Origin: Nannochloropsis oceanica
Taxonomy: Eukaryota; Sar; Eustigmatophyceae; Eustigmatales; Monodopsidaceae
Assembly: GCA_004519485.1 (NCBI GenBank)
Contig: CP038132.1
Coordinates: 863,001 to 927,000, forward strand
DNA length: 64,000 bases
Reading direction: 5' to 3'
Shown: in pieces, positions 1 through 64,000 of the stretch
How positions within the stretch are numbered: the stretch's first letter is position 1
Layout of the letters: every line of letters starts with the position of its first letter
Position numbers and translations under genes: made by a program
The notes under the pieces: generated by a model
What the model saw: only the letters and a program-made list of their open reading frames with translations
Database searches by the model: none
Told to the model about the DNA's origin: nothing

Positions 1-1158
1 CCCCGGCGAGGTGCCCTCCCCTTCCTCCTGGCCCTCGGCTTCACCCTCCAAACACACGGAGGCCTCGCCCACGAAGTCGCGGCAAATCCCATAGCATTCA
101 CCTACCTCGTCCTCCCCCCCGACCAAGAAGACACCTCTCTCCTCCTCCGTGCCCGCCGCCTCCTCTCGTCCCTCGCCACCTCCCTCCAATTCGATCTTCC
201 CCCCCCTCCAAACTCCAACCCAATCAAGCCCACCCACCCTCCCTCCCTTCCTGTCTTCGATCCTTACCGCCCTTCATTTACCTCCATGTCCATGCAAGTG
301 CCCCGGGAGGCTCGCGGCCCCTCCATCACCGAGAGGAAACTCACCGAACTGAAACAAAGACAAGCCGCCGTCCAAGCCACCCTTCCTCCTCGCAACATCC
401 AAATCTTTCCCCCTCCCTCCCTCACCATCACCCCTGGACGCAGAAGGGAGGATGGGAGGGAAGAAGAAGGAGGCGCCTCCTCCCTCCCTCTCAACGGCGA
501 TATGCAGGCCATAGCCCGCAATCTCGCCCTCAAGATGGCTCAGAAAAAAAGAGAGGAAGACGCGCCCTTCCGGACCAGGGCGCAGCGCGAGTTAGAAGCA
601 CTGGAGAAGGCCAAGGTGTACCCTTATACGCTCCTACGTCTTTGTTTACCCGATCGGCGAGTCGTACAGTTTCAGGCCCATCCACGGGAGACCATTTGGG
701 ATGTGAAATTGCTGGTATGGAGGGAGGTCTTGGGGACGGAAGGGAGGGAGGTCGTGAAGGAGGAAGGGAATCTAATTTTGTACGTGGCCCCGCCGAGGAA
801 AGTGTTGGGGGAGGAAGTGGTGCTGCAGGAGGAGGGGATGGTGCCTGCAGCGAATTTATTCATGAGTTGGACAGGAGCTCAGCCTGGTGCCTCGTCTGAA
901 AGGATGCTGAAGGAGGGGTTGGGAGGAGGGGAGGGAGGGATGGAGGGGGGAGAGGGGGGAGGGAGGCAGGAGGTGGAGGCATACCCGATTGGGGTGGAAT
1001 TGGTAGAGAAATCGCAGGCAACGACGCGTGGAGGAGTAGGAGGGGGGGTAGGAGGAGGAGGAAGAGGAAGCGGCCACCGATTGGGTGGAGGAGGAGGAGG
1101 AAGGGGAGCAGGTGAAGGAGGAGGAGGAGGGAAGAAACCGAGTTGGATGAAGTTGTAG
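1..1158 (+). CDS. UBXN6/PUX2-like p97 cofactor (PUB + UBX domains), 5' end missing
   Basis: The frame is open from base 1 with no start, so the gene begins outside the window; the first ATGs in frame (286, 292) are probably internal. The first ~60 codons read like the end of a PUB domain: an LLALGF segment, then YLVLPPDQ and a helix rich in L and R. A proline-rich linker follows, then a helix with many K/E/R. A UBX fold starts at about 613, with YTLLRLCLPD, VVQFQ, an APPRKVL strand and a GMVPAANLFMSW end. The order PUB then UBX matches UBXN6/UBXD1 of animals and PUX2 of plants, adaptors of the AAA ATPase p97/CDC48 in ubiquitin-dependent protein and membrane turnover. The tail after 900 is Gly/Glu low complexity made by GGA repeats. 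The family call is firm for UBX and moderate for PUB. Confidence 0.72.
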   Translation, partial: PRRGALPFLLALGFTLQTHGGLAHEVAANPIAFTYLVLPPDQEDTSLLLRARRLLSSLATSLQFDLPPPPNSNPIKPTHPPSLPVFDPYRPSFTSMSMQVPREARGPSITERKLTELKQRQAAVQATLPPRNIQIFPPPSLTITPGRRREDGREEEGGASSLPLNGDMQAIARNLALKMAQKKREEDAPFRTRAQRELEALEKAKVYPYTLLRLCLPDRRVVQFQAHPRETIWDVKLLVWREVLGTEGREVVKEEGNLILYVAPPRKVLGEEVVLQEEGMVPAANLFMSWTGAQPGASSERMLKEGLGGGEGGMEGGEGGGRQEVEAYPIGVELVEKSQATTRGGVGGGVGGGGRGSGHRLGGGGGGRGAGEGGGGGKKPSWMKL

Positions 1159-1995
1159 TGCTTCAATTCGAGCATGTATGGATGGTTCCCAGTCATCATC
1201 TTGTATTGTTCATGGGGAAATACGTCAGTTTTGTGGACCGCGCGCGTGCACATAAAAGAAGACAGTCCCAGGAAAGTCGTGGAAACTCAATATCGAGGCA
1301 GCCATGGGATCGAAGTAGAGGTAGGCAGGCAAGATAAGGCTAGGGAGGGGCTCTGCACATACACCACACAAGGCGCGAACCATTGAATGGTCTCTGTGCG
1401 GTGGTGCACTCGCACTAGTCAATAAGCCCCTCACATTCGTACATATATATATATGCTCTGCTGAGATTGCTTCAAGGCATGGCAAGCATCGCGAAAGCAA
1501 CGTGAAAGCAACGCGAAAGCTTCAATCTGAAAATAGTACAGGCCATCAGCGCGGATGGCTTAGGCGTGGGGGCAGGAGGGGCCGTCTTCCTCGGTGCACT
1601 TGACAACATTCGTACAAAGCCGCTGCTGAAAAAAAAGAAAAAACCAAAAAAGAGTAAAAATCATAGAGAACAAGGAGAAACGAGGGGGAGGGGGAGATAT
1701 GGTCTGGGATAATCGAGCGCATCTACCAAGGCACGTGACCAACTGTTTCCCTCCTGAACTTTGTCATCTTCTTTTCTTACTGATGATAATGTGATAACAA
1801 CAATACTGCTGTGCTTGTTTCACTTCCTTCTTTTCCTCTCTATTTCCCCATCAACTGTCAACACACACCTCTCACTATTCCTCCTCCTCTTCTTTGCGTC
1901 ACCACTTCCCACAACCCCTCCCTAAAGGCCTCTACACTGAAGTCTACCGCTAAAACTACAACCTCACACCTACTGCACACTACCCTTGCTCTCTT
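1159..1995. other. Intergenic spacer between convergent genes
   Basis: This stretch lies between the 3' ends of the UBX gene (+) and the gamma-SNAP gene (-). Only short ORFs without recognisable domains are present, plus a short TA run near 1441-1453. I see no RNA gene in it. Confidence 0.6.
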
Positions 1996-3540
1996 CTAAC
2001 GCAAGTCAAAGTCATCCTCTTCCACCTCATCCACGCCCATCACCCCACCTTCCTTTCCCACCTCCTCCTCTACCTCACCCTCATCCTCGTCCTCAACTGC
2101 GAATGGGTTGGTTGTTGCAGACACCGCGTTTGCGGCAGCCTTTGTTTCATCTCCCTGTGCTGGAGATGCTGCTGTTGTACCTGCTACTGCTTTTTTTGGT
2201 ACTGATGGTGCAGTAGCACGCCTATGGCCCTCCCATGACGCGTGATGCGCCGCCGCCTTCGCCTCACGGATGGCTGTGTCCAACTCGTCCTCCTCCTCCC
2301 CTTCCTTCCTCTTGCATTCCTCCCTTTCATCCGCTTCCTCAAGCCCTGCTTGCAGGTCGGAAAGATCCATCAAACCATCTTGGCTGCTGCTGCTCAGGCC
2401 ACGGGGCCGCGACACATCTTCCTCCACGACCACCGCAGGAGGAGGAGAAAGGCCAGGGGCGGGGAAACAGAAAGCGGAAGACGCGGAGGCATTCGCCCAA
2501 GATGGCTGCACGGAGGAGGGAGGAGAGGATGGAGCAGGACGTGTGGACAAAGCAGCACCATCAGAGGGAGACGTAGAGGATCCCGGTCCGGGGTTCTGAG
2601 GAAGAGTCCGAACAAAACTCAGCCCTCCCTCCCCCTCAGCCTCGTCCTCCTCATCACCCTCCCCCCCCAGCCCACCTGAAATCCGGTCTACACTCAACCT
2701 CCTCGCGATTCGGATGACGGCATTGTCTAAATACGCGCTTGACAATTTATTCACCGTTTCCGCCAACGCCGGCCCATCCATCGCCTTGGCAGCCGTCAGC
2801 AAGTCCTCGGCGCACTCACACTCTATGGCCCTTAAGTACCCGGAGTGCTGCAAATGCACCTCCATAAACGCCTTATCCGCCGCAACAACATCGCCAAGAT
2901 ACAGTTGGAGGATGGTCTCCGTGCAGTACATTTTAAACAAGGAGGAGTTTAGCCCTTGAGCGGCGAGGACCCCCCCAGCTTTCCTACACACCTTCAGGGC
3001 ATCCGAAATCTTCTCGTTTCGCAAGCAGAGAGTGAGGGACTTGCTAAACACGTCATTGGCCAGAGGGGCCTTTGCGAGCTCCATCGGGTCTCCGTGATCG
3101 GGCATCAAGAAGTCAATGGCCTGCATACAGTACTCTACCGCCTTGCTGGGCGAAGAGTCTTCCACCACTACCCCCGCTTTGACCAAAGAGTCAGCCGCCC
3201 GGCCCGAATCCCCATGCAACACCCACATGTCAGCTTCCCGTGCAAGGAATTCTGCAGCTACCCCCTCATCGTCATCTTCCTTGGCCATTTGCGAAGCGTT
3301 TTTATAGGCCATAGCTGCAGCTGCATACGTGCTTGTCTTCTCATTACATTCCGCACACTGCACATATGCATTCTTACTCTGCTCCACCGCCCCCGCCGCC
3401 TTGTACAATGCGGCGGCCTTATCGAAGTACGGCGCCGCGGAAAGATGATCTGGTTGCCAATTTCCAAAGAGGGAGGTCTTGAGCATCTTGCTTGCTTTCA
3501 GACGCCATTCCTCCGCTTCCTTGAGCTTCTCGAGATTCAT
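1996..3540 (-). CDS. Gamma-SNAP (soluble NSF attachment protein) with long acidic C-terminal tail
   Basis: The protein is 514 aa from the ATG at 3540, intronless. Residues ~1-280 form a TPR-like helical array with the gamma-SNAP pattern: an N-terminal helix with EAEEWRLKASKMLKT, a W-x-PD segment, AAPYFDKAAALYKAAG, and later helices containing AKEDDDEG and CMQAIDFLMPDHGDP. SNAPs bring the ATPase NSF to SNARE complexes so they can be disassembled after membrane fusion. Animal gamma-SNAP is about 310 aa; here ~230 residues follow the core. They are rich in S, P, E and D and contain an NPF tripeptide and a terminal DDFDL motif. The frame stays open upstream past 3738 (that position is GTG, not ATG), so a longer N-terminus or an upstream exon is possible. 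I chose 3540 because homology begins there. Confidence 0.85.
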   Translation of the reverse strand: MNLEKLKEAEEWRLKASKMLKTSLFGNWQPDHLSAAPYFDKAAALYKAAGAVEQSKNAYVQCAECNEKTSTYAAAAMAYKNASQMAKEDDDEGVAAEFLAREADMWVLHGDSGRAADSLVKAGVVVEDSSPSKAVEYCMQAIDFLMPDHGDPMELAKAPLANDVFSKSLTLCLRNEKISDALKVCRKAGGVLAAQGLNSSLFKMYCTETILQLYLGDVVAADKAFMEVHLQHSGYLRAIECECAEDLLTAAKAMDGPALAETVNKLSSAYLDNAVIRIARRLSVDRISGGLGGEGDEEDEAEGEGGLSFVRTLPQNPGPGSSTSPSDGAALSTRPAPSSPPSSVQPSWANASASSAFCFPAPGLSPPPAVVVEEDVSRPRGLSSSSQDGLMDLSDLQAGLEEADEREECKRKEGEEEDELDTAIREAKAAAHHASWEGHRRATAPSVPKKAVAGTTAASPAQGDETKAAANAVSATTNPFAVEDEDEGEVEEEVGKEGGVMGVDEVEEDDFDLR

Positions 3541-3794
3541 TCGCTTAGGGGGAGGTAGAGCATTCCCACGGTGAGAGGGCAAGGTGGACTGCCGCGCAGA
3601 AGTGAGCCTGGAAGAACTCGCCCCTACGGTGGGCGTTGTAAATGTGCTGCTAGGACCGGCGACTCGAGGGGGCTGTGGGTCAGGTTGAGAAAGATAAGGG
3701 AAGAGTGAGCATCCCGCTCGCGTGGATCGAAATTGCACTCCATCCTTTTGTTTGACAATAGGCCCCGGTATAAAAATGGATGCAGCGCGTGTAC

Positions 3795-4331
3795 TTATAA
3801 TTTTTTGTGCGAAGGGCTTGTGATATAATTTGATTCTGGACGACGGACAAGAATGGAAAGGGGGAGGAAGGAGGGCGCGAGAGAGACTGAATAAGGGCGA
3901 AGACGCACCGCAGGAGCGCCTCTGGTGTCGCTTTTGGCAAAAAGTGCATTGCGATCATTGGAAAATTTGCTCATGGATGCAGCGATGGCGTAGGTGAGGG
4001 GCAGGGTCGCAGTTGGGGTGGTGTCCTTTGCTTCTTGACCTTGATCGATGGGTTCAGACGAGGCCCGAAGCGGAGGGGTCCGCTTGTCTTTGCGTGGGTT
4101 CAAATGCGGCCTGAATCTCCCTGTGGGAATGTTCATGATATAAGGAAGCGTTTTGCTGCTGGGTGAATTATCGTCAGATACAGAGGGCGCTCTGATCCAA
4201 GGCGTGCCAAGAATCACGGCGTCATTCCCCCCAACGGCACACTCGAGAGTCTCGCGGAAGCAAGTTGATAACGTTTTGTCGTCCCATGATGATCGGCTTT
4301 GTCGTGTCATCCATGTATACCATCGCCCCAC
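3795..4331 (-). CDS. Hypothetical ORF upstream of gamma-SNAP
   Basis: This is a 178-codon open frame with no domain I recognise. The stretch with GTPWIRAP, then YIMNIPTGRFRPHLNPRKDK, then MSKFSNDRNALFAKSDTRG looks more protein-like than the repeat-driven shadows elsewhere. A good donor (GTGCGT) follows the GAPA codons near 3918, so the piece may be a 5' exon of the gamma-SNAP transcript; I could not find an acceptor that joins it in frame. It may also be an independent small gene or non-coding. Confidence 0.25.
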   Translation of the reverse strand: MGRWYTWMTRQSRSSWDDKTLSTCFRETLECAVGGNDAVILGTPWIRAPSVSDDNSPSSKTLPYIMNIPTGRFRPHLNPRKDKRTPPLRASSEPIDQGQEAKDTTPTATLPLTYAIAASMSKFSNDRNALFAKSDTRGAPAVRLRPYSVSLAPSFLPLSILVRRPESNYITSPSHKKL

Positions 4332-4583
4332 CTCTCAACATAAATCAATGACCGTATACAGGTCGCAGCAATCCCTGACCACGGAAAGGCGGCAGCATCC
4401 GGGGGTCTGACCCCGCAGGGCAGCGCACAAGTGACCGGCGCATATTCATTCGGGGAAAAACAAACTTGGCTTCAATAAACTAGATCGACTGCTGCCTATC
4501 CCACCTACACCCGGGCCATTGCTTCCACAACAAGCAGCAGCATACACAGCATCCTTGCTTTTGCTGCTCTATTGACTTGGCTG

Positions 4584-5017
4584 ATGGGGTGGCGGGAAAC
4601 CCTGCGGCGCACAATTTTGCACTCCTTCGCAAGCTCTCTTGTGCAGCACTTCCTAGCGGCTATCTGGAACACCATCTCAGCTAATAAGCTTTGGCGCCGA
4701 CAAGAGGTGTGCATCACGTCATTCCCGTTGCTGACATTACCGCAGGATGTGGTGCTGCAGGTTATGGATTTCTTGGCCAGCTCGGACGTGGCGGCGAGGA
4801 CTGCTGAGTTATGCGAAATCCCCATTAAGGAGAAAACAGCACGGCTGCTTCTACATCGCGCGTTGCTCTCCAACGTTTGCAAAGCATGGCATACGCAGCT
4901 GCAAGCAGATGATGCCAGCGATAATTCATGGTTCAGAACTATTTTCATCCTATCCAAGCCTATCTCGAGGAAATCTACTCTAGAAAGGTGCAGTGACATG
5001 TCGTATTGGGAGGTCGA

Positions 5018-5056
<39 letters not shown>

Positions 5057-7946
5057 ATCTGATCGGGTGGATATATGCGTCAACTGGCTGCTTACGGCCT
5101 TGCCTTCTCTGATGTATGCAGCCCCCCAGCCGAAAGAGGAGATCTGTGATGCCCTCCGAATCATACTAAACCGAGCCACACGCGGACACAACCAGCCGAG
5201 GATTGTGGAGCCTGACGACGAAGACAACGAAGCAGCAGGGGACGCTGAGATTATAAATTTACATGCAGATGAAATCTGCTGCTTTATGTGGAGCTGTCTC
5301 ACCTCTCCCTCCCTCCGTCGGGACCAAAAACATGCAATCAAGGTCGTGGGTGCGTGGGCCTCACTGCTCAAGTGCAAGCTACCGGCAGCGAGGTTGACTA
5401 TCACGCCGATGTCGGTCTCCTTGTTGACCGTCCTCCTTCATGATATGCAGGCCACAGAGGACGACCGCAAAACCTTTTACTGCACTCCTATTCCCGATGA
5501 AGATGGTGCTGGTGAGACCCACGACTCCAAAGTGATCGTTTGGGGGGGGAGCCCACACACGCTCCGCAGGCTATGCACGAGCCTTTTGGAACTCATGGCA
5601 CAGGAGTTCGGTCCTGATGTGGTCATTAAAGAATTTTATCCCTCCATTGAGCATATGATATTACGTCCTTTCGGGTATGGCATTCGAGGTAACAGTGTCG
5701 TAGACATTCGAGAAGCCGCCCTGTTGGCGCTTGGGGTGGTAGCTACCTCGTGCGGAGAAGGGCTGGCACCGCAGCGAGAAGCGGTGCTGAGTGAGTTGAT
5801 CGCGCCATTTATGGATGACGAGGATGAAATGACGCGATGTACGGCATATTGGACATTGGGCCGGGTGGTGGAGGGTTTGTTCGAGTCCGGGGCATTGGAT
5901 GAAGGTGTGCGACGACACGTCTTCGGACAGGTCCTGGATTGGTTTGACAAGGGTCTTAGTGACGGGAGCAATAAGGCAGTGATGGCAGCGGCAAATGCCT
6001 TGGGCGATAGTTTTGGTGCGCTTGATTTCCCCTTGGCGCTGCAGTTTAAGGATCCATTGCTGGGGATGGCCCTCCGTGCGATACGACGCACGCCGCGGCT
6101 ACTGGGGCTGTACGAGGTGTTGAACAAGATGGTGGAGGTGGTGGGATGGGCGATGTGGGAGAGATCGGAGGGGGAAAGCTTGAGATTAACGATGGATACG
6201 GTGGTGGAGGCTTGGGGGGAGGTTGCTGGATACACTTGCGGTCAGCCTCAGAGGTATCCGATGGAAACGCTCATGGCCTTGTGGCAGGAGGTTATGTCGC
6301 CGATGGGAGGGAAGGAGGAGAGGAGAATAACGATCCTGACTGCAGGGGATATGAAGGATGTGATGGACACGGCAGAGTCGGCGACTGCAATAAAGACGAC
6401 GATGATCATGGATAGGAGGGCGGTGAGGCAGACAGAGTGCGAGAAGAATCATGGAAGTATGGATGAGCAAAGCAGCAGCAGCAGCAGCATCAGCATCACG
6501 ATAACCGCCAGTAGGCATCAAGCCATCATCCTCGAAGGGCCGTGGATACCCCTCATTCTGGATTTGACGCGCCAAGCCCTGCAGTCCAATCAAGGTCTTT
6601 CTACCCGCCTCGGTACGGAGGTCGTTGCCGCCTGCCTTCACCTCCTTTGTGCTTTCCTGGAGCTAACAGGGAATGATGCCTCGACCCTATTCAGCGTGTT
6701 CACCCCGTGGCTGGTCGACGAATGTCTTCTTCCCCTCCTTTCTCAAAAAGACAAAACTCTTCCGGGTATTGTCACCATTCCACTCCATGCCTTACTAGGC
6801 GAAGCCGTCCCTCTCTACCCGAAGCTCTTCACCTCTAGTCTGCATGGATGGGTTTCCGGTCTCGTCCACACCATTGTCAAGACACCGCTCAGCTCGTTGC
6901 ACCCACTGAGAGTACGATATGGAGACAAAAGCGCGTCTGAGCCATCTTCGTCGCCTTTCTCCTCCTCTTTCTCCTCCCCCTCTTCCTCATCCTCCGTCGA
7001 CCGGCCCAGTATGAATAACGGAGCTCCGCATCCTCTCAGCCTCATCAATAATGCCGTCTATGCCTTTGGTCAACTCGCACTTGTGACCCACAGCCCCTCC
7101 AAGCTCCCTTCTTCTCCCTCCTCCTCTCCCTTACTCCCCTACATCCCTTCCGTCATCAAGGTCCTGGGTCGCATTCTAAAAATGGGGCCCTTGCAAAGGA
7201 AATTCCGAGGGGAGGACGAGAACGGGGATGGAAACGAGGACGAGGACGACGATCCAATGGCGATTCTCGAGCTCTTGAGCGGGGGGCGAAGAGATGAAGA
7301 GTTGTATCTCCGGGTGACATGTGCCTGCACGTTGGGTGCCTTGGCTCTCCACTCTCCTGCCTTGGTCCACGAGTGGCTGCTGCTATCAAGGGAACGGCAG
7401 CACGCACGGCGGGTGCGGGGGCGGGGGCGAGGCGGGCACAGACAGCGGCATCGGGGGCAGCAAGACGAGGAGGAGGAGAAGGAAGAAGAGGAAGGGGAGG
7501 AGGACCTGGCATGTCGGTGGTATGGACTGGTGGTGGAGAGTCCCAAGCTCTTGCGTGGTAATTTAAATCGCGTGGAACTTTGGTATGGGGTAGCCGGTTT
7601 GACCTCTGTGCTTGTATTTGACGTCGAGGAGGGGGGGTTGAAGTTGCTCTCCCCCTCGTCTTCCATCCAGACTTTTTCGCCAACAGGAGCCGGGGAGGAA
7701 GAGGGGAAGGAGAGGGGTGTGGGTATGTTGGTGTCGCGGGTCAAGGCGTTAGTTTCTCTCGAGAAGAATATTACCGAGACAGAATTCCCTGCCGTCGCCT
7801 CCCTCCCTCCCACTTTGACCCGAGATATGGCACAACGGCTGTGCAGCATTCTCCACGACCAACATCTAGGGGAGTACTGCCCTGCGTTCGGGCGGATGGA
7901 CATGGCAGATGAAAGACAAATCCGCCTTCGTGGGGAGGTTGAATAG
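4584..7946 (+). CDS. Transportin/karyopherin-beta-like HEAT-repeat protein with F-box-like N-terminus
   Basis: The ORF is 1120 aa from the ATG at 4584 and intronless (the frame opens earlier, at a TTG). From about residue 330 the protein is a chain of HEAT helices. The segment REAALLALGVVA, then a proline-free helix, DDEDEMTRCTAYWTLGR, and later NKAVMAAANALGDSFGAL and LLGLYEVLNKMVEVVG follows the transportin (karyopherin beta-2) repeat pattern, so a nuclear import receptor or a HEAT scaffold is likely. Residues ~50-110 do not look like an importin N-domain. They read LPQDVVLQVMDFLASSD, a short insert, then LSNVCKAWHTQL, the layout of an F-box. Acidic loops (EDEDEDEDE near residue 150; EDENGDGNEDEDDD further on) and Ser-rich inserts interrupt the array. 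It exceeds the usual ~900 aa of transportins. The subfamily call is moderate. Confidence 0.7.
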
Positions 7947-8715
7947 TTTTCTGGCTCAAGGGGGGAGAAGCGAGGGGGAAATGTCGGAGGGATGAAGGGA
8001 GGGAGGAAGGAGGGAAGAGGAGGGAGCCGTTGTATACAGATGGCGATCGAGGAGTGTCAATAGAAAACGTTTTTAACGCGGAAGAAACATGGAGCATGAC
8101 ACATGTCCTTGTAGAGAGAGTAAACACTGTAGAAAGAGCAAAATCTGTGGAAAGGGCATAAGGAAGAGGATGCATAGGTTGATTAAGGAAGATGAGAAAA
8201 GGCTCCGCAGCGCGTCATGTCTTGCCTCTCCGCGGCATGCACACCTCATGGTTCTTGGTGTTGTTGCTGCTGCTGCTGCTCGTGTTGCTCTTGTTGCTCT
8301 TGTTCTTATAACGTTCTTATTTTTGTTGTTTTGGTTGTCCAATTCTTGGGGTCGTATTATTTTTAACTTCTTTATCTGCAGTCAAAGAAGTGATCGTGGT
8401 GATAGTAGTGGCTGTATAATAATAGTAGGAGGAGGAGGAGTCGTAGCCTGAAATTGGTTGAATACACTACCCGACACGCACGCGTCCCTGTATGTCGGTG
8501 TTGATTGCTATTCCAAAATACACTCACGTACTATCACTCCCTGCCTTCGTCCTTCTCCCCCTCCCTCCCTCAATTCCAGTGTTCCTGCCTCTCATCCTCT
8601 TCTTTCCTTTCTTCCGAATCCCTTTGCTTGCCCTCTCTCTCTACTATTCTAATTTTCCGGTATTTATTTATATCCACGCACTGTACACTCCATCCTCTCT
8701 CCTTCCTTCTCCCTG
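7947..8715. other. Intergenic spacer
   Basis: The spacer separates the convergent transportin-like gene and the minus-strand gene ending at 8716. It contains a short GGGA cluster just after 7946, a CTG/CTT repeat at about 8258-8310 and a pyrimidine-rich stretch at 8540-8710. I see no gene. Confidence 0.55.
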
Positions 8716-10100
8716 TTAAGCAGGGCCCCCTCCTCCCTCCGATCTCCCCTCCCTCCCCCGCTCCGCCACCACCTCCATCGTCGTCTTCTCCGCCTTGAGT
8801 GCCAGCCGGCCAACTTCAATGTCTCCTTCGAAGATGACCCGTACGAATCGTGCAATGGCCAGCAAGACGTCCGTGGGCAGGGCAGGCAAGCCGCTCCTGC
8901 TCACCCACAGACGGGAGGTGCGTCCTTCGAGTTTGATGTAAAGGAACTCCTGGGGGCGAATGAGGGAGGGAGGGAGGGAGGGGGGGGGGATGAGGAACAG
9001 CAGCCACTCCGACGGCCAATAGAGGAATGAGAAGGGTGAACAGAGGAAAGGGAAGAAGGGAGAGAGGAAGGGACGAAGGAAGGGAGGGAGGGAGGGAGGG
9101 GGGGAAGGGAGGGAGGGAGGGAGGGAGGGAGGGAATGACTGGGCTTACCTCCGCTTGCAACTGCAAAGTAAGAATGTTCAAGAGGGTGACAACTTGTGGC
9201 CGGCACTGCTGTCTGACGAAGGGAGAAAAAATCTCCCTGTTAGCCTTGCTTCCTCCTCCCTCCTCCTTTTTTTCTCTTCCTCCTATGTCTTTTTCTCCTT
9301 TTCTTTCGCCATTCCCTGCCGGCTCTTCCGCCGCAGCCGCCGGTGCGGACCATCCTCCGCCTCCTCTTTCTCCTGCTGCTACCGCTTCTGCCGCTGCTGC
9401 CGCTGCCGCTGCTGCTGGATTTGGTGGTTGTGGCTTCTGGAATTGCCTCAAGGTCATCCACAGGAGTAGGGAGGATGTAAACCAATTGGGGAGGCCGAAT
9501 CGAGTTTGTGCCATGGCAGGGTCTTTTAGAGGGGATTCGCACAGGCGGACAAGGGCGTTGATGATCCGCTTATCTTGCAGAGGGACGCGGTTCAGGCAGA
9601 AGTTGAGGATGGCCCGGTACATGTACTCGAGGTTACGCGTGCGCTTGTCGCTGGATTCCCAATACCAGTTTAAAGTGTCTGAGGAGTAGGGAGGAAGGGA
9701 GCCAAGGAGGGAAAGCAGGGAGGAAGGGAAGGAAGGAGGGAGAAAGGGAGAGAGGGAGGGAGGGAGAGTTGAGTACTAGCCCAAGCGTCTGGCCCGACAC
9801 TTTTCTGCTTCGATCGCTAAAGCCATGAATCCATCCTATCCTCCTCTCCCCCTCTCTTCTTCCCTCCTTCCATCCCTTCCCGCCCCACTTACTCGAACCA
9901 AAGTCTTCAGAAGGCAACGTTTTGGTGGCTAGGAAAGCAGCTTGGTCCCTCATGATACGTTGCAATACCAATAAACGCTGTCGAGGCGCCAAGTCTGGGA
10001 CTGCCATAGGGGCGCGAGAAGGGTTGAGGCCCCGGGCTGCTCCTCCTTCACCTCCTCCAATGGCACCCGCTGGCGGAGGCGCGTGTGCTTGTATCATCAT
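8716..10100 (-). CDS. Unrecognised three-exon gene, all-helical protein
   Basis: Three exons join in phase: 10100-9893, 9678-9149 and 8949-8716, giving 323 aa. The donors are GTAAGTGG and GTAAGCCC; the acceptors end CTCAG and CCCAG. I do not recognise the family. The N-terminal exon carries DLAPRQRLLVLQRIMRDQAAF. The second starts NTLNWYWESSDKRTRNLEYM and continues YRAILNFCLNRVPLQDKRII, NALVRLCESP and FGLPNWFTSSLLLWMTLRQF, then an Ala-rich and a Lys/Glu-rich insert before VTLLNILTLQLQAE. The last exon starts EFLYIKLEGRTSRLWV and has a helix LPTDVLLAIARFVRVIFEGD. Two ATGs adjoin at 10100/10097; the frame is open up to 10175, so an upstream exon is possible. A helical-repeat scaffold is the most I would say. 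Confidence 0.6.
9081..9134. repeat. (GGGA)n microsatellite in an intron
   Basis: An almost uninterrupted run of GGGA units sits inside the second intron of the 8716-10100 gene. Because that gene is on the minus strand, the sense strand reads (TCCC)n leading toward the acceptor. It is one of many such tracts in the window and creates false Ser-Leu-Pro or Glu-Gly-Arg ORFs. Confidence 0.9.
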
Positions 10101-10327
10101 ATCTGATAATAAACTCGTAGCTCCTTTCTGTCTCCTCTTCCGCCGCCACCGCCGCTTACGTTTGCTGCTGTTCCTTCACTTTTTAGAAGGCCGTCTCGTT
10201 CGGCCTTTCGGTTTCTGTCCTCCTCCACCCCCAGGTTGCTTGGAGCAGGTGCTCCTCGTGAGTCTGCACGTCGTGAACTTGGTGCGCGTCCTCATGTGTC
10301 TGTAAGAGTGCAGGAAAGGAGGGAGAG

Positions 10328-10829
10328 TTAAAAAGGGGGAGCGAAGCAAGAAGCAGGACATATCAGCACTATTAGGTGTTCATCATCGCTTCCGCAGTTA
10401 AAAAGCGGGAGAGGATTCACAACGCGCACCATATGTCCCTCTACATCAGGCGTGGGGAAGGATTCACAAAATTCATGGTGTATGAGGTTATCCTGCCTAA
10501 ACGCCTCTAGGCCACACATGGGTGCGACCGGCACAATCCTACCACCCTCTGCTTCTTCATCTTTTCTCGCTAGAAGAAGCGAGTAGTAAAATTGTGATAT
10601 TGCACTTCTGTACTCGCATGCCCCCTCATTCAATGCCTCAAAAGCAGGCATTTGTGAGAATAAGTGGTGAGTAGATGGGCACAAACATGGTCCGCTCGTT
10701 CGCAATGCCAAATAAAACGAAAAGCCAGATCAGAGGGTCGCAATAGTTCCCGAGGAGGCTTCTGCCACTCGGGAGACAGTATATGGTCAAGGTGTACGTC
10801 TCCCTCTCAGTCTGGCAACAGAGCTTCAA
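10328..10829 (-). other. Two overlapping open frames, unresolved
   Basis: Two frames look partly protein-like but do not join by an obvious intron. One (10829-10638) includes ETYTLTIYCLPSGRSLLGNY and a hydrophobic stretch LIWLFVLFGIANERTMF. The other (from an ATG at 10639 to 10328) includes NEGACEYRSAISQFYYSLLL and FCESFPTPDVEGHMVRVVNP. They overlap near 10640-10711 and differ by one frame. This could be one small gene with a frame break, a gene with an exon I missed, or noise in the divergent promoter region of the gene at 10928. Confidence 0.2.
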
Positions 10830-10927
10830 CGACTCCTCGAGCCGTCGCTCAAGAACACCTTGGAAAGAAAAGTCAGACGAACCATCCCCACAAACACACA
10901 GACTGCAGGACTAACTCATCGATAAAC

Positions 10928-12683
10928 ATGCCTGCCGCCTTGTCTCTATCGCGATGCCAACCGCATGGTCAAATCATCGAGGTGCCAAGCCGTGTTCTGC
11001 TCCTGCATTTTTTCCTTCTCCTCCTCCTCCACCTGGTCAGCCTCTGCTACTCTCGACCATGTGTGCCATCGTCTTGTCCATGCTTTTTGCCCGTTGTCGT
11101 TACTTGCAGGCGTACCACTAAAACCACCACCAGTCGCTCCGCCGCGAACACGATCAGCGGCACGCGGACCCGTCCTCGTCGCCGCGACCTGAAGGTCGAC
11201 TCACCCGTGCCCGAGGTGCCCAACGATGACGAACAAGACGGGGATGGAGGAAGTGGAGGAGGGAAGAAGTGGGTGCGTATCTACCCGTTGGGACTCGGGA
11301 AATATGGCGACGAGACGGCAGTCTTCTTGGGGCGGAGGAAAGAGGTGCGGAATCTGGAAGGGGGAAGATTAGAAGCCTTGCCAGTGCCTGTCTTTGCGTC
11401 CGGCGACCTGGAGATGCTGGTGGCGGCCTTCCGAGGGCGGGAGGGAGAAAAAGATGGAGACCAAAATAGCAATAAATTTAAGCAGTCAGTACTATGGGCG
11501 GGGCGGCACCTGGCGACAAAGGACGACGGGTTATTTGACAATGCTCCTTGGGAATGGGTAGACAAAGGCAGGGAAGGAGGAGGAGCAGAAGGAGGAAAAG
11601 GAGGAGGAGGAGAAGGAGCAGCAGCAGCAGCAGCAGCAGTGGCGAGGGCAGCCACAGCCGCTGCAGAGGCGAAGAAGGAAGCGTACAACACTTTTGTATT
11701 CGGGAAAAATTTGGACCCTTCCAAGTTCTCCTCTCCCTACGCATTGATGCTGCATGTTGTGCGGGAAATGGTCGGAGCGGTGGTGCTGGAGCTGCTAATT
11801 GATGAGGAAGATAGTCCGCGAGGACCGGGTATTACGTTTGGGCCGGTCGTTTTGCTGCAAGAAGATGTAAGTCCAGGGGAAAGACCAAGCTGTCTTCAGG
11901 TGGTATGACTCTCCTCTCAATTCTACATCTTACTCTTTCCTGCCTCCCTCCTCTTCTCCCTTCCTCCCCTGCCTTCCCCCTCCACTTCCTATCTACCAAC
12001 AGCCACCTTCTTCTTCTTATCCTGAAAGTGCCCCTCGGAGAAAGCTCGTAGACTGCCTTTTGGATGAGGTTATCGGCCTGTCCCTCGCCCAAGATCGTCC
12101 CATCAAGATGCCTCTGGACCTGTATGACGCCACTGTCCGTATCGCACGCGTGGTAGGAAGGGGTAAAGACGGCATCCTGCAGCTGGAAGCTGCTGAAGAG
12201 GAGGGAGGGAGGGAGGGAAGGAGGAGGGACGTGGTAGCGGTGATGGAGAACGTGAAACCGGCGTGGGAGATTGCGTCGGCTGAAGTATTCCGAAATATGG
12301 ACACCCAAGAGAAACGGCTCTGCTTGATCAAAAGTGGGGCGGAGGGAATACCAAAGAGAAGGGAGGGGCCGCAGGAGCTCGATCTTGCCCTTCTTCCGTT
12401 CTTGGATGAAACGGTGCGGAGAGAGGCGAGAATCATCCTGGCGATGGAGAGAGGGGACTGGAAAGCAGTCGCAGTTCTGGAGGAGGGAAAGAGTGCGAGG
12501 GGTCGAGTGAAGGATCGGTTGAGGAAAGCCGTGCAGGAGGGGGAAGACGCAGGTGTGCTTGCCATGTTGGAGGAGGAGTTCATACGGCTGACAGCTGCCA
12601 AGCTCGATCCGACGCAAGACGAAGGGAGTTATCAGAGGGATCTGGATCAGGATGATTGGTATTTGAAAAATAGACGGACCTAG
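10928..12683 (+). CDS. Two-exon protein, possibly plastid-targeted with a UVR-like motif
   Basis: Exons 10928-11866 and 12003-12683 join in phase (donor GTAAGTCC, acceptor ACCAACAG) to 539 aa. The N-terminus has a hydrophobic Leu-rich stretch (RVLLLHFFLLLLLHLVSL) followed by Arg/Thr-rich sequence, as in a bipartite plastid leader of a secondary alga. The middle has WVRIYPLGLGKYGDETAVFLG and an Ala/Gly low-complexity insert. Exon 2 begins RRKLVDCLLDEVIGLSLAQD and ends with a helix KDRLRKAVQEGEDAGVLAML and the tail SYQRDLDQDDWYLKNRR. That helix resembles the UVR (UvrB/C-interaction) motif found in several plastid proteins. I cannot name the family; location and motif are inferred from weak resemblance. 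Confidence 0.6.
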
Positions 12684-13471
12684 TGTAGGAGGATGTCGTA
12701 ATATAGAAGAAGTCGTGGTAGTAGTATCATCCCTTTGGACGTAATGATAATGGTAAAGATGGGGAAGGTCGGCCATTGACTTCCTCCTCTCTTCCAGGGG
12801 TGGAGGAGGATAAGGGGGGATAGAGGTAGGGTCTGTGTTATTATTGGGATTTGTACAGTCGAAAGGAGAAGACACAATGCAAAATGGTATGGGAGCCCCG
12901 GAAAAAATGCATAGTTTTTTTCCATATTTGTATTTGCAGGGTTAGGGGCTGTTGTTTTTCTTTATGGTCGCTTATTTATTCTATTCTTTTCTTGCTGTCA
13001 GCTTTGGCATGCTTGTCACAGTGGTCTTTGTCTTTAAATTTAGTTTCCTTTCTCTTAAATCTCGCTTTTTCTTCCTCTAGCTTGCTCGGCTGAAGAGCTT
13101 AATTCTAATTCGCATAATGCCAGGGTCTCTCGATCTTGCTTCTGGTGTAAGCTAAATCTGATCTAGTGACACATCAAGCTCACCACTCACCAACTCTCGT
13201 TTCGCGCGGCGCTTTCGCCCACTTTATGATACTCATCTATTTTTCATATCCGTTTTCTTGTCTCTACTCCCATTAGTTTTCCTTCTAATAATACGCACTA
13301 ACACATGAACATCATCATCTCCTTCTGCATCCTGCTGATATTCCCGCACTTCAACCTCCACGCAAGCATCACCACAAAACAAAACAAACCCCTACGTTCC
13401 TAGGTACTTCTTCCTCAGCCTTCTCCTATAATATTCTATCATTCGAAACCCACACGCTCCTACCTCTTCTC
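12684..13471. other. Intergenic spacer between convergent genes
   Basis: This is AT-richer than its surroundings, with T-rich runs at 12906-13080 that probably include poly(A) signals for the gene at 12683 and, from the other side, the gene ending at 13472. No coding signal or RNA gene is visible. Confidence 0.55.
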
Positions 13472-16400
13472 TTAATCCCCCTCCTCCCTCTTCCCTCCCT
13501 CCCCCCTCTCCTTCCCTTCGTCCCCCAGATTCAACTGCTCCATCTTCCCTGCCATCAACGCCTCCGTTCGCTTCTCGTAATTTCTCCGGGCATTCTGATA
13601 CAACAGCCCGTACTTCTCGCTCTTCTCCAAGTCCTCCTTCACCTTCTTCTCCCCCCCTCCTTCCTTCTTCCTCAGCCCCGCTCTCTCCCGCCACATCACA
13701 CTCAACTTCCCCCATAACTGGGTGTACAACGGCAAGTACCTCCCCGCCGCATCCGTCCGATCCGAGGCACTTTTCCTAATGCCCATCTCTGCTTTCTCAA
13801 ACCAGCCAATGCCACTCTCGAGATTCTTCGCCCTCTTCTCCTTCTTCCTCTTCAAGTACAGGTCGCCAATCGCAAACGCAACCTGCCCGGCCTCAAACGA
13901 GGTCTTGCCACCCGCCTCCATGTATTTACTCAGGAGGGCGTAGGCATGCGTGAATTTATTTATGGCCTTCTCCAAGTCGGCATTTCGAATCGCTTGCTCT
14001 GCGGGGGAAAGCGTAGGTGGTGTATTTGCTGCTGTTGTTGCTGTTGCTGCTGTTACTGCTGCTTCTGCTGTTGTTGTTCGTGGTGACGTTGCTGGTGGGC
14101 TACTGCGTTCCTCTCCTTCGGCTGCCGGTGCCGCCGCCGCCGATGGCCGGCCCTCCTCCCCTTCCTCTCTTCTTTCCACCAAGGCCATGTATATACTCCC
14201 AATACTTTTGTACAACCCCACCAAATGGGCCACCTTCGCCTCCTCCCCTCCTTCCCTCCCTCCCGTCCTCGCCCCCTCGAACGCTTCCAAGGCTTTTTCG
14301 TACGTCCCCACCGCCTTCCTCAGCTCCTCCTCCCCCCCCTCCCTCCCCCTCTGCCTCCGCCCTTTCTCCTCCCATAGAGTCCCTTCAAAATGCAAAAGCC
14401 TCCCCAGTTCCTCCTTCTGTGTATGCAAGAGCGCGGCTTCCGCTTGGGATAACAAAGTAAAACATGCCATTTCATCCGTCTCGTCCTTCTTCCTCCGCGC
14501 ATACCCCCGCGCCAGCTCGAACCGCAAAGTGTTGATTAAACTGTTTACTTCCGGAATCTGCTTCTTCGGGACCCGCTGCAAGAGAAGGGCGGCGTGGTGA
14601 AGCGAGACTTGGTATGCCTCAATCGAAAGATCGAAGTGTTGAGGGAGGAAAGGAGAGAGGCAGTCTTCTGCATAAAACACAGCCAGCAAGCGATTCGTCT
14701 GAATCCAGAGCATCGGTTCTCCTTTCCTCGACAAACGCACCCACTTCTTGTCCACCTCTCCCTCAATACCGTTCTCCTCGTCTCCCTCTTCCTCCCCCTC
14801 CTCCTTTCCGAACATTCCCACCGCCTCCTTCAAATAGCCCAATCCTTGCTTCACCGCCGTCTGGATCACCCCTCCCTCCCTCCCGTCTTCCCCTCCCCCT
14901 CCCAATCTCTTCAACTGATGGTAAAGATAAACGGCGAGGGTGGTCAAATAAGTCACTCGTCGTGCACTGTCCTCTTTCAGTGTATCCCCTTCCTTCATCC
15001 CTTCCAACGCGTTCAATGCCGCGTACGTAGGGTGCCCAGCCGCCAGGTCCCTCTCTTTCCCTCCCTCCTTCACCCCCTTACTCTTCGGCTCCTCTCCCTT
15101 ACTTTCCAAAGCCAAGACCTTAACACGCAACGCCGAAGGACAGTAGGAGAAGCAGGGCGGGAGGGATGGTGAATCGTCACTTCCACTGCAACTGCTGCTG
15201 CTGCTGCTGCTCGCATTGCCCGGTAAAGCTTTCTGTATCGCTGAGAGAGCAAGGGTGGGGTTGCCTAGTACTACTGCTGCCATGGCTAGATTTTCTTGTA
15301 GGGTGTGGATCTCGACGGGAAGGAGAGGAGAGGTGCCGCGTTGGTGGTCTTGGAAGGTTCTTAGAACTTCACGGATGATGTCCCTGGCTCGTCCGTCCTT
15401 GAGATGCTGGCGGAAGCCGAGCACTTGGGCAACAACGGGTTCGCGTAGCCCCGGGTGATATTTTAGATGGGCCTCCCATCTTTCTTTATCGTCCCTGTCA
15501 CCCTCGAGGCTCTTCTCCTCGCTTCTTGCTTTTTCTGCTGCTGCCGCTGCTGTTCCGTCGGCTGCTTCTGTCGTTGCCTGTGACTCCTCCTTCTCCTTGT
15601 GCTTCTCCAGCTTCTCCTCCTCCACAATTGCTTCCTCGCCCTGCTTTTTCAATACTCTCACCACATCTCCCACTTCTGCCCCCTCCCCGTCCATGGCAGT
15701 CTGTAACGCCGCCACTGCCGCTGCTGCTGAGTGGACTCGTGCCTTGCTTCCCGCCCGCCCTCCCGCCCAGCCTTCGTTCAGCAATGGCGACAGCCTCGCT
15801 TGAATCAGCTCTCGAACCACGTCGTCTGTGAGCAGGGCCGCCTTCTTCCCCTCCTCCTTCCCACCGTCCTTCCCACCCTCCTTCCCACCCTCCTTGGCCG
15901 CCTTGATGGCCTGGAGCGCAGCGAGGGTGGGAGGGAGGGCGTGTCGGACAGAGGGGTAGACCTGAGCCATCCCCTCCAGCAGTGCCGTCAATGTCGTAAG
16001 AGCCTCATCAAACTTCTTCCTTCCCTCCTTCTTCATCCACTCCATGCTCGACACCCATTCCTGGGCCAAATTCGCAGCGTTGCTCGTCACATCGAGGTTC
16101 AACAAAGGTGAAAACGCCTTGTAATTGGCTAGGATATGAAGTTTGGTGTATGTGTCTGTGGCCTCAGGAGAGAAATTGATGGAGGACACGAGGGAGGCAG
16201 GGCCCAAGGGGGGAGCATAGAGCTTGCAGGCCTCCCAGGCGCCGTTGACGGGGTCCTTGAGTAACGAGGTGTGGGTGTTGCTCCATGTCAGTAAAGGTGT
16301 GCTACTGCCAACGCTGCTGCTGTTCTTACGATCATTACTGCTGCTGCTGGCTGCTGTCGCGCCATTCGTCTTTCCTGTCAATTCTTTCTTGCTGCTGCTG

Positions 16401-16972
16401 CTGCTGCTGTTCTTGCTGCTGCCATAATTCCCAGCAGTATTAGCACCAACTGCCCCCGCCATACACCTATTCGTCGCGTGTTGCACCAACACGGACTTGA
16501 AGTCTTCGTCCTCGCTTCCATGCACCTGCAAGAGGACCTGGCCATAGTAATCTTTTGACAGGTCTGTGATGAATTTGTTGAGGACCGGGGATTTACCCAC
16601 TGCTTGCAGCAAGAGGCCCGTGTGCATCCAGTCGGCGACGGGGTCCGAGAAGGACTTGCGGCTGGTAGTGTGAGAGGAAGTGGCCTTATTCTTATTCTTA
16701 TTCTTGGTTGCGGCGGCCAACGCTGTTGCTTCTTTCTTCGCAGGTGCTGCGGGCGCAGGAGGCGCCCCGGCGGTGGCGAGAGGAGTAGGAGGCGGATGTG
16801 CCTTCGTCTCCCTCACTCCACCGCCGCCATTGCTGTTTCTGCCGTTTGTTTTTTTGGCAGAAGCAGGAGCAGCCGGAGGTGGGGGGGGGGGCAACGGGAC
16901 TTTGCCGGGTGCTGCTTTGTGCTTGCTGACTTGGTCTGCGCCGCCTGATGCGCCTCCTTTCTTGGGTGGCAT
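13472..16972 (-). CDS. Large TPR-like protein, intronless, unrecognised family
   Basis: The ORF is 1166 aa from an ATG at 16972 (MPPKKGGASGG). Residues 1-110 are a basic, Ala/Pro-rich disordered leader. A folded region follows with DPVADWMHTGLLLQAVGKSP, FITDLSKDYYGQVLLQVHG and a Ser-rich loop, then WEACKLYAPPLGPASLVSS. The second half contains tetratricopeptide-like helix pairs such as EIHTLQENLAMAAVVLGNP followed by LALSAIQKAL, then FDLSIEAYQVSLHHAALLLQ, ADLEKAINKFTHAYALLSKY and GQVAFAIGDLYLKRKKEKRA. Lys/Glu/Gly-rich inserts separate the repeats. The C-terminus is charged. It is probably a cytosolic scaffold; I cannot assign a specific function. The absence of introns over 3.5 kb contrasts with several neighbours. 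Confidence 0.72.
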   Translation of the reverse strand: MPPKKGGASGGADQVSKHKAAPGKVPLPPPPPPAAPASAKKTNGRNSNGGGGVRETKAHPPPTPLATAGAPPAPAAPAKKEATALAAATKNKNKNKATSSHTTSRKSFSDPVADWMHTGLLLQAVGKSPVLNKFITDLSKDYYGQVLLQVHGSEDEDFKSVLVQHATNRCMAGAVGANTAGNYGSSKNSSSSSSKKELTGKTNGATAASSSSNDRKNSSSVGSSTPLLTWSNTHTSLLKDPVNGAWEACKLYAPPLGPASLVSSINFSPEATDTYTKLHILANYKAFSPLLNLDVTSNAANLAQEWVSSMEWMKKEGRKKFDEALTTLTALLEGMAQVYPSVRHALPPTLAALQAIKAAKEGGKEGGKDGGKEEGKKAALLTDDVVRELIQARLSPLLNEGWAGGRAGSKARVHSAAAAVAALQTAMDGEGAEVGDVVRVLKKQGEEAIVEEEKLEKHKEKEESQATTEAADGTAAAAAEKARSEEKSLEGDRDDKERWEAHLKYHPGLREPVVAQVLGFRQHLKDGRARDIIREVLRTFQDHQRGTSPLLPVEIHTLQENLAMAAVVLGNPTLALSAIQKALPGNASSSSSSSCSGSDDSPSLPPCFSYCPSALRVKVLALESKGEEPKSKGVKEGGKERDLAAGHPTYAALNALEGMKEGDTLKEDSARRVTYLTTLAVYLYHQLKRLGGGGEDGREGGVIQTAVKQGLGYLKEAVGMFGKEEGEEEGDEENGIEGEVDKKWVRLSRKGEPMLWIQTNRLLAVFYAEDCLSPFLPQHFDLSIEAYQVSLHHAALLLQRVPKKQIPEVNSLINTLRFELARGYARRKKDETDEMACFTLLSQAEAALLHTQKEELGRLLHFEGTLWEEKGRRQRGREGGEEELRKAVGTYEKALEAFEGARTGGREGGEEAKVAHLVGLYKSIGSIYMALVERREEGEEGRPSAAAAPAAEGEERSSPPATSPRTTTAEAAVTAATATTAANTPPTLSPAEQAIRNADLEKAINKFTHAYALLSKYMEAGGKTSFEAGQVAFAIGDLYLKRKKEKRAKNLESGIGWFEKAEMGIRKSASDRTDAAGRYLPLYTQLWGKLSVMWRERAGLRKKEGGGEKKVKEDLEKSEKYGLLYQNARRNYEKRTEALMAGKMEQLNLGDEGKERGEGGKREEGD

Positions 16973-17394
16973 GATGATGTTGGCCGTTGGGCACGCTTCG
17001 GGTGTGGTGGGAGCGGCGCAGCTGACTGCGTTCGAAGCGTACAGTCCTGGGTGGAGTGTGGGTATGGAAAATAAGTCAGGCCAGGAGCGACTGAGAAGTG
17101 CGAAAATGGGTCAGGGCTGAAATGTTAGGCATTTGTGGCATGTGTGTGGCGTTGCAAAGGGAGCGACGAAGTCCGGCAAGGCCTTCGCCGAGGGCACCGA
17201 CGGCATTTTCCTCCCCAAAGCGCCAACGTTCTTAAGCTCCCTTGCACGGTCTCGCGCACACATCCCGCCATGCAACAGGGCCGGCACAATTTTCTATCCT
17301 CGTCAAGGTTAATCAGGCTCATCCTGATTTAGTTCAAGCTGCTCCGTGTCCAAGTCACCGATCCCATCTCCATCCGTGTCATAATTCTGCTGCC
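16973..17394. promoter_or_regulatory. Shared upstream region of divergent genes
   Basis: About 420 bp separate the start of the TPR-like gene (-) from the chosen start of the aprataxin gene (+), so both promoters must lie here. I see no clear TATA box. The aprataxin frame is open from 17242, so part of this region may be 5' coding. Confidence 0.4.
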
Positions 17395-17420
17395 ATGAAA
17401 GACGCAGCAGCGGCAGCAGC

Positions 17421-17453
<33 letters not shown>

Positions 17454-19014
17454 GCGAGCAGCTCGAGCTGTGCCAGCAGCACCAGCAGCATCAGCAGCGC
17501 CAGCAGCATCAGCAGCGCCAGCAGCATCGGCAGCGCCATCATCAGCAGCATCCTTCGATTCAAAGTCAGGCATAAAACGCCCTGCGGAAAAAAACGCCAC
17601 GACCGCCACTGCCGCTAAGCAAGGGCGTTGCGATAACGTTTGCGAAGAGCTTCCAGTGGTGTGTTTGGCTTTGCCCAATTTTGGCCCTGCCGAGGCAGTG
17701 AACGAGGCACTCTCGATTCTTTTCGAGTGCGTAGGTCAATTTCTCAATGGCCCTGACACATCGTCAAAGAGCACTCCATCGTCGTCACCAGTCGTGCTTG
17801 AGATCATAGTGGTGGTGGAAGAAGCAGCGGGTAGATACGCGGAGAAACTCCGAACACTGGCCGCAGCAATCCCCATTCAAGCCATCGCGCAACGACGCGT
17901 TCGGTTACACTTGGGAAAGCTGGCAGCGCTGAAGGAGACGGAGGGTGCTGTCTATGCACAAGCCATTGCTGTACCTTGCGATCGTCGCCTTTTACCATCT
18001 GATCACCCTGTGGCGAAAACTATGTTTCAAAAGGCGGGGCCTGTCCTTGCCAACACGGCCAAGCTTCTGTATCACAGAGCCGAGCCCGGCAAGGTGTACA
18101 TCATCAAACTGACGCCGTCAAGTCCCTTGCGCGCCCAGCGAGGAGTCGAATTTGTGCTCTTGGCGATGCCTCCCTGTCAGGCATTGGCGACGAGCTTGCC
18201 CGAGAGGTGGCAAGATGCATTGCGAAGAACTTATAACGAGTTGTTGAAAGCATTTGTGGAGCATGTAGTTCCCAAGGCCGCGCTTCGGACTAAAAAGCAA
18301 AGTCTCGTGGATAAGGGAGATACTTCAGCGACAGTACTGTCGCCGCCAGTGGAGGTAGAAAAGAGCCAAGGTCCTCCAACGCTCATTCCTGTCTACCGTC
18401 ACCCGGGCCTGCCCCCGCAAAGTGTCAGCTGGCACGGTGGCTTACATCAGTACCTTCAACATGCCACGGCGCTTAAGACCTTCATCTTCCTCGAGTCACC
18501 GCAATGGATGTTCATCTACGACGGGTACCCGAAAGCCAAGGTCCACCTCCTTTTGCTTCCCAAGCCGACATTTATGGCTGTAAGTGATGTAACGAAACTC
18601 CGGCGAGAGGAGCACGGGGAGAGGTTAGCTCGGTTACATGTCGAAGCACGGCGCGTCGCCACCAAGTTGGAGCAAGACATGCCTGGTCTGTGCCTCCGAC
18701 TGGGCTATCACAGTGTGCCTTCTATGCAACCCCTCCATCTGCACATTATCTCGCAGGACTTTGACTCTTCTTCTCTCAAGACGAAAAAGCAATGGAACAG
18801 CTTCACAACCTCTTTTTTCTTGAATCCAGCAGAGGTGGAGACAGCCCTGCAAGAGCAAGGTCGAATATTCGTGGACCGGGTCAATGCAGAAGCATTGTTG
18901 AAACACGGGTTACGCTGCCATGGGTGTGGTGCAGGGCAGAAGAATATGCCTGCTCTCAAGCAGCATTTGACATGTTGTCGGCAGGTTGCACAACTGGAAA
19001 CAGGGAGCACATGA
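17395..19014 (+). CDS. APTX: Aprataxin-type DNA repair hydrolase (macro-like + HIT + zinc finger)
   Basis: The ORF is 539 aa from the ATG at 17395; an in-frame ATG at 17242 is less likely because it adds only a non-conserved leader. After a poly-Ala tract come three units. Residues ~85-310 resemble the macro-like domain of plant aprataxin, with DHPVAKTMFQKAGPVLANTA and a VEFVLLAM strand. The HIT domain ends in LRLGYHSVPSMQ, then LHLHIISQDFDS and KKQWNSFTTSFF, nearly the aprataxin signature. The nucleophilic His should be H450, with H448 two residues before; the first His of the animal HxHxHxx is replaced by Pro-Leu, as I recall for plants. A C-terminal zinc finger has CHGC then QHLTCC. Aprataxin removes AMP from DNA 5' ends left by aborted ligation, in the nucleus. 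Confidence 0.93.
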
Positions 19015-19169
19015 GTGTAATCGAAATTTGATGGGGTAATCATTCACTTTGGTGAATAATATCAAGACATGTACAGGAAACAAACTCAAGCAGAACGTTC
19101 TGTTGCAAACCCTTTTCGCTTTGACCTTCTACCACCTTGAATATTAGCCTCGCTGAATGTCATGTACGT

Positions 19170-22150
19170 TTAAATTTTGTTGCCTTCGTTCGACTTTTTC
19201 TCGTTTACTTGTAGCGGCTCTTTCACATGGTACTGCTGCTTTTCAAGGCCGTGCTGCATTTCTTGCCCCTGTTCGTGATGCTCTTGCAGCTGCTTCTGCT
19301 CCCCATGCTGCCGCTCTCTGATCAAATCATCGGCAGCAACAAGAAGCTTGCTCTCTTTTTGGTTTTTATTTTGGGCGACAAGAAGCGTGCTTTCCTTTCT
19401 GTCGTCGTCGAAGATGGCTTGAGGATTACTGTCTTTCTGATGTTGCATGTAGTAGTAATATGCCTGTGACTGATTCCAGGCATCAGGATGCACGCCACCC
19501 GATAGGTTCGAAACATTGAGGGCCATTGAAGGATCCGGTATGACAAAGACAGAGACACTTTCGTTTATGACTGGGTCCACTGGCGTGTCCATCATGGGCG
19601 ACAGTGGAGTCTCGGTCTTCATGGGCACTGCCAGCATCTTGGGCACAGCAGCTGTGACTGACTTCACGGATGCGACGGGCTGCATTGGTGCTATAGATTC
19701 ATTCATATGCTCCAAAGATGCTACTGGCGTAATAAGCGCTGTGGGTATGACTGGGTCCCAGGGCACAACGGTTTTGTTGCCGATCTCCGTTACGAGGCCA
19801 CCACTGCTGATATTGTTTGCCTTTTTCTCGCTGTTGCCTTGCATAAAGTCCAGATGGTTATGCTCCAATTTCTCACCATTATCGTCGAAAAGATATTGGT
19901 TGTGGTTGTGGTTATGGTGGTGATGGTGAGGAAAGCTCCACAAATCGTCGTCGACATCATCTGCATCGTTCTCATTCCCCCACCCAACCACTTTCCCTGT
20001 TGAATCCTCGCAGCTGCATCCACGTGTCACATTTTCCCAACAATAGAAATATTTGATGCTTGGATATTGCTGACCCATCCGATCGACAAAAAAGGAACGG
20101 AGTTTGCATGCATGGCCGCCATCGTTACGTCCTAGACAGTCGTGCTTCGCTCGCGCGATGGATTTGTCCAAACGGCCCCGCGTTTGCCACTGCGACAGAA
20201 TCTGTCGGTACAAGAATGCCAAATGGGCGGGCGGTTCTCTTTCTTCCGGTTGGACTGTCTTGAGGAACAGGTCGCGATCCGATCGATAGATGCGGGGAGG
20301 ACAGCGATCTAAAAGGCGTGCGCCGGGCGCGGCGACGACAGAGAATTGCCGATCGAGGTCCCAGCCCTCTTGCCCCTGGTATTTCTGCTCCATAACGACA
20401 TCCATTATCGTGTCAATTACAGGTCCTGCTCCCTTCAGAGCAATCGTGCTCAACGACACATATCGGGCCTCGTAGCTTTCTAAGTCCGCGATTATACGAT
20501 GCGGCTGCAATTTTCTATTTTTATCAATGTCATGAAAGTCTTCATCGCTCTTGTCATCATACAAAGTCTGCGGCTCCATAAAACCGTGCGCCACGGTCGG
20601 AAGTCGGCCAGTAATGCGCGCCACCAGCTCCTTTCGTTGAGGCCCGCTACCTTGATTTATCGCCGAGACACTGCGATTATTCCGGGCAGTCGCAAACAAG
20701 TAGCTGGCGTCGGCATTGGCAAACAATGCCCGGCTAGAGCTGCTGGGGGTGTATACCACAAAATTGTCGTCCAAGTTGTCAAGCGCTGATTGTCCACTCC
20801 AATCGCCCTGGATCTGTGGTATCTTCCAGTCTAGGAACGACTTGACTACGGTGGACTTATCATCATGACATGATTCGAGGATTTTGTAGCGTTCCATCGT
20901 GTTGCCCGTCCACTCATTCACCCATGCACCGTAGCGGACGCTGACTTCAGGCCGCGGTACGTAGCCCCAAAGTCGACTAGTTGCATTGGTACGATTATAA
21001 TCCTCTTGGTTGTTGTGATGAAAAGCATCCTCGCCTGGTTCTGCTGTATAGAGTCGCATGATAACCAAGGCCACGCAGCCTTTTGCTCCGCACTGCCGGT
21101 GAAACGAACGTCCAGCACTGCTACTACTCGCTGCGAGTTCGTTCGGAAACCCATGGTTACCATCGTCGGTAACATGGATTTGGTAGCTACCGTAGCTAGA
21201 TGAAGTAGTCTTCGAGGAAGAAGCCTCAGTAGTTGATGTATCTTCATCATTGCTCGCTGTCTCCCATGACGAAGAGGAGTCCTTGGTGTCGTCGTCGCTG
21301 TATTTGCCTCCCCTTCTGTCCCGACCGCGCTCCGCTTGCGCATAGTTTCTATCCCTTACCCTCTTGTAGCCAGCTTTATCATAGGGTCTAGCCACTTCGT
21401 AGTTATCGTTGTCCCATCCCTCGCCGAGTTGTCCCTGCCTGCCACTGGCACGGCTGGCATCCCACTTCCCCCGTCTCAACGGCTCGGTGTTGAACGGGTT
21501 GATACCTTTCAAAGCCTTTATCTCGTAGTCGATGAGTGAAGCAATGGGGGTTCCACTCTGCAAGTCATAACTCTGGAAGGAAAAGTAGCGCACATGGGGA
21601 AATAGTCCGTCGATCCGCAAAGTGGTCTTGCCCGTCACGCCCCAGTAGAGCAGAACCTGGTATACGCAGTTCAAATCGGGGAAGGCGATGTTGTAAGTAG
21701 CAGCTGTAACGGCGGCACTCCAGGCGCAACCCAACTGAGTTTCTTTCATTTTCTTGGGCGTGGGAGGAAGAGGTCCGCTATTGCCGGCGCCACCTCGCAT
21801 GGACACTGGGACCGCCGGGAAGGGAAATATGTTCCAGGGGCCGAGGGCTGCCAAGTTTCGGTCTGTCGTGCTGCTCTTACTGCCACGCAACATACTGGAC
21901 TTGAATGGCGTGGTGCCATTCATGAGGCCAAGAGCTTGGCGCACATGGTGGATGATGGACTGCTCCACAGCATCATGCGTGGTCGTAGGGGCGGCAGAAG
22001 CAGCGGCAAGAAGGTCCGTCAGGATGAGGCACGCCGCAAAGGCAAGGAAACGACTGCAAAATTATGCAACAAGTGAGTGTCACAGTAAATGCACGTTATG
22101 GAGGTAGTGCATTGGGGACAGGAGTGCATTTACCACAATGTGTGACCCAT
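19170..22150 (-). CDS. Secreted protein of a bacterial-like uncharacterised family, two exons
   Basis: Exon 1 is 22150-22134 (ATG plus five codons) and exon 2 is 22053-19170; the 80-bp intron has GTAAAT...TTTGCAG and the phase fits. The junction creates MGHTLC followed by RFLAFAACLILTDLLAAASA, a clear signal peptide, so the protein enters the secretory pathway. The domain contains LNCVYQVLLYWGVTGKTTLR, then GLFPHVRYFSFQSYDLQSG, SLIDYEIKALKGINPF and, after an insert, GCVALVIMRLYTAEPGED with GYVPRPEVSVRYG. The set PHxRYxSF, SLxDYEI and GxxNPF recalls uncharacterised secreted proteins I remember from actinobacteria. Ser/Asp-rich inserts separate the halves. The last ~200 residues are Gln/His/Glu-rich. 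The total is about 960 aa. Function unknown; horizontal origin is possible but unproved. Confidence 0.7.
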
Positions 22151-22960
22151 GGCGACGAGCGGCTCGATACTCGCGCGTGATATGTGGCTTGGGTGGCTTG
22201 GCTGCCTGCACGACAGGGTCCTGTTGACAAAAAGAGAGGAAATAAGCCGAGAAACTGATTGTGAGCCGAGCGCTGTGCTTTTCATACCTCACACAATACT
22301 TTAGGACATCCATGAGTACCAATCAATCATGTGTTACGCAACAGACAACGCGACAACGGATTAACGGATGGGGAGGTTAAAGTAGGGGGGGACGTTGGCA
22401 GCTCGAGTATGCCGAAAATGCATGCTGAAAAGCACATGTTGCATATGTGAATGAAAGAAACAATTAACAACTCTCTTACTTATAGTAGTGTGGCAGGCTG
22501 TGGCTGTTGCATGAAACAGCGGCCCATCGCAACATTGACAACGCCTTTAACTCCTCCGCGAGCGTTTATTAACTGCAAACTCTCACCATATACGCATTTT
22601 ATTCAGGGCATCGCCACGACTACAATACCCATCGTCATCACAATTACGGCGACGCAATTCGCGTGGAGATGTTGCTTAGATTGCATTAGGTTTTTCGCGA
22701 GATCGACATGGACCATCTAGTTAACTGTATCGGATTGTTTCTCCAGATTCCTCCTCCCCATTTATGCTCTTAATTTTCCTCAGCATTCATCCCATACTCA
22801 TCTTTCACGTTTTCGAAGCTCTGGGATCATCTAGGGAGTAAATTCTGATCATCTTGTCGAGATTCACGTACAGCCCCAATCTCCACCAACCTCCAACTCC
22901 TTTCTTTTTCACTCCTGTCCAACCCGTTTTTATCCTTAATTTTCTTTACTCCACTCACAC
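22151..22960. other. Intergenic spacer between two minus-strand genes
   Basis: This contains the promoter of the secreted-protein gene on its left side and the 3' flank of the acetylornithine deacetylase gene on its right. It is less GC-rich than the genes. I see no ORF with protein-like composition and no RNA gene. Confidence 0.5.
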
Positions 22961-25679
22961 TTACGCCATCTCCAATCGCGCCATGACCCTTGCCAAGATC
23001 TTAATCGCCTGCTTGAAGTCCTTTAGGTCTGCTGCCTCATTGTCTGCGTGATACTTGGAACTCTTGCCATACCCCACCAACTGAACATCAAAGTCGTTGT
23101 CCTGCAAATACCGGACCAACGGCAAGGAGCCTGTGATCGAGTAAGGAATCACTGAGCCGAGCACGTCTTTCGTTGCCTGGGTCAGCGCCTGGTTGCCGTC
23201 CGTGCCGAGTTTCACCGCAATGCCGTTCTCGCCTTCCCCGATCCACTCCAACTCGAGCTTTCCCTGGATGGGAGGGTCTTCGGACGAAACGACATAGCCG
23301 GAGGCAGGACCGAGGGAGGGGAGGCTGCTAATGTTTGCGTTCAGGTCCGCGACGTAGCTTGGGAATGGGGAGGTAGGGAGGTAATAGAAGCAACAAGATA
23401 ATTATTATGGAAGAAGTCCAAGAGATACAAAGGCTTTATGTGACTATCCAAGAACATATTTTCACGGATAAACATTGGATAACTCCTTCAAACTCTATCC
23501 CTTTTTCATCTATACCTCTCCACCTTGGCCTTGACGTCCTTGATCTCATAGAAAGGAACGAGGCGAATATCGCCACTAAAGGTGGCATGGGGCGGGATCT
23601 GATTAAGGCTCCCTCGGGCGCATTCCATCTGCAGCAGAAGAAAAGGAGGGAGGATGAGTGGAACGAAGAAGGAAAGGAGATGGGAACAGTGAGCAGTGCA
23701 GGTGTGCACAATCTTTTCGAGTCCTACTATTCGGATAATTGTAGACTTCATTTTATGGATACAGTTGAGGAAGGAAGGGAGGGATGCAGGCACGGAAGGA
23801 GGAAAGAAAAGCTAGTAGGGATTACCTGCGTCGGCTTCATGGAGGAGGAAACGACGTAGTTATATTTGGCCTCTTCGGGATGTGTGGGAAAATCGGCGTA
23901 GAACCGCTTCAATATATTTTGTAGGGCCACCGTTCCAAGCTCGATGGGGTTCACGGCCTGATGCAAAGGAGGGATGGAGGAAGGGAAGAAGGGAAGGAGG
24001 AAGGAGGGAACCCACACAGGTGTACATATGTCACTTATTTGGAGTGCTTGTTCGGTGTTTTAGATTCTGATTCTACTCTAACCCCCCTGTGTTCCCTGAC
24101 CTTGTGGGGCATTCCGCTGTGGAACAACCGGCCGTGCACTTTGAGCTTCCAGCAAACCATCCCGCAGGTGCCGAGACAGGGCTGGGAGTCCGCGCAGTCC
24201 ACCTATGGAGGAGAGGGACAGAATATGGAGGCAGAGAAGGAGGAGGAAAGAAAAGAGAAACCATCAATTGAAGACGAGAAGAGAAAGACAAGGATAACCA
24301 CAAACACTCCCTGAATCACATATGATATCGCATACGTACACACATGCGACCAGGCATACATAAATACATATATACATACTTAGATACATACATATATACA
24401 TACATGTACACATACAATTGGATTTATATGAACACATACCCCCAAAAAACGACCCTTCTTAATCTGCTCCAAGGCTCCATGCATACACGTACACACACAA
24501 ACATACATGTATACGCATATATGCATATACACATACAAATATATACACATACCCAAAAAAGCGGGCCCTTCTTAATCTGCTCCAAGGCCCCGGCCTTCAT
24601 CAGGCCGTCCACGCCAATGCCCACGATCGAGCCATTCTCCTCGTTGGCGATAAAGACCACCACCAACGTCCGCTTTAACGCCGGTTTCCGCTCAGCGATC
24701 TGAGTGGAGGAAGGAAGGAAAGAAGGGAGGGAGGGAGGGAGGGAGGCGGTGATGAGACTTCTGACATGCACACGCCACTCATTTTTCCCTTTTCCAAGCA
24801 TTGGCCCCCTTTCTGATGCTCCTCCTCCTTCATTACCTTGAGAAGCAGCTCCGTGATTAAGGCCACGTGGCCCAGGCAGTCGGTCGTGCCACGCCCATAG
24901 AGCATGTCGCCCTCCCGGGTCAGCTCGAAAGGGTTCCGATCCCATGTCTCCGGGTTGGCAGGCACCTTGACGCAGGTTGGGGTAACAATAGAAAGAGGAA
25001 GGAATGGAAGAAATAAGCTTATGCTACGAATTAGATGAAATGCTGCTGACGCGTAATATGTGTCGTATCCCCCCCTCTCTTTCCTCCCTCCCTTCCATCC
25101 TTCCTCCTCACCACATCCATATGGCTTCCCACAAAGGCACAGGTAGCATCGCCCGTCCCTGGGTACTTCACAATCAGGTTGCTGCGTCCAGGCGTGAACT
25201 CGATGAGTTCCACAATAAGCGGGCCGCCTGGTGAAGTGAAGAAGGGGGGGGACAGGGAAGATGGAAGAGGATGATGAGAATGAAGGGAATGTGGGCGAAG
25301 CCGTCTTAAAACGAGCGGAACTCAACGTCAAATAAGGATGCCGAAAAAGGAGGAAAAAATCAGGCCAGAGCGCAGGATCATGTGACTGCCCTCACCATGT
25401 TCCTTGCTGTGGGGTTCGAGGAGGCCCAAGAGATGATCAGCGGCGAGCTTCTCCTGAGGGATCAAGCCCTGTTGCGGATTGTTTTGCAGCTGCTCCGCCT
25501 CGCCAATGAGCTTGGAAAGCAAGGTCAAATACCGTTCTTCGTTCATCTCCAGGTTCTGGAGGAAGCTTTTGGGGGTGGAGTGAGGAAGGAGTGAGGAAGG
25601 AAGGGGAAAGAGGAGGGGGGGGGGGTAGAAAGGAGTGCGCTGCTTACTTTTGCACATCGTCGGGGCTGTCGGCGGCCAT
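22961..25679 (-). CDS. Acetylornithine deacetylase (M20 peptidase family), nine exons
   Basis: Nine exons close in frame to 445 aa: 25679-25648, 25565-25396, 25227-25112, 24965-24837, 24699-24553, 24202-24101, 23957-23826, 23628-23516 and 23357-22961. The product follows plant N-acetylornithine deacetylase along its length: KLIGEAEQLQNNP, then GSHMDV (metal His and Asp), GRGTTDCLGH (bridging Asp), FIANEENGS (catalytic and metal Glu), FHSGMPHK, SGDIRLVPFYE, PYSITGSLPLVRYLQD and near the end GYGKSSKYHADNE (metal His). The enzyme releases acetate from N-acetylornithine to give ornithine for arginine and polyamine synthesis. The short first exon carries only MAADSPDDVQ, with no evident organelle leader. 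Intron 5 (24203-24552) holds an AT-rich dinucleotide-like repeat. A carnosinase-type dipeptidase of the same superfamily fits less well. Confidence 0.93.
24338..24552. repeat. ACAT/TATA microsatellite cluster inside an intron
   Basis: Alternating ACATAC, ATATAC and CACATAC units fill most of intron 5 of the acetylornithine deacetylase gene. The near-perfect phrase around CTTAATCTGCTCCAAGG occurs twice (about 24459 and 24571), the second copy lying in exon 5, so part of the exon end was copied into the intron. Confidence 0.75.
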
Positions 25680-25999
25680 GATGTTGCTTGCTGGTGGTGG
25701 AGCCTTTAGTGTTGATGGTCTTGCCTGTGGCAGTTTGCGTGAAGGGTGAGGTAAGTGCTTAGCCGTCCTTTTTCCCCTGTGTTTATATGACCTTGGAAGT
25801 CGCTCATCACCCGCAGGTTCCAGCGACGACCTTTCTCATGTCTTGTGTCGGCGAGCCCAGGCATGCCGTCCATCACATATAACTAACCCCCACGATACAT
25901 CCATATCCCATGTATATGCCACAAGGCGTAGCGCGTAGCCAAGAGCCAAGCAAGATTGCAGGAACGGCATACAGGCAGCTTCACCAAAAAAGTTGTCGC
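25680..25999. promoter_or_regulatory. Divergent promoter region
   Basis: The 320 bp separate the starts of the acetylornithine deacetylase (-) and the METTL21-like gene (+). No distinct core motif stands out. The plus-strand frame is open from 25910, so the region may be partly transcribed leader. Confidence 0.4.
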
Positions 26000-27432
26000 A
26001 TGAGCTCTTCAACCTCCTCCCTCCCTGCCAAGGCACTTCAAGCACCACCACCGCCGGTGCCCAACAACGGAACTGGTGACAGTGAAGACGAAGGCGATCT
26101 GCTCGAGGAGCTCTGGCCCCGGGAGACCAAGCCCCTGCTGATGTATCAGGTAAGCCCTGCATGCATATCCTGCAGCTTGCGCCGCGTCTCCTCACCCTTA
26201 TCCCCTGGCTTCCCCTCCATTTCCCTCCCTCTTTCATAAGATGACTTTCTCCAACGGCGCCTCGGTGGACCTGCCTATTGTCCAAGACTTGATGGGACGA
26301 CGATACGAAATGGGGATTGGCAACATCGTGGTACGTATCTCGCGTTTTTCCTGTTTATCCTCCCTCCTCTGCTACGAGATACCATCCCTCCCTCTGCTGC
26401 GTCGCTTCAAGGGCCACTGTCTCACTCAGCATTTAGTCGCCCTGCTGTGCTATTGTCACAATGATAACCTCTTCATAGTTTCTTCCGCCTCCCTCCTCTT
26501 CCCCTCCTCCAAAGTGGGACGCTGCCGTGGCTATGCACCGTTTTTTCCAAGTCAAGTTCCCACCCGGACATTTTCAAGGGAAGACCATCTTAGAGCTCGG
26601 TAGTGGCACTGGCTTGGGTACGTACACGAGAAACAATGTGGAGAGTGCCTCAATTGTGCGTGCTTTTGCGTTCATTAAGAGTGTTATTTCGTGTGAGTTG
26701 CCTACCGATGCATCTGCTCATGTCTCGTCTCTGATTCCTTCGATGCTCCCTGTCCATCACTCACCTTCTCCGTCCATCCCTCCCCTTCTTTTCATCCGCT
26801 CACCAGTCGGCATTACCCTTGCCCTTCTCGGCGCCCAAGTCATCCTTACCGACCTTCCAGATTTCCTTCCTATTCTCCAACACAATGTCTCTACCTCCCT
26901 CTCCTCCCTCCATCCCGCCACCCTCGCTTCCCTCCCCTACCCCCTTCTCCCCCCTCTCATCGAGCCTCTGACTTGGGGAGAGACCCTCCCCCCCTCTCGC
27001 CTTCGCATCTACGACTACGTCATTGGCTCTGACATAACGTATTGCAAGGAACACCTGGACGAGCTCCTCGCTACGCTCACCGACGCTGCTCCTCCTTCCC
27101 TCCCTTCCTCCTCCTCCTCCTCCTCCTCCTCCTCCTCCTCCTCCTCCACGGGCGATGATGCCGTACCATCTCCCTCCACCCCATCTCCTCCCTTCGTGGG
27201 TGTGGTTAGCTCACACACCACGGTATACATCGGGCATTTGGAGCGAGGGGATGAACACGGATTCTTCGAAAGGCTTGCGGCAAGAGGGATGGAGGTTGTA
27301 GAGGTCTGGAAGGAGGATGTGGGGGAGGGAGGAGTGGCGCGAAAGCTGTGGGTGCATGTGTTTCGGGCGAGGAGGAAAGAGGGAGGAAAGGAGTACCGGG
27401 ACGTGGAGGGGCAGCTAGGCGACACTTCTTGA
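26000..27432 (+). CDS. METTL21/FAM86-type protein-lysine methyltransferase, four exons
   Basis: Exons 26000-26149, 26241-26330, 26515-26617 and 26807-27432 join in phase to 322 aa. Donors are GTAAGC, GTACGT and GTACGT; acceptors end ATAAG, CAAAG and CCAG. The first domain exon ends NIV and the next opens WDAAVAM, giving the VWDAA segment typical of the METTL21 class. Motif I is ILELGSGTGLG, split by intron 3, then GITLALLGAQVILTDLP; later YDYVIGSDITYCKEH supplies the acidic motif near the active site. These seven-beta-strand enzymes use S-adenosylmethionine to methylate lysines of chaperones or translation factors; the substrate cannot be read here. A TCC-repeat encodes about 16 serines at 27106-27148. 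I chose 26000 because the upstream ATG (25910) precedes no conserved sequence. Confidence 0.85.
27106..27148 (+). repeat. TCC trinucleotide repeat coding poly-Ser
   Basis: A run of TCC codons within exon 4 of the METTL21-like gene encodes a serine loop before the final strands of the domain. Length variation here would be in frame. Confidence 0.85.
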
Positions 27433-27885
27433 CTGTGTAGGGCATGAAAGTATAAAATACCTAGTGGAAAGAGAAACAGCAGGAGCAGCGGCGGCAGCAC
27501 AGGAACCAAAGCAGACCAAAGCAAAGCAAAGCACCAGGACAGGGGGCACAACACATAAGCGTATGAGATATAGAGGATCTATCTCGGATCTGTCAGCCCA
27601 ACATCTCATGGCGGCCTCGTTTTCTTTTCTCCTCCTTCCTACCTCTCGAACTCCCCTTACACGTCCAGGCACTCCAATCCAATCAAAATCTACGCAACTC
27701 TACTCTACTCTTGCCTCTTTTTGGTCTCCCTCCCACTTCCCCTCCTTCTTCAACCTCCATATATCTTCGCCGTCGCTGACCATCTTCATTTATCCAGGCT
27801 GTACACTTCTATCTCCCCCCCCCCTCCCTCCCTTTCCCCCTCCTTTCTACTCCCATCACAGCTACCCTTCCGCCACTACCGCGCC
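27433..27885. other. Intergenic spacer between convergent genes
   Basis: This separates the stop codons of the methyltransferase (+) and the START gene (-). It is pyrimidine-rich on the plus strand at 27820-27885. No additional gene is visible. Confidence 0.5.
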
Positions 27886-30668
27886 CTACTTTCCTTCCTG
27901 TCCCCCACCTCCTCTCTCCTCTCCCCCACTCCCCCCCTCCCCTCCTCCTCCTGAAAGCAATCTATTTTTGGCGAGCAGCTCGTGGTGCTCTTGCCTCCAG
28001 GCCTTGGCAGTCGTGCAATCACGGTCTACTTCAAACGCGGGTACGTCCGGTACCGCCCACCCCTAGGGAGGGAAGGAAGGAAGGAGGGAGGGAGAGAAGG
28101 AGGGAGGGGAGAAGGTAGGAAGGAGAGAGAGAAGGAGGGAGTGGGTCAAGCGGAGAAATCCAGCCTCTAGTTCAAACCCGCAAAATTGGCGAGAAGAGAT
28201 CAGAAGCGAGGGAGGGAGGGAGGGAGGGAGGGAGGAAGGGAGGGTGAAGAAAAGGGATGAAAAGAAATATCAGATGTGTGTACAGAATGTAACGGTCCAA
28301 GAATGGAGGGAGGAAGGAGAAGGAGCGAGATGACGCTGCCTACCTTGGTGTGGGCGAGGTGAAGACAGTAAGGCACGAGGTAGTTGGCATAGAAAGGATC
28401 CGAGCGCATGAGCTGCGCCGTGGGGTTATGTACAGGATCTGTCTGAATGCGTCGCATCTATGGGCAGATGAGGGGGGGGGAGGGAGGGAGGGAGGCAGGG
28501 AGGGAGAGCAGCTCAGAGGGAAGGCGTGCAGATTCGAGAATGCAGGAGAAACCTCCTTTCCTCCCTTCCTCCCTCCCTCCCCCCTGAGACGGGATGTGTT
28601 ATAACGCCTTTGACGCACCTCCTGGAAAAGGAACCATATCACCCATCCGCAGGTGAATTTGGAGAAGTAGTTGATGATGGCCTGCGGGACAAGTGTTAGC
28701 TTCACGTCCAGGTTGTAGATGAGGTCGATCTTACAGTGCGTGGGGGACAGGATCTTGAGCTGTACAGGCAGGCACGAAGGGAGGGAGGGAGGGAGGGAGG
28801 GAGGGGGATGAGCTTCGAGACGTTCAAAGTTCTGGAAGGGGAGAAAAGTGAACACGGGGCGAGGGGGAAGGGAAGCGAAAAACGAGGAAGGGTAGTGAGG
28901 AGGAAAGAGGGAGAGCGAGGAGGGAAAAAAGAAAAAGAGGAGGAAAGGCAGGGGGTGAGGAGGAAGACCGGAAAGTGAGGATGAAGGAAGGGTAGCGAGG
29001 AAGTGAGGAGGAGGGAAGGGAAGTGACGAGGGAGGAAGGAAATCGAAAAGAACAGGAAAAAAGCAAGGAGGAAGAAAGGAAAGCGAGGAGGGAGGAAGAG
29101 AAGTGAGGAGGAAGGAAGGAAAGATACCTGGATGCTGAAGTACTTGATATCGACCCGCGCATGGTTCCACTTTTTCTTGGGCGGCCTCACGTCCATCTCG
29201 TCCGTTATCTCGCTCTCTGGCATGGAGGCACCGGACAGGATGATGAGGTTTTCCTCCGAGGCGTCGCACCCGTACAGGTGGAGGACGGCGTCACGCACAA
29301 AGGGGATGCTGAGGGGGGGAGGGAGGGAGGGAGGGAGGGGAGGAGGGAGACAGAGAGAGGGTATGTCAGTTGAATGTCTAGCCAAGAGGGAAGGAGAGAG
29401 GAAAGGAGGAAATGAAAAGGGAATGACGGAAGGGGGAAAAACGGTCGAAAGGGCAGGAGGAAGGGAGGGACAAAGGAAGGGAGAGAGGGCATACCCGGTG
29501 CCTGCTACCCGGAACCAGACCATCTGCTCGATCTTGCCGAGGCGCTTGACGACTTTGCTTTTGTCCATAAGAGGAATCCATCGGTGGTAGTGATCCGGCT
29601 CTCGCAGAACGGCCAGCTGTGGTGAGGGGGAGGGAGGGAGAGAGGGAGGGTTTTCACGCTTATGGCTATGACACATAAATTGGAGTACTGCTAGATACCA
29701 AATGAATGTCGAAATTGTATATCTGCCGACGTACACGACGTGCCTCCTCTCTTCCTCCCCTCCCTCCGTCCGTCCCTCGCTCCCTCCTTCCTCTACCTGG
29801 GACACCACCGGGCAATCCTCAATCTCTCCATGAGTCCGCCACGCCAATGTATTGTCCCCTTCATCCTTTCGAGAAAACGTCTCAATCCCGTCTTCCGTGT
29901 GAGCGAGATGCCAATCATCGGAGCGCATGTCCCTGTGTGAGGATGCAGACGGAGGAGGCTAGAGAGGTGAGTGAATGCTTGTCGAAGCGCCCTCTTTCAC
30001 GCCCTTCTTTCTAACCTCGCTGCCTGTCGACACACTTCCACCCGTCGCCGGAGTTCAGCCAAGCGCTTTGCATTCTCCGGTATCACCATCACTCGTCGCG
30101 CCCACTGCGAGAGGGGGCCGGTACCTGGGACATAAGGGGAATGAAATCATCAAGAGTCAACTCCCTTTTGCTTCCTATTTATTCAGTATGGAGCAACCTA
30201 TGTCGGAGCTTTCGTTCGTATGCCATGCCTTTATCTCCATCCATAAAAAAAGTGTCTGCTTTCTAATGTACTCACCGGTAGCTACGAATGCCTCCACCTT
30301 GCGAAGCAGCCCATCCGCCAAAAACAGACGAGTGTCGGCATCCAAGAGCTGGATCAATCGATAGGCCCATTGCACATTCTCCTCCCCCACTTGCATTTCC
30401 TCCACTGCGCTTGCGGTCACATCCATGGTGTATCCGCGATAGTTGCCATCCTTGCCTTCCTCTTCTGGGTCGGGCCATGCTTCGTGCTAGGGTGCGTACG
30501 GTGGGATTGGGGAAGGGGAGAGGAAGCGAGAAATAAGCGTATTGCTCAGCCACACAGAAAAAATTTAGAGCCGCATAACAAGAATAAGAGAGAGATACAC
30601 ATTCGCACCTTGTCCAACGCTGGCTGATGCTCTTGGGATGGACTGCTGCTTGCCTCTAGGGGGGCCAT
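27886..30668 (-). CDS. START-domain lipid-binding protein, nine exons
   Basis: Nine exons close in frame to 416 aa: 30668-30609, 30486-30276, 30124-30016, 29932-29797, 29616-29495, 29308-29128, 28759-28619, 28457-28344 and 28062-27886. The N-terminal ~130 residues are helical (VQWAYRLIQLLDADTRLFLA; ENAKRLAELRRRVEVCRQAA). The START fold begins SDDWHLAHTEDGIETFSRKD, continues LAVLREPDHYHRWIPLMDKS, IEQMVWFRVAGTG, RDAVLHLYGCDASEENLIIL, then KILSPTHCKIDLIYNLDVKL and LVPQAIINYFSKF, which resemble the closing strands and the long C-terminal helix of START proteins. START domains bind one lipid or sterol in a deep pocket, usually at membrane contacts. The ligand is not predictable. The tail is Gly/Glu-rich from GGA repeats. 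No membrane segment or signal peptide is evident. Confidence 0.85.
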
Positions 30669-31074
30669 AATGGGCGGGTCTCGACTTGCCTTGCCGAACG
30701 AGAGAAGGATGGAGAGACAGGGCAGAGCAGACTGAGCATCATAACCACATACATAACGTACCGAGTGCGCGTGGGGCCATGCGGGCTCCGAAGGCCCTGG
30801 ATAAGATAGTGTAGGAAGGCTTTCTCCTTTTCCAAGGTAGTTATGCTGGGCTAAACGCAGATTGTGCCTTCAGCATGCAGGTAGTCGCAGTAGCAGGCGA
30901 TGCCGCTTGATGTGTTGGTGTTGCGGCTATTTCCGCCGGAAAGAGCACATCAATGGGCGCTATGGAGGAAAAATAATCACGACCGTATGTTACCTGTGCA
31001 GGAAAAATGGAGTTGTTGGCGTGAGTGTTTTGTGCCAGAGTCAGGGCCTTGAAAAACTGAGGCGCTGGGTATAG
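30669..31074. other. Upstream region of the START gene and start of a gene-poor stretch
   Basis: This should hold the promoter of the minus-strand START gene. Beyond about 30850 the sequence is no longer protein-like in any frame until the OSCA-like fossil begins. Confidence 0.4.
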
Positions 31075-31680
31075 TCGCGCCCATCCGGGACAACGTCGGC
31101 GAGCCTGCCATGGCCCATTGGATCCGCGCCCTCATCGTGGCAGGTGTGGTCTTCTTAATCATCTTCTGCTACATCTTTTCCATCTCGCAGGTTGAGTCCT
31201 AAACCAACCTGAGCGCCCTCGCCCAGATCAAGGGACTTACGTGGCTGCAGCCCCTGGCTGGCTACAACCCCAAGTTTACGGCATGCCGTGAACAAACCCT
31301 TGGATGCCGTGAACAAACCCTTGGATGCCGTGAACAAAACCTTGGATTTGTGCTCCCACTCGTCGCTTTCACCTTCTTTTCCCTCGTCCTCACCTTCATG
31401 GTTATCCTCTCCCGTAAAAAAACAAAACGCTGATCTCGGAGTCTGACACCCAAACCAGCGCGAACTGGAATGTCTTTCTCTTCATCCTCATCGACTTCTT
31501 CCTCGTCTACACCTTCGCTGGCTCCGTGGCCGCCAAAATGAGCCTCTTAGCCACCACCCTCCCCGCGCAATCAACTTTCTCTATGAATCTTATTATGCTT
31601 GCCGCCTTGTCTATCTATCCGGCCACCGTTGCACTTACGGACCATACAGAAAGTATAACTTTCTTTACATATGTAAGCTT
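31075..31680 (+). pseudogene. Decayed OSCA/CSC1-family (DUF221) ion channel gene fragment
   Basis: The sense strand still reads as two membrane blocks of the calcium-permeable channel family OSCA/CSC1/TMEM63. The first has HWIRALIVAGVVFLIIFCYI then SQVES, an in-frame stop, and NLSALAQIKGLTWLQPLAG, matching the ...Q.L.NLD.L....P.L segment. After a 21-bp triplicated insert, FVLPLVAFTFFSLVLTFMVI continues. A frame change then leads to NWNVFLFILIDFFLVYTFAG with SVAAKMSLLATTLPAQSTF, matching the family's FNVFLVTTIAGS region. The fragment lacks the N- and C-terminal parts, so it is a broken remnant of a host gene. No intact copy is in the window. The family call rests on two conserved blocks. Confidence 0.5.
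31283..31345 (+). repeat. Three tandem copies of a 21-bp unit
   Basis: The unit ATGCCGTGAACAAACCCTTG plus one G occurs at 31283, 31304 and 31325; the third copy has one substitution. Read in the channel frame it gives CREQTLG repeated three times. It lies within the OSCA-like fossil between two membrane blocks where the family has no such repeat. Confidence 0.9.
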
Positions 31681-34434
31681 TTTGCTCTATTTATTTTTTT
31701 GGGTTTTTAATCACAACCACGTGCTTTGCCACCGGCATGATGACATCTACTTCTATCTTCATGTGAGCATCAAAAGAAGCCCGCCCCGCATGACGAGGCA
31801 GCTGCCGGTATCAGGCCACTGGCGTTTTCGCAGAACGATGGCGCCATCCCGCTCTGAACAAGCGGCCTTTGGCTGCCGGTCATCCCGCGCAAACGAGAGG
31901 GTCTTGGCCCTGGTTGTGACGAAGTTAAAGCTTTATTTCCTAGCCTCGTCAATCTATGATCATTTACAAGTTATAACAGATGATGTCGGTTCCATGTCAT
32001 GCCATTGGTTTGACCTTTTCGCACATTGTCGCCTCGCATGCACATGGCCCGTTTAATTAGCTGTATGCATTCCCCATGCTCGTGTTCTTGGCAAGCGAGA
32101 AGTCAGTGGAAAATTGGAGGGACAAACCATGTCTTCTAATTCCAGCTCATAACAAAGGTGCAAAGATTGACGAGCATGGGGCATACTTCGATCCGGTCTT
32201 TGTGATGCCCTTTCATAAGGTGAAGGAGAAACTCTCTTGGAAGAGAATCGGTGCAATTATCGTCCAGACTATTTTCATCACAACGAAACCACCAATATGT
32301 CCCTCTACGGCGACTTTGATGAGATTATTATTACACATGAGAACAACCACAATCGCCTGGAAGCGATTGCCGGTCAGACAGTTTTTTGTTGGAAAAGGAC
32401 ATTTTATATTCGTGTCGTACCCTACCTCGACAACAACACACTTGCGCTAACTCACATAAAGGATGGAGCAAACTGGCAAAATTTTCGCACTCACACCAAT
32501 TAGGTCGAATAAATCGGCCTCACACGTATAGGACATGAATATTTTGCATGGATGACGAGAGTCACTGCTTGTTGAATTATTGGATACACCCCTTCTTCCT
32601 CCAAGGCATCTTTTCTCCTTCCATGCTATCCAAACATTTCTCCACGTAAGCAGCCACTTTTCCAAAAGCATTTTCACCCCTTGGCGTGAATACAGAGCAG
32701 TCACCACAAGGTCTTTTCGTCGTCTGCCTGAAATGTGCATGTTTACGGTCGTCAGTGTGGGCGACACGGAAGAAAAACATTCTTTTCCGACCCACGACCC
32801 GCCTCGTGTGCAATCATTTTCAGGCGATTGTGGTTGTCCTCATGTGTATTTCGCTCATCAACTTCGCCTCGGAGGGCCATGTTGGTAGTCGTCGTAGTGG
32901 AAATAGTCTGGATGGTAATCGGTTATCTCCTTTGTCTTTCCAAAGAGCGCCGATGGATCGACTCGTCCAGGGCACGCCTCATGTCCTTTAATTTCGGCAC
33001 CTTTTTTACCAGCACAAAATAGAAATCATGCTCTGCCCGGATAAACAGGGGCCGTTTGAACTTGATTTTTTCTCAAGCTTTATGGCCTTGGCCTCGTCGT
33101 CCCGAAGCCGCGCGTCAATCACCCCTTCCAGCAACATTAAAGGTACACAACCTAATACCGCTGTCGGGATGGTAACACGTGGCAGTGCACCGCTTTCAGA
33201 AAGGCGTGCAACACAGCCCCTCCAACCTGTTTTCCCCTCCGTCATGCGGGGCGGGCTTATTTTGGTGCTCAAAATATGATAGAAATAGATGTCACCATGC
33301 CGGTGGCAAAGCGCCTAGAGGCGAATAAACCCCCAAAAAATAAAAATAATATTAAAACTTAAATAACTTTCTGTATAGTCCATTTTGATACACATCCCTT
33401 ACCCGTCCTCGGGGAACTGTGTTGGGCTTTGAGCTTGCATCCCGGTGTCTTACACAGGTTGCCCCCTCCGTGTTTCTAACACATTCCTTTCTTACCCATT
33501 TCCCTGGAGCTGTTTTCTGCACTGCGCTTGCATCTTTGTGTCTCACACTGGCTGCCCCCTCCGTGTCCTTTGCACGTCCAAACTTGCGGTGCCCGGTCGC
33601 CAGTCAGCGCCATGTTCTTACAATCCTTTATTTCACACCTCCATGCTTAACGCAACACTCTGCCATGCCCTCGGCTGCTGGTTTCGGTCTGGCTGTTGTA
33701 GTCCTGCACCTGGCACATTCGGCGGACACGGACCATGGTTGTTGTTTATGGATTACTGTGCGTAGAGTGTGTTCGGGGCGAGGGGAGTGAAGAATGTTAA
33801 CATGGTCAAGGGTCGCAGGCGTGTCGTATGTTACTAACACTTTCATTTTGATAAGTGTTCTCATGATGGCAATAAATTCATATCCCTGAGGCAGCACCAG
33901 ATCAAGCCACTTTGTTTGCTACCGACAGCAACAGCAGCGAGAGGCTTCATGCCACATTTGAGTGGCATCCATTGCCCTGGGCGCATCCTTGCCATCTATC
34001 CAATAAGTATAAGTGGTAGGAGAAAATTTTCGTGGAAAATGAGGGAGGAGCGACGATAGATGATATCGATTTCGAAACAAATTATGGCGAGAGATAGATG
34101 AGAGATGAAAAGGACAAACCACTTGATTCCAAGTAGGTAAATATAGGGGTGACATACTTATATTTCCCTGGGCAGCATTTTCGTTCAACAAGAGGCTAGA
34201 CTAAGAGGCTAGACTGATCTCTCCCCCCATGTCAGGGAGGACCAAAGACTTGTTCCAATCAACCGTTGTTTATCTTTTCTTGCACATCTATTTGTAAGAC
34301 AGGCATTCACGCGCGCACCTGACTTCAAATATAATTCTCACGGAAAAGCGTTATGGGGCAACGGTCATTTGATCTTTACATGACTTATCACCACCAACTC
34401 ACTACCCACACCCCACTCAGGAAACACAGGAGGC
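31681..34434. other. Gene-poor decayed region
   Basis: No frame gives a recognisable protein. A few short stretches look protein-like (32237-32503 plus strand with YRPDYFHHNETTNMSLYGDF; 32821-33020 with a hydrophobic IVVVLMCISLINFA), and stops are frequent, so they may be further debris of the adjacent membrane-protein gene. GC is lower than in the flanks. The last few hundred bases before 34435 should include the promoter of the RBR ligase gene. Confidence 0.45.
33433..33566. repeat. Imperfect 41-bp direct repeat, 93 bp apart
   Basis: A segment starting GCTTGCAT and ending GCCCCCTCCGTGT occurs at 33433-33473 and 33526-33566 with about six mismatches. It lies in the gene-poor region and has no coding meaning that I can see. 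Confidence 0.7.
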
Positions 34435-36649
34435 ATGGGCGAGGAAGAAGAGTGTCGGGAGCAGCAGCTGCTAGAGGTGGAATCGCTCCAAGCCATTTTG
34501 GGAAGCAGTGACCACAGTCATTCGGGGGATGGGGAGGCAACAGAGATCCCCGGCGACGCAAGCTTCCAGGTGCGAGGTGATGGCACAGTCAGAGAACCAT
34601 TCCACCTGCGCTGCGAGGTAGATGTGGCCCTGCCTCCTAATGAAGTAATTGACATCGTGGTGGTGGCTGACTCCGAAGAAGCCTGTGGTGCGTACGCAGA
34701 GGCTGTGAGTCCTCATTCTGACTCCACCTCTGAGAGTCGTAAGTCTCAACCTCCGCTAACCTTGCGCGGCATCAAATACCTCCCTCCAGTCACGCTCCAT
34801 CTTGTCATGCCGCTTACTTATCCCTTGGTCGCCCCACCTGAACTCTCGTTTGAGTGTGTGTGGTTCGACGCGCAGGCGACCGCGCGGGTGAGAACGGAGC
34901 TAGTGCGCATGTGGGATGAGGTGTACCAAGGTGGACCCGTAGTTTTTTCTTGGTTGGAATGGCTGCAATATGAGCTCGTGGATAGGCTTCTAGAAGAAGC
35001 AACGTCTGTCAATGTAAGAGAAGAGGAGGACAAAGAGGGGGAAAAAGGAAAGGAAGCAGCAACAGGTGGAGCAGAAGCAGCAAGTGAGGCCGGGTCACGA
35101 CGACGACGGCTCGTCTTGCGAGGACCGCCGCCATCATTACCCTCAACCAACAACGAAGAAGACTACGTAGATGATACTAAAACCTCAACTTCCTCTTGTA
35201 CTTCGTCCACTTGGCCCACACGCTTCCGCCTTATTCTTGCCCACGCGTACGTCCAAGCGAGCGCCGCCTTCCTTCGAGGCACACATACGTGCTACATTTG
35301 CTTCGAGGAGCACCCAGGGCACTCCTTCGTGACCCTCCAGTGCGGTCATTGGTGGTGTCGACCGTGCTTGACAACAATGGCGAGCACGTACGTCGGGGAG
35401 GGAGGGCAGCACTTGCAGTGGTTGGTGTGTCCCCGTCCCGATTGTGCTGCAGAAATCACGCCCGATATATTGAAGCATGATTTGTTGTCAAGTGAGGAGT
35501 ATGAACGATGGGAGCGCTTGTCATTACTGCAGGCGTTGGACAAAATGGGAGATGTGGCCCGTTGCCCGCGTTGCCAGACCCCATGCTTGACGGAAGGTGG
35601 GAAGAAGGAGGGAGGGAGCGAGGGGGGAGCTGTTAGCGGTGGCGCCGCTGCAGGTGACCTGGGCGAATGCCCTCAGTGCTTTTTTGTCTTTTGTCCGCAG
35701 TGTCAGGATGCGTACCATGCAGGGACACCGTGCTATTCGTCAGAAGCGAGGCTCAAACAAGTGGAAGCCGAAATAGCGCGTTTGATGGCTTCGAGCCACG
35801 GCGGGAAGTCCCTGGCCCCCTCCCAGAACGCCCGGCTTGAAAAGCTGAGAAGGGCGGCAGAGGAGTCCTTGAGTAGGAAAGTTGTGGAGAAGAACGCAAG
35901 GTCCTGTCCGGCTTGTGGGATGAGTGTGGAGAAGGTGGAGGGGTGTAACAAGATGAGGTACGCTCGTGGGTATAGAGAAGTGGCTGCGTCTGTGGTACAG
36001 AGAGGTGGTCGCGTCTCTCATCCTCCGTCCGTCTCTCCCTCCGTTCCTCCATCCCTCCCTCCACGTGCCATTTTGGATGCTTTCCAATTCCGTCATACTG
36101 TTCTTCATTATTTCCTCCCTCTCTCCCTCCCTCCCCCTTGTCCGTAGATGTCAATGCGGCGTGCTCTGGTGCTGGAAATGCCGGAAAGACATTTCCTCTG
36201 AGGGTTACGCTCACTTTCGCGAAGGCGCCGTAGGGGCATGTAATTTGTGGGAGGCGGAATCTTTGCTTGCCTGGCAGAGACAGATGATGATGATGGAGGG
36301 CGGGCGGGAGGGAGGGAGGGTGGCAGGATGGGGGGGAGGAGGAGGGGATTTGCATGGAGAGATGGCGAGAATGCTGCAGTGGGGTCGGGGGTGGGATGGA
36401 GGTGGTGGAGGAGGAGGAGAAGGAGGGGGACGTCGGCGTCGACGGGGGGAGGAGGTGGAGGGAGGAGTGAAATTAGTCAGGTGTGGGGCTTGCAATGCGA
36501 TGAATTTGAAAACGGACAGTAACAACCACAGGAGGTGCGGGGCGTGTCGAAGGAATTATTGCGCCGTATGCGGTTGTTGCACATTTCGAAAGGCAAGCGA
36601 TCATTTTGGGGGCGCCAAGCCCTGTAAGCAGCACTCGGGGGTGGGCTGA
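34435..36649 (+). CDS. RNF14-like RBR E3 ubiquitin ligase (RWD-RING1-IBR-RING2), two exons
   Basis: Exons 34435-35957 and 36148-36649 (donor GTACGC, acceptor CCGTAG) join in phase to 674 aa. Residues ~1-190 are an RWD domain, opening EECREQQLLEVESLQAILGS and containing YPLVAPPEL. RING1 starts CYICFEEHPGH and has CGHWWCRPCL. The IBR includes CPQCFFVFCPQCQDAYHAGT. RING2 starts CPACGMSVEKVEGCNKM; C504 in GCNKM should be the cysteine that carries the ubiquitin thioester. The intron splits RING2 just before CQCGVLWCWKC. After a Gly/Arg-rich insert there is a further Cys/His module (CGACNAMN, CGACRRNYCAVCG, HFGG, CKQH). RWD plus RBR is the layout of RNF14/ITT1, which acts on stalled translation factors in animals and yeast. 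Confidence 0.92.
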
Positions 36650-36912
36650 AAAAGGAAAGGAGGACAGGGACGGAGGCGGGGAAGGAGGAAGGGAGGGTGG
36701 AATGTGAATGTGGGGCGCGTGTAGATGGGTGGAGGGAATAATGTAGAGACTGGCCACAGATAAATTCACTCAAAGAAGAGTAGGTTCGAAAGAAGGCAAA
36801 AACACTGCTCCTTGAAAGGGCAACAGAAGCAATTTAATCCTCTTTCGCTTTTCCCTTTACCACTCATTCATTCTTCCCTCCCTTCCTACCCCCATCTCCC
36901 TGTCCCCTCTAT
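36650..36912. other. Short convergent spacer
   Basis: The region separates the RBR ligase stop (+) from the GET3 stop (-). It holds GGA-rich sequence just after 36649 and nothing else that I can support. Confidence 0.5.
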
Positions 36913-39308
36913 CTATTTCTCGTCGGGTGGGGTCAGCAACGCCTCACTGAATCGCCGCAGGCTCTCCACCCCTCTCACTTCCTGGTCCAACAGGGGCATG
37001 AGCACCACGTGGAAATCCTCGTAGAGGTCAAAAACCTGAAAAACAAATTGAGACGGGAATGCGAATTCGAATGGTCAGTTGATGCTTCTTCCTGCCTGTC
37101 CTGCCCTGTCCGTAGCTTGATTTCACTGGGGCGAGGGAACAAAGGGAGCGCGGAGCAATCCCGACTGCAGACACCCACCCATCCCCTTGCTCTCCCGCCT
37201 TTCTTCTCACCTGGTTGATGTATTTGTCTTGCATCTTTTTTCGTGCCAAAAATTTACTGATGATCTCGTTGGCCTCCGCGGGCAGGCTGCTCTTGGTCTT
37301 CTCGTGCCATGCGGTCATTTCTGCCGCGTCCTTGTCGGGAAAGAGGACCTAAGAATGGGAAGAGGGGAGGGAGGGAGGGGCACAAGGTTTGCAGAAGGGA
37401 GGGGACGGATGAGATATGAGCAGAGTGTTTGCTTTCTTAGAGGGGGCCCTTGGCTTTCTGGGGCCAGGCGAGAGAACGAGGGAGGAAGGGAGGGAGAGAA
37501 GGAAGGGGGAAGTCCAGAGACATAAATTATAACTATCAGCTTCCAAGTCTCAAAGTAAGGCAAACAACAGGGGCACCGGGGATGGGGAAGAGAAAGGAGG
37601 GAGGCCAAGGCCTTGTACCTGATTGACAACAATGTTGTGCGAATCAATCTCGAACTTGGCCAGCTCTTGCACGAGGCGTTCGGTTTCGTAAATGGAGAGG
37701 AATTCAGCGATGCATACGCAGACAAAGGTGGTGGCGTTGGGGTCCCGGAATTGACGGTTAACCTGTCATCAGTAATGGGATGAATTGAATGGAATGGGGA
37801 GGATCGTTACACTTCAGGGTTTAATGATTTCCCCCTATCCGGTGTTGATTTCTACTGGCTCGTGTATTTCCCTCCTTCTATACGGCGGCCTCGGTATTCG
37901 AAGAAGAAAGAGAAGAAGACGACGATGATGAAAAGCAAGATAAAAAAGAGGTACAAGAGGAAGAACAAGTGGAAGTCGAAGTAGTTCGGGGTCACGTCAA
38001 TGGCCTCAACGCACAAGGAGGGAAACAAACAAACAAACAAACAAACAAACAAACAAACAAACAAACAACCAAACAAATATATATATATATATAAATAAAA
38101 ATAAATAATTAACTATACATAAATAAACAAATAAACCAAACAACACAACGCACCTTTTCGATCGTATCCCGCGTTTGATCCAACTTGCTCATCAAGGCAT
38201 CTTCAGCCCCAGGAGGCTGGCCCATCATTCCCCCAAATTGCGACATGAGCCCCGAGAACTTGTTTTTCAAAGCCATCAACTTCCCGAAGGCCCCTTCGAG
38301 GGTGGAAGGGAAGGAAAGGAGGCGGAGCGTATGGCCCGTGGGGGCGGTGTCGAACACGACGGTGCTGTAGTCCATCTTCTCGACTTGCTTCATGAGCTCG
38401 GCGAAGGAAATGATCTCGTCGATGCCGGGGATGGAGGAGGTCAGGTCTTGGAGCATGCTTTGCAAACCTCCGCCTTCTGCATCGATAAAGGAGGGAGGGA
38501 GGGAGAGAGGGGGGGAAAGAGGGAGAAAGGGAGTATAAATTGAGCTTGAAGACACAAGGGGAAACAGGATAAATCTCCATCAGCGCAGTGAACCCCATCG
38601 GGGAGGAAGGAAGGGAGGGTAGAGAAAGGCAAATAAGTGAATGATCAACCACGTAACGATCAAACGCACCTTCCGCCCCCGGGATGGATCCAGATTGAGC
38701 CACCATGGCATTCATCTCCTCCCAGTCAAAGGACGGATCAATTTCCATCACAAACAGGTTGTCAAACCCATCGACTTTTCCCGGGTCTTTTCCGAATTTC
38801 TGCCCGAAGGCATCAGAGAGGTTATGAGCTGGGTCTGTGGAGATAATGAGGACACTTTGACGGACCTTGGCGAGCTGTGTTGAGGGGGGGAGTAGAAGGG
38901 GCATTGGGTGGGTGAGTGCTTGTGCCAGAAATCGAGGTACAGCTATATTTTGATCTATATCTGTGAACCACTGCATCATCCCTATATATTTGCTTGTCCA
39001 TGCATCCCGCTGTCACTCCGCCATTCCTCCTTCCCACGCTTCACTCTCTCTCCAGGTTGTGCGCCGTCACGTTGCTTCTGGTCCAACCATGGCCTTCCTA
39101 TCGAACTTTTTCTCGCTGCATCCCTCCCGGCTCGTACTGTCTATCTCCTCACCTGGATGGCCAAACAGCACGACGTAGTAGTCTTACCCACCCCACCCTT
39201 GCCCCCTACAAAAACCCACTTCAGGTCCGATTCGATGATGTTGCGCAGGGAGGCCTCCGGGAACTCCTCCTCTTCCGTCTCGACCTTCACGGCAGTGGCG
39301 GCACTCAT
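36913..39308 (-). CDS. GET3: GET3/ASNA1 tail-anchored protein targeting ATPase, six exons
   Basis: Exons 39308-39153, 38874-38670, 38476-38154, 37762-37619, 37348-37211 and 37035-36913 close in frame to 362 aa, the usual length. The P-loop is [13 protein letters not shown] at about residues 34-46. Switch and A-loop motifs follow: [16 protein letters not shown], then [20 protein letters not shown]. The client-binding region has [20 protein letters not shown]. Exon 4 gives [20 protein letters not shown] and [10 protein letters not shown]; the end is [23 protein letters not shown]3 receives tail-anchored proteins in the cytosol and delivers them to the ER. The zinc-binding CxxC before RxxMQxKY is absent (the sequence is [15 protein letters not shown]). 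The start ATG at 39308 fits family N-termini; an upstream in-frame ATG at 39413 is less likely. Confidence 0.94.
38022..38092. repeat. AAAC and TA microsatellites in GET3 intron 3
   Basis: About twelve AAAC units are followed by a TA run. They lie in the 391-bp intron between GET3 exons 3 and 4. The antisense Cys-Leu-Phe-Val run they produce is an artefact. Confidence 0.9.
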
Positions 39309-39533
39309 AGCTCCTACTTCTATGCTCTGAGTGTATGCGTAGATGCCATGTGAGGTGCGTACGGGGGAAATGAGTGTGCACGAGGCAACGAAACGAGCAC
39401 GCATGATGATCATGTATGACGATTCTTATGCTTCAGCGAGCTGTTAAAGCAGCAAAACCCTCCACATGAGACACCAGAACACCCCAGACAAGCTCCAAGA
39501 AATAGACATGAGATTTTTTACCACCTAGCAACA

Positions 39534-39815
39534 ATGGTAGACGAGCCTGAGGCCGTTGAGCTTGCTTGGTCCTGGTGTTTTTGCGTCCTGGATAAACAGG
39601 AAAGGGCTAGAGCACAGGCAGGAGGTCAGCGGAACTTGTTCGCAGCCGTAAAATCAGACGCTATTCTGACGCCTTTTATATTCCACTGCACCAGAATAGG
39701 GGACGCTGGTACTTCAGTGGGCCACTTCCTCGGTGAAAACTTCGCTCTCCAACGTCAAGGTCGTCAAGCAAGAACACTTGAGGCAGGGTTGTGCCTTGAC
39801 TCTATCAGGCTATAA
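39534..39815 (+). CDS. Short hypothetical ORF
   Basis: The 93-codon frame begins MVDEPEAVELAWSWCFCVLD and continues with FAAVKSDAILTPFIFHCTRI. It has no motif I recognise. It sits in the ~580-bp divergent region between GET3 (-) and the F-box/LRR gene (+). Composition is not repeat-driven, which is the only reason to list it; it may be a 5' leader of the next gene. Confidence 0.2.
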   Translation: MVDEPEAVELAWSWCFCVLDKQERARAQAGGQRNLFAAVKSDAILTPFIFHCTRIGDAGTSVGHFLGENFALQRQGRQARTLEAGLCLDSIRL

Positions 39816-39887
39816 CGTGCCGGCAGGCCAACTGGAGGCTACACACCAATGCTTGAGCCACTTGCTACCTCCACACCTTCCGCCGCA

Positions 39888-40154
39888 ATGGCCGGCAGCC
39901 CACCCAGCAACTTGGAAAAATTCCTCTCCCCCGAAGGGGCCAGCATCGTTTTGGGCTTCCTAGACACACCCTCTTTGATTCGTCTCTCCACAGTCTCGCA
40001 TGAATGGTACCATCATGCCCGGGCTCACGTCCAGAGAATTGACAGCGACGCTATCCGCCTAGGTCCAATAGGGGTGGCCGATTTCTTTCCTGCAAAAGAA
40101 GCCACAGCATATTCATGCATCTCTGTCTTTTGGAGGGGCAGCAGCAGCTGTAGT

Positions 40155-40214
<60 letters not shown>

Positions 40215-41299
40215 AACAACAACAATAACAACAACAGCAGCGGCTGTAGAAACTGTAGAAACAATGCCGCTCAGTAAGAGCAAGGATCCCCAACACGAGG
40301 CAACCAGTCTTCTTCATGGACCATCTTTCGTATTCCACCCCATCCTTCAAGCTTTGCTCATTCCTCACACACAGACCAAGCCACCTCCTCTACCTGGCTC
40401 ACCCTCGCGGCCCCCCTCCGCTTCCTCATACGCCATCTCCCCACCACCCTCACTGTCGGTTCTGCGATTGCATCGTGCTCCCTCCTCCGCCTCCCACGGC
40501 TGTTTCCCTGCTTATTCAGCAGCTTGCATTCTTCCCCTCCCTCGCCCACCTAATACTGGAGTACCGGAACTTTAGGGCTCAAGACGCTGCGGCTCTGGCT
40601 GCCCTTCTGGCGACCATTCCGCCCCCTCCCTTCGCCGCGCACCTCCAAACCCTCAACATTTCGTGTAATGTCTTCTGTAAAGACGTAGGGCGTGTCTTGG
40701 GGAAATGCTTGCAGCACCTGCCCTCCCTCCATACTCTCCTCCTGAACGATAACTCCATGGACAACGCGGCGGCGGCTGCCGTGTGTGCCTCCCTTCGAGG
40801 AAAGGCGAATGTGGAGCTCCGTCGCCTTTCTCTGGCTTGGAACTGGGTTGGAGTGATGGGGAGTAGGGAGGTAGGGGGGTTGCTTGGCTCGGGGGCGGTG
40901 GCACAGTTGGAGTGGCTGGATGTGAAAGGGAACGGGATAACGAGTGTGGGGTTGTGTTTGTTCGTGGAGGCCATGCAGCAGGAGGTAGAGAAGAGGGAAA
41001 GGAGGAGGAAGAGGGAGGAGACAAAGGAGGGGTATAGGATGAGGAGTGGTGGTGGGAGTCGGGTAAGGGAGAGTGAAGAGGTGGAGGAGAATGAGGAGGG
41101 TGAGGTCGATCATCTTCATCCGCTTCAGCTTTCGGCCCACCAGCGGCATTACCTCCATTTCCACCCCCCTTCAACTGGCAGCGACGAGCAGCCTACCCCT
41201 TTCTGCTTTCCTAACTCCCCTTGCCCCTCTTTGTGCGAGATGGATTTTTCGTATAATTACGTGGGAGGTGGAGGAGTGCGGGCGTTGGCAAACGCGTGA
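39888..41299 (+). CDS. F-box-like / leucine-rich repeat protein with broken 3' frame
   Basis: The N-terminus has NLEKFLSPEGASIVLGFLDT, then LIRLSTVSHEWYHHA, the layout of an F-box, so an SCF ubiquitin ligase adaptor is plausible. A CAG/AAC repeat codes poly-Ser and poly-Asn at 40139-40240. A possible intron (40274-40374, GTAAGAG...CACACAG) joins exon 39888-40273 to 40375-41299 in phase, giving 436 aa; other solutions exist in this Pro-rich stretch. Downstream are ribonuclease-inhibitor-type LRRs: LQTLNISCNVFCKDV, LHTLLLNDNSMDN, LRRLSLAWNWVGV, LEWLDVKGNGITSVG and CEMDFSYNYVGGGGVRALAN. The frame stops at 41297-41299, yet another LRR, LRSIDLSHNSVDHASAEML, follows at once in a neighbouring frame and stops at 41415. 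A single small indel could explain this. Confidence 0.6.
40139..40240 (+). repeat. CAG/AGC and AAC trinucleotide repeats
   Basis: AGC codons (Ser) pass directly into AAC/AAT codons (Asn) inside the F-box/LRR gene. The tract codes homopolymeric linkers and is likely to vary in length between strains. Confidence 0.9.
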
Positions 41300-41415
41300 G
41301 AAGGGGTCTTTTCCCCGCCTTGCGTTCCATTGACCTGAGCCACAATTCAGTGGATCATGCCAGTGCCGAGATGCTGCGGATGGTATGTGGAAGTAGGGTT
41401 TGTGTGATCTTTTAG

Positions 41416-41797
41416 ACGGTCTTTGTCGATATATTTGTGTACATATCTGAGAACGAGGGAGGGGGTGAACATGGTGGTGGTGGTAAGAAGGAGCGACTTT
41501 GTGAAAGAGGGTGGAGCGAGAAGGAGGACGTAAAGAGAATAAAAGGATGTGCTGGACCCTCTTCGTTCGGTATAATCCGCGTAAATATGCGCGAGCTAAC
41601 GCCCAGCCGTCGAGACGACAAGGATCAAAAACAGCAAGAGACGAATTGGAGTTTTGGCAGCTATTTATTTCTTCCTTGTCGCCGTATGAAATATATGTGT
41701 GTAAATGTGCGCAACCACGTCAACCCCCTCTTTGTCTGCGTAGCGTCTCTACATGCCATTACCCCCTCTATTCCCCCCATCTCTCCCTGCCTTCTCC
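41416..41797. other. Intergenic spacer between convergent genes
   Basis: The region lies between the LRR gene (+) and the glycosyltransferase gene (-). No frame carries more LRRs after 41415, so the LRR gene appears to end there. No other feature is visible. Confidence 0.5.
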
Positions 41798-43042
41798 TTA
41801 ATGCACAATCATTTTACTCTCCCTTAGCTCGGCATACGAGCAGATCTTTGCATCCTTCTCCAAGTCCGGCACATCCAGCATCTGGCAAGCAAACATTACA
41901 AAGGGGCCTTGATCTCCCCATCGATGCGTGTAATAACCATCCCTCCACTCCTCATACATGTACCTGCTGATACTTTGAATCTCCGGAGATAGCAGAAAGC
42001 CCTTCGTCCGATATACCGCGAAGTTTCCAAAGAACATTAAGTTGCCTTTCTCTCCCTTCCCATCTTCATTGCACCAATGGTAGGCCAAACTCTTGGGTTT
42101 CGGCCACCCCAACGCCTCATCCGCCGCCAGCAACGCCTCTAAATTCCGTGCTTCGCAATCCCCTGAGCCGTGAATGGCCGCGTGGCCTACCATACACCCT
42201 CGTTGCTCCATGTCTGCTCCAATATCAAGGGGGAAAGAGTCGCCAAAAGTCAAATCTCCGTCAATTTTCATAAAATAATCGTATCTGTCTAAGAATGGCA
42301 GGTGAATCATTTGATACGCGAAGACAGCCCCACTGTACAAGGCGTACTGCCAACTGAAATGCCGCCCCTTCGCACAGATAGGGATGGGCTTAGGGTCACT
42401 CTCCTCATAATACTTAGGAAAACTCAAATTCATCGGTTGGAAAAACACGTCAATGCCTTCCCCCGGAGTTCGATATTGCAGCAAAGGTCCATGGGCAAAA
42501 GAATGGGCGTGGTCCCAGCTCCCTACCAGCGTCCAATTATTGTGTAGCACCACTTGATCCATAAGCGTTTGTCGGTCGTCGGCCGGGCAGGCCAGGAGAA
42601 GAGAAGCGTCCTGTTGCTGCTTCATAAATTTCTCCTCGTGGTTGCGCCAATTCTTATTAAATTGTTGGGCCCGATCCCCTGAGGCAAACTGCGTGACTAG
42701 CAGCCGCTTGTGGGGTAGGTGGCTCCAGTGGTTCGGGGGCACGGACATCATGAGCTGCTGCAGCGATTGGATTATGCCGGTGAAAGAAGAGGAATCAGAG
42801 CGCGTGTCTCTGCTACTGAAAGTAAGTACCAGAAATATGCCAAAGGAAGACAAAATCAAGCTGATCCAAACCGCCTTGGATCGACTTTGTGGTGGCATGG
42901 GCCACGACTTGTCCGAGAACCAGGCTGCATTGAAGGGGGAGGAGAGGGAAGAGTAGGAGGAGAAGGCGGAGGAGGAGGAGGAGGAGGAGGAGGAGGATGT
43001 CATCGGGGCCTTGACCCCTGCCCGACGTGTCAGTCTATCCAT
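41798..43042 (-). CDS. Type II membrane glycosyltransferase, GT15 (KRE2/MNT1)-like
   Basis: The ORF is 414 aa and intronless, from the ATG at 43042. A Ser-rich cytosolic tail precedes a single membrane anchor (AVWISLILSSFGIFLVLTFS, about residues 58-77), the topology of Golgi glycosyltransferases. The luminal part has RYDYFMKIDGDLTFGDSFPL, where the IDGD acidic pair could bind the metal-nucleotide sugar. NLMFFGNFAVYRTKGF and YTHRWGDQGPFVMFACQM correspond to the SNFEI...YYERWGDAP segment of fungal alpha-1,2-mannosyltransferases. Catalysis is probably transfer of mannose or another hexose onto glycans. The match to GT15 is by motif order, not overall identity, so the donor sugar and linkage are uncertain. 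The poly-Ser run near the start comes from a GGA repeat on the plus strand. Confidence 0.68.
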   Translation of the reverse strand: MDRLTRRAGVKAPMTSSSSSSSSSSAFSSYSSLSSPFNAAWFSDKSWPMPPQSRSKAVWISLILSSFGIFLVLTFSSRDTRSDSSSFTGIIQSLQQLMMSVPPNHWSHLPHKRLLVTQFASGDRAQQFNKNWRNHEEKFMKQQQDASLLLACPADDRQTLMDQVVLHNNWTLVGSWDHAHSFAHGPLLQYRTPGEGIDVFFQPMNLSFPKYYEESDPKPIPICAKGRHFSWQYALYSGAVFAYQMIHLPFLDRYDYFMKIDGDLTFGDSFPLDIGADMEQRGCMVGHAAIHGSGDCEARNLEALLAADEALGWPKPKSLAYHWCNEDGKGEKGNLMFFGNFAVYRTKGFLLSPEIQSISRYMYEEWRDGYYTHRWGDQGPFVMFACQMLDVPDLEKDAKICSYAELRESKMIVH

Positions 43043-44770
43043 GTGGCTGCTGTCCTCAGGCTTGCTGTATGTGTTCTACACAGCAGTGCTAATCCTTGTC
43101 ATGTGATTTGTGAGCAGGAGTTTGTAAGTTTGAAGGGAGCAGGTGAGAAACCAACCGACCTATATCACTAATAGATTATAGTGCATTGAGCCTGCATCCA
43201 AAGACACAGCATCCATGGTTTTGGGGAAGAGGGCGATGGACGTGTATCAGTGAGAATGGCCCATCATGGGCTTCGTAAATCCGCGAGGGAAGTTGCTGGC
43301 GGCGCATAAAGGACAAACCCACCGTAAGCGATCGAAATTGCAATAAAGAATGTTATTTACAATGACTTTGTGCTGCTATACAGGGTAAGGTTGGAAAGAG
43401 GGCGAGGCAGCAGTGGCAGAGATGCAGCAGCTGCTGCATCAACTGGAGACGATGTGGGAGGGAGGAGTGCCATGGGGGGGCAAAAACAAAAAAGTGCAAA
43501 GACCCCACAGCCTTTGAAAAGCACACATACAGATTATTGGCGTTCTGGTACAAAGTATAATCATGCACTCATTTCAGCTTTAATCATCATGAGAACCATG
43601 GGGAATATTATATGCATTAAAAAAAGCGGGTACGCCCACTCTATGGGCAGACATAGATGTGTTTTTGTTGTGTGAGTCCTAGGAAAATAGAGGGATGGGG
43701 AAGAAGGAAGTAAAAGGAGAACATGTACGCCAGGTGCACACATGGAAAATGATTTGTGTAATGGTGTGTGATGTGTGAAGATGCAGGGGAAGACCAAGAG
43801 GAAAAGTGTCCGTTTGAGTTTCTTTTTTTGGAGGGGGGGGGGGGATCTTGATAACGTTGTTAACTGAACAAATCCCACTGGCAGACCTTCCAAAAAATTT
43901 GCCCACAGTCAACTACTATCGCGCTCTCGAGAGCGAGAGTCAGAGACCCCACCAACATCACTATGCACGGTGCAAGGCATGTGTTGTATGTTGTGAAGGC
44001 CCATAGCCAATGCCCATATTTTGAACGCGTCATCATCAATCCACCCTTCACCCTTCATTCCCCCCCCTCAATAAACATGGAGAAGGGAAAATAACGCAGC
44101 TACACTACTCAGTGCATGGTCAGCGAATGGATTTGCGTTCTTATGACGCTTTTTTCATTTGTGAGGGGTTGAGGGAAGAAGAAATTGACTCGAGGTGAGT
44201 TGGTGGAGTGATGATTTGTGGACCCGCGGGCGCGGAGCACTCCAAATTGAGGGACGGGAAGCTAAGCTTTTTTATTTAAAAAACACAAATCACGCGACGA
44301 CTTCACAAATATTTGAATATATAGCATTGTATTTTTCTTTACGTGTGTTTCCAAGCATGCAAGTGCGTTGGTGGTTTGTTGGAAGAGAAGAACGCGGAAA
44401 ACAATCGTTTTAAGTGCGCGACAGACAAAGAACGATCAATACTTTAAACTGTAGATGCTGCAGTCTTTCGTCTGCAGAGGAGGAAAAAAAGGGAAATCGT
44501 AATACTCCCCTTCTGTAATTCAACAACGTACGCATTCTTTCCCTTTCATCTCTTTCCGCTCCCCAAGCCCTAGATCTAAAAAGCTTATGTACGACTGATT
44601 GGGGTCCAGCGACTGCTCCAAGCCAAGATCCTGTTACAGAAGAAGTGGCATATGGAACCCCCCCAGAGCGTCGAATGTCCATATCGACTATGTCCGATTG
44701 AGAGCTCTCTTTTGGTATGATTTGTACTAGTAATTTTTAATTGTGAGGTTCGCCAGTTTCGGCCTTAAAT
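43043..44770. other. Long spacer without a supported gene
   Basis: The right flank of the glycosyltransferase start should hold its promoter. The rest is moderately AT-rich with a G-run at 43839-43846. A 90-codon minus-strand frame (44682-44410, MDIRRSGGVPYATSSVTGSW) is the best ORF but has no motif. I support no gene here. Confidence 0.5.
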
Positions 44771-44841
44771 GGCTTTGTGGCTCAGTGGTAGAGCGGTGCA
44801 CTTGTAATGCACAGGTCCCCGGATCAATCCCGGGCGGAGCC
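44771..44841 (+). tRNA. tRNA-Thr (anticodon UGU)
   Basis: The 71-nt sequence folds as a full cloverleaf. The acceptor arms GGCTTTG and CGGAGCC pair with two G-U pairs. The D arm is GCTC/GAGC with the AGTGGTA loop. The anticodon stem GTGCA/TGCAC encloses CTTGTAA, so the anticodon is TGT, reading ACA. The T stem CCCGG/CCGGG encloses ATCAATC, with A instead of T at position 54. There is no intron and no encoded CCA, as in nuclear tRNA genes. Confidence 0.95.
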
Positions 44842-44845
44842 TTCC

Positions 44846-44852
44846 TTTTTTT
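44846..44852 (+). terminator. Pol III T-run terminator
   Basis: Seven consecutive T residues begin five bases after the tRNA-Thr discriminator position, the normal RNA polymerase III stop signal. Confidence 0.85.
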
Positions 44853-45474
44853 GCGTTTTCATTGTGAAACAGTAGTTCTCCTACATTCTGTGTAAGACTT
44901 TTCACCAACAGAAATCGATTATAAGCCCTCTCCCATGAGTACATGTAAAAAATTAGATTATGTCTCCTCGTGCGAGTTCATTTTTTATGAGGACGTTGAC
45001 CGGCGCGGTACCCGGACTGGCCCATACTATGGCAGAGGCTACCTGCTCCACTATTAATTCCATTATGCTCTATAAGGCTGCTCGGTCTTTGATGCTCCCT
45101 GAAGAACATGCCTTTTCGTCCTCCTGGTTGTACGTGAAAGTGACGGAGAAGTGTAAATACTCGCGATTAGCGAAAGCAGGATGGGCAAAAAGAAAACATG
45201 GGGGAGGTTCGCCTACAATCCGATGCTCGTTTCCCCCATCCAATACACCGCGAAAAGAATAAATCTCATGATTGATTGTCATCAATTGTCTTTGTGGAAG
45301 CTAAAGCTGCTCTAGGCTTGGTCACTATAGATTTCTTAGAGCCACATATAACCCCTGATGGAAAAGTTCGAAAAGCCGTTGCCAAATGCGCATCATCAAC
45401 CCTTGAAATTTTGTTCCATACATTTTGGCCTCTATCAAAATTACCCACACCATCCACAGCATAACCGCATGCTA
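44853..45474. other. Spacer upstream of the IFT172-like gene
   Basis: The region should contain the IFT172 promoter. The frame of that gene is open from 45358 but the added residues are not conserved. A 100-codon plus-strand frame from 44960 has no motif and I do not call it. Confidence 0.45.
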
Positions 45475-48400
45475 ATGCACCACCTCAAGACATGGCGACC
45501 GTGCCTGTCTGAGAATCTAAATCCCTCCGCGGACAAGGTCACAGCCCTTACCTGGTCGCCAGACGGGACCAAATTGGCCGTGGCAACCGTGGGCCGAATG
45601 ATCTGGCTCTACGATGCCCAGGACGGCGTGCGACGAGACAAATTCCCCACCAAATCTGCCCGCCAAGCGATGGAAAAAGAAAGAGAAGAACAAGAAGGAA
45701 AAGGCATTGATTCAGCTGCTAAGACGACGACCGTATCCTACGTGGTCACTGCCTTGGCTTTCTCGCCCGACTCGATCAAGTTGAGCGTTGCACAGAGCGA
45801 TGGTGGCGTCTACGTCTACAAGCTGGGGAGAAGCTGGGGCCATAAGAAAAGCATCTCCCACAAATTTTCCCACGACAGTCCCGTCACCTCTATGCTCTGG
45901 CCGCCCCATCTTCCTTCTGAGGACGCCCAGCTTGTCTACGGACTTGCCGATGGTAGAGTTATTGCGGCTCGTCTCAAGTCCAACAAGGCTAAATCACTGG
46001 GATCATCTCCTTCATCAAGTGTAAGCGAGAGCTACGTCATAGCTTTGGCCCTGCATCCCGATGGTGCCAGCGCGGTGATTTCGGCTCACTACGATGGAAG
46101 CCTATGCTGGCACCCGCTGACGTCTTCCTCCGTGTCCTCTTCGACCTCCACGTCGCGCCTGCTGGCGCGACACACCTGTTCACCTTTTGTCTTGGCGTGG
46201 ATTAAAAATGTCGTGGTAGCAGCTGGGAATGACCAGCATGTTGCAGTGTACCATCCTGAGCTGGGCCAGGTGCTTCATGTCTTTGATTACTCCTCTTCCT
46301 CTCCGTTTTCTTCGGTGCCCTGCAGAGAATTTACCTGTGCCGCCGTCTTGGGCTCAACGCTTGTTGTCGGAAATTTTGATTCCCTCTATGTGTACAAATG
46401 TGCCTCTTCAACACAAATAGCGAAACCTTCAACGGCCACCCCCATTCTGGAGCACGTCGGCATCCACTACGTTCCACACCTATACAGCGCTACTGCCCTC
46501 GCCTGGAGCGCAGACGAGCGTCGATTGGCCGTTGGGTCCTTTTGCGGCGCGGTGGATGTGTATGAAAGCATGATAATTATGCCATCATCGCTCTCACAGC
46601 AGCAGAATGAGGTGCACCACCAGTATCAATCATCGGCCTACCTACCTCTACCATCAATTTCGCAACCATCACACCTCTCGCCATCCGTCCCTCTTGTGCT
46701 CTCCCCTGAAGAGCAACTCTTTCGAGATGCCAAATTGATGGTATTCGAGAAAGGAATCCAGCTGCTCCAGAGTCGAAATCTACTTGAGGCTGCCGTGGAC
46801 CACGCCATGGCGGTCAAGGACTTTGCGTACGCCCTCAAGGTGTGTGATTTGAGCTTGCCCCAAAGACTTGCATGCGTGCATCACCAGCATGCTCGATATT
46901 TACAGCAGCAAGGCCAGTACACTGAAGCGGAAGAATCGTTTCTCTTTGCCAAAGCTCCGCGCGATGCCATCGATATGTTTCTCTCCCCACTCCTCCGTGA
47001 CTACAGCAGCGCCCGACGCCTGGCAGAAAAGCATGCACCTTCCTTGGTACCCACCATCCTCGAGGCACAAGCGGACGCATTACTGCAGCGGTCACGACAG
47101 GGTTATACCATTACGGAGAAGGACGCCGCTAAATACAGTCAGGCCGAGGCCCTTTATCTGGCCGCGGGACAACCGGAACAAGCGCTTAACATGTACATGG
47201 AGGCACAGCATTGGGCGGAGGCTTTTCGCATCGCCCACCGCCATCTTTTCCATCGGCTGATTGATGTCGTGACAATTGCAAAGGGTGAGCGCACTGCATA
47301 TTCCGATTGTCTGACCAACCCTATTACCCCCTCGTCGTCGTTTCGGGTAGAGCCCGACGATATTCTCAGCGCTGTGGGCCCCAAAAGCATGACGCCCCTT
47401 CGTGTCGCCGCCACATTCCTGGGTCAGCGGCATGAATGGGCGCACGTATGGAGCATGCTTGATTACCAAATAAGCAAGGACAAGGACAAAAGCAAAGAAG
47501 GTGGGCAAATGCAAGCTCTACGGGACGACATGGTAGTTTTACGGGTCCAACAAGTTCTTGGAGACCAAAAGGCGCATACCTTGGCTGTGCTACGGGAGGC
47601 ATTGGATATTCTCAAAGCATATGGTGGACCATGTGTTGATCACCTTGGCTTCTATCGATGCTTAGCAGTGTCGGTCTTGGGTGGACGCTCCCAAAAGGAC
47701 GAACTCGAGCACTCTGTGATTCTCCAAGCTTTGCTCCGTGATTTCCGGGGAGTTCTCTTCGACGCGCTCCGCCGGAGCGAGCAGAACAACCGGACGAGAA
47801 AAAAGAATGCGAACAATGAAGGAGCAAAAGCGACAGACGCAGTGGCAACAGATGCGGGGGTGGCGGGCGTAATGATAACGGCGTCCAAAACGAAGATTGA
47901 TACTCTGCAGGAGGATGACGAAAGTGACAAAGACGAGGAGTTCATGCAGATCTTCTTGAGCGTGCATTACACGAACATTCTCTCCCATATCTCTAAACTT
48001 CTCGGCAGTGATAGCGGTACCAACAACAGCAGGGGCCATACCAAAAAACGAGTGCCCATCCCTTCCGAGCGCTTACTCTTGGAACTTGCTTGCAAAATAT
48101 CCCTCGTCCTTCTAAGATATTCTCCAACTTATTCTTCTCTCGATAAGGCATTTTATACCGCCGGCACATTCATCCGCCGCTTATCTCAGTACGAAGAGGC
48201 AGAAAAGGGAAAGTATGGAAAACTATACAAGCACTTGGCTTTTCTCCTCTTGAATCGGTATATTGATTTAGCAGAGGCCATAGAAGACAAAATGATCGCG
48301 GAGGAGGAGAAGTGTGGAAGGGATGGAGAAGAGAAGATGGGGGGTGAGGTGGAGAAGCGCTGTAACGATGTACAGATTGATATGAAAGGCTTAGCAGGAT

Positions 48401-48867
48401 GCACAGCCTTGCCGCAAGCAATGACCCCCATTCCTCGCAGGCAGTATGTAGAAAATGAAGCAGAGCGAGAAGAGATCAAGACCTGGGTGCTGGCTGTATG
48501 TAAGGAAAAGGCGGACGGTAAGATAGACCAAGCTTCGCTGCCGTCACCAACCGACGCCATGGGCACGCTGTTTGAGGGATTGTACGCTACAAATCTGGGA
48601 AGGAGAGGTGAAGAGGGAAGAGGAGAAGAAGCCAGATGTATCCTGACAGGCTACCCACTACAGGAATCGCAGAAGCAGCAGGTAGGAGGAGGGAAGGATG
48701 GAACACGAAAAGAAAGGCACTTTGCCAACAAAGAGGAGTGGGCTGTGTGGGTCAAGGCGTTCAAGACGTGTCCGTGGACGGAAGAGAAAGTCTCTACCTC
48801 CACTACGACGATTAGAAGTACTGGTGTGCGTAAAAAACGAGACTTTCCTTTATCCCCTATCAGATGA
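45475..48867 (+). CDS. IFT172: IFT172-like intraflagellar transport protein lacking the second WD40 propeller
   Basis: The ORF is 1130 aa and intronless. The start at 45475 (MHHLKTWRPC) matches IFT172 N-termini (MxLKHLKT); another ATG lies six bases upstream. The first WD40 propeller is clear: KVTALTWSPDGTKLAVATVG, LYDAQDGVRRDKFPTK, ALAFSPDSIKLSVAQSDGGV, WGHKKSISHKF, and LAWSADERRLAVGSFCGAVD. A typical IFT172 has a second propeller of ~300 residues next. Here a ~50-residue linker leads directly to the helical array (LFRDAKLMVFEKGIQLLQSR, YTEAEESFLFAKAPRDAIDM, YSQAEALYLAAGQPEQALNM). The C-terminus keeps ARCILTGYPLQ and FANKEEWAVWVKAF, the end module of IFT172. IFT172 is a peripheral IFT-B subunit in cilia. 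At 1130 versus ~1750 aa it is short. Confidence 0.8.
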   Translation: MHHLKTWRPCLSENLNPSADKVTALTWSPDGTKLAVATVGRMIWLYDAQDGVRRDKFPTKSARQAMEKEREEQEGKGIDSAAKTTTVSYVVTALAFSPDSIKLSVAQSDGGVYVYKLGRSWGHKKSISHKFSHDSPVTSMLWPPHLPSEDAQLVYGLADGRVIAARLKSNKAKSLGSSPSSSVSESYVIALALHPDGASAVISAHYDGSLCWHPLTSSSVSSSTSTSRLLARHTCSPFVLAWIKNVVVAAGNDQHVAVYHPELGQVLHVFDYSSSSPFSSVPCREFTCAAVLGSTLVVGNFDSLYVYKCASSTQIAKPSTATPILEHVGIHYVPHLYSATALAWSADERRLAVGSFCGAVDVYESMIIMPSSLSQQQNEVHHQYQSSAYLPLPSISQPSHLSPSVPLVLSPEEQLFRDAKLMVFEKGIQLLQSRNLLEAAVDHAMAVKDFAYALKVCDLSLPQRLACVHHQHARYLQQQGQYTEAEESFLFAKAPRDAIDMFLSPLLRDYSSARRLAEKHAPSLVPTILEAQADALLQRSRQGYTITEKDAAKYSQAEALYLAAGQPEQALNMYMEAQHWAEAFRIAHRHLFHRLIDVVTIAKGERTAYSDCLTNPITPSSSFRVEPDDILSAVGPKSMTPLRVAATFLGQRHEWAHVWSMLDYQISKDKDKSKEGGQMQALRDDMVVLRVQQVLGDQKAHTLAVLREALDILKAYGGPCVDHLGFYRCLAVSVLGGRSQKDELEHSVILQALLRDFRGVLFDALRRSEQNNRTRKKNANNEGAKATDAVATDAGVAGVMITASKTKIDTLQEDDESDKDEEFMQIFLSVHYTNILSHISKLLGSDSGTNNSRGHTKKRVPIPSERLLLELACKISLVLLRYSPTYSSLDKAFYTAGTFIRRLSQYEEAEKGKYGKLYKHLAFLLLNRYIDLAEAIEDKMIAEEEKCGRDGEEKMGGEVEKRCNDVQIDMKGLAGCTALPQAMTPIPRRQYVENEAEREEIKTWVLAVCKEKADGKIDQASLPSPTDAMGTLFEGLYATNLGRRGEEGRGEEARCILTGYPLQESQKQQVGGGKDGTRKERHFANKEEWAVWVKAFKTCPWTEEKVSTSTTTIRSTGVRKKRDFPLSPIR

Positions 48868-49076
48868 GACAATTAAAGAAAATAAGAGATGGAGAAATAA
48901 AAAAATAAGGGGCAAACTTGTAAGGCTCTATAAAAATTGCGCGAAATACAGCACATGCACTTTTGCAGCAATCTTTTCGGTCGCATATTTCCCTAAAAGC
49001 CGAAGCCCTCCTCCCTAGTTTCCTTTCTCTTCGTTCTATCATGCCTCCGTGTATGCTAAAAATTTTCTCCCACTTC
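48868..49076. other. Short convergent spacer
   Basis: This AT-rich stretch between the IFT172-like stop and the uL15m stop contains AATAAAA-like sequence near 48895 on the plus strand, a possible poly(A) signal. No gene is present. Confidence 0.5.
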
Positions 49077-50297
49077 CTACTCATGCGCCAACTCCGGCAC
49101 CCTCTCGCTTGTCACCTGTCCCCCAAACAGCGTCCTATTTCTCATCTGCACCTCCGGAGACAAATAACCCCTTCGATCAGAGTCCAAATACAGTGGCATC
49201 AGCTTCGGAGGCGGCCTTGCCCGTCGAGGCAGCTGCAGCCTCTCCTCTACCTCCCCTCCCTCTCCCAATACCGGCACCACAAATGCTTCTGGCTTCAAGA
49301 GCGCACGGAGGGCCAACCGATTGAAATGCACGCACGTTATCGTCCCTCCCACTTTTTCCACGGCCTCGATCGCCGCAGCAGACGCCCGAGAGACTTCTAG
49401 GTGGATCGGGGTATGAACGTGTTCCCCACCGCGGGCCAGGAGCTTTATCCCGTGCTTGATCTTGTTCGCCTTGAAAAGGCCGGCGTCAACGAGGTCCTTC
49501 ATCGTCACCAGACGGTTGGGAGGGACGGAGAGACGGCCCATATCTACCCAGTTTTGGAGCTCGCCGACGTGAAGAGGTGTGAGGGGCTCAGCCCAGCTGT
49601 TGAGTGTTGAGTTTTGGGAGATGGAAGTGAGTGAAAGGACGAAGATGGGTGATCGAAAGAGGAGGTGCATAGCACAATCTCCACGTGCATCACGTTATGC
49701 AGCGAGATCTTTACGAAGCGACAATGAAGACTTATGACGAGAACCAAAAAAGCGTACATGTTTTTAAATCCTGTCTTGGGTAGGCGGCGGTGTAAGGGGG
49801 TTTGCCCGCCTTCGAAGCCTTGAGGAATGTTCACGCTTGATCGCTTCTTTTGTCCATTCATTCCCCGCCCAGCCGTTTTGCCCTTTCCTGAACCGCAACC
49901 CCGACCTACACGTGTGCGCTAATTTTACAGAGAGCACGGATGGAGGTATATGATAGGAGTGGAAGATAGGAAGAAGAGTGAGCGTCCTGCGTATGGAGAT
50001 GGTGGCAACGACGCTGACGGGAAGTCGCTTAGCGGCTCTCCACACACATACATACCACACCCCACCTACCTCAGTCTTGGCCCCTGGGTTGTCACTGAGA
50101 TTATTGAGACTCAGGGAGGAGCTGGAGGAGGAGGACTGGGTGTTAAAGGCGGCGCGGCAGGAACGTCCCGCTACCCCTGCAGCTAATGCTAATGATGATG
50201 CCTGTGGTGATCTGCACATGTGGAGGGCTGCCGTTCCGCCCACAGGTCTGCCGCTGCTGCCAGCGGTGCATGTTCTTCTCAAGACAGTGGAGAGCAT
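49077..50297 (-). CDS. Mitochondrial ribosomal protein uL15 (L15), three exons
   Basis: Exons 50297-50070, 49918-49758 and 49596-49077 close in frame to 302 aa. Exon 1 is a leader rich in Arg, Ser and Ala ([18 protein letters not shown]) without acidic residues, as in mitochondrial presequences, and ends with [11 protein letters not shown], the start of the L15 fold. Exon 2 carries the glycine-rich rRNA-binding arm [16 protein letters not shown], then [20 protein letters not shown]. Exon 3 begins [19 protein letters not shown] and includes a [17 protein letters not shown] segment. The extra C-terminal ~100 residues and overall length fit mitochondrial rather than plastid L15. The protein is part of the large subunit. 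The first ATG in exon 1 used here is 50297; an open frame extends further upstream. Confidence 0.93.
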
Positions 50298-50874
50298 AGC
50301 TGTGTGCGGGAAGGGTCGGTGTGGCCGTGGGTGTGGTGTGAGTAAAGTGAAGGAGATAGCAAGTGTGATGATGGACGATTGAGAGGGGAGGGGAGGCATG
50401 GCGTGATGATGAGGGGCGGGCCAAGTCTTTTAGCGGTCTCTATTGTCCCCCTCTTATACCGAACAACACCAAATACGCGCTCAACAGCTACAGGCACATT
50501 TGCTCCCTCGTAATCACCGTCTATATGTTCAGATGTACATCAAGACCCTAGCGAAAGAGCTGCTGGACTCGCCTGCTGCATCGCTGCTTGCGCCTCTTCG
50601 AGGTCACTCGTTGACTTTACATGCAGATGCATAGACGCACATGCTCCGACTAAGCGACATTCCCCACACACCGCTGCACACACCGTTCACAGGCCTTGGT
50701 AGTGCTTTTCGTGCCAGTAGCCCGGGTGAGTCATCGGTGCCTTGAGGCAGCACACGCCGAGTCTTCCATTTGCCGCCACACTGCTTTTTGCTGGAGGCAC
50801 CCACAAGTGACCTTGTTCACTGGCCAAAACGAGTCCACTGCACCACGCTAAACAAACTTACACCGCAGAAAAGG
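50298..50874. promoter_or_regulatory. Divergent region between uL15m and the USP32-like gene
   Basis: About 580 bp lie between the starts of the two genes and should hold both promoters. I see no gene and no clear core promoter motif. The USP frame is open from 50770. Confidence 0.4.
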
Positions 50875-60499
<9,625 letters not shown>

Positions 60500-61231
60500 G
60501 AGAGGTAGAGGAGATAGAGGGAGGGAGGGAGGGAGGGAGGGAGGAAAGTATAGGCATTGTGTAGCGACATGTGTAGTTGTCATGAATTATATTGTTGACC
60601 AAATGTCGGCAACTATCAAAGTCCGAGAAGAAGAAAGAAAGGAGTACAAATAGTGGTAGGAGAAGAAAAAAAGTTACAACAAGAAAGAGAATTAGAAAAA
60701 GAAGACGAGGGATGATTACCGATAAGATGAACGAGAAAGGTGAAGAAGAGGGGTGAAAAAGATCAAGGAGAAGAAGTCCAAAACAGTAAGGAACAAAGTT
60801 GTAGAAAAACGAGGTTCGGCAAAGAAGCTCCCAAGACCACTTTTTTGCGAGCGTGCAGGGGGCGGGGATGGATCAAGCTTTTCGGATCTTGGTCCGTTGT
60901 GTCGTCTTGTATTCACTTTCCCATTACCTCACCCCTTGGTGACCCTCGGGAAATACCTGCCTCACACCTCGGACACAGGAGACAGTGATAGGTTCACAAG
61001 GAAAGCGAAGGCTTCCTGGCCTTTATCCGACAAGCCTATTGCGTGTCAAACACCACAATTTGCCCATCTTTCATTTTTCATTTCTTTTTTATCCCTATGC
61101 CATCAAAATCTATTTAAAAGCTGAAATGCAACTACTTCGTCGCCTAATCGGTTTTCTACATACGTCCTGACCAAGCTTTCCCGTAAATACCTTCACCAAA
61201 AAGACCTTCTATTCCATTTCTACCTAATTTT
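60500..61231. other. Intergenic spacer between convergent genes
   Basis: This lies between the USP stop (+) and the aminodeoxychorismate synthase stop (-). It starts with a GGGA tract and becomes A- and AT-rich at 60650-60790 and 61050-61240, as expected for two 3' ends. No gene is supported. Confidence 0.5.
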
Positions 61232-64000
61232 TTATACAGCCACCACGCCTTCCTTTTCCTTCTCTTTTTCCTTCTCCTTTCTCTTCTCTACCTCTGAACG
61301 CCCTCTTCCACCATGCCCATCCTCCCAGGTGCCTCCCTCCAGCGCCCCTGCCACCGCCCGGGCTTTCAATATCATTTCTTCGTACTCCTTCTCTCGGTCT
61401 GACATGGCGACGATCGCGCCTCCCGCCCCCACAGTCACGACTCCCGGCGCACACACCGCCGTCCGTATCACAATGTTCAAATCAGCCGCCAGACCGTCCA
61501 TAGCCACATAACCCAATGCCCCGCTGTATGGCCCGCGTTCCCGCCCTCCCTCTAACCTCGAAATGATCTCCATCGTTCTCTTCTTGGGCGCGCCCGTCAT
61601 GGAGCCACCTGGAAACGACGCTACCATCGCGTCTATCGCATCCTTATCCTCCGCCAACACACCCGTCACCGTCGAGACCAGCTGGTGCACAGTCGCATAC
61701 GTCTCCACGGCCATCAGTCGTGGTACTTTCACCGTACCCGGACGTGCGATGCGGGAGATATCATTTCGAACCAGGTCGACAATCATGAGATTCTCCGCGC
61801 GATTTTTCTCGCAGGCGGCCAGGCCGGCGGCGAGCACTGCGTCCTCCTCAGCCGTTTGCCCGCGACGGACCGTGCCTTTGATAGGCTTAGACTCCACCTG
61901 ACGACTCGCTCGGGTCACGCGCAAAAAGCGCTCGGGAGAGGAACAGCAGACGGCCACCGCAGGCGCACCAGGAGTTGCAACAACAGGATCAACACCGCCT
62001 TCCCTCCCTTCCTCCCTTCCTCCCTCCCCGTTCTGCGCCTGCCGCAGTCGCCCCTGCGGGTCATGCCGCAGGTACGCCGAAAAGGGCGCCGGGTTCTTGC
62101 GACGCAGCCGACGGTAGAGGTAGAAGGGATCGAGGGATGAGGGCAGGTCCGCAGCCAGTTGCCCTGTCAAGCAGACTTCGTACGTCTCACCGGCGGCGAT
62201 GAGCTCCAGGCACTGGTCGACGCGCTGCTTGTACTCTGTAGGAGAGACAAGGGATTTAAACGCCAGCCCCAAGGCCGGGGATGGTGAAGGAGGAGTTGAA
62301 CGAGGAAGCAGGTCGCCCTGGTGCTCGTGGTAATGCCTCCCTCCCTCGTCACCCGCTCCACGCTGTTCCCCTACAATCGCCCACACCCTGTCCTCCGTAT
62401 GCCGTAACCATGCCTCGGCGGCTTCTTCGCAATCTTTTCCTCCCTCCTTCTCCACCACCGCCACCAGCGTCAATGTCCCTGCCACGTGGTCAAACGCAAG
62501 TAGCCGGTCCGCGAACACAAAGGCAGCATCCGGCGTCGTCTTCACCTGTGCCACCGCCCCGCCTTCCCGCCCTCCCTCCCTCCCTCCCTCCCCCGGCTCC
62601 TCTTCCTCCTCCTCCTCTCCTCGTTGCAACCGCAAACAATCGTCTTTAAGTTCGTAACCAAAGTATCCTACATACCCACCCCAGAAGTCAGGCAGGCCGT
62701 TTGTAGGTACCCCTCCATCCTCCCCACCCTCCTTCCTTCCCTCCCCTTCCTCCCCTAAGAAGGAAAACGTGATTCCCCCTTCTCTGAATGCACGGGTGGC
62801 GTTCTGAAGGTGATCGAAGAGAGTCCCACCTCTCTCCTCCCTCACGACCTGCCCATCCCGCCCTCGCACCACGCGGAGTAGCGAAGAGGAGGAAGAGGAG
62901 GAGGAGGAGGAGGAGGAGGAAGAAGAAGAAGAGGAGGAGGGAGGGAGGGAGGGAGGGGAAGGTAGGTAGTATTCAACCACATGCGCCAACCCCGAGCCCG
63001 ATGCCGCGTCTCCCATGTAAGAAAACCTTCCCCCCATCGCTGGCGGGACCAATGCACTCTCTCCCTCCTCCTCTTCCCCTCCTCCCCTCCTTCCCTCCTC
63101 CCCCCACGCCGCATCGCTAACCTGAGTGGCACTGCTATCGAGCCAAAATGCCGTATCTTGTCCCGCATACAAAGAGGCAAACAGGGCTTCCGATAGGGCC
63201 TTTCCCTTCTTCCTTCCCACCCCCGGCACCCTCCCAAGGCGCCGTACCATGACGTGATATTTTGGGGTACTGCTCAAAGGGGCAGAAGGAGCAGTGGAGG
63301 GATGAGTGGAAGAAGGAGAAGAGGAGGGCTTCTCGGCTTCCAACATCATGGCAGCGAATGTAGGCACATTTTTATCCACATACACCCCTATTGTCGCCCT
63401 GTCTTGCTCCCTCCCTCCTGCCCTCGCCCGAGCCCTCTCCCGCGTTAGCCGATAGAAGTTTCGAAGCAATGCATGGCCGTGCTGTGTCCCGATCGACTCC
63501 GGGTGGAATTGCACCCCATAGTGCGGCCTTGTCTTGTGCTGCAGTCCCATCAAGATCCCGTCCGCCGTCCACGCCGTTTCCATCAACGGCCAGTCCCTTC
63601 CCTCCTTCCCTCCCTCCCTCCCTCCTCCTCCCCCTCTAGGAGCAGGCGGATCCACAACAAGCGAGTGGTACCGCACCGCCGCGAAGTCCTGCGGAAGATT
63701 CGCAAAAACTCCTTCCCCTGTGTGTGTAATCCTCGACAACCTCCCGTGCACCGGTCCTTTCGGTGCACGTCGCACGGTTCCACCATGTAAGAAACCGAGG
63801 CCTTGATGCCCCAAGCAGATGCCGAGCACAGGAATATCCATCTCAAGCTCTAACGCCGCGCGGGAAAGGCCGAAATCTGATGGTACATCTGGCGATCCGG
63901 GGCCTGGGGAGATAACAATATTGTCGAATGGGAAGTAGGAGGAGGAGGAGGAAGAAGAAAAGGAGGAGGACGAAGGGGTATGGGCAGCGAGGAGGCGGGC
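61232..64000 (-). CDS. Aminodeoxychorismate synthase, PabA-PabB fusion, 5' end outside window
   Basis: The frame is open to the right edge, so only the start is missing; at least 922 codons are present without introns. First comes the glutamine amidotransferase part: ISPGPGSPD, then GICLGHQGLG with the nucleophilic Cys, YHSLVV, and QFHPESIGTQHG with the His and Glu of the triad. The chorismate-binding part follows: SPTEYKQRVDQCLELIAAGE, SSPERFLRV, SKPIKGTVRRG, ENLMIVDLVRNDI, FPGGSMTGAPKKRTMEII and GALGYVAMDGLAADLNIVIR. PIKGT carries the Lys that marks aminodeoxychorismate synthase; anthranilate synthase has Ala there. The enzyme converts chorismate and glutamine to 4-amino-4-deoxychorismate for folate, probably in the plastid as in plants. 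Ser-rich and Glu/Gly-rich inserts interrupt surface loops. Confidence 0.93.
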   Translation of the reverse strand, partial: ARLLAAHTPSSSSFSSSSSSSYFPFDNIVISPGPGSPDVPSDFGLSRAALELEMDIPVLGICLGHQGLGFLHGGTVRRAPKGPVHGRLSRITHTGEGVFANLPQDFAAVRYHSLVVDPPAPRGGGGGREGGKEGRDWPLMETAWTADGILMGLQHKTRPHYGVQFHPESIGTQHGHALLRNFYRLTRERARARAGGREQDRATIGVYVDKNVPTFAAMMLEAEKPSSSPSSTHPSTAPSAPLSSTPKYHVMVRRLGRVPGVGRKKGKALSEALFASLYAGQDTAFWLDSSATQVSDAAWGEEGRRGGGEEEEGESALVPPAMGGRFSYMGDAASGSGLAHVVEYYLPSPPSLPPSSSSSSSSSSSSSSSSSSSLLRVVRGRDGQVVREERGGTLFDHLQNATRAFREGGITFSFLGEEGEGRKEGGEDGGVPTNGLPDFWGGYVGYFGYELKDDCLRLQRGEEEEEEEPGEGGREGGREGGAVAQVKTTPDAAFVFADRLLAFDHVAGTLTLVAVVEKEGGKDCEEAAEAWLRHTEDRVWAIVGEQRGAGDEGGRHYHEHQGDLLPRSTPPSPSPALGLAFKSLVSPTEYKQRVDQCLELIAAGETYEVCLTGQLAADLPSSLDPFYLYRRLRRKNPAPFSAYLRHDPQGRLRQAQNGEGGREEGREGGVDPVVATPGAPAVAVCCSSPERFLRVTRASRQVESKPIKGTVRRGQTAEEDAVLAAGLAACEKNRAENLMIVDLVRNDISRIARPGTVKVPRLMAVETYATVHQLVSTVTGVLAEDKDAIDAMVASFPGGSMTGAPKKRTMEIISRLEGGRERGPYSGALGYVAMDGLAADLNIVIRTAVCAPGVVTVGAGGAIVAMSDREKEYEEMILKARAVAGALEGGTWEDGHGGRGRSEVEKRKEKEKEKEKEGVVAV

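Follow-up and report, generated by a model that had tools for sequence, protein, structure and literature searches.

A single open frame of Nannochloropsis oceanica, located at 45475..48867 (+) of the 64,000-nucleotide window (the whole stretch of DNA analysed here), is predicted to encode the IFT172 of this alga, in a divergent variant rather than the canonical architecture. The middle of the protein has been deleted in frame, and a dynein-2 heavy chain was not detected in the genome. In the reading that we favour, with a probability of about 0.68, this remodelled IFT172 would work in a stripped train that lacks a retrograde motor and would serve an undescribed flagellated stage with outer-arm dyneins only. 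Here, we describe the frame and its modules, the extent of the loss and the flagellar genes that accompany it, and then consider how such a train may function.

Identity and modules of the short IFT172

The frame is free of stops over 1130 codons, for which the chance at its own base composition is 1.8e-22, and in-frame ATGs at 45469 and 45358 provide alternative starts. Its codon use scores 0.117 bits per codon, compared with -0.197 and -0.288 for the other two frames, on a table built from nine long open frames within the window, whose own scores include one of -0.114. In a phmmer search against solved structures, the top match is Chlamydomonas IFT172 (8bd7_S, E 6e-70), followed by a C-terminal construct of human IFT172 (9h2d_A, E 2.1e-7) and, in third place, by IFT144 (E 0.018). 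The gap in E-values rules out membership of another WD40-TPR family (IFT144, IFT140, IFT80 or IFT121), and an intact 3.4-kb frame with IFT172 homology, as described in an earlier note on this DNA, is thus confirmed. Pfam returns generic WD40 matches only and by itself gives no protein name, and a single-sequence structure prediction has a mean pLDDT of 36.9.

Judged by these alignments, three modules are retained, namely propeller 1, the C-terminal portion of the TPR array and a U-box-like end that carries the TGYP and ANK motifs; all three are shared with Chlamydomonas (8bd7_S) and human (9h2d_A) IFT172. In contrast to known IFT172, the protein has 1130 rather than 1755 amino acids and lacks the second propeller and the TPR part up to 1105. 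The first WD40 propeller (residues 1-367; 45475..46575, (+)) aligns from residue 20 to 367 with 8bd7_S 17-322, 121 of the 302 aligned letters being identical, and its counterpart in other organisms binds the CH domain of IFT57 (PMC10191852, PMC13290226). It is followed by a linker rich in S, L, P and Q (residues 368-423; 46576..46743, (+)), which fills the gap between the aligned stretches in place of Chlamydomonas 323-1105 and which, over residues 369-422, has a weaker codon signal. The TPR array (residues 424-598; 46744..47268, (+)) matches IFT172 1106-1266, with 55 of 161 letters identical, and leads into a mostly unaligned region with low-complexity stretches and no significant phmmer stretch (residues 599-863; 47269..48063, (+)). 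Next come C-terminal TPR helices (residues 864-939; 48064..48291, (+)), whose match to 9h2d_A 79-140 is weak when taken alone (10.7 bits) and whose equivalents bind IFT144/IFT140 (PMC13290226). The U-box-like domain with its TGYP and ANKEEW motifs (residues 984-1098; 48424..48768, (+)) matches 9h2d_A 159-251 at 19.9 bits (domain i-E 0.0015), and residues 919-1102 also match 8bd7_S 1602-1747 at 8.6 bits, a value that is not significant alone.

Extent of the lost segment

In the phmmer alignment, about 783 residues (Chlamydomonas 323-1105) are exchanged for the 56-residue linker, a loss that covers the second propeller and roughly 480 residues from the N-terminal part of the TPR array. The earlier note had described a jump from the first propeller to helices through a linker of ~50 residues; the linker stands, whereas the loss is larger than claimed, as the ~480 TPR residues are gone too. 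The absence of the second propeller, also noted there, is upheld, with 8bd7_S 323-1105 unmatched in the frame and none detected elsewhere in the genome. The IFT80-binding part (626-785 in Chlamydomonas numbering) is likewise missing, as the TPR match starts only at 1106, and the Pfam TPR_IF140-IFT172 model gives a weak match (E 0.17) that begins at profile position 292 of 486. That the lost segment is the contact region for IFT80 and dynein-2 had been overlooked in the earlier note.

The DNA between the two domains measures 168 bp and is open in frame throughout, which rules out an intron that hides the propeller. The second propeller and TPR part could also be real and have been lost in assembly, or lie in a separate gene; one assembly is the sole basis of the analysis, and the short IFT172 is matched only weakly by the Pfam TPR models. 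However, the in-frame linker joins both sides and aligns to neither flank, and no tandem repeat is reported at the junction. A 972-aa query for the middle region of human IFT172 matches the genome only at its residues 1-32 and 810-972, in both cases in the IFT172 gene (16 of 35 candidates scored), although the flanking TPR part of the query finds this gene at 6.4e-20. A genome search with the TPR_IF140-IFT172 model identifies the IFT144 gene only and no second IFT172 piece; this test is weak, since the Pfam TPR models are silent on the retained TPR of the IFT172 gene itself and could miss a divergent separate piece too. With no separate middle found by either route we reject a split gene, and consider an assembly error or missed part very improbable.

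The gene could instead be a shortened leftover that is itself being lost after a recent loss of flagella. The low-complexity stretches within residues 599-863, a reduced flagellar gene set and an IFT46 exon match that spans a TAG in each of the two copies would all fit such decay, but the IFT172 frame has kept its 1130 codons stop-free with coding-like codon use across the retained domains, the deletion is in frame and positioned between domains, and the outer-arm dynein frames are each open over more than 4000 codons. In Hyaloperonospora arabidopsidis, a stramenopile that lost its flagella, IFT172 is described as a broken remnant (PMC3471859); both organisms are stramenopiles with reduced flagellar genes, yet the N. 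oceanica frame is open. We therefore regard a relic in decay as quite improbable.

Flagellar genes present and not detected

Absences were called by six-frame search of a single assembly, whose genes contain introns. Four dynein heavy-chain genes are found with each of two domain models, and typing on pieces of 1306-1431 aa assigns one to dynein-1 and three to outer-arm types, the latter with open frames of 4180, 5053 and 4546 codons; neither a dynein-2 nor an inner-arm heavy chain is among the four. This pattern corresponds to the outer-arm-only definition as worded in the relevant part of PMC2239267. Also found are a kinesin-2 motor (one kinesin locus typed), IFT88, IFT57 with its N-terminal region, IFT144, IFT46, the IFT38 coiled coil and a POC1-like protein. 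The flagellar genes named here are spread over 10 contigs in the same assembly (C1, C3, C4, C5, C6, C12, C15, C16, C20 and C22), which makes contamination unlikely.

For IFT80, PF23335 has no genome match at E<=1 and PF23387 finds only IFT144; both models recognise human IFT80, which served as the control sequence. Searched against the genome, human IFT80 has matches confined to residues 90-296, within its first propeller, and to the IFT144 gene (16 of 35 candidates scored), and the best propeller locus (E 8.9e-7) is POC1-like. IFT140 was not detected with the TPR_IF140-IFT172 model or in a further genome search. The IFT38 CH domain was not found upstream of the coiled coil in five plus-strand and one minus-strand open frames, nor by the Cluap1 model genome-wide, which has two matches, both to the coiled coil. 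The genome search proposed in the earlier note thus recovers IFT88, IFT57 and kinesin-2 and neither a dynein-2 heavy chain nor IFT80; with IFT140 also undetected, an ordinary full IFT set, named there as a possible counterargument, does not apply. A sequence search did not find IFT52 in the genome (16 of 35 candidates scored). This is odd for a working train, IFT52 being an IFT-B core protein that is reported as kept in Thalassiosira pseudonana (PMC5654045).

A published count for N. oceanica gives 29 flagellum genes (Guo 2019, PMC6610115): 2 tubulin, 2 radial spoke, 6 central pair, 6 outer-arm, 4 inner-arm, 2 IFT-A, 7 IFT-B and 0 BBSome. In its passages on these genes, the reduced number is taken as a loss of flagella and an explanation of non-motility, and neither the shape of IFT172 nor the identity of the kept dynein heavy chains is mentioned. 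The same passages do not name the 4 ‘inner-arm’ genes, set here against zero inner-arm heavy chains. No flagellated Nannochloropsis cell is reported in the corresponding parts of PMC6610115 and PMC4736243, and RABL2, which tracks cilia, is reported absent from the genus (PMC4736243). These three points, namely the lack of a reported flagellated cell, the missing RABL2 and the published flagella-loss reading, count against a flagellar role, as do the TAG in the IFT46 exon match and the undetected IFT52.

That no flagella are reported also lends weight to a reuse outside the flagellum, in which flagella were lost and the short IFT172, IFT57 and IFT144 were retained for a task in vesicle traffic, at the spindle or in the cell wall. 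Such a reuse would equally account for the lost dynein-2 dock and sits well with the many flagellar genes that are gone and with the undetected IFT52. IFT proteins can reportedly act outside cilia (PMC7536321, PMC6974671), and Ostreococcus, in which no flagellum is known, is described as keeping inner-arm dynein I1 (PMC2239267), so dynein genes alone are no proof of a flagellum. Nevertheless, the retention of three outer-arm heavy chains in long open frames, together with kinesin-2, IFT88, IFT57, IFT46, IFT38, IFT144 and the POC1-like protein, disfavours a purely non-ciliary role. To our knowledge, outer-arm dynein heavy chains have no use beyond the beating axoneme. We hold non-ciliary reuse to be unlikely, while leaving it some weight. 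The ‘non-ciliary or cryptic role’ suggested in the earlier note is thus supported in its second half and disfavoured in its first.

A putative train without dynein-2

In published trains, the middle segment of IFT172 contacts IFT80 and dynein-2, and in known anterograde trains the C-terminal IFT172 helices tether IFT-A via IFT144 (trains as described in the relevant parts of PMC10191852 and PMC13290226). The deletion of this segment goes with the apparent loss of its contacts: no dynein-2 heavy chain was found, and IFT80, the CH domain of IFT38, which is the other dock of IFT80, and IFT140, its retrograde-train partner, were not detected. The genes for the partners of both retained ends, IFT57 and IFT144, are present in the genome, and by analogy with these trains we infer that the short IFT172 binds both.

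In our favoured model of a flagellar train stripped of its retrograde motor, the middle of IFT172, with the IFT80 grip and the site where dynein-2 is parked in known trains, would have been deleted in frame and a flexible linker put in, leaving a tether between IFT57 and IFT144. The resulting simplified train would be driven by kinesin-2, without dynein-2, and would build a brief outer-arm-only flagellum in an undescribed gamete or zoospore stage. We consider the chances evenly balanced for the most specific form of this model, a one-way IFT in which a train free of IFT80 and dynein-2 relies on IFT172 as a direct IFT57-IFT144 tether and serves an outer-arm-only flagellum in an unseen motile stage, probably a gamete.

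A partial parallel is provided by T. pseudonana, which lacks dynein-2 and all inner-arm dyneins and is described as still making motile axonemes in gametes (PMC2239267). Both species lack dynein-2 and inner-arm dyneins and retain kinesin-2 and some IFT. T. pseudonana is listed, in the part of PMC5654045 concerned, with IFT52, IFT88 and TTC30a and without IFT172, IFT80 and IFT-A; in contrast, N. oceanica has the short IFT172 and IFT144, and a flagellated stage is not reported in it.

Wickstead and Gull raised the question of what replaces the retrograde job, or the need for it, where IFT exists without dynein-2 (as put in the passage concerned of PMC2239267). In N. oceanica, the train itself has apparently been rebuilt, the dynein-2 dock in IFT172 having gone together with the motor. 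The short IFT172 may therefore be viewed as a natural deletion experiment on IFT-B2, which opens the question to experiment in an alga that can be transformed. The published claim of lost flagella turns into a specific prediction, namely that this biotechnology species, treated as asexual, has a motile and possibly sexual stage that has so far escaped notice.

An open IFT172 frame lacking its middle

The frame at 45475-48867 (+) of the window encodes 1130 residues without a stop, which has a chance probability of 1.8e-22 at its base composition, so that the earlier note's description of it as intact is borne out. Its codon-use score is positive and those of the other two frames negative, both over the whole length and for each retained part (codon table built on nine of the window's long open frames, one of which itself scored negative). 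The linker, at -0.136, scores below the retained parts, yet is the highest of its three frames. Among all Protein Data Bank sequences, the top match is Chlamydomonas IFT172 (8bd7_S, E 6e-70), followed by a human IFT172 C-terminal crystal construct (9h2d_A, E 2.1e-7) and, only at E 0.018, by IFT144, which confirms the earlier assignment as an IFT172 homologue. Residues 20-367 align with residues 17-322 of the Chlamydomonas chain (121 of 302 letters identical), and residues 424-598 with 1106-1266 (55 of 161). The C-terminus matches 9h2d_A over the helices (10.7 bits) and the U-box-like domain (19.9 bits); read by eye in this alignment, the TGYP loop is retained and the aromatic residue of ANKDNWNKF is W, not F. 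Since residue 20 pairs with chain residue 17, a start at 45475 or at the in-frame ATG at 45469 would fit the length of an IFT172 N-terminus; a longer frame starting at 45358 is possible. A two-copy 23-base direct repeat at 48862-48909 spans the stop codon.

Chain residues 323-1105 are without counterpart. They comprise the entire second propeller, as had been proposed, and also about 480 residues of the TPR array, so the loss is not confined to the propeller. The Pfam model TPR_IF140-IFT172 matches weakly (E 0.17), from profile position 292 of 486. A missed intron holding the second propeller, named at the outset as a possible refutation, is excluded because only 168 bp, open in frame throughout, separate the two aligned parts; of the three short arrays that a repeat finder returned in the vicinity of the gene, none lies at the junction. 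The missing part was also sought genome-wide with a 972-residue human IFT172 middle region, which Pfam scores as IFT-type TPR. Among the best 16 of 35 candidates scored (the scope of all searches with human queries, namely IFT172 middle, IFT80, IFT52 and IFT88), nothing matched outside the window gene, where only the ends of the query match (1-32, E 0.2; 810-972, 6.4e-20). TPR_IF140-IFT172 found one gene in the genome, IFT144 on contig C1, a weak test given that the window gene itself was also unmatched.

The lost segment and its partners

Several contacts of IFT172 are described for anterograde trains: propeller 2 forms a bridge between two copies of IFT80, the first TPRs are wrapped by IFT80, a trench between neighbouring TPRs seats the dynein-2 microtubule-binding domain, the CH domain of IFT57 is held by propeller 1, and the C-terminus reaches IFT144 (PMC10191852). 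IFT80 binding is assigned to residues 626-785, and the C-terminus has IFT144 as its partner in anterograde trains and IFT140 in retrograde ones (PMC13290226). In the N. oceanica protein, the region that binds IFT80 is gone, as is much of the TPR array, and the parts for IFT57 and IFT144 remain; in the same genome, the dynein-2 heavy chain, IFT80 and IFT140 are all undetected. The exact dynein-2 contact residues would lie inside the lost stretch, the passages drawn on from these papers naming the TPR domain without residue numbers.

Genome absences refer to six-frame searches of one assembly (29.26 Mb, 32 contigs), with the best candidates scored. Five of the seven IFT-B proteins sought were found (IFT172, IFT57, IFT38, IFT46 and IFT88), and IFT80 and IFT52 were undetected in these searches. 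For IFT80, the power of the eukaryote-only model PF23335 was gauged only on a human IFT80 sequence, and two of the loci matching the first propeller of IFT80 were looked at. IFT57 is matched by PF10498 (E 1.6e-16, profile 1-155 covered) and by IFT57 in the Protein Data Bank (3.9e-5). IFT38 is found with the Cluap1 model at C16:482576-483066 (+) (E 1.6e-10), as coiled coil only (profile 154-266 of 268). CH domains presumably form the N-terminal ends of both models; none was found for IFT38 in the upstream open frames examined, where small exons could escape. IFT38 seems to lack the domain used elsewhere among organisms for docking on IFT80. IFT88 is represented by six matches on contig C12 among the best 16 of 35 candidates scored (best 3.2e-23; Protein Data Bank IFT88, 6.1e-55). 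IFT46 occurs in two places with near-identical scores (E 1.8e-9), C1:1667026-1668391 (-), about 2.3 kb from the contig end (1,670,642 bases), and C3:1503884-1505245 (+), and at both of them one exon match runs through a TAG. The two loci look like the product of recent duplication, possibly close to the end of a chromosome. IFT52 was undetected with a human query (best 16 of 35 candidates scored), although the IFT-B1 proteins IFT46 and IFT88 are present. Of IFT-A, IFT144 is present (Protein Data Bank match 4.7e-113) and IFT140 was undetected with two models in this genome.

Motors and a POC1-like protein

Two models of different regions (6 and 5 matches) identify the same four dynein heavy-chain genes, which were typed by best solved structure in pieces of 1306-1431 aa. 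The first is dynein-1, the second outer-arm beta, the third an outer-arm chain (alpha in Tetrahymena, gamma in Chlamydomonas) and the fourth likewise (gamma in Tetrahymena, alpha in Chlamydomonas); the three outer-arm genes have open frames of 4180, 5053 and 4546 codons. Neither a dynein-2 nor an inner-arm heavy chain is among these four genes (two models, one assembly). The part of the Guo 2019 tally for N. oceanica used here gives 7 IFT-B, 2 IFT-A and 4 inner-arm genes, as classed there (PMC6610115). One kinesin locus was typed, and it encodes a kinesin-2 motor: its top five Protein Data Bank matches are all kinesin-2, below which the score falls from 258 to 218 bits. A POC1-like WD40 protein (C1:534534-535385) best matches bacterial and designed WD40 proteins, with POC1 of a centriole structure fourth, aligned over 301 residues in one uninterrupted stretch. 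Its C-terminal helical stretch resembles the POC1 motif by eye, which suggests that centrioles or basal bodies are retained.

A proposed flagellar role and neighbouring genes

We prefer a reading in which the kept genes serve a flagellum. Thalassiosira pseudonana, whose gametes form motile axonemes with neither dynein-2 nor any inner-arm dynein (PMC2239267), is also listed without IFT80 and IFT172, and six chosen flagellar genes, including IFT172, are reported to be jointly overexpressed during male gamete formation in Leptocylindrus (PMC5654045). A flagellated stage of Parmales has been inferred from IFT genes (PMC10328945), and Monodopsis, which has no documented zoospores, keeps flagellar genes (PMC8570151). 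Of 257 flagellar genes, 211 have no ortholog in Hyaloperonospora, a stramenopile that lost flagella, and its IFT172 is a broken remnant (PMC3471859), whereas that of N. oceanica is an open frame. Against a flagellum count the retention of an inner-arm dynein in Ostreococcus, which has no known flagella (PMC2239267), the reported lack of RABL2 in Nannochloropsis (PMC4736243), the failure to detect IFT52, the TAG within the IFT46 matches and the lack of any sighting of a flagellated cell. Among the matches listed (titles and abstract openings, open-licence PubMed Central), no report concerned a short IFT172 or Nannochloropsis dynein heavy chains.

Elsewhere in the window, 34435-36147 (+) encodes RWD and IBR domains, a candidate RBR-type ubiquitin ligase, and a single 869-aa frame at 61232-63841 (-) carries glutamine amidotransferase and chorismate-binding domains of the anthranilate or aminodeoxychorismate synthase type.
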